Assembly: GCA_024277475.1 (NCBI GenBank)
Contig: JAJRVC010000473.1
Coordinates: 1 to 31,378 of the forward strand
Direction of reading: 5' to 3'
Source of the DNA: Deltaproteobacteria bacterium
GTDB lineage: Bacteria; Desulfobacterota; Desulfobacteria; Desulfobacterales; JAFDCJ01
DNA: 31,378 nt
Shown: positions 1 through 31,378 of the stretch, one piece after another
Position numbering within the stretch: the stretch's first letter is position 1
How the letters are laid out: each line of letters starts with the position of its first letter
Program-made: the position numbers and the translations under genes
Notes under the pieces: model-generated
Told to the model about the DNA's origin: nothing
Seen by the model: the letters and a program-made list of their open reading frames with translations, nothing else
Database searches by the model: none

Positions 1-1
1 C

Positions 2-361
2 CTCGGCTACAAGATCAACCCGTATTCCGCGCCGGAGGCCCGGCTCCTTTATTATCTCGAAGAATTCTACGGCGTTCTCCGGCACGGCCGCTTGATACGA
101 TTAGAGGGCCAGATCCTGGGGGCAGAATGGCAAGAGCAGGAGAACGCCGTAGATGAAGATCCCCAAGGATCTGCCTCCGACACGGCACCGGCAACTAACA
201 CCCATGCGGCCCGCACGCGGGCCCCCCAATCATCCGAATTCGCCCCCCCATCCAAGCCTGTGACTGAAACCGAAAACACCGACGATCAGGACAGTGACAC
301 TCAAGACGGCGAAACGGAAATGCCTAATTTTGCTTCTGCTGCAGGGCAAAATGATCGGTGA
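2..361 (+). CDS. C-terminal fragment of an unrecognised protein (left edge)
   Basis: An open frame enters from the left edge and ends at TGA 359-361, giving about 119 residues. The first ~50 residues look folded (hydrophobic and aromatic, with a YYLEEFYGVLRHGRL stretch). The rest is low-complexity, rich in Thr, Pro, Asp, Glu and Ser, like a disordered tail. The region is visibly more GC-rich than the genes to its right. Its last ~38 bases overlap, tail to tail, the truncated end of the ABC ATPase gene on the other strand. That overlap places a rearrangement or insertion boundary near 320-345. I do not recognise the family; a mobile-element cargo or phage/plasmid protein is possible but unproven. 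Confidence 0.45.
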   Translation, partial: LGYKINPYSAPEARLLYYLEEFYGVLRHGRLIRLEGQILGAEWQEQENAVDEDPQGSASDTAPATNTHAARTRAPQSSEFAPPSKPVTETENTDDQDSDTQDGETEMPNFASAAGQNDR

Positions 362-1391
362 TACTCAAGCCGGATATCAACCCCTCTTCCAGGCGTGATG
401 CCGGCATAAACGTCACACCATGGCACATGAAAGTGTGATGATCCTGATTTTCCATATTTCGGCCCGATAATTGTATGGATCCCCTGGTTGCCGGCTTTAA
501 CCCGCCGGCAATACGCAAAAACACCCCCTGACCGCTTCCTTCCAGGCCCGCCAGCCCAACAACTTCTCCTTCGCGGACAACAACATCGCAATCATTCAAC
601 CCGCTGCGCCCCCCGGTCCCTGAAACACTTTTCATTACCAGGATGTCGCGGCCCGGCGTTTCCATGCAACGGGCGGGCGGCAGCGGCGGGGTTCCAAACA
701 TCATTTCCAGCAACTGATTGGAATCAAAGGGTTGATCCATGCCGCCGGTCGCTTTACCCTGACGCAGCACGGTTACCTGATCGCACAGGGCTTCTACATC
801 TTCCAGTTTGTGGGACACCAGAACGACACTTTTGCCCTCGGCGGTCAGCTTCTTGAGTGAATTAAAAAGGATATCTTTTTGAGTGGCGGAAATACCGGTG
901 GTCGGTTCATCCAAAATCAGGACTCGAATCCCCAAAGCCAGAAGTCTTAGCAGTTCAAGCTGCTGTCTTTCACCAATGGTCAGGATTTTTACCGGGGTAT
1001 CGGGATGCAGGGCAAACTGGAAGGATTCTGCAAGGTGGCAAAACGATTTTCTGAATTTTTTTTTATGCCCCAAAAATCCATTCGTCTGTCCCAGCATAAA
1101 ATTGTCCAGGACGGAAAGGTGGAAAAAATCCAGCGGATCCTGATACAGCATCCCGATGCCAAGCGCCACCGCCTGAGCCGGGTTGCGGTAGTTGACCGCT
1201 CTGCCGTCTATTAGTATGGACCCGCTGGTTTTCGGGCTGAAACCTGCCAGAACTTTCATCAGGGTACTTTTCCCGGCTCCATTTTCGCCCAGAATACCGT
1301 GAATGTGCCCGGGAGCGACTTTCAGGTTGACCCCGTTATTTGCTTTTACGTGCCCATAGTGTTTGTGGATATCCAGCAGCTCAATCCACAT
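324..1391 (-). pseudogene. Truncated nucleoside/simple-sugar ABC transporter ATP-binding protein
   Basis: This is the start of a tandem-domain ABC ATPase of the RbsA/NupO (YufO) type, which energises import through the inner membrane. The first nucleotide-binding domain is complete: Walker A GENGAGKST near residue 35, a Q-loop MLYQD, a diverged signature TIGERQQLELLR, Walker B LILDEPTTG and an H-loop VSHK. The second domain starts with its usual degenerate P-loop (GLEGSGQ) but stops after ITDHFALQQ, so its signature and Walker B are missing. The product is 355 residues, against about 500 for the family. It lies downstream of the BMP binding protein on the same strand, as in BMP-type nucleoside importers, but the permease genes expected next are replaced by unrelated sequence. 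It is probably non-functional, or an assembly junction lies here. Confidence 0.8.
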
Positions 1392-1640
1392 AAAGAAAAT
1401 TCCCTACAATACTCCCACCGGAATTGAGCGATTTTTTCGAAATTTTGCCCCTTACAGGTGGGGATAACCCCTTCCACTACAAACGAAGTTTCGCCGAACA
1501 GGTAGGGGCGGAGTTTATCCCCGCCCGAGAATTGGCCTGCATAGACGCTGATTGCCGCCGGAAAAAAACTCGGTTTAAGTTCTAAATAAAGTGCATAAAA
1601 ATCACGGCTCGGAAGGGAAGTATTGGGCTAACCTTAGAGT
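1392..1640. other. Intergenic spacer between binding-protein and ATPase genes
   Basis: No gene is seen in these 249 bases. The spacer contains a short GC hairpin, GGGCGG at 1506-1511 pairing with CCGCCC at 1521-1526 with a 9-base loop, inside a longer stretch rich in GGGG and CCCC. It resembles a dispersed palindromic repeat more than a terminator, since no T-run follows on either strand. A processing hairpin that favours the binding-protein message is another possibility. Confidence 0.35.
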
Positions 1641-2834
1641 CTACTTAGCGCTGCTCTGCCCGGTCATTCCTTCCAGGAGTTGTTCCATATACCAGATCTG
1701 TTTATCGCTGGCCGTCTCACCGGCTTTGACAAAAATGCTTCCATCCTGATAGTTCAAGGGCCCTTTGAACAGGTCAATTTTACCTTTGCCTAAACCGCTG
1801 ATAAATTCATCCAACTCATTTCTGACTGATTCCGATAGGGCCGGTCCCACCGCAAAGCCGATGGCGCTGGTATCCGGATTATTGATATCTTCCCAGTCCG
1901 GTCCCTGCCAGTCCCACTCGGATTTCCAGTTTCCCGACATGGAGGCCTTGATAAATTTAACGTATCCCGGACCCCAATTAAAATAAGGTACGCCAAGACA
2001 GACATCGGATGCGCCGCGACAGGCGCCAAGGTAATCATAGGGGATAGCCCAGACAGTTTTCCCCTGTTGTTTCTTTTGCTTGGCCACAACCAGGGCCTCC
2101 GTGGTGTCTATGCCCGATAGCACTACATCAAAACCGGTATTGAAAAAATTCTGAGCCACCTGGGTAGGATCAGCGGTCACTCCCGGAATGTTAAACCAAA
2201 AACCGATCCAGGTTACCTGAAACTTCAAATCTTTCGGATTTTTTTTCAGTACTTTTTGCCAGGCATATTTAGCTCCCAGGAAAGCAGATGCAGCCAGACG
2301 CCGGGTTTCTTCGTTGACCAGAGGTCCAAGATAGCCGATTTTACCGGTTTTCGTCGTCAGTGCGGCGACGAATCCCGCCATCATTTTACCGTATTCCATA
2401 CGGCCCATCAGGTTGCTGATATTTTTCGAAGCTTTGCCGGTGAGAACGTCGTCGCCGGAAATATGAATGAAATGCACCTCCGGATGCATCAACGCTGCCT
2501 CCCGGGTTCCATCTTTCATATCATCGGAGTTCGCAATAATCAGCCTGGCCCCTTTTTCGATCATATCGTCAACCAATTGAGGGATGGTCACGCCGGGTCG
2601 ATCGGCCGGATTCACTTTATCGATATAAATCATTTTGGTACCGGGCACCTTCTCTTCAACATATTTGCCCCCGTCAAAATGCGCCTGGCTCCAGCCATGA
2701 TCATTGTATGGGCCGACAAGTAATAAACCGAATATCATTGGTTTTTCTTCCGCAATCGCAGGCCCTGACAGCGCGCATATAACAGTAATAAAAAAACAAA
2801 TGATCGCTATTCCCCAAAAAAGTTTTTTAGCCAT
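1641..2834 (-). CDS. BMP-family ABC transporter substrate-binding protein
   Basis: A 397-residue periplasmic binding protein of the BMP/PnrA (Med) family, which captures nucleosides or related ligands for an ABC importer. The N-terminus is a classical signal peptide: Lys at positions 3-4, a hydrophobic core and a likely AIA|EE cleavage near residue 28. Family features follow: GPYNDHGWSQAH early on, an NSDDM stretch where the family has a ligand-contact loop, and a GIDTTEA segment in the second lobe. The start is fixed by a strong AGGAGGAA ribosome site just upstream. The gene is followed on the same strand by the truncated ATPase, so the importer is likely broken here. The aromatic, Trp-rich second lobe (WDWQGPDWEDINN) makes the exact ligand uncertain. 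Confidence 0.88.
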   Translation of the reverse strand: MAKKLFWGIAIICFFITVICALSGPAIAEEKPMIFGLLLVGPYNDHGWSQAHFDGGKYVEEKVPGTKMIYIDKVNPADRPGVTIPQLVDDMIEKGARLIIANSDDMKDGTREAALMHPEVHFIHISGDDVLTGKASKNISNLMGRMEYGKMMAGFVAALTTKTGKIGYLGPLVNEETRRLAASAFLGAKYAWQKVLKKNPKDLKFQVTWIGFWFNIPGVTADPTQVAQNFFNTGFDVVLSGIDTTEALVVAKQKKQQGKTVWAIPYDYLGACRGASDVCLGVPYFNWGPGYVKFIKASMSGNWKSEWDWQGPDWEDINNPDTSAIGFAVGPALSESVRNELDEFISGLGKGKIDLFKGPLNYQDGSIFVKAGETASDKQIWYMEQLLEGMTGQSSAK

Positions 2835-3122
2835 AAGTGTTCCTCCTCATATCTATGATAAATTTCACCTTGATCCAAAGGAAATGAAACTTCTCGCTTC
2901 TTGGTGCAATCTTATATAAATAAATGACGGCCTCGGGTCAAGAAAGAAGAAGAACCATTTAAAAAAACATTTCTTGTTGACTTTTGTAATATACTATGAT
3001 GGATAAACCCTTTTGATAATTTTATGCTCAATAATAAAAAAAGACTGAATTTCTGCTTAATATCTTCGTCTGCCGACATGAGTTGGCAATGAACGTTAAA
3101 TTTTGTACGAAGGAGGCATACA

Positions 3123-3554
3123 TTGTTTGGTTTTGATAACATAACGGCCAACAACGGATGGTCCATGGCGGTTGTTGGTACATCCATTGTGTTTCTGGGC
3201 CTGATTATCCTGTCCTTTGTCATTTCACAAATCCACAAAGTTATTAATTTGTGGGAACAAAAGGATAAGTTCTTTAATCGATACAAAAAGCAGGCTCAAA
3301 CCGAGAAATCGAAAAAGCCTAAAGCGCCTGTTGCCATACCACGCCGTCTTCCGTCCGTAAAGGAGCTTGCCAGCATTTATCGGCCTTTGGTTGAGCAACT
3401 GAAACAGCCTTTTGATCTCTTGCAACTATTTGAAATATCAAATAAAATGGACCTTCCGCATCCGCATCTGTCAATAAAATATTTGCAGGACGCCGGCATA
3501 TTGGTCCCCCAAGGGGATGGCACGTTCACCTGGGATAAACAAAAAGCAAATTAA
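3123..3554 (+). CDS. OadG-like small membrane subunit of Na+-pumping decarboxylase
   Basis: A 143-residue protein with one membrane helix (about residues 13-35: GWSMAVVGTSIVFLGL and on), then a Lys-rich linker and a soluble C-terminal part. This is the layout of the gamma subunit of sodium-translocating decarboxylases, which anchors and assembles the complex. The start is TTG: AAGGAGG at 3110-3116 sits six bases before it, while the ATG further in has no such site. It lies 10 bases before an OadB homologue, supporting the call. The C-terminal ~70 residues (SVKELASIYRPLVEQL and on) are longer than in many gamma subunits and resemble a small helical, winged-helix-like segment; its role is not known. 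Confidence 0.7.
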   Translation: MFGFDNITANNGWSMAVVGTSIVFLGLIILSFVISQIHKVINLWEQKDKFFNRYKKQAQTEKSKKPKAPVAIPRRLPSVKELASIYRPLVEQLKQPFDLLQLFEISNKMDLPHPHLSIKYLQDAGILVPQGDGTFTWDKQKAN

Positions 3555-3564
3555 GGGTTAAGCA

Positions 3565-4692
3565 ATGTTCGATTTATTCTACCAATTTATATCAAATACC
3601 GGATACTTTTTAGCGGACTATCGCCATGTCGTCATGATCGTTGTCGGCTGTACATTTCTTTATCTTGGGACAGCTAAAAAATTCGAGCCCCTGTTGCTGG
3701 TTCCCATCGGCTTTGGGATTTTAGTCGGAAATGTTCCTTTCTTCAAAGGCTTTGGGATCGGTATTTATGAAAACAACAGCGTTTTGCATTATCTTTATTT
3801 TGGCGTGACCACCGGTATCTATCCGTCCATCGTCTTTCTGGGTCTGGGGGCCATGACCGATTTTTCGTCATTGCTGGCTCAACCAAAATTAATGCTTTTG
3901 GGTGCTGCGGCCCAGATGGGTATATATTTTACCTTGTTGGGAGCATTATTTTTTGGGTTTCTCCCCAAAGAAGCTGCCTCGATTGCAATCATCGGGGGAG
4001 CCGACGGGCCGACCTCTATTTTTTTAACGGCAAAACTTGCGCCGCACCTCATCGGGCCCATTGCCATTGCAGCCTATTCATACATGGCACTGATACCGGT
4101 TATACAGCCGCCGATCATGAGACTGTTGACCACTCGGAAGGAACGCCTCATTAGAATGCCGCCCGGTCGGGATGTATCCAGAAAAGAACTCATCATTTTC
4201 CCGGTGGTGGGAGTCCTGCTGTGCTGTTTTCTGGCCCCCACCGCACTGCCGTTGCTTGGTATGCTGTTTTTAGGAAATTTTTTGAAAGAATGTGGTGTCG
4301 TCAATCGCCTGGCCAATACGGCCCAATCGGCCATCATCGATATAGCAACTATTTTTCTTGGTTTCACGGTGGGATGCAGCACCCAGGGCGATGTGTTCCT
4401 TACTCCAAAGTCTTTAGGTATTTTCCTCCTAGGTTCCGTCGCGTTTTCAATTGCCACCGCATCCGGTGTCCTTTTTGGCAAAATCATGAATTTATTTCTG
4501 AAAGAGAAGATAAATCCTCTGCTGGGAGCTGCCGGCGTTTCCGCGGTACCCGGCTCCGCCCGGGAAGTCCATTTGACGGCTTTAAAAGAAGATCCGACAA
4601 ACTTTTTGCTGATGCACGGAATGGCATGCAACTCATCCGGAGTCATCGGCTCGGCGATTTGCGCCGGTATTTTATGGAGTTTTTTCATCTGA
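3565..4692 (+). CDS. OadB/GcdB-like beta subunit of Na+-translocating decarboxylase
   Basis: A 375-residue polytopic inner-membrane protein of the OadB/MmdB/GcdB family. The family couples decarboxylation of a carboxybiotin intermediate to outward Na+ transport. Hallmarks are visible: GGADGPTSIF with the family's essential Asp at 147, AYSYMALIPVIQPP with a conserved Tyr near 171-173, GVSAVPGSAREVH, and CNSSGVIGSA with Asn 356. These correspond to the Na+-binding and proton-exchange residues mapped in the Klebsiella enzyme. Length matches the family. An AAGGG site precedes the ATG. The gamma-like gene lies immediately upstream; no carboxyltransferase (alpha) or biotin-carrier gene is in the window, so the substrate (oxaloacetate, methylmalonyl-CoA or glutaconyl-CoA) cannot be assigned. 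Confidence 0.9.
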   Translation: MFDLFYQFISNTGYFLADYRHVVMIVVGCTFLYLGTAKKFEPLLLVPIGFGILVGNVPFFKGFGIGIYENNSVLHYLYFGVTTGIYPSIVFLGLGAMTDFSSLLAQPKLMLLGAAAQMGIYFTLLGALFFGFLPKEAASIAIIGGADGPTSIFLTAKLAPHLIGPIAIAAYSYMALIPVIQPPIMRLLTTRKERLIRMPPGRDVSRKELIIFPVVGVLLCCFLAPTALPLLGMLFLGNFLKECGVVNRLANTAQSAIIDIATIFLGFTVGCSTQGDVFLTPKSLGIFLLGSVAFSIATASGVLFGKIMNLFLKEKINPLLGAAGVSAVPGSAREVHLTALKEDPTNFLLMHGMACNSSGVIGSAICAGILWSFFI

Positions 4693-4820
4693 TGACTTTA
4701 TTATCGCCCTTACTTTGGTTTTGTAACCTGCTAATAATATTACGTATGGTAATTATAAAACAACTCTTGAAATAGCCATATTTTTCAAACTCCTAAAATA
4801 TTGTCCTAAAGGAGACGGCC

Positions 4821-5123
4821 ATGCAGGCAAAAATCATCATCAAACGAAAATTCACTAAAGGCAAACAAAGAGAAATTATAGCGTTGCTCAGGGAATTGCG
4901 CTCCAGAGCTCTTCAGCAGCCCGGGTATATTTCCGGCGAAACCTTGTCATCCAGGGAAGATCCCCAGACATTGGTGGTTATTGGAAGCTGGATAGATATG
5001 GAGAGCTGGATTGTCTGGAGAGAAAATGATACGAGAAAAACCCTGGAAAAAATGCTGGGGACTTATCAGGAAGGATCGACCGAGTACCTCGAGCTGACGT
5101 TAGGGATATTCATCGAAGAATGA
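4821..5123 (+). CDS. ABM-domain (antibiotic biosynthesis monooxygenase-like) small protein
   Basis: A 100-residue protein with the ferredoxin-like ABM fold. It opens with a KIIIKRKFTKGK strand, has a helix with a LRSRALQQPGYISGET turn typical of the family, and then a VVIGSWIDMESW strand-helix. Such proteins are usually dimeric and include quinol monooxygenases, heme-degrading enzymes and many stress proteins; sequence alone does not pick one. The ATG is preceded by AAGGAGA with six bases between. It is 128 bases downstream of the OadB gene on the same strand and might be co-transcribed, though no functional link is evident. Confidence 0.75.
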   Translation: MQAKIIIKRKFTKGKQREIIALLRELRSRALQQPGYISGETLSSREDPQTLVVIGSWIDMESWIVWRENDTRKTLEKMLGTYQEGSTEYLELTLGIFIEE

Positions 5124-5344
5124 TGTCGCTCTGTGCTGCAATTTAATTTTATTCGCTTTTAAAAACCGATGTTAAAACTTAAATGGCTATTTTTGTTTTT
5201 CTACAGCCGTTTTGATACCGGTAAAATTTTGTGTTTAGCCGGCACCCCCTTATTGGATTGAGACGAGCCTGCAACTCTTTGCTCCTGGTAACCTGTAACA
5301 TTAAACCCTGAACCGTTCAGCCTAAAATATTTAACCTCCGTCGT

Positions 5345-5695
5345 TTACTCTGTGATCCCTTCTTTTTTTAACAACTCCCGATGCCACCGAACAAAATCGT
5401 ACATGCCGATAAATCGTTCATCATCATTGACTATTCCCAGGGCCATTTCAAGGACCCCTCTACCATAAGCATTGCTGTACCCTTCAGACCCGCGTGATTG
5501 CAGAAATTCTCTCACAAGCATCTGCGTGGTTCGCTTGGTTTTATCTTTTCGAATATCGATGGGATCTTTGGGATCCTCGAAAGGATCCCATTTATCATAA
5601 CCCTTTTTAAGAATATGTTTCTGACGTCGCAGCGACATGCAGTCAAACACTGCCCTTTTTCTATTTTCTGTTTCTTCAGGAGAAAATTCACTCAT
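5345..5695 (-). CDS. Conserved small hypothetical protein
   Basis: A 116-residue soluble, highly charged protein with no signal peptide or membrane segment. The N-terminal half is basic (SLRRQKHILKKGYDKWDPFE) and the C-terminal half looks helical with a GMYDFVRWHRELLKK end. Its ATG overlaps the stop of the upstream YkgJ-like gene by four bases (ATGA), so the two are translationally coupled and probably act together. I recognise no family. Codon use and composition match its neighbours, which argues for a native gene. Confidence 0.7.
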   Translation of the reverse strand: MSEFSPEETENRKRAVFDCMSLRRQKHILKKGYDKWDPFEDPKDPIDIRKDKTKRTTQMLVREFLQSRGSEGYSNAYGRGVLEMALGIVNDDERFIGMYDFVRWHRELLKKEGITE

Positions 5696-6390
5696 TTCTT
5701 TTTCCTCGAACGCCGCTTGCTCGATGTTTCTTCCACCGGCTCTTCAGCAATCCCCAAAAATACGTCATCAAAATCCAATATCACTGCCGAAGATAGGGGA
5801 ACGAGCAAATCCGCCAGTTTAATATTTTTTGATTGAATATCGCGCAAAAGCTCCGCAGCTATCTGTTGCAACTGGCTGTGAACAGCATCCAGATTGACCG
5901 TGGGATATTTCTCCCCCCGTTTGAAACCCGACTTACCACAGGTGTGTCCGGCACCACCGATAGCAGTCGGAACGCCGTAAAAACGACAGGTGATAGGACG
6001 GTATTCATAAAGATCACAAAGCTCTTTTTCATTCAAAAGCGGGCAGCGTACCCGTTCAAGCGCCATCGCTGCAAGAATTTTGCCTTCATTTTTTCCGGCC
6101 TGCAGATCGCTATACGCCTTGCGTTTTATTTTAAAAATTCGGCGATCGGCACGATTGGATTTCTCAAGAAGTTCAGCCTTTTCTGAACCATGGATATTTT
6201 CATTAAACTTGTGATGAATATAGAGTGCCTCGATCAACGTCAGGTCAAACAAGGCAAAACAGCAGTCCGCACATTTTTCTTCGCATTTCACACAATCGGC
6301 ATGGACATTTTTTACCCGATGAAATGCACCGTCAGCTTGCGCCACCAAAGCTTCGTATTTTTCAAAATATGACGTAAGGTTTACACTCAT
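5692..6390 (-). CDS. YkgJ-family cysteine-cluster protein
   Basis: A 232-residue cytoplasmic protein with the CxxCxxCC-type cluster: Cys 33, 36, 40, 43 and 44. A later set, CPLLNEKELCDLYEYRPITC, is followed by a further Cys in GHTCGKSG. This pattern defines the YkgJ/UPF0153 family, thought to bind zinc or an Fe-S centre; its biochemical role is poorly defined. The C-terminus is a very basic tail (SSKRRSRKKK). A GGAG site lies about 12 bases upstream of the ATG. It sits beyond the parS site on the same strand as mnmE and is coupled to the small gene that follows. Confidence 0.85.
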   Translation of the reverse strand: MSVNLTSYFEKYEALVAQADGAFHRVKNVHADCVKCEEKCADCCFALFDLTLIEALYIHHKFNENIHGSEKAELLEKSNRADRRIFKIKRKAYSDLQAGKNEGKILAAMALERVRCPLLNEKELCDLYEYRPITCRFYGVPTAIGGAGHTCGKSGFKRGEKYPTVNLDAVHSQLQQIAAELLRDIQSKNIKLADLLVPLSSAVILDFDDVFLGIAEEPVEETSSKRRSRKKK

Positions 6391-6449
6391 AGCAGTGACA
6401 GAACTCCTTTATTTATTGTTTATGGTGAGATTAATAAATCCCAACCCGG

Positions 6450-6466
6450 AACGTTGAACGCTGAAC
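6450..6466. repeat. Dispersed short repeat (copy shared with 23133-23149)
   Basis: AACGTTGAACGCTGAAC here is matched at 15 of 17 positions by the reverse complement of 23133-23149. Both lie in intergenic spacers rich in TGAAC/GTTCA words. A looser relative is seen around 5300-5320. The function is unknown. Confidence 0.45.
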
Positions 6467-6478
6467 TGCTCAACCCTG

Positions 6479-6504
6479 GTTAATGTTTCACGTGAAACAT
6501 TAAC
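6479..6504. promoter_or_regulatory. parS: parS centromere-like site (ParB-binding palindrome)
   Basis: TGTTTCACGTGAAACA at 6484-6499 is identical to the consensus chromosomal parS of the ParABS system. The symmetry extends to a perfect 26-base palindrome, 6479-6504, ending one base before the mnmE stop codon. ParB/Spo0J loads on such sites and spreads to organise the origin region. The neighbouring rpmH-to-mnmE block is usually origin-proximal, which fits. parA and parB are not next to it in this window. Confidence 0.9.
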
Positions 6505-7932
6505 TTATTTCCCTATGCAAAACCGGTCGAATATATGACCCAGAATGTCTACTTTTACATTTGTCCCAAGTATTTTCCCCAGGCAATCAATCCCTTCCTG
6601 AAGATGAATAGCAATAAGCTCCATAGGGGTGCCATTTTCAAGCTCGCGAATGATGATCTCAGATACTCGGAGACAGTCTTCCATAAGCAGTTTTTGTCTC
6701 AGGTTTGGCACAATAGCAGCCTCACTACCAATCTGATATTTGCCAAATCCGGTGATGACTATCTTCTTTTTCAGATACTTCAGGCCCTTGCCATACAAGG
6801 CTGAAATCTCGATACAATCTTTTTCTATCCAGGAATCCGGCAGGACGGCAGGACTTTTCCCTTTTACCAGATCGATTTTGTTAATTGCAATGATAAACGG
6901 CTTGGGTTGTACCGTCTTAAATATTTTGTAATCCTCTTCAGTTAAAGGATGGTTTGCTTCAACCATGAATATAACCAAATCGGCGCTCTCGATTTTTTCA
7001 AGGGTTTTTTCAATGCCGAGGGTTTCTATCGGGTCATTGGTATCATGAAGCCCGGCCGTATCGACAAGGATGATCGGAAATCCTTTTATATTCAGCGTTT
7101 CTTCAATCGTATCCCGGGTTGTACCAGGAACTTCAGTTACAATGGCCCGGTCCTTTCGAAGCAACCGATTCAATAAGCTCGATTTTCCCACATTAGGTCG
7201 CCCAACCACGGTCACTTTCAGCCCTTCGCGCAAAATATTACCTTCCAGGTGCTGCTGAACTAACCGTTTCAGTGGTTTAATAACGCACGCTTTAATCTCC
7301 CCGGCTGTGGTCTGCGAATCCACTATATCTGTGACATCATCCGGAAAATCAATACCGGCTTCAACCCGGGTTAAAAACTCGATAAAAAATTCCCGAATTT
7401 GTTCCACGTTTTTTTTTAATTGTCCCTTTATCTGGGCTGCAGCTACTTGCAGCGCTTTGTCCGTGCGGGCGTTAATGACATCGATAACTGCTTCGGCCTG
7501 GGTAAGATCGATTCGTCCGTTAAGAAAAGCTCTTTTGGTAAACTCACCGGGCTCGGCAATTCGTGCGCCTTGCCTTAAAACCAGTTCGAGAATTACATTT
7601 ACAGCGACCCGCCCACCGTGGGCGTTAATCTCAACGACATCCTCTTTGGTATAGGACCGGGGCGCTTTCATAACACAAAGCAACACCTCATCCACTATCC
7701 GCCGATTCTCGGGATCGATGATGTGGCCTAGATATAGCCGGTGTGACTGGAAACCATCCCGGGAATTCGCCCTTGTGCACGGAGCTTCGCTGGGAGTGGA
7801 TTTAAGGTTAGATACGGTGGGGGAAAATATCGTTGTCGCGATCGAAACAGCCCGGGGTCCGGATATTTTAATGATTCCGATTCCACCCCGGCCACCGGGA
7901 GTAGCAATTGCCGCTATAGTGGAATTTTCCAT
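6505..7932 (-). CDS. mnmE: tRNA uridine-5-carboxymethylaminomethyl modification GTPase MnmE
   Basis: A 475-residue GTPase that, with MnmG, modifies the wobble uridine (U34) of certain tRNAs. The N-terminal tetrahydrofolate-binding domain starts at once (IAAIATPGGRGGIGIIKISG), with the R-SYTKEDVVEINAHGG region near 92-107. The G domain shows Walker A GRPNVGKS (244-251), the K-loop/switch TEVPGTTRD (266-274), DTAG (291-294) and NKIDL. The C-terminus ends in the diagnostic FCIGK with the catalytic Cys. Length is normal (about 455-480). It starts two bases after jag, with little ribosome site of its own, so coupling to jag is likely. No MnmG (gidA) gene follows; a parS site does. Confidence 0.97.
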   Translation of the reverse strand: MENSTIAAIATPGGRGGIGIIKISGPRAVSIATTIFSPTVSNLKSTPSEAPCTRANSRDGFQSHRLYLGHIIDPENRRIVDEVLLCVMKAPRSYTKEDVVEINAHGGRVAVNVILELVLRQGARIAEPGEFTKRAFLNGRIDLTQAEAVIDVINARTDKALQVAAAQIKGQLKKNVEQIREFFIEFLTRVEAGIDFPDDVTDIVDSQTTAGEIKACVIKPLKRLVQQHLEGNILREGLKVTVVGRPNVGKSSLLNRLLRKDRAIVTEVPGTTRDTIEETLNIKGFPIILVDTAGLHDTNDPIETLGIEKTLEKIESADLVIFMVEANHPLTEEDYKIFKTVQPKPFIIAINKIDLVKGKSPAVLPDSWIEKDCIEISALYGKGLKYLKKKIVITGFGKYQIGSEAAIVPNLRQKLLMEDCLRVSEIIIRELENGTPMELIAIHLQEGIDCLGKILGTNVKVDILGHIFDRFCIGK

Positions 7933-7934
7933 TT

Positions 7935-8741
7935 TTATTGCGATCGCAAATGCTGCCTTTGCCGGTCATTTTTTTGGGGGAAGATAACCAATTTTCGCAT
8001 ATAGCCCTCCCCCCTGCTTTTAGTTCGAATATCCGGATCATCCTTTAAGGCCATATGAACAATTCTACGATCATAAGCGCTCATTTGGCCTAACGAGATC
8101 GGTTTGCTGATTTTTTTAGATTTGTCGGCCAGACGTTCGGCAAGTTTTTCCAGATTTGCTTTCCTAGTCTCCAGGTAACCATCGACATCTACCTGAACCC
8201 GGATTTTTTCATTACTGGAATTGTGCTTGTTTACAATTTTTTCTACCAATAACTGAATAGCATCAAGCGTTTGTCCCTTCTTCCCGATAAGAATACCGGA
8301 ATTTCCACCTTTGACTTTAAAAAAAAGCCATCCGGAATTTTCTTTAGCTGATATTTCTGCATCAGCCGTAATCGAGTCAACGATGCGCTGCAAAACGGTC
8401 CGCCCAAGGTCTAAGAGATTTTCCTCAAATGTAATGGGTTGTGGAGCATCGGAATCGTTGGGCTCAAGAAATTTCTCCGGTGATTGATTTTTCTCACCAC
8501 GAATTTCACTTTGCGGTTCCTCGGTTAATGGCGGGACATTGTCCTCCGGAGCAGGTTCTTTGGATTTCTCAGGTAAATAGACCCGAATTTTTGCCTTTTT
8601 GATACCTGCCAATCCAAAAATACCGCTGGACCCGTGGGACAAAATATCATACCTGATTTCGTCGGTCACCAGATTGAGTTCTTTACATGCTTTCTCTATG
8701 GCTTTTTCTACATTTTTTGCTACAAATTCCAACGAAGACAT
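7935..8741 (-). CDS. jag: Jag/KhpB RNA-binding protein (Jag-N, KH, R3H)
   Basis: A 268-residue cytoplasmic RNA-binding protein. The Jag-N domain is at the start (KNVEKAIEKACKEL to GLAGIKKAKIRVY). A Glu/Pro-rich linker follows, about residues 55-105. Next comes a KH domain with the GILIGKKGQTLDAIQ loop, and finally an R3H domain ending LSAYDRRIVHMALKDD and SRGEGYMRK. In other bacteria Jag pairs with KhpA and affects cell division and envelope synthesis by binding RNA. A GGAGG site lies upstream of the ATG. It sits 18 bases after yidC, the usual yidC-jag-mnmE order. Confidence 0.95.
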   Translation of the reverse strand: MSSLEFVAKNVEKAIEKACKELNLVTDEIRYDILSHGSSGIFGLAGIKKAKIRVYLPEKSKEPAPEDNVPPLTEEPQSEIRGEKNQSPEKFLEPNDSDAPQPITFEENLLDLGRTVLQRIVDSITADAEISAKENSGWLFFKVKGGNSGILIGKKGQTLDAIQLLVEKIVNKHNSSNEKIRVQVDVDGYLETRKANLEKLAERLADKSKKISKPISLGQMSAYDRRIVHMALKDDPDIRTKSRGEGYMRKLVIFPQKNDRQRQHLRSQ

Positions 8742-8759
8742 GGAACATAACCTCCGTTA

Positions 8760-10433
8760 CTAGGCAAATTTTTTCTGGATATAATATTGTTGTGAAATCG
8801 AAAGAATGTTGTTCACCAGCCAGTACAGGACGAGCCCGGAGGAGAAATTGATAAAGATCACCGTAAATATAAGCGGCATAAACATCATCATTTTCGCCTG
8901 GGTTGGGTCTCCCATGGGAGGAGACATTTTCTGTTGCAGCAGCATGGTGGCTCCCATGATGATTGTCAGCACGGGAATACCGTAAGGCGGCTCCATGAAT
9001 GGTATTGAGAAGCTGAAATGAAACAGACGGTCCGGTGCCGATAAATCATCAATCCACAGGAAAAAAGGCGCATGTCGCAGCTCAATCGCTTGATACAGCA
9101 TCCTGTACAGCGCAAAAAATACCGGTAGTTGAACCACCATGGGAAGGCAGCCTCCCAGGGGATTGATTTTATAGGTTCTATACAGGCTCATGACCTCTTC
9201 GTTCATTTTCTTCTTGTCTGTTTTGTATTTCTCCCTGATCTCTTTCATCAACGGCTGAATCTTTTTCATTTCGCTCATGGATTTGTAGCTTTTAGAGCCT
9301 AGAGGCCACAAAACACCTTTGATTAAGAGCGTTAAAATGATGATGGCAATGCCGTAATTGGGGATGACACTGTAAAGACGATTCATTAACCAGACACAGG
9401 GTTTGGCAAGCACGGTAAACATTCCAAAATTTAAAGCCTTGCCGAGATCATGCCCCGCATTCTTGAGGACTTTCATGCTTTTAGGGCCAAAAAAGAGCGA
9501 ATATTGGTAGGAATGCTGGGTTCCGGGACGAATCTCTCCGTCAGGATTCAAATATTGAGCTTCTAACAGGCCGTCGCCCTTCAAAAAGAGCCGCATGCCG
9601 GCTTCTTCAACCTGATCAGGAATGACACTCATCATAAAGTACCGGTCCTGCACGGCAACCCATGTCACCATCCCCGTATAGGTATTTTTTTCTGCAATTT
9701 TCTTGGTTTTAATCTCTTCAAGCTTTTCATTAATCAAGGCACTGGGACCTTCAAAACCATACCTGCTCCCGCCCACAGGCGCCAGGGTGTTCAGCGCGAT
9801 AAACAGCTTGTCCTGAATGCTTCGATCCGAACCGTTTTTGATCGTGACATCAAGTCCAATCAGATAGGAATCCGGCGAAAATTTATAAGTTTTTTCCACC
9901 ACAATGCCTTCGTCTGATTTCCATGAAAAAGAGATCTCCTGCGCGGCATCCCTTATGTTAAGGGTATCGGCATCCAGGTTTGCTGAAAAAACCGCGGCGT
10001 CCAGTCCGGGCAGACTCTTTCCGGCAAATCCAACTAAAACGGTCTCAATTGAATCTTTCTGGGGAATAAGTTCCTGTAAAGGAGAATCTTTTGCAACTTT
10101 TTCCCTGTATTTCTTCAGAATAAAACTGCTGAACCCCGCCCCCTTCTCAGAGAGCTGAACCTGGTAAAAAGATGTGTCCACAGTAATACTGCGAGGAATT
10201 CGGGTGGGTGCTGAAGCCTCTGTCTCGGTGATGGGGGCCTTGTCGACCCGGGCTACTACTTCCTGTTCTTTTGAATATGGCTTCGCTTCCTCGACCTGTT
10301 CAACTTTTACCGGTGGCTGCCCGGTCTTTTGGGCAGATCTCCGGTTGGCATCTTTGTCGACAAAAAACAGCTGCCACAGCAAAAAGATCAGTGCAGACAG
10401 GACAATAGCAATTAACAAACGCGCTTGTTCCAT
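8760..10433 (-). CDS. yidC: Membrane protein insertase YidC
   Basis: A 557-residue inner-membrane insertase of the long Gram-negative type. It inserts membrane proteins alone or with SecYEG. An N-terminal membrane helix (LLIAIVLSALIFLLWQLFFV) is followed by the large periplasmic beta-domain, about residues 60-340. The conserved five-helix core begins near NYGIAIIILTLLIKGVLWPL, carries the cytoplasmic helical hairpin rich in Lys (IQPLMKEIREKYKTDKKKM), and continues with NPLGGCLPMVVQLPVFFALY. The ATG has an AGGAGA site six bases before it. A 235-base spacer separates it from yidD upstream, wider than usual for this operon. Confidence 0.97.
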   Translation of the reverse strand: MEQARLLIAIVLSALIFLLWQLFFVDKDANRRSAQKTGQPPVKVEQVEEAKPYSKEQEVVARVDKAPITETEASAPTRIPRSITVDTSFYQVQLSEKGAGFSSFILKKYREKVAKDSPLQELIPQKDSIETVLVGFAGKSLPGLDAAVFSANLDADTLNIRDAAQEISFSWKSDEGIVVEKTYKFSPDSYLIGLDVTIKNGSDRSIQDKLFIALNTLAPVGGSRYGFEGPSALINEKLEEIKTKKIAEKNTYTGMVTWVAVQDRYFMMSVIPDQVEEAGMRLFLKGDGLLEAQYLNPDGEIRPGTQHSYQYSLFFGPKSMKVLKNAGHDLGKALNFGMFTVLAKPCVWLMNRLYSVIPNYGIAIIILTLLIKGVLWPLGSKSYKSMSEMKKIQPLMKEIREKYKTDKKKMNEEVMSLYRTYKINPLGGCLPMVVQLPVFFALYRMLYQAIELRHAPFFLWIDDLSAPDRLFHFSFSIPFMEPPYGIPVLTIIMGATMLLQQKMSPPMGDPTQAKMMMFMPLIFTVIFINFSSGLVLYWLVNNILSISQQYYIQKKFA

Positions 10434-10496
10434 TGTCTTCTCCTAAAAATTCACTAAAGTCTGATTTTAATCATTATTTAATTCGATTAAACGGGG

Positions 10497-10534
10497 CATG
10501 CTGTCCGTGGACTGACATGCTGTCTGTGAACTAA
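10497..10534. repeat. Two tandem 19-base repeats upstream of yidC
   Basis: CATGCTGTCCGTGGACTGA (10497-10515) is followed directly by a close copy, CATGCTGTCTGTGAACTAA (10516-10534). They lie in the spacer between yidD and yidC. Two adjacent near-identical 19-mers could be a tandem protein-binding site, or simply a small duplication. Confidence 0.5.
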
Positions 10535-10668
10535 CCCGGGACTCGTTAGGAGGGCGGTCAAGAACCGAAATCTACAGGGTCCTCTTTTTGAGATAAGTTC
10601 CCTATAAACAGCTGTTTTTATTAATTTTTTCTTAATAATGGCTGTATGATCGTCCTTGCCTTTCCCTG

Positions 10669-10899
10669 CTAGGGCACCGGATCAACACCTCCGGGATGAA
10701 ATGGGTGGCATCGTAAGATCCTTTTAACAGCCAAAAGCATACCGCTTAGAGGACCGTGTCGCTTGATGGCCTGCATGGCATACTCCGAGCAACTCGGATA
10801 GAAACGGCATGAAGGTCCCAGAAGCGGTGACAGTGTATATTGGTATGCCCTGATTAAGAACATCAAAACGGTCTGGAAAAATTTATTGAGGATCATCAT
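10669..10899 (-). CDS. yidD: Membrane protein insertion efficiency factor YidD
   Basis: A protein of about 76 residues that assists YidC-dependent membrane insertion. It has an amphipathic start ([26 protein letters not shown]) and the family signature [19 protein letters not shown], then [13 protein letters not shown] at the end. A longer reading from 11001 is open, but family length (70-85) and the ATG-ATG pair at 10899/10896 favour the short form. The gene overlaps the end of rnpA by about 17 bases, typical of this pair and consistent with coupled translation; no strong ribosome site of its own is seen. Confidence 0.92.
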
Positions 10900-11239
10900 A
10901 TCGCGATATCCGGTTAAAAATATTCTGCAATGATCGGTAAGCCTTTTCAGACGTAATCTCAGCGATTTGATTTTTGGCGATAATGTTGATATCCCATTCA
11001 CCCGACAGAAACTGCCGGTTTAATCGAAAAAATTCTCGTACAAGACGCTTGATTCTGTTTCTTTTTACAGCATGTCCAACCTTTTTGGTGACGGTGACGC
11101 CCAACCGTGAGCGGCCCTGCCGACCGGGAGAAAAAACCGCAATAAAGTATTCATTTTGTATCCTCCGACCGGATTTTGCCAGCTCAACAAACTCGTGCCG
11201 CTTTAAAATTCTGTCGGCCTTTGTAAAGGAATATTGCAA
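10883..11239 (-). CDS. rnpA: Ribonuclease P protein component
   Basis: A 118-residue basic protein subunit of RNase P, which helps the catalytic RNA mature the 5' ends of tRNAs. The family pattern is clear: [13 protein letters not shown] near the start, [29 protein letters not shown] with the RNR-type motif, and DINIIAKN later. The predicted start is TTG, since no in-frame ATG exists between the upstream stop and the conserved FTK segment. It lies 72 bases after rpmH, the standard order, and overlaps yidD at its end. Confidence 0.95.
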
Positions 11240-11311
11240 CAGACCAGCTTCTTGACTTAATTTGAAAAAATTCCATGGCGGAACCAGAAAATAATTTTCC
11301 GGCCACCGGAT

Positions 11312-11446
11312 TTATGCTGACAGCCGAATACGGCCTTTGGCTCTCCTGCGATTAATGATTCTTCTACCTTGTTTGGTAGACATTCGTTTAAGAAAACCAT
11401 GATTTCGGGCCCGTTTAATTCTGCTGGGCTGAAATGTTCGTTTCAT
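11312..11446 (-). CDS. rpmH: 50S ribosomal protein L34
   Basis: A 44-residue, extremely basic protein: [18 protein letters not shown] at the start, then [20 protein letters not shown], matching L34 over its whole length. It is a structural component of the large ribosomal subunit. An AAGGA site stands nine bases before the ATG. It heads the rnpA-yidD-yidC-jag-mnmE block and has a good promoter candidate upstream. In many bacteria dnaA is divergent from rpmH; here RNase E/G is upstream on the same strand instead. Confidence 0.97.
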
Positions 11447-11525
11447 TTTTAAAATTCCTTATATATGCTTGAATTATTTACCACGGCAGAGCAGCGTTGT
11501 TATAACTGACATCTCAAATCGAATG

Positions 11526-11554
11526 AGTAAAGCACAAGATAATTTTTCTGTCAA
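11526..11554 (-). promoter_or_regulatory. Sigma70-type promoter for rpmH block
   Basis: On the minus strand TTGACA (11549-11554) is followed after 17 bases by TTTACT (11526-11531). The -35 box is a full match and the -10 matches four of six. It lies about 80 bases upstream of the rpmH start, with no competing gene between them. Confidence 0.6.
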
Positions 11555-11570
11555 GAGCAAATATCCAGGA

Positions 11571-11594
11571 TTATACTAAACGGCTGTAGTATAA
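11571..11594. other. Perfect 8-bp hairpin after the RNase E/G stop codon
   Basis: TTATACTA (11571-11578) and TAGTATAA (11587-11594) pair perfectly around an 8-base loop, three bases past the rng stop. No T-run follows on the minus strand, so it is not a standard intrinsic terminator. It may be an operator or an RNA-end hairpin ahead of the rpmH promoter. Confidence 0.4.
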
Positions 11595-11597
11595 ACC

Positions 11598-13133
11598 TTA
11601 GTGGCCGCGAACTTCAAAGATATCAAATTGTTCCATGTGAAACTCAGGATTGGGATCAATTACAATCTGCCTACCGATGTCCCGTTCGAGTTTGGAAATA
11701 AGCAAATCTTCTTCACCCAGAAAAAGTTCAGCAATTCGCGGATTGACTCTGAGTGTCAGCTGTGTGCTATCCATATCATGAGCATCCCGCAAAATCTCCC
11801 GAAAGATATTATAACAAATAGACTGTCTGTAAACCAGATACCCCTCGCCATCACAATAAAAGCACGGCTCACAAAGAAGCCGGGTCAGAGGCTCCCGGGT
11901 ACGCTTGCGGGTCATCTGGATTAATCCCATTTCAGATATGGGAAGAACATGGGTTTTGCTTTTGTCCCTTTTCAGGGCCTCCCTCAGGGCATTGAAAATT
12001 TTTTCCTGGTTGGATTTTTTTTCCATATCGATGAAATCAATAATAATAATACCCCCCAGATCCCTGAGCCTTATTTGATAGGCAATTTCTTTAACCGCCT
12101 CCAGATTGGTTTTTAAAATTGTCTCTTCCAGGTTATGTTTGCCGACATAGCGACCTGTATTGACATCGATGGCAACCAGGGCCTCCGTGTGCTCTATCAA
12201 AATATAGCCGCCTGATTTCAGCCATACCTTCCGTTTCAGGGCCCGGGAAATATCTCCCTCCAGATTATAGGCGTCAAAGATCGGCTCTGAGCCTTCATAC
12301 AACACAACATGGTCCTTTAAGCCGGGCATGTAATTATCCAGAAAGGATAAAACCATGTGATAGGTTGGTTTAGAGTCGATGACCAATTTTTCTACTTCCT
12401 GAATCAGGAGGTCACGCACTGCTCGAAGACTGATGGAAAGCTCAGCATGCAAAAGGGAGGGCGTCCGGGCGGTTTCAAATTTTTTCTGAATGTTCTTCCA
12501 CAGGTTGTTTAAAAATCCCATTTCATAGGCGAGCTTTTCTTCCTGTTCGCCTTCCGCAGCGGTTCTCACGATATATCCGAAATCTTAAGTTCTCAGTTTC
12601 TGTACCATTCCTTTTAAACGTTCCCGCTCGCCTTCATCTTCGATGCGCCGGGAGACGCCGATATGATCGGAAGTGGGCATTAACACTAAAAACCGACCGG
12701 GAAGAGATATATAAGAGGAGATGCGGGCACCTTTGGTTCCCATGGGAGATTTGGCCGCCTGAACCAAAACCTCCTGCCCCTCCTGAATAATTTCTTCAAT
12801 ACTAAAATCACGTTTTTTCAAAAATTCCGGGATTGCTTTATTCTCCGAACCGTCTTCGTCCATCTCAGATTTGAAGTCAAATAGCTGCTCATATTCCTTA
12901 AGACCGTCATAGAACACATCGTCCACGTAGATGAAAGCCGCCTGATTTAACCCGATATTCACGAAGGCCGCCTGCATACCGGGCAAAACACGCAACACCC
13001 GACCCTTGTAAATATTTCCGGCAATATTGGAGTCATCCCCGCGATCGACATAAAGCTCTGCAATGTTACCATCATCCAGCAGGGCTACCCGGGTTTCATG
13101 TTCGGTCACATTGATGATGAGTTGTTTGTACAT
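11598..13133 (-). pseudogene. rng: Ribonuclease E/G interrupted by an in-frame TAA
   Basis: The two parts together form a full-length RNase G-like endoribonuclease (about 511 residues), which cleaves single-stranded RNA in rRNA maturation and mRNA decay. Part one (13133 to 12585) starts MYKQLIINVTEHETRVALL and has the S1-like domain (GNIYKGRVLRVLPGMQAAFV). Part two has RTAAEG, the catalytic aspartates in ALVAIDVNTGRY and IIIIDFIDM, and the CxxC zinc-link region near CEPCFYCDGEGY. TAA at 12585-12587 separates them, and the frame is unchanged: the next codons read DFGYIVRTAAEG, exactly the conserved continuation. One base substitution from AAA, GAA or CAA would explain it. Re-initiation at GTG 12569 with a weak GGAT is conceivable. 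Otherwise the gene is dead or the base was misread. Confidence 0.9.
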
Positions 13134-13149
13134 AAAATCATTATACTCC

Positions 13150-13253
13150 CATAGCAAAGGCAGAGCGCTTAAAGCAGAGAGCAAAAATCGTAGAGTAGCT
13201 TTTCTCCATCCCTGCTCTTTGCCCTGTGCTCTCTGCGCTATGCTCTCTGCTTA
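13150..13253. repeat. Palindromic GCTCT/AGAGC repeat between rng and the radical SAM gene
   Basis: AGCAGAGAGCA (13173-13183) and TGCTCTCTGCT (13241-13251) are perfect reverse complements, and several more CTCTGC/GCTCT words lie between. It looks like a dispersed intergenic repeat. Its right arm supplies the last four codons and the stop of the radical SAM gene, so the repeat has moved into that gene's end. Confidence 0.55.
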
Positions 13254-15745
13254 ACAACTTTTGCCTGTTTGATGTGATCTTCGGCAACACTGAAAATATG
13301 ACGAAGAATCAGCGCGGGTCGCACTGTTTTTCCCGGCACCGCCAAAAGCGTCATCTGCAGGCAAGTTGAATCCAGATACACGATACTGATTACCATATCC
13401 TTAAAATTTATCTTTTTCAACTTTCCTTTTCGATTCGAAATTGAAATAGTGGCATCGGATGCGCGCTTAAAAGACGCTAATTTTTCTTTGTCAAAATGAC
13501 CTTCCTTCAGGGTGACCAGATAAGTATTTGCCTTTAGTACCGGGGGCACCGTTTTTTTGGAAGCAATTTGACAAAAATTTATAGCAAGGCCGGCAGGAAG
13601 ATGGGGGTTGAGTCGCGGGCCGACATCCTCCGGGCTGACAGAGCCCGGCACGTTTAGCGTAAAGTGCTCCTGCTGGCTTTCGATACCAATAGGCAACGGA
13701 TCATCAAATGAAATTTTAGGCTTGGGGTGAAACCCCTGGGAAAAGACAACAGGTATTTCAGCGCGTTTAAGGGCCCGTAAAAAAACATTGACCATTTCCA
13801 GATGGCCAAGATATTTAGCCTGATCAAGCTTGGAGTAATAAACGATCAAATTCTTAGAGCCGGCTGCGACATATTTTGTCGTCCCGTAAACCGCGAACGG
13901 TTCATTTTGGATGTCCGGATATGTTTTTACCTCGATTTCTCTAAAATCACATGCACCGCATTGCGCGCACATCCCCCGGCGACAGTCATTTGTGAAAGAT
14001 CCCTCAAGGGCCTTTCCCCATTCAGTTTTCAGAAAAGCCTTGCTGATACGACTGTCAACATGATCCCAGGGCAAAGGCTCGTTAAGATTCTGTTTGCCGG
14101 CCGAAAAAAAATCCGGATCAATGCCCTCTTCTTCTAAAGCCTCTTGCCACAGATGGTAGCGGAATTTATCACTCCAGCCGTCAAACCGGCATCCTTTTTT
14201 ATAGGCGCTAATGAGCAGCCGGCTTAGCCGTCGATCACCACGAGCCCAGAGCCCCTCAACCCGGCTGACTTCCGGGTTTTGCCACTTGAATTGAACGCCT
14301 CGAAGCCTCAATTGATCATGAAGCCGGTTGATCTTTGATCGGGATTCGGCCAATGAAATCTGTCCGGCCCATTGAAAAGGCGTATGGGACTTGGGAATAA
14401 ATGTTGCGACACTGACATTAATTTTCCCCCAGCGTCCGTTGGGACCTTTAATTTTACGCAGCTTTTTCACCAGATCCACAATTGCCTCGAGGTCATCTTC
14501 TGTTTCAGTGGGCAGGCCGATCATGAAATAAAGCTTGATAACCTGCCATCCCAGGTTAAAGGCGTCTTTGACCGTATCGATGATTTCTTTTTCGCTGATA
14601 TTTTTATTAATCAGGTCCCGCAGTCTTTGACTTCCGGCTTCCGGGGCGATGGTAAATCCGGTTTTGCGGACCATTTTGATAAGCTTCATCAGTTCCGGTG
14701 TGAGTGTACCTGCTCGCAGGGAGGGCAGAGAAACAGCTACTTTGTCGGATGCAAAGCGGGCCATTAAACGCTCCATCAGAGGTATGATACATCCATAATC
14801 GCCGGTACTCAAAGACAACAAAGATATGTCCTCATATCCGGTAGCTGCGATGGAACTGGCGCATAGTGACAATAGGTGCTCCGGTGAACGCTCACGGACC
14901 GGGCGATAAATCATGCCGGCCTGACAAAATCTGCATCCCCGGGTGCACCCACGGGAAACCTCCAGTCGCAACCGGTCATGGACAGGCCTTCCAAAAGGGA
15001 TGACGGGTTTTTCAGGAAACGGAATTTTATCCAGATCGGGGACAATGGCACGACGAACTTTTGTATAATCTGAATAGCAGGGTGTTACTGTTTGTATACC
15101 GCGGTCACCAATACGCACTTTAAAAAAAGAAGGGATATAAACACCTTCAATTTGCGACCATTTTTTCAACAGAAATTCTTTATCAGTCCGGCCGCTTTTT
15201 TTCCAGCGTAGCCAGGCTCCGGCCATTTCCGGAACAACGTTTTCGCCGTCCCCCACAACGATGGCATCAAAAAATTCGGCTATGGGTTCCGGATTGCAGG
15301 TACACGGACCACCTGCGATGATCAACGGATGAGCAAGATTTCTTTCAGAAGCAAAAAATGGAATTTGAGCTAAATCAAGGATAGTAAGAATATTAGTGTA
15401 GTTCAACTCATATAAAAGGCTAAACCCGATGATATCAGAACCGTTGATCGGTTCACGGGATTCCAGTGAAAAAAGCGGACGCTCGTTTTTTTTCAGAATA
15501 GTTTCCATATCCACACCGGGTGCAAACACTCTTTCAGCTGCAATATCCGGGTCCGCATTCAAGATATGGTAAAGTATCTGCATTCCAAAATGGGAAGTCC
15601 CAATCTCATACAGATCCGGGAACGCCAGGGCGAAACGGAGCTTGACCCGGCCAGGGTCTTTTTTTACGACATTAATTTCGGAGCCCAGGTAACGGCTTGG
15701 CTTTTCTACAAAAGACAAAATATCTTCAAAAGAATCTATGGCCAT
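13238..15745 (-). CDS. Radical SAM protein fused to a DUF2344 domain (TIGR03960/TIGR03936-like)
   Basis: An 835-residue cytoplasmic fusion. The N-terminal ~200 residues resemble the B12-binding-like part of TIGR03960 proteins (FPDLYEIGTSHFGMQILYHI). The radical SAM core has the cluster motif CTRGCRFC near residue 270, so it should bind a 4Fe-4S cluster and cleave S-adenosylmethionine. A Cys-rich patch, CRRGMCAQCGACDF near 590, separates the core from a C-terminal TIGR03936/DUF2344 domain (YYSKLDQAKYLGHLEMVN). The substrate is unknown. Genes of this family are often next to RNase E/G, as here, so a link to RNA or ribosome maturation is a reasonable inference. The last residues (KQRA) are encoded by an intergenic repeat. 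Confidence 0.9.
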   Translation of the reverse strand: MAIDSFEDILSFVEKPSRYLGSEINVVKKDPGRVKLRFALAFPDLYEIGTSHFGMQILYHILNADPDIAAERVFAPGVDMETILKKNERPLFSLESREPINGSDIIGFSLLYELNYTNILTILDLAQIPFFASERNLAHPLIIAGGPCTCNPEPIAEFFDAIVVGDGENVVPEMAGAWLRWKKSGRTDKEFLLKKWSQIEGVYIPSFFKVRIGDRGIQTVTPCYSDYTKVRRAIVPDLDKIPFPEKPVIPFGRPVHDRLRLEVSRGCTRGCRFCQAGMIYRPVRERSPEHLLSLCASSIAATGYEDISLLSLSTGDYGCIIPLMERLMARFASDKVAVSLPSLRAGTLTPELMKLIKMVRKTGFTIAPEAGSQRLRDLINKNISEKEIIDTVKDAFNLGWQVIKLYFMIGLPTETEDDLEAIVDLVKKLRKIKGPNGRWGKINVSVATFIPKSHTPFQWAGQISLAESRSKINRLHDQLRLRGVQFKWQNPEVSRVEGLWARGDRRLSRLLISAYKKGCRFDGWSDKFRYHLWQEALEEEGIDPDFFSAGKQNLNEPLPWDHVDSRISKAFLKTEWGKALEGSFTNDCRRGMCAQCGACDFREIEVKTYPDIQNEPFAVYGTTKYVAAGSKNLIVYYSKLDQAKYLGHLEMVNVFLRALKRAEIPVVFSQGFHPKPKISFDDPLPIGIESQQEHFTLNVPGSVSPEDVGPRLNPHLPAGLAINFCQIASKKTVPPVLKANTYLVTLKEGHFDKEKLASFKRASDATISISNRKGKLKKINFKDMVISIVYLDSTCLQMTLLAVPGKTVRPALILRHIFSVAEDHIKQAKVVKQRA

Positions 15746-15947
15746 AGAGTTGGTACCCTAGATATTATTTTTTGTTATTGAGTTAAACGAAAAAGATAGC
15801 TGGAATTTTTATTTTTTATGATTATTATTTGGAGAAACGAAAAATCGACGTATTATCTATATATCTATACTTAATCCATTTAATTTTATCATGACTTTCC
15901 CCAGATGAACTCTGCGGTGAACTATTACTAATCCACGAAGGCAATAA
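15746..15947. other. AT-rich divergent promoter region
   Basis: The 202 bases between the divergent radical SAM and HtrA genes are strikingly AT-rich (runs such as ATTATTTTTTGTTATTG and ATTATCTATATATCTATAC). They should hold both promoters. I see several possible -10 boxes but no pairing good enough to name, and no cluster of DnaA boxes. Confidence 0.4.
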
Positions 15948-17358
15948 ATGCAAGCACACAGGCAAATCAACAAACAAAGACCCCTCTTCATTGTCATTTT
16001 TTTCACTCTGCTCACTGATGCTGATTCAGGCACCCGGAAGTTACGCTTACGAGCTGAACCGCGAAACCGCCGTTGTGAGGGCGGTGCGTAAAGTCAGTCC
16101 GGCAGTGGTAAATATAAGTTCCGCTTACGAAGTACGCAAGCGCACCAGTCCATTTTCCGGGTTTGGTCTCAACCCCTTTTTCGATGAATTTTTCAGTGAT
16201 TTTTTCGACCCGCGCTTTGAACGCCGCCAGCAGAATACCAGCCTGGGATCCGGGGTGATTATTGATGGGGAAAAAGGACTTATTTTGACCAACGCCCATG
16301 TCATCCAAAAAGCAGGCACCATAAAAGTAGTGCTGCAGGATGAACGCGAATTCGACGGCAGGATAGTGGGGGCGGATCCCGACTCTGATCTGGCGGTTTT
16401 AAAAATCGATTTTAAAGGCAGGCTTCCTGCGATCAAAATGGGCAGCAGCGAGGATCTGATGATCGGTGAAACCGTCATAGCCATCGGCAATCCTTTCGGG
16501 TTTTCCCACACGGTGACCACCGGGGTAATCAGCGCCATAAACCGCAGTATCCGGGCCCAGGACAGAGTGTACCACGATTTTATCCAGATCGATGCTTCAA
16601 TTAATCCCGGTAACAGCGGGGGACCGTTACTGAACATCAACGGAGATTTGATTGGCATCAATACGGCCATCTATGCCAAAGCCCAGGGAATCGGGTTTGC
16701 GATCCCCATCGGTAAAGCCCGTAAAATCATATCGGATTTGATTCAATACGGTGAAGTAATTCAGGCCTGGATAGGCATCACCGTGCAAAACATGGATGAG
16801 TCACTGGCACGGTATCTGGAAGTCCCGGGCAATAAGGGGATCGTCATAAAAACAGTGGAGCCGAAAAGTCCGGCTAAAAAAGCCGGGATGCAGGAAAGCG
16901 ACATTATTCTATCTATCGACAACAAAATAATTAATTCCATCGATGATTATAAGGCGGTCACCAAAAGTATAGCCGCCGGGGATACGCTGCAAGCGATATT
17001 CTGGCGCAACGGGAAAAAACGAAACGTGGTGATAAATACAAAAGTGTATCCCCTGGAACTGGCCGAGGATCTGGCCTTCAGGCTTCTGGGGATCAAAATC
17101 GAGGATCTAACGCAGAAAAAAAGAAAGGCCTATCGGATATATGCCAGAGAAGGGGTGGTGATTTCAAAAATAAAGAAAAATTCCTACCTTGACCAAATCG
17201 GCGCACAGCCCGGAGATGTGATTCGGCAGATAGATGATTATACCATCCAAACGAGTGAGGATTTCAAAAAAGCCGTCATCAAATCCCGTCGAAAAAATTC
17301 AATCGTGCTGCTGCTGCAGCGGGGGGAGCAGGGGTACTATATTACGGTGGCATTATGA
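15948..17358 (+). CDS. Periplasmic serine protease HtrA/DegP with frameshifted signal peptide
   Basis: A Do-family protease/chaperone that degrades misfolded envelope proteins. Counting from TTG 15991, the catalytic triad is His 103 (TNAHVI), Asp 133 (SDLAVLK) and Ser 209 (NPGNSGGP). Two PDZ domains follow, near 268-350 and 365-455. The clear ribosome site GAAGG (15937-15941) serves ATG 15948, which opens a signal-peptide-like frame MQAHRQINKQRPLFIVIF. That frame is offset from the protease by one base. Removing one T from the T7 run at 15997-16003 joins them into a continuous signal peptide ending near GSYAYELNRE. As written, the protease frame could only start at TTG 15991, which has no ribosome site and lacks the charged N-region. 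Confidence 0.88.
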
Positions 17359-17368
17359 CGATGATTTT

Positions 17369-18439
17369 TTATTTACAGCAAAAAAAATGGAGATTAAAAG
17401 GATCCTCCGGTATTTCCAACACCTGGACCTTTTGGAACTGAACCTTTTGGAGCATTTCAACCGCCTTTTCACGTCCCCACATCATTCCCAGCCCGGTGCC
17501 CCCGCCTACCAGACCCACCGGCATACAGTGCATTAAGCTTACTGTGTATAAAAATGGTCCCATGGGGTGGGTTAAATTGTCCGCTAAATTGGAATTGGCT
17601 GCAATATCCACCATTGAAAACCGGCCGTCCGCTGTCAGAATATGGTTGACTCCCCGCAGAACATCCAACGGTCTGGTTTGATCGTGAATGGTATCAAAGG
17701 CTGTGACATAATTAAATAATCCCTTCATTTCCCAATTATTTTTAAGCTCTGCAGCATCCAGCACTAAAAAATCAAGGTTTCCGATTTTTTGCTGCCGAGC
17801 CTGTTTGCGGGCCTCATCAATTGCCTCGACTGATATGTCTATCCCGACAAAGCGGCTTTGAGGAAATGCCTTGGCCATGAGAATCACTGCGATTCCTTCC
17901 GCACAACCCAGGTCACAGACCTGAATGCCGGATTTCAGACGCAGTATCATTTGGCCGCTATCGACGGAGGGCAAAAAATTATTTACCAGAACCTGACGGT
18001 GTTTAGCATTGGCCAGCTGAGACATGAAGACCTGAAATTTCGGATAGTGGTCATAGGTAACACCTTCCCCGGTGGCAAATCCGTCAATCACATCCTCTAT
18101 AGCGCAGGTGGTTAAAAGAGGTATCTCCTGGGTGTATACGCCCAAATTGGAATTCCCGGCCCTCCGGGTGATCAAATCCCCCCAGTGTTTCGGTAGATAA
18201 TACTTATTTTCACCATCCTTTCCCTGGCATAATTCCACAATTTCAGCGGTAGTCATGACGCCCAGCCACTCCTGGACATAACGCGGGTTCAAACCGGCCC
18301 TGTTGGATATGTCATCAATGGTTTGAGAACTGTCAAATGCGTCCATAACATCAAAAAGACCGGTTCGGTATCCGATGGCCATGGCAAGGTTTATGGCACC
18401 GTAATTTAAAATTTGAATCATTTTTTCTGAGAAAGACAT
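17369..18439 (-). CDS. SAM-dependent methyltransferase with N-terminal winged helix
   Basis: A 356-residue class I methyltransferase. Residues 1-90 form a dimerisation/winged-helix region (YRTGLFDVMDAF, then GLNPRYVQEWLGVMTTAEIVE). The Rossmann-fold domain has motif I VCDLGCAEG near residue 175, an acidic residue at the end of strand two (FVGIDIS), and FNYVTAFDTIHD near motif IV. Proteins of this layout methylate small molecules; the substrate cannot be read from sequence. It converges on htrA with a 10-base gap. The Gly-rich GLVGGGTGLGMMWG near the C-terminus is typical of this subfamily. The ribosome site before the ATG is weak. Confidence 0.85.
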   Translation of the reverse strand: MSFSEKMIQILNYGAINLAMAIGYRTGLFDVMDAFDSSQTIDDISNRAGLNPRYVQEWLGVMTTAEIVELCQGKDGENKYYLPKHWGDLITRRAGNSNLGVYTQEIPLLTTCAIEDVIDGFATGEGVTYDHYPKFQVFMSQLANAKHRQVLVNNFLPSVDSGQMILRLKSGIQVCDLGCAEGIAVILMAKAFPQSRFVGIDISVEAIDEARKQARQQKIGNLDFLVLDAAELKNNWEMKGLFNYVTAFDTIHDQTRPLDVLRGVNHILTADGRFSMVDIAANSNLADNLTHPMGPFLYTVSLMHCMPVGLVGGGTGLGMMWGREKAVEMLQKVQFQKVQVLEIPEDPFNLHFFCCK

Positions 18440-18512
18440 AGATCATGCTCTCATGCCGGCAGGAGGAAAAACGATGGCAAATAGGCCGGTCCGATTCGCT
18501 GTGATGACCGTA

Positions 18513-18683
18513 TTATGATATTTGAATGGAATTTTTCATTATTTCGACCCAAGAGAATTCTTCGGCTTGATGGTCAGCTTTTAAAATTTCAGGTTTTCGG
18601 AAACTTTCCAAAAACTCCCGGATTGGCTGATCATTTTCATACCAGGCTGTTTCATCCGCTGATTTTGTTACTGACTCTTCCAT
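18513..18683 (-). CDS. Possible small acidic protein (56 residues)
   Basis: A short frame reading MEESVTKSADETAWYEN and ending SWVEIMKNSIQIS. It is acidic, soluble and without a membrane segment. AGGCGG lies a few bases before the ATG, giving modest support for translation. It stands upstream of the methyltransferase on the same strand, 73 bases away. I recognise no family; a chance ORF cannot be excluded. Confidence 0.4.
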   Translation of the reverse strand: MEESVTKSADETAWYENDQPIREFLESFRKPEILKADHQAEEFSWVEIMKNSIQIS

Positions 18684-18805
18684 AACCTACCGCCTTTTTT
18701 CAAAGCCTTGATCGAATTTTTTTAAGAAAGCCCGGACCAATACCAGCTATATCTGTATTTGTAAAGCCTAAATATTTGATTGACGATATTTTCCAGATTT
18801 TTTTA

Positions 18806-18835
18806 TTGACATTGAACAGGTGAGCTATGTATAGA
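18806..18835 (+). promoter_or_regulatory. Sigma70-type promoter for the small membrane protein
   Basis: TTGACA (18806-18811), an 18-base spacer and TATAGA (18830-18835) lie about 50 bases upstream of the AAGGGGG ribosome site of the next gene. The -35 box is perfect and the -10 matches four of six. Confidence 0.5.
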
Positions 18836-18885
18836 ATTGTTGTAAGAAAAAATGTGATAAAACCAGGTCCAAGGGGGTATTTCAG

Positions 18886-19077
18886 ATGCAGTCTCTTGCA
18901 ATATTGGCGCAAGACATTCCCTGGGTAATGGCCCCGGCATCATTGATTGCTGCAATGGCGATAATTTCAATCGCCGCAGCTTTGATTCGACTCACCCAAA
19001 AGGCATCCAAGGTAATGATGCTGGGCGTTATGATAGCATTGACTGTAGGTGTCATGTTAATGCAGGTAGTGCGATAG
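18886..19077 (+). CDS. Small hydrophobic membrane protein
   Basis: A 63-residue protein with two probable membrane helices: about residues 14-36 (MAPASLIAAMAIISIAAALI) and 44-60 (MMLGVMIALTVGVMLMQ). They are joined by a short basic loop (RLTQKASK). A strong ribosome site, AAGGGGG at 18871-18877, precedes the ATG by eight bases, and a good promoter lies further upstream, so this short frame is likely real. The frame on the opposite strand covering almost the same bases has no such signals. I recognise no family. It stands alone, with nothing on its strand until asnS. Confidence 0.65.
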   Translation: MQSLAILAQDIPWVMAPASLIAAMAIISIAAALIRLTQKASKVMMLGVMIALTVGVMLMQVVR

Positions 19078-19370
19078 CCCAACCCAATTTCTTATTCTTC
19101 CGAGGCGGACCTCGTCCATTCTTTTACCTCTGCTCCATTCTTTCTTTGCCCCATTTCTTCTGTCGGATAGGACAAAATCATGTTTAGCACCTCTATCGTG
19201 AAGTCACATCATGTTTGCGAATTATTTATCCAGCAAAATATTTTCCAGGTTTATCCGGGTTGCCGATTTTTCTTGATAGGCGGCCATAGATTAATATAAT
19301 GATACAAAGCTCAGCACTTCATTTTCCAAACTTGGAATAGCTTTTAACCGGTAATTATGGAGATGAATTT
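19078..19370. other. Intergenic region upstream of asnS
   Basis: No gene is seen. A short hairpin, CGAGG (19101-19105) with CCTCG (19110-19114), is followed by a T-rich stretch and could be a weak terminator for the small membrane protein. The asnS ribosome site GGAG is close to its ATG. No T-box or riboswitch fold was recognised. Confidence 0.35.
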
Positions 19371-20753
19371 ATGAAACGTGAAAAGATATTCAAATTGTTA
19401 AAATCTGAGGCGCCCATGGATGAGGTGTTGATAAAAGGTTGGATCAGAACCCTGCGGACCTCAAAAAAATTTTTATTTCTTGAACTCAATGACGGTTCCT
19501 GTCTGAAAAACATACAGGTAATCGCAGATGGTTCGCTGCCTAATTATAATGACATAAAAAAATTAACCACCGGTTCCGCGGTGGTTGTCGGCGGAAAACT
19601 GGTCCAATCCCAGGGGAAGGGTCAAAAATGGGAACTCTCGGCAGATCTTGTTGAAATCATCAGCCTGGCACCGGAAACTTATGCTTTGCAGAAAAAACGC
19701 CACAGTGATGAATTTTTAAGAACCATAGCCCACCTAAGACCCAGAACGAACAAGTACGGGGCCGCCTTTCGCATGCGATCTGAGATGTCCTATGCTGTCC
19801 ACAAATTTTTCAAGGACAAAAATTTTTATTACATCCATACACCCATTCTTACCGGATCGGATTGCGAAGGTGCCGGTGAATTATTCAAAGTAACGTCCCT
19901 GGATCTGGAAAAGCTACCACTAAAAGACGGAAAGACGGACTATATAAAGGATTTTTTCGGCAAAAGGGCCAATCTCACCGTCTCCGGACAACTTTCGGCG
20001 GAAATGTTTTGCCTGGCCCTGGGAGATGTCTACACCTTTGGCCCGACCTTCAGGGCTGAAAATTCAAACACCCGCCGTCATGCGGCTGAATTCTGGATGA
20101 TCGAACCTGAAATGGCCTTCTGCGATCTGGAAGGCAACATGGATCTTGGCGAAGAACTGATCAAATTCCTGACATCCTATGTCATGGATAAATGTACCGA
20201 GGATCTCGAGCTTTTTGCAAAATGGGTGGATAAAAATTTGATGTCAACCCTGGAAAATACAGCCACCTCGGATTACGTTCGATTGCCTTACCGGGAAGCT
20301 GTGGATATTTTACAAAAATCCGGTTATAAATTTGAGTATGAAGTCCGATTCGGCAAAGACCTGCAGACGGAGCATGAACGTTATCTGACCGAACAAAATT
20401 TTAAAAAGCCGGTTATCGTCTATGATTATCCCAAAACGATAAAACCGTTTTACATGCGTTTAAATGATGATAATGAAACCGTCGCCGCTATGGATGTATT
20501 GGTACCCAACATAGGAGAAATCATCGGCGGCAGCCAGCGCGAAGAACGCCTGGAGGTGTTGGAAGCGCAGCTAGATGAAAGCGGAATGGAAAAAGAGCCA
20601 TACTGGTGGTACCTGGAATCCCGCATGTATGGCAGCGTGCCTCACAGCGGCTTTGGACTGGGTTTTGAGCGTCTGCTGATGATGGTCACCGGCATCAGCA
20701 ATATCCGGGATGTCATTCCTTTCCCAAGAACGCCGAACAACTTAGAATTTTAA
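19371..20753 (+). CDS. asnS: Asparagine--tRNA ligase
   Basis: A 460-residue class IIb aminoacyl-tRNA synthetase charging tRNA-Asn. The N-terminal OB-fold anticodon-binding domain (VLIKGWIRTLRTSKKFLFLE) spans about residues 18-105. The catalytic core shows the class II motifs: motif 2 FRAENSNTRRHAAEFWMIE near 220-240 and motif 3 GFGLGFERLLMMVTG near 425-440, then the AsnRS-typical ending IPFPRTPNNLEF. The motif 2 and ending favour AsnRS over AspRS. Length matches the family (about 466 in E. coli). It is 22 bases upstream of panB with a shared strand, so co-transcription is likely. Presence of AsnRS suggests direct Asn charging. Confidence 0.97.
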   Translation: MKREKIFKLLKSEAPMDEVLIKGWIRTLRTSKKFLFLELNDGSCLKNIQVIADGSLPNYNDIKKLTTGSAVVVGGKLVQSQGKGQKWELSADLVEIISLAPETYALQKKRHSDEFLRTIAHLRPRTNKYGAAFRMRSEMSYAVHKFFKDKNFYYIHTPILTGSDCEGAGELFKVTSLDLEKLPLKDGKTDYIKDFFGKRANLTVSGQLSAEMFCLALGDVYTFGPTFRAENSNTRRHAAEFWMIEPEMAFCDLEGNMDLGEELIKFLTSYVMDKCTEDLELFAKWVDKNLMSTLENTATSDYVRLPYREAVDILQKSGYKFEYEVRFGKDLQTEHERYLTEQNFKKPVIVYDYPKTIKPFYMRLNDDNETVAAMDVLVPNIGEIIGGSQREERLEVLEAQLDESGMEKEPYWWYLESRMYGSVPHSGFGLGFERLLMMVTGISNIRDVIPFPRTPNNLEF

Positions 20754-20775
20754 CAAAAAAAGGAGGAGGCCCATC

Positions 20776-21624
20776 ATGGCGAAAAAAAAGAACGTTTTTG
20801 ATTTTTACGAAATGAAGAAAAAAGGCGAAAAAATAACTTTCCTGACGGCCTACGATTTTCCCACCGCCCAGTTTGCCGAAGCCGCCGGACTTGACATGCT
20901 GCTTGTGGGAGACTCGCTGGGAATGTGCGTTTATGGCTACTCCGGGACCATTCCGGTGACCATGGATCAAATGATTTATCATTCCGAAGCAGTCAGCCGC
21001 GGCGCGTCGAACACCTTTGTCATCGGCGACATGCCGTTTATGAGCTACCAGTCTTCGCTGGAAAAAGCCGTCGAAAATGCCGGCCGGTTTTTAAAAGAGG
21101 CTAACTGCGATGCCATCAAACTTGAAGGCGGAATTCGTATAGCGCCCCAGATCAAGGCCATCGTGGAAGCCGGAATCGTCGTCATGGGGCATATCGGATT
21201 AACCCCCCAGTCTTCCGGTCAATTAGGCGGGCATAAAGCCCAGGGGCGTACGGCCGAAACCGCCGCTTTAGTTGTGGAGGATGCCCTGGCTGTTCAGAAA
21301 GCCGGGGCCCAGATGATTCTACTTGAGGCCATTCCACCCGAAGTAGGCAAATACATCACCGAAAACCTGACTATTCCGGTTCTGTCCATCGGTGCCGGGC
21401 CTCACTGCGACGGTCAACTCTTGATCGTCTCCGATACAATCGGCCAGTTCCAGGCCTTCACCCCCAAATTCGTAAAAAAATACTGCAACGTGGCGCAAAT
21501 GGTGACCAATGCCATGAAAGACTATGTAGCCGAAGTCAGGGCCGGTGAATTTCCCGCAGCCGAGCACTGCTATAATATGATCGCCGGTGAAGAAGAGAAG
21601 TTCCTTAAGTCAATAAAAAAATAG
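20776..21624 (+). CDS. panB: 3-methyl-2-oxobutanoate hydroxymethyltransferase (pantothenate synthesis)
   Basis: A 282-residue TIM-barrel enzyme making ketopantoate from 2-oxoisovalerate and methylene-tetrahydrofolate, the first committed step to pantothenate and CoA. Conserved Mg2+-binding motifs are present: LLVGDSLGM, FVIGDMPFMSY and AIKLEGG. The family block MGHIGLTPQS is followed by GGHKAQGRT, and IGAGPHCDGQLLIVSD lies near 210. Length is slightly above the usual 264-275. A strong AGGAGGAGG site precedes the ATG. No panC or panD is adjacent. Confidence 0.97.
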   Translation: MAKKKNVFDFYEMKKKGEKITFLTAYDFPTAQFAEAAGLDMLLVGDSLGMCVYGYSGTIPVTMDQMIYHSEAVSRGASNTFVIGDMPFMSYQSSLEKAVENAGRFLKEANCDAIKLEGGIRIAPQIKAIVEAGIVVMGHIGLTPQSSGQLGGHKAQGRTAETAALVVEDALAVQKAGAQMILLEAIPPEVGKYITENLTIPVLSIGAGPHCDGQLLIVSDTIGQFQAFTPKFVKKYCNVAQMVTNAMKDYVAEVRAGEFPAAEHCYNMIAGEEEKFLKSIKK

Positions 21625-21643
21625 CGATTTAACTTTTTAAAAT

Positions 21644-21779
21644 GGGACACAGATTAACGCAGATAAACACAGATACAAAAAATTAATGCGGTTAAACCCG
21701 ATCACACCCTTAATCAAATTCTTATACACTTAATTTTCATTTACTAAATAATCTGCGTTATCTGTGTTCACCCGTGTCC
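21644..21779. repeat. Inverted-repeat element after panB
   Basis: The left arm (21644-21674) starts GGGACACAGATTAACGCAGA and the right arm (21751-21779) ends TCTGTGTTCACCCGTGTCC. They are imperfect reverse complements about 30 bases long, flanking an AT-rich centre. Each arm is itself built of CAGAT/CGCAGAT words. It contains no ORF. It resembles a small non-autonomous dispersed element and could also fold as a long hairpin downstream of panB. Confidence 0.6.
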
Positions 21780-21843
21780 TAAAAAAAGTCTTTTATAAAT
21801 TACCGATGGGCAGGCGCTTGGCCCTACCAGGAGGAATTTGGTC

Positions 21844-23109
21844 ATGGACAATTTAAGAGAGCTATTGAAAATTTCCGAAGATCGTCTGAATGAAGTAAAT
21901 GATTTATTAACCGACCCCGCGAATGAAACGGTCAATCAAATTCTGGCGATCATTGAAAAGTACGGTGGTCCGGAAGAAATTAACCGCAAGGCAGCCGTGG
22001 CTGGTAAATTAGAAAACCTGATGACCCGGTTAAAGGATATCAAATCACCCTATGTTGCCGGGCTTCAATGGCTAGTTGAGCAGCGCGACAAAGAAGCGTT
22101 TGTCTCCATGGCCGATTATTATGATCGAATTTTAGCTGACCGTGACGCGGGCACGGAGATCAATCAGGACAACGCGGTGACCCTGGAAATTAGTGCCCTG
22201 CAGTTTTTTCCCTGGCTGATTGCCGAGGCCAGGCAAGCCATCAAAAACAAGGAATTGATGCCCGGCCGCTACATCAGAGTGCGCAACATGAAGGAGCAGG
22301 CCGAAGACAACGGCGATATCCTGGCTACCTCAGCAGCGGTACAGGTGATCGGTGCAACCTACGTCGAGACCCTTGACACCAAAGGTACCGATGGTTCCAA
22401 CATTCATCTCGGGGGGCCGGAAACCATCACCGGCTATTTCGGCGGTATCGGCCAGCCCAACGATTACCCTTACAAATGGATTGATGAATATCTTTATTAT
22501 TACACAAATTACGGCGTCCGTCAGGTATTGAATATCAACGCCGGCACTATCCTGGCAGCTTACCTGCTGCACAAACTGGGGGTCGATAATGAGTTCAAAA
22601 TTTCAGTTTTCATGGGCAACGATAATCCCCTGGCAGTCCTCTGGACCCTGATGGCCGCACGTTTGTTTGCCCGTGAGGATGGTACCACGTCACTGATCGG
22701 TTTTAATCTGTCCAACTCGGCCGACAACCGGACCATCCGGCAGGCCGCAAAAATACGCAAAGCCCTGGGCCTGGAGAAAGAGGTGCGCTTTGAACACCAT
22801 ATCACCGAGACCCAGAAATCGATCGTCATTCAGCCTTATAACCGGCGCGATGAACTGGTCGAAGTGGCCCGGGAGGTGTCCAACATTGCCGCCAAACACG
22901 AAGGCGGCGATCCCGAGGTGGACGCCGCCCGGGAACACCCCAGCGATATTCTGGAATACTTCCTGCCGAAAGAGGAAATTATATCCCGGGGCCTGATGGA
23001 TGCCCTGGAACAAAACTACCTGGATAAACACGATGCGCTCAACCGCACCGCCGATGCCCTGGTAAAGGCCGGCATTGGCGTGGTGTGCGCCTGGAATTTG
23101 CATAAATAA
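21844..23109 (+). CDS. Conserved protein of unknown function (421 residues)
   Basis: A soluble, cytoplasmic-looking protein that I do not recognise. ATG 21844 is chosen because AGGAGG (21829-21834) is nine bases upstream; a TTG two codons earlier would leave only three bases. The N-terminal ~130 residues are helical and charged. The central part has motifs that look catalytic or ligand-binding: ETLDTKGTDGSNIHLGGPET near 180, NINAGTILAAYLLHK and SVFMGNDNPLAVLWTLMAAR, consistent with an alpha/beta, possibly barrel, fold. A Glu/His-rich FEHHITETQKS follows. No signal peptide or membrane segment is seen. It is preceded by an inverted-repeat element, so probably transcribed separately from panB. 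Confidence 0.75.
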   Translation: MDNLRELLKISEDRLNEVNDLLTDPANETVNQILAIIEKYGGPEEINRKAAVAGKLENLMTRLKDIKSPYVAGLQWLVEQRDKEAFVSMADYYDRILADRDAGTEINQDNAVTLEISALQFFPWLIAEARQAIKNKELMPGRYIRVRNMKEQAEDNGDILATSAAVQVIGATYVETLDTKGTDGSNIHLGGPETITGYFGGIGQPNDYPYKWIDEYLYYYTNYGVRQVLNINAGTILAAYLLHKLGVDNEFKISVFMGNDNPLAVLWTLMAARLFAREDGTTSLIGFNLSNSADNRTIRQAAKIRKALGLEKEVRFEHHITETQKSIVIQPYNRRDELVEVAREVSNIAAKHEGGDPEVDAAREHPSDILEYFLPKEEIISRGLMDALEQNYLDKHDALNRTADALVKAGIGVVCAWNLHK

Positions 23110-23132
23110 AAATTTAGGGTAACCGTTCACAG

Positions 23133-23149
23133 GTTCAGAGTTCAACGTT
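23133..23149. repeat. Dispersed short repeat (inverse of 6450-6466)
   Basis: GTTCAGAGTTCAACGTT is the reverse complement of the copy at 6450-6466 with two mismatches. It follows the end of the unknown 421-residue gene. Confidence 0.45.
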
Positions 23150-23223
23150 TATAGAATTTCTAAAATTCGGATAACAGGAAATCGAACCCCGGTGGAAAAC
23201 CCGTCATATTTTTGTCGCCGACC

Positions 23224-23253
23224 TTGATTAGATCGACTCCATAATCCTATAAC
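23224..23253 (+). promoter_or_regulatory. Candidate promoter for the actin-like gene
   Basis: TTGATT (23224-23229), 18 bases, then TATAAC (23248-23253). Directly after it AACTTG (23251-23256) and CAAGTT (23269-23274) form a perfect 6-base inverted repeat that could be an operator. The actin-like ATG is about 120 bases downstream. Confidence 0.35.
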
Positions 23254-23373
23254 TTGCTATATTTATATCAAGTTTTATCCGAGCCCTTAATTCGGCATAA
23301 TCTTTGCTTATCCCATTAACAAAGCCATGAACATACCCAGAACAGGGATAACCAGGAGATAGGAGACATTAAA

Positions 23374-24465
23374 ATGACGCAAAACAAAAATAAGGGTGAA
23401 AAAAACCACGAGGCCGCATCCGATCAAACGATGGAACATCAGGTACAAAAAGAGACGCCCGGAGAGGCTGGAGCTTCGAACGAAAGAGTGGTGGGTGTAG
23501 ACATCGGAACCTCTAAAATCGTTTTCTCCGAGAAGAAAAATGGAAAAATTGATTTCAGCTCTCACCGCAATGCCTTTATCTCAGTGGATTATTCCAAATT
23601 CACCGAGAGAATTCTGAATCAGAACCAGATAAAATATCATAGAATCGACAATTCTTTGATTGTATTCGGCGACGGGGCTGAAATCTTCGCCAATATGCTC
23701 AACACGGAAACCCGTCGTCCCATGCGCCAGGGTTTGCTGAATCCCAAGGAATCTTATTCCGTAGAAATTATAAAGAAAATTCTAAACGAACTGATCGAAT
23801 CCTCGCAAAATTCTGATTCTAAACTATATTTTTCCATACCCGACCCGCCAAAAGGTTCCGAGACTGATATCATTTATCATGAAACCGTCTTAAAGCGTCA
23901 TTTAACTGAAAAAGGCTATACCAGCAATAGCATCAACGAGGGACTAGCGGTTATTTTTTCCGAATTGGAAGATGAAAGTTTCACCGGTATGGGTATCAGT
24001 GCCGGCGGGGGCATGTGTAACGTTTGTCTAGCCTACCTATCCGTACCTCTTGTCTCTTTCAGTATCAATAAAGGAGGCGATTATATCGACGACGCGACGG
24101 CCTCGGTCACCGGTACAATCAATACTCGAGTGCGAGGTGTCAAGGAAAATGGTTTTGATCTCCAAAGAAAACCCTCTAATGATATCGAGGATGCGCTGCA
24201 TATATACTACGATGACCTGATTATGAGCCTGGTAAGATCTCTCAAGGACAGCATTGTTCAGACATCCACCACGCTAAAAATAGATCGCCCGATCCCTATC
24301 GTGTTAAGTGGCGGCACGGCCAAGGTGCGCGGTTTCAAGGAACGCTTTGAGCATTTCTTGAATATGGAGCAAATCCCTTTGGATTTCAACAAAATCCGGA
24401 TTGCGGAAGATCCGCTCAATGCCACGGCAAAAGGGGCTCTGATCGCCGCCATGCATGAAAATTAG
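23374..24465 (+). CDS. Divergent actin/MreB-like ATPase
   Basis: A 363-residue protein of the actin-like ATPase superfamily. Phosphate-1 is VVGVDIGTSKIVF (39-51), connect-1 INEGLAVIFSE (187-197), phosphate-2 GMGISAGGGMCNVCLAY (205-221), the adenosine motif IVLSGGTAKVRGF (309-321), and connect-2 NATAKGALIAA (349-359). GGDYIDDA near 234 mirrors a GGD-DEA segment of MreB. An unusual ~37-residue, charged, Gln/Glu-rich N-terminal tail precedes the fold. It lacks enough MreB identity to be called MreB, and it is not in an mreBCD context. AGGAG (23361-23365) lies eight bases before the ATG. Its neighbour, across 343 bases, is a membrane-anchored amidase; the pairing suggests, but does not prove, a shared role in envelope organisation. 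Confidence 0.8.
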   Translation: MTQNKNKGEKNHEAASDQTMEHQVQKETPGEAGASNERVVGVDIGTSKIVFSEKKNGKIDFSSHRNAFISVDYSKFTERILNQNQIKYHRIDNSLIVFGDGAEIFANMLNTETRRPMRQGLLNPKESYSVEIIKKILNELIESSQNSDSKLYFSIPDPPKGSETDIIYHETVLKRHLTEKGYTSNSINEGLAVIFSELEDESFTGMGISAGGGMCNVCLAYLSVPLVSFSINKGGDYIDDATASVTGTINTRVRGVKENGFDLQRKPSNDIEDALHIYYDDLIMSLVRSLKDSIVQTSTTLKIDRPIPIVLSGGTAKVRGFKERFEHFLNMEQIPLDFNKIRIAEDPLNATAKGALIAAMHEN

Positions 24466-24808
24466 AAGACAGATCCGAATAATTTACCGCAGAGTTCGCA
24501 GAGAACGCCGAGATGTTCAAAAAAGATAATTTTAAATAATCTCTGCAATCTCTGCGGTTGGTTGAATTGTCACCAGGAAACTTCATGAAAATGATAATGG
24601 CACAGGATTTTGTGAAGTCTCATTTGAGGACTTAGCGCCTTTGAGACCTGACACGCGAAACTTGATCCGTCTGCAGCGGACAACCTATAATTTAGTCCCC
24701 GATTATTTCGCTGGCAGCAAAATAAATACTCCATTTCATCAATAGACACTGAAATGCGGGCCTTCCGCCAAATCTTCTACGATTAAATCCATTATCATGC
24801 CTTAACCC
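24466..24808. other. Gene-free spacer between actin-like and amidase genes
   Basis: The spacer holds one clear inverted repeat (described separately) near its start. The remaining ~250 bases show no ORF with a ribosome site, no tRNA-like fold and no promoter good enough to name. Confidence 0.4.
24486..24558. repeat. Inverted-repeat element with ACCGCAGAG ends
   Basis: ACCGCAGAGTTCGCAGAG (24486-24503) pairs with the reverse complement of 24541-24558 (ACCGCAGAGATTGCAGAG), differing only in the middle. The 37-base centre is AT-rich. It is similar in style to the element after panB (arms made of GCAGA words), suggesting a family of short intergenic elements. Confidence 0.6.
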
Positions 24809-27601
24809 ATGGACACGACATATTCCTTAAAATTGCCGCCGAAAAATTATCGGCGAATTATCGAAGAGCTGTCCGTTGTTATCCCAGACCCCGCTTTAAA
24901 GCTGAAATTCCTGAAACAGGCCATAAATGAACATCAAAAGATATCTGCACCCTACAAGCTTTACCCCCCGATAGCCGGAATTGCTTTTCGCAAAAAGCTT
25001 TTAAATAATGCTGAACAAATTTGGCCCGGCAGCAAAAAAGCTGTAAAAAAGCTTATCTGTACAGGCGTCGTTTCCGCTCCCCATAGTAAATTATTGTGGC
25101 TCTACAAATTACGGTATGCAATTGGGTCTGCAATTCTAATGTTCTTTATTTTGGGGGTCGGTACGGCGATTTCCCCTTTGGTCGGAAGCTTTAATCTTGA
25201 TGCGCTGATCAAGCTGAATTCTCAGCAGGTAAAAATAACGAATGCAAAAGTCATTATCCGAAAGCCGGTATTTCATTCCCAACGCTCCGGGAGCGGAGAC
25301 AACCCGAATTCATATAGGGTCATCATCAAGCCTGTAAATCATAAAAATAGGTCCGTCCAGATTCCCGATTATTTACGAAACCCTGTTTTAATGGCCTTGG
25401 CTTCTCAACAGATCATAAGTCCCAAACCGGATCGTATCAGCCAAAAGACACTATTGTCCGCACAGCTGCGCAACCGTGGAAACCATCCGGCTACAGCCAT
25501 CGCAAAACCTGCAATATTTCAAACCAGACCTGAGCAGATTCTGAAATACTTGCAGAATCCTATTTTGACGGCTCTGACTTCTCAACAGATCATAAATTCC
25601 AAATCAGACCCTATCACCCCAAAACCGCCACTATCTTTTCAGACGTCTGAAAGCGAAAACCATTCACCTTCACTTGTCGTCAAGCCTGTAAATCATCAAA
25701 GGCGGTCCGCGCGGGTTGCCAAATATTTACAAAATCCTGTTTTAATGGCCCTGACTTCTCAGCAGGTCAAAAATTCCAAACCGGTTCGTATCAGCCAAAA
25801 AACGCTATTGTCCGCACAGCCGCGCAACCGCGCAAAACATCCGCCTGCAGCTACCATCGAACCTGCAAAAAATCAAAATAAGCCTGAGCTGGTTCTCAAA
25901 TATTTCCAAAACCCCATTTTGATGGCCCTGGCTTCTCAGCAGATCATAAATTCCACATCGGATCGTATCAGCCAAAAGACACTATTATCTGCACAGTCGC
26001 GCAACCGCGGGAACCACCCAACTTTAGCTATCATCAAACCGGCTAAACATCAAAATGAGTCTAAGCTGGTTCTCAGATATTTCCAAAACCCCATTTTGAT
26101 GGCCCTGGCTTCTCAGCAGATCATAAATTCCACATCGGACCCTATCACCCAAAAGACGCTACTGTCTTCCCAGACGCCCGAAAGTGAAAGCCATTCACCC
26201 CCAACTGTCGTCAAACCTGCAAATCATCAACATGGGCCCGCACGGGTTCTCAAATACCTGCAGAATCCCGTTTTGATAGCCCTGATTTCTCAACGGATTA
26301 AAAATTCCACCCGGGATCGTACCATCGAAAAGACGATGCTTTCTTCTCGGCCGCACGAAAGTGAAGACCAACCACCTTCTTCTATCATCAAACCCTTAAA
26401 TCATCAAAACAGGTCCGGACAGGTTGCCGAATATTTACAAAACCCCATTTTATCGGCCCTGACTTTTCAACGGATCATAAGTTCCAAACCGGATCGTATC
26501 GCCCAAAAGCCGCTACTATCTTCTCAGACGCTCGAAAGCGAAAGCCATTCGCCTTCACCGGTCGTCAAAACTGCAAAATATCAAAATGAATCCGAGCCGG
26601 TTCCCGAATATCTGCGAAAACCTATCTGGCTGGTGGAGAAAACATCTGATCGTGAAATTTACAGCAACCGACTGCAGATAATCACAACATACACAATTTC
26701 CAATATACCCCGCGAATACTATCGGTTCCCAAAAAATTCCAAAAAGTTGCCGGCGAATAGTAAGACTACGAATAAAATCGCAGGTATTGTGTATCATGCA
26801 TCGGAAAGCGACCTGTACCCCTTCATGCCGGAAATGAATCGCTCTATCCAGAAATACAGCAAACGGCTGATCAAATATCTTCTACGCAAAAAGTCTTATA
26901 ATTTTTTCATTGATCGATTCGGGCGTGTCTACCGGTTGGTTCAGGAAGACCAGGTCGCTTTTCATGCCGGAAATTCGATCTGGGCCGATGATGAGGAAGT
27001 TTATCTAAACCTTAATCATGCCTTCATTGGTATTTGTTTTGAGGGTAAAGATTTCGAAGAAATCAAAATCGGTGATCAAAAAAAGGGCCAACTCAAAAAC
27101 TCGAAATCTTCCCTCCTTAAACCAACAGGTATTTTATCGGTCAATGAGGCCCAGTTGCGATCGGGAAAGGAGCTGACCGATTGGCTCAGAGTAAAATACA
27201 ACATTCCCCAGCACAACTGTGTACCCCATGCTCTAATATCCGTTAACCCCAATAGAATGTTGATCGGTTATCATCTGGATCTGGCCCGGGGGTTCCCCTT
27301 CGCTAAGTTTGGGCTGAGTGATAAATACCAGGAATTCCTGCCTTCTATGGTCGAATTTGGATTTCTTTATGACCGCTATTTTGAAAAGATATTTAACGGT
27401 GAACTCTGGCGCGGAATTCGTTCCTCCGAGCAAATCCTGCAGCGTCAAGCCGCGAATTCAGGTATGAGTTTTGCTGAGTATCGTAAAAGCCTGCAGCGAA
27501 AATTTTCCCGGTATAGGGAATGGAATAAAAAAATGCTTGAGAAAAAGGACCCAACGGACATTAACCCCCCACAGGGGCCGTTAACGGCTGCTCAAAACTG
27601 A
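24809..27601 (+). CDS. Membrane-anchored repeat-stalk protein with C-terminal peptidoglycan amidase domain
   Basis: A 930-residue protein with an unusual layout. Residues 1-100 are basic and soluble. One membrane helix follows (about 102-125, RYAIGSAILMFFILGVGTAI). Seven tandem repeats of exactly 59 residues span 191-603, each opening NP-[IV]-L-x-A-L-x-x-Q, after a degenerate copy. The C-terminal part (about 655-860) matches the Amidase_2/PGRP fold: IVYHAS (His 663), FIDRFGRVYRLVQEDQVAFHAGNS, then VPHALISVNPNR (His 807) and YHLDLARGFPF (Asp 824), a plausible zinc triad. A charged helical tail closes it. With the N-terminus inside, the amidase lies in the periplasm and would cut the MurNAc-L-Ala bond. 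The ATG has no clear ribosome site. Confidence 0.82.
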   Translation: MDTTYSLKLPPKNYRRIIEELSVVIPDPALKLKFLKQAINEHQKISAPYKLYPPIAGIAFRKKLLNNAEQIWPGSKKAVKKLICTGVVSAPHSKLLWLYKLRYAIGSAILMFFILGVGTAISPLVGSFNLDALIKLNSQQVKITNAKVIIRKPVFHSQRSGSGDNPNSYRVIIKPVNHKNRSVQIPDYLRNPVLMALASQQIISPKPDRISQKTLLSAQLRNRGNHPATAIAKPAIFQTRPEQILKYLQNPILTALTSQQIINSKSDPITPKPPLSFQTSESENHSPSLVVKPVNHQRRSARVAKYLQNPVLMALTSQQVKNSKPVRISQKTLLSAQPRNRAKHPPAATIEPAKNQNKPELVLKYFQNPILMALASQQIINSTSDRISQKTLLSAQSRNRGNHPTLAIIKPAKHQNESKLVLRYFQNPILMALASQQIINSTSDPITQKTLLSSQTPESESHSPPTVVKPANHQHGPARVLKYLQNPVLIALISQRIKNSTRDRTIEKTMLSSRPHESEDQPPSSIIKPLNHQNRSGQVAEYLQNPILSALTFQRIISSKPDRIAQKPLLSSQTLESESHSPSPVVKTAKYQNESEPVPEYLRKPIWLVEKTSDREIYSNRLQIITTYTISNIPREYYRFPKNSKKLPANSKTTNKIAGIVYHASESDLYPFMPEMNRSIQKYSKRLIKYLLRKKSYNFFIDRFGRVYRLVQEDQVAFHAGNSIWADDEEVYLNLNHAFIGICFEGKDFEEIKIGDQKKGQLKNSKSSLLKPTGILSVNEAQLRSGKELTDWLRVKYNIPQHNCVPHALISVNPNRMLIGYHLDLARGFPFAKFGLSDKYQEFLPSMVEFGFLYDRYFEKIFNGELWRGIRSSEQILQRQAANSGMSFAEYRKSLQRKFSRYREWNKKMLEKKDPTDINPPQGPLTAAQN
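25379..26617 (+). repeat. Seven tandem 177-base coding repeats
   Basis: Units start at 25379, 25556, 25733, 25910, 26087, 26264 and 26441, with no length variation. Two variants occur: copies 1, 3 and 4 carry SAQ-x-RNR-x-x-HP in the middle, and copies 2, 5, 6 and 7 carry an S-Q/R-x-x-ESE-type middle. The openings of copies 4 and 5 are identical for more than 50 bases, which points to recent duplication or gene conversion. Confidence 0.92.
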
Positions 27602-27699
27602 CAATAAGAAAAGTTACGAATATTGGATAACAGGAAATACGTGACTCAGAAAATAAGGGAAGAAAGTGTCACGAAACCTTCTCATGCATAATTTTTTGT

Positions 27700-27727
27700 T
27701 TGACATATTTATCTGAAAGGATATAGT
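27700..27727 (+). promoter_or_regulatory. Sigma70-type promoter of the toxin-antitoxin pair
   Basis: TTGACA (27700-27705), 16 bases, TATAGT (27722-27727), ahead of AAGGAG at 27749-27754. ATAT words flank the -10 in a partly symmetrical way, which would suit autorepression by the AbrB-type protein, though this is only inference. Confidence 0.55.
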
Positions 27728-27762
27728 TATGTAAGATATTAAGGAAACAAGGAGACAAGGAC

Positions 27763-27990
27763 ATGCTCGCTAAGCTTACAACTAAAAACCAGATAACTAT
27801 TCCCAAGCAGATTATTGATCAAATACCGGAAGCAAGATACTTTGATGTGGAGCTCAATGGCGGTGTGGTGGTCATGAAACCATTGAAGATCTATGATACC
27901 GGTCTTCAACAGATTAGATCAAAGATAAAAAAAATGGGCCTGAAACCTGACTGTGTAGCGGAAGCAGTAAAATGGGCAAGGTCCAAATGA
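27763..27990 (+). CDS. AbrB/SpoVT-type antitoxin
   Basis: A 75-residue DNA-binding protein with the swapped-hairpin AbrB fold: LAKLTTKNQITIPKQIID is the family signature, followed by the second strand DVELNGGVVVMKP. The C-terminal ~30 residues (LQQIRSKIKKMGLKP and on) would wrap the toxin. It should neutralise the PIN toxin encoded next and repress its own promoter. AAGGAG is eight bases before the ATG, and the stop overlaps the toxin start. Confidence 0.85.
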   Translation: MLAKLTTKNQITIPKQIIDQIPEARYFDVELNGGVVVMKPLKIYDTGLQQIRSKIKKMGLKPDCVAEAVKWARSK

Positions 27991-28403
27991 AGTCAGTTGT
28001 CATTGACACAAACGTAGTTGTATCCGCTCTTTTATTCGAGGGAAAGCCTGGCAAACTTATCCAGCTTTGGAAGGCCGATCAAATTCAACCTTTTATTTCC
28101 AAAGAAATCACCGAAGAATATCTTCGGGTTTTAGCTTATCCGAAGTTCAACTTATCTGAAAACGATATTGGCTTTCTTCTAAATCACGAAATTCTACCTT
28201 ATTTTAAAGCAGTAAAAATCAAACCCGGGTGCTGGAAAACAATAATTAAAGATGATCCTTCTGATGATATGTTTATTCGTTGTGCTGTATCCGGAATATG
28301 TAAAATAATCATATCCGGCGATCGGCACCTCCTTGATCTCAAAACATATGGTAAAATCAGAATCTTCTCTGTATCACTGTTTTTCAAAGAACTCGCTTCG
28401 TGA
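27987..28403 (+). CDS. PIN-domain toxin (VapC-like ribonuclease)
   Basis: A 138-residue PIN-fold protein, probably a metal-dependent RNase acting as the toxin of this pair. The start VVIDTNVVVSALL gives the first active-site Asp; further acidic residues are in EITEEYLRVL, in the KDDPSDDMFIRCA stretch, and SGDRHLL. This matches the TIGR00305 group of PIN toxins. ATG 27987 is preferred because it overlaps the antitoxin stop as ATGA; a start 15 bases earlier is also open. Coupled translation keeps the antitoxin ahead of the toxin. Confidence 0.85.
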   Translation: MKSVVIDTNVVVSALLFEGKPGKLIQLWKADQIQPFISKEITEEYLRVLAYPKFNLSENDIGFLLNHEILPYFKAVKIKPGCWKTIIKDDPSDDMFIRCAVSGICKIIISGDRHLLDLKTYGKIRIFSVSLFFKELAS

Positions 28404-28488
28404 AGGGCACGCTATAACGGGGCATGCTCCTTAAAAAAATCCACACCTGCCGGTTGTTTTGTCAAGAATAAGGATACGGGAGAACAAA

Positions 28489-29388
28489 ATGAATAAGATA
28501 AAACTACCCACAATAAACTGTGAGACGGTTTGCAGGGAAATCGGTGATTTTATCATCGGCACGGTTAAAAAAACGCAATCCACGGGCTGTATTGTGGGAT
28601 TGTCCGGCGGTGTTGATTCCAGCACGACTGCGGCTTTGATAAAATCGGCATTTGAGCGCTACAACTCAAATAAAAATGATGCACTCGAACTTGTCGGCTA
28701 CATTCTCCCCTCAAGCATCAATAAAATGCAAGACGTCAAAGACGCGCAAATCCTGGTAAAAGCGCTGGATATCCGCTATGAAATCCACAGCATCGAAAAG
28801 CCGGTAGAGGCATTCAAGATAACAAACCCGGAAGCATACGAAATAGACTACCACAAAGGAAACCTGATTTCCCGGGTACGGGCCAATGTGCTGTCTACAA
28901 AAGCCGCCACCGAAAAAAAATTACTGGCCGGTACCGGCAACAAGGATGAAGATTACGGCATCGGTTATTACACCCTGTTTGGTGACGGCGCGGTTCATTT
29001 CAGTCCCATCGCCGGTTTGTCAAAACGACTGGTCAGGGAAATGGCACTGTTTCTGGGAGTGGATGAAACCATCGTCTATCGAGTACCTACAGCCGGCCTT
29101 GAACCGGGGCAAAGCGATTTTAAAGATCTGGGGTATGACTATGATGTCGTGGAGCTGGTCTCCGAAGGACTTGAACAGGGATTTACCCCGGAGCAATTGG
29201 CAACCCACGAGCAGTTGGCTCCCCTGGTGAAAAAACAGATCGAACATTACCAATCTATTTATGGCAACCCGAAGTTGAATTCCGTTGAAGAGGTGGTGGA
29301 AGATATTTACCGGCGACATCAACTGGCAAGGGGTAAAGTAAAAATCGTCCATCCGCCGACCCCCAGGATCACCTTGAGCTATGAGTAG
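28489..29388 (+). CDS. nadE: NAD+ synthetase, ammonia-dependent type
   Basis: A 299-residue N-type ATP pyrophosphatase that amidates nicotinate adenine dinucleotide, the last step of NAD+ synthesis. The P-loop GLSGGVDSSTTAALI is near residue 38. SRVRANVLSTKAATEKKLLAGTGNKDED covers the deamido-NAD/ATP-binding region, followed by GDGAVHFSPIAGLSKRLVR. No glutaminase domain is attached, so ammonia must come from solution or a partner. ATG 28489 follows GGGAG; a TTG ten codons earlier is open but has no ribosome site. It follows the toxin gene by 85 bases and is probably separate. Confidence 0.95.
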   Translation: MNKIKLPTINCETVCREIGDFIIGTVKKTQSTGCIVGLSGGVDSSTTAALIKSAFERYNSNKNDALELVGYILPSSINKMQDVKDAQILVKALDIRYEIHSIEKPVEAFKITNPEAYEIDYHKGNLISRVRANVLSTKAATEKKLLAGTGNKDEDYGIGYYTLFGDGAVHFSPIAGLSKRLVREMALFLGVDETIVYRVPTAGLEPGQSDFKDLGYDYDVVELVSEGLEQGFTPEQLATHEQLAPLVKKQIEHYQSIYGNPKLNSVEEVVEDIYRRHQLARGKVKIVHPPTPRITLSYE

Positions 29389-29708
29389 ATACCGGGGTCC
29401 AGAGGGCCCGTCGAAGATCCCGCTCCGCGGGGGCACTGGTTTCTCCCTGAAAGGCAGTGTTTGTTTTATTACATATAAGTGCCTAAAATGAACTAAAGTG
29501 AGCTAAAGTGCCTAAAGTTATGGAAACGCTTCGCTAAATCTTTTTTAAAACAGACAGAATACATTCATTCGACGTTCGATGTTCGGCGTCCATCAGTTTC
29601 TTTTTCAATTTGACCGGCCGTTTTTTTGGCCGGCGGCGGGGCTGCCGCCTGAAACCTTCATTTTCCTTTCTTTTGTGCCTTCGTATCTTTGTGGCTGAAC
29701 TGTCACTT
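29389..29708. other. Gene-free, repeat-rich spacer
   Basis: The convergent ends of nadE and the MoaD-like gene are separated by 320 bases. They hold small palindromes (CCGCTCCGCGG near 29420, CCGGCC-GTTTTTTT-GGCCGG near 29613-29632), a short tandem repeat and TTCGACGTTCGATGTTCGGCG-like words near 29567. No ORF with a ribosome site is seen. The GC palindrome with a T-loop could act as a bidirectional transcription end, but its T-run is in the loop. Confidence 0.45.
29479..29518. repeat. Tandem 9-10 base repeat (GTGNNCTAAA)
   Basis: Four successive units: GTGCCTAAA, ATGAACTAAA, GTGAGCTAAA, GTGCCTAAA, then a partial GTT. The unit length alternates between 9 and 10 bases. It lies in a non-coding spacer, probably a dispersed low-complexity repeat. 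Confidence 0.6.
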
Positions 29709-29948
29709 TTACCCCCCAAAAACAGGCTGAAACACCCTCACGACAGCATTTTCCCGGAGCAGGTTTCCGGCCTTGACCAAATGACCGTCCATCGATACCA
29801 TGCCGAATTTTTTGGCGGGAAGATCAATATGCGAAATCAGATCCCCTACCGATGAGCCCTCTGGAAGTTCAACTTCCACTCCATAGACCGGATCGTGACC
29901 GGGAAAAGACTTTCTCAAAGTCCCGAATAATATAACCCTGATCTTCAT
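29709..29948 (-). CDS. MoaD/ThiS-family sulfur-carrier protein
   Basis: A 79-residue beta-grasp protein ending in the diagnostic Gly-Gly (VFQPVFGG), the site of thiocarboxylate formation. The fold signs are IRVILFGTLRKSF at the start and VEVELPEGSSVGDLISHIDL in the middle. It follows the AOR gene by 15 bases on the same strand, so it is likely dedicated to the tungstopterin cofactor of that enzyme, as is common for AOR neighbours. ThiS or a general MoaD role is less likely from context. Confidence 0.88.
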   Translation of the reverse strand: MKIRVILFGTLRKSFPGHDPVYGVEVELPEGSSVGDLISHIDLPAKKFGMVSMDGHLVKAGNLLRENAVVRVFQPVFGG

Positions 29949-29963
29949 TGTTGGTGAAATCTT

Positions 29964-31378
29964 TTAAAAATCAAACGTTTTATCCATCTCTTCATCGCTG
30001 ATGACAACCACTTTGTTGTGTGGCGGCAGGGGCTCCTCATAAAACATTTTGGGCAGCCGATCATCCTCATTCGTAAATCCGGCCTTGCGGTTGAATTCCC
30101 GCTCGGCTTTCATCACCTTTAAACCCAATGCACGCCAATCATCTTCACCGAAAGATTTACCCATCTTGGCCGCAACCATTTTATAAACATTTTCAATTCC
30201 CTCCGGAGTGGCCAAACCCGTCTGCGCAAAATCACAAATTCCCACGGTATCAATAGCGGCCATGTGAATCTGGGTATTGCGGGAGGCTTCCACCTGACCT
30301 TCGGCTGAAAATCGATCAAGAGTTCCCCCAAAATCCTCTAAATTCTGATCTACAACCCAGCCGGCGGTGTGATCTCCGCCCATGGGGCTGGTTGCGTAAG
30401 TGACCGCCATACCTTGAATCGCCCTGGGATCATAGGCCGCAATACTTTGCCCTTTGACGACCGGCACACGGTCATGGTTGAAATGCTTTCCGACTGCAAC
30501 AGGACCGTTGCCGAGGATCCTGCCGAACTCGGTTCCCTGTGCGACTTCTTCAACCATTTTTATGGCTGCCGGGCCATCGCCGAAATCTTTATAACCGGCA
30601 TCCATCGCCACGGCAATCGCCACGCCTGTGCTAATGGTATCCAAACCGATATCATCACAGAGAAAATCAAGTTTTGCGATGGCATCCAGATCACCATTGC
30701 CGATCATTCCGCCCATAGACCAGATAGTTTCATATTCCAGTGATGCTGTGACATACTTCCCTTTTGAATCCACGAATTCATTGGAACAATGAATGATGCA
30801 CTGTGAGCAGCCCTTATGGGTTGTTTTGCCGCCACGCTCCTTAATTAGCGCAGCCATGGTTTCCCCGCTGATTTTGTCGGCATGCTCAAACTGTCCCATT
30901 TTTGCATTGCAGGTCGGAAACGCACCAGCGGCATTGATCGGGCCTACCAGAACTGCTGATCCAAGCTCAGGGAGAATTTCACCGCTAAATTCGTCTGCCT
31001 TCACATCCCGGGCATAAGCTTTAGCCGCCTCCTTAAAGGCCGGCGCATCAGCCAATATACCGGCCGGTTTACCACCCATGCCGACCACAAGGGCCTTAAG
31101 GCCCTTGGCACCCATCACGGCCCCCAATCCTCCACGACCGGCGGCCCGGCAGGGACGGCCATCGGCATCGGTTGTCTGGATGGAGGCCGCAGTCAATTGC
31201 AACTCTCCGGCCGGACCGATACAGGTCACACTGTTGTTATCTCCATATTCTTCTTTGAGCTTCGCTGCAAGTTCATAAGTCCGCATGCCTTTGAATCGTT
31301 TAGCATCAATAAGTGCTGCAGCACCGTTTGAATCAATTTTGAGAATATACAAATCTCCCGGTTGAGCCTGCCCCTCTA
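29964..31378 (-). CDS. Aldehyde:ferredoxin oxidoreductase (5' end beyond window)
   Basis: About 471 C-terminal residues of a tungstopterin enzyme that oxidises aldehydes to acids with ferredoxin. The frame stays open to the right edge, and the missing part (about 140 residues) should hold the N-terminal beta domain. Visible features: CIGPAGE, RAAGRGGLGAVMGAKGLKAL (cofactor-binding loop), the 4Fe-4S ligands CSQCIIHC, a Cys in VGICDFAQTG that should be the fourth ligand, and a conserved DPRAIQGMAVTYATSP with GGDHTAG nearby. The TTG at 31352 is not the start, since coding similarity continues upstream. The MoaD-like gene follows. The exact subfamily (AOR, FOR or GOR) is not decided here. Confidence 0.94.
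   Translation of the reverse strand, partial: EGQAQPGDLYILKIDSNGAAALIDAKRFKGMRTYELAAKLKEEYGDNNSVTCIGPAGELQLTAASIQTTDADGRPCRAAGRGGLGAVMGAKGLKALVVGMGGKPAGILADAPAFKEAAKAYARDVKADEFSGEILPELGSAVLVGPINAAGAFPTCNAKMGQFEHADKISGETMAALIKERGGKTTHKGCSQCIIHCSNEFVDSKGKYVTASLEYETIWSMGGMIGNGDLDAIAKLDFLCDDIGLDTISTGVAIAVAMDAGYKDFGDGPAAIKMVEEVAQGTEFGRILGNGPVAVGKHFNHDRVPVVKGQSIAAYDPRAIQGMAVTYATSPMGGDHTAGWVVDQNLEDFGGTLDRFSAEGQVEASRNTQIHMAAIDTVGICDFAQTGLATPEGIENVYKMVAAKMGKSFGEDDWRALGLKVMKAEREFNRKAGFTNEDDRLPKMFYEEPLPPHNKVVVISDEEMDKTFDF

Follow-up and report, generated by a model that had tools for sequence, protein, structure and literature searches.

Cytoplasmic actin is known to steer periplasmic wall enzymes in the MreB-RodZ-PBP2 elongasome, from which the module described here differs in having an additional actin and an enzyme that should cut rather than build. 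To our knowledge, little is understood of the spatial aiming of bacterial wall hydrolases except in division (FtsEX-EnvC) and in the bactofilin-LmdC pair. AMIN domains occur in septal amidases, and enzymes of the Amidase_2/PGRP type hold zinc through a His, His, Asp/Cys pattern. The Amidase_2 fold is common to AmpDh2, AmiD, AmpD and the protein reported here; we take those three enzymes to be without its helical N-terminal domain, transmembrane helix and repeat linker. In Rhodospirillum, according to passages of PMC10945521, a bactofilin recruits the transmembrane M23 peptidase LmdC via a cytoplasmic beta-hairpin of LmdC. The BacA-LmdC arrangement of Hyphomonas and Rhodospirillum, as those passages describe it, resembles our locus in that a cytoskeletal gene lies beside one for a wall hydrolase that spans the inner membrane once and carries, at its N-terminus, a cytoplasmic element for recruitment; the partners there are a bactofilin, an M23 enzyme and a beta-hairpin, whereas here they are an actin, an Amidase_2 zinc amidase and a helical N-terminal domain. 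With an actin as neighbour and Amidase_2 as enzyme, the locus was rejected as a member of the bactofilin-LmdC module; by analogy, the actin-amidase pair may work like it. Volactin of Haloferax volcanii forms dynamic filaments whose tips touch the membrane, and the passages of PMC10869688 that describe it mention no amidase partner; this archaeal protein gave its name to Pfam family PF25216, to which the actin of our locus belongs. Bbp, which is actin-like and occurs in giant cable bacteria and other large bacteria, is likewise an additional, non-MreB actin in Desulfobacterota, but the gene cluster described for it in passages of PMC10580974 holds a Kelch-domain protein and a hypothetical protein rather than an amidase; Mad28 is described in PMC12713370 as another extra actin of Desulfobacterota.

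The window, that is, the whole stretch of DNA analysed, comprises 31,378 nucleotides of contig JAJRVC010000473.1 from a Desulfobacterales assembly, and contains an actin gene and an amidase gene in tandem (Table 1).

Table 1. Features of the actin-amidase locus (window positions; residue numbers refer to the amidase)
Feature	Position	Strand	Basis or remark
Volactin-family bacterial actin, 363 aa, upstream partner	23374..24465	+	PF25216
Actin-amidase gap, 343 bp	24466..24808		widest of set
Membrane-tethered amidase, 930 aa	24809..27601	+	ORF, Pfam match, structure prediction
N-terminal helical domain, residues 12-85, presumably cytoplasmic	24842..25063	+	structure prediction, conservation
Transmembrane segment, residues 103-121	25115..25171	+	structure prediction and charge count
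Leading partial repeat unit, residues 131-179	25199..25345	+	repeat HMM, 18 bits, model positions 15-58
Seven full 59-residue units, residues 180-592	25346..26584	+	repeat model, structure prediction
Conserved amidase-proximal segment, residues 600-640 (YLxxPIWLVEKT...YSNRLQIIT)	26606..26728	+	conservation
Amidase_2/PGRP catalytic domain, residues 655-830	26771..27298	+	Pfam, alignment, fold match
Helical C-terminal extension, conserved, residues 845-913	27341..27547	+	conservation, structure prediction

The amidase was recovered with the one membrane helix that the sequence-only reading had placed near residue 110. The charges flanking this helix (five K/R and no D/E in residues 80-102, against two and one in residues 123-145) support an N-in/C-out topology, and the N-terminal domain is presumably cytoplasmic. 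The three-part layout proposed by that reading was incomplete, as it had missed the N-terminal domain; the conserved plan consists of four parts, namely the helical N-terminal domain, the transmembrane helix, a variable linker and the amidase. The N-terminal block was predicted with a pLDDT of 75-95, and of 77-91 in a second prediction, and PF01510 was also present in all 26 matches to a search with this domain. The Pfam search of the window's proteins gave no match to this stretch, and structure comparison found no clear fold match for it. The layout had also been thought unfamiliar, a view that holds in part: the homologue search returned 153 amidase homologues, but those of them that are named bear only generic names (hypothetical protein, peptidoglycan recognition family protein or amidase). 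Collectively, the computed anatomy supports an inner-membrane-tethered Amidase_2 protein with a repeat tract.

The assignment of the C-terminal region to an Amidase_2/PGRP domain with zinc ligands was confirmed by Pfam, fold match and conservation of the ligands cited. PF01510 scored 57.5 bits over residues 655-808 (cut-off 26), and the best fold matches were AmpD, AmpDh2 and AmiD, with eukaryotic PGRP chains among the matches. H663, H719, E745, H807, H822 and D824 were invariant in 68 aligned sequences; H663, H807 and D824, the putative zinc ligands, fit the pattern of the fold by identity and conservation at the sequence level. From these features we infer an N-acetylmuramoyl-L-alanine amidase.

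The linker carries the seven 59-residue units, which had been called exact repeats; their register and spacing are exact, while their identity is only about 50%. Structure prediction gave a pLDDT under 50 for residues 128-593, the units appearing disordered save for a short helix near each PILMAL-type core. A repeat HMM built from the seven full units, with the leading partial and amidase-proximal segments left outside the model, found two to eight full units in 56 of the 120 homologues listed, the window's protein included, and none in the other 64. Three units (24 carriers) and four (20) were commonest, followed by two (5), five (3) and six (2), with seven and eight in one carrier each. The same HMM matched the partial unit ahead of the array in 43 of the 56 carriers and the amidase-proximal segment in 10; it gave no match to the latter segment (residues 600-640) in the window's own protein, where this segment is in repeat register by position (P605 = P546 + 59). 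Because the model matches flanking segments that it was not built from, duplication of the native linker is the simplest reading of how the array grew. When 117 C-terminal domains were placed in a tree, a single branch (support 100/96) separated all 56 repeat carriers from the rest, and midpoint rooting nested them within the repeat-less family. P0011, P0012 and P0013, three proteins that do not differ in the C-terminal region entered into the tree, have four, four and five units. Across the family, linker length ranges from about 65 to 540 residues; a simple coil estimate of end-to-end distance gives about 6 nm for 65 residues and 21 nm for 482.

The gene upstream, which the sequence-only reading had missed, matched PF25216 with E = 5.3e-82 (276.3 bits, cut-off 35). 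As a control, the same profile was run on 14 genomes and had matches in three (E. coli, T. maritima and H. volcanii); one of these exceeded the cut-off, presumably the match in H. volcanii. MamK was rejected as an identity for this actin at 37.7 bits on the NCBIfam model (cut-off 400), as was MreB, at 21.3 bits on TIGR00904 (cut-off 365.75) and 26.7 bits on PF06723, a near miss of 0.3 bits below the cut-off of 27. Near full-length MreB was present in nine of 10 genomes tested (E <= 1.4e-146), the tenth, G001, having a partial match, and the Volactin-family protein is therefore an extra actin. Matches to it numbered 2349 proteins at E <= 1e-10; all of the best 120 of these 2349 carry PF25216, and named relatives are hypothetical, actin-like, actin-related or HU-type proteins. 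In four of them (P0225, P0227, P0228 and P0236) a Volactin-family actin is fused to an HU DNA-binding domain (PF00216), a possible link between actin and nucleoid; two of the four are named Acidobacteriota. We aligned 154 Volactin-type rows, comprising 104 of the amidase type (some proteins twice), the 28 next-nearest, several of which are named Acidobacteriota, and two other sets of 14 and eight. The nucleotide-site residues D43, G45, G211, G213, G313 and G314 were kept in all 154 rows and E189 in 153; E189 did not line up with a glutamate of MreB in this alignment. The aspartate of MreB's DIGGGT motif was serine in every row (S209 in the window's actin), and ATP hydrolysis and dynamics may for this reason differ or have been lost.

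To assess the pairing, we compared 18 places, the window and 17 genome contigs, drawn from Desulfobacterales, Desulfobacteraceae, Desulfosarcina, Desulfobacterium, Desulfosudis, Desulfocicer, Deltaproteobacteria MAGs and one Cyclobacteriaceae MAG; the last locus, L002, is probably mis-binned. With L002 set aside for having only 629 bp upstream, the actin was the same-strand gene upstream of the amidase in all 17 testable places (16 loci and the window), and the paired actins were 56-89% identical to the window's. The two genes are separated by 14-42 bp in seven loci (L003, L009, L010, L011, L012, L014 and L016) and by 235-290 bp in L001, L006 and L015, with possible overlaps in other loci; given the wider gap in the window, co-transcription is not certain there. 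Moreover, the 17 amidase-linked actins fell into one clade (support 100/99), joined by four listed proteins known by sequence only. A scan of 291 genomes of the class gave some match to the actin profile in 27 and to the amidase profile in 28; an amidase-type actin (E <= 1.6e-175, next group from 2.5e-122) and a full amidase (E <= 2.7e-140, next match 1.9e-6) occurred in the same 11 genomes, and neither occurred alone. Only G044, which was first met through its actin and has the amidase adjoining, is independent of the contig comparison, because eight of the 11 were reached via the amidase and G089 and G192 are L010 and L016 by contig coordinates. Titles and abstract openings in the open-access literature yielded no paper on Volactin-actin/amidase pairing.

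An uncharacterised actin that a group of bacteria of the sulfate-reducing type encodes beside a membrane-spanning enzyme built for wall cutting suggests that an internal filament decides the site of the wall cut. We consider it likely that the N-terminal domain is bound by a Volactin-type filament in the cytoplasm, which thereby positions the flexibly tethered amidase for local trimming of peptidoglycan. The amidase would be the partner, in a module of two and in some cases three genes, of an actin that polymerises in the cytoplasm; the amidase's N-terminal helical domain would dock on the filament or on a membrane-bound filament tip, its single helix would cross the inner membrane, and its flexible linker, apparently lengthened in one clade by duplication of a 59-residue piece of itself, would give the zinc amidase access to peptidoglycan close by. 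In this way the filament would set the place and the time of wall cutting, in the service of shape, constriction or the separation of cells.

The stalk had earlier been proposed to act as a ruler that holds the enzyme at a fixed distance so as to reach the peptidoglycan. Units of exactly 59 residues, in register in the window's protein, suit such a role, and a ruler would be compatible with the actin pairing; it would, however, leave that pairing without explanation, and the low pLDDT of the stalk, together with two to eight units among carriers and none in more than half of the listed homologues, led us to abandon the fixed-distance claim, to which we attach very little credence. Because the unit number is loose and the stalk is predicted to be disordered, we argue for a flexible tether rather than a ruler. 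We also regard it as unlikely that the protein signals inward like a receptor, its PGRP-like domain sensing peptidoglycan or muropeptides and its N-terminal domain regulating the actin. A topology that puts a PGRP fold on the outer side of the membrane and a folded domain on the inner side, and the eukaryotic PGRP chains among the fold matches would be in keeping with a sensor, but zinc ligands and neighbouring site residues that are invariant in 68 relatives are expected of an enzyme, and the best fold matches are enzymes.

The conserved gene order might instead reflect a shared operon without contact, in which both genes serve wall remodelling independently and the N-terminal domain has another task, such as dimerisation. 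While the wide gaps in the window and in L001, L006 and L015 are consistent with such independence, the unbroken synteny across actins of this divergence, the co-occurrence in the same 11 genomes and the conservation of the N-terminal domain argue against it, and we judge it improbable. A folded, conserved N-terminal domain, constant pairing with an actin and a tethered periplasmic hydrolase are best explained by filament-directed cutting.

In part of the family a third gene is present: a single-TM AMIN-domain protein adjoins the amidase downstream in six of 15 places and is lacking in nine. These 15 are the window and 14 loci, L002, L007 and L010 having too little sequence downstream. Five of the six exceeded the PF11741 cut-off of 20.5 with 29.3-40.8 bits, the sixth, cut by the contig end in L006, scoring 18.8; two of the six have paired CxxC motifs at the N-terminus. 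This membrane protein is probably a peptidoglycan-binding guide or regulator. The window contains no AMIN-domain gene. Downstream of its amidase lies a PIN-family toxin gene (TIGR00305; 27763-28403, + strand), preceded by a 75-aa ORF without a Pfam match, perhaps an antitoxin. Elsewhere in the window, a 423-aa ORF (21838-23109) has no Pfam or NCBIfam match and a partial relative at the start of L001, and what looks by eye like an RNase E/G gene (11598-13184, - strand) is split, with 15 bases between its two ORFs (12585-13184 and 11598-12569), possibly through a frameshift or an assembly error.

Furthermore, we inspected 27 places with other Volactin-type actins in the class and the phylum (17 + 10); the weaker matches L044 and L047 were set aside, as were the fragment L076 and also L077-L080. 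In five of the 27 (L096, L097, L098, L099 and L100) the actin adjoined a full class A PBP that has both Pfam domains, and these five actins formed one clade (support 100/96). At three of the five PBP loci, an unclassified stretch of about 135-190 residues extends the PBP at its N-terminus, ahead of the TM helix. The remaining actins have ParA-like, coiled-coil and PAP2 genes among their neighbours, as well as ORFs that look helicase-like by eye. We tentatively raise the possibility, somewhat against the odds, that bacterial Volactin-type actins form a separate wall-directing cytoskeleton beside MreB, with clades that each have their own enzyme, an amidase that cuts or a class A PBP that builds.

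If filament-directed cutting holds, the actin and its tethered amidase would offer a minimal system in which to ask if a filament of actin on one side of the membrane can set the site of a wall cut on the other, and part of a large bacterial actin family would gain a function. Were the broader proposal also true, clades of this family would have adopted single-pass membrane enzymes, each with its own N-terminal adaptor, and the family would amount to a modular set of tools, addressed by filaments, for editing the wall locally.
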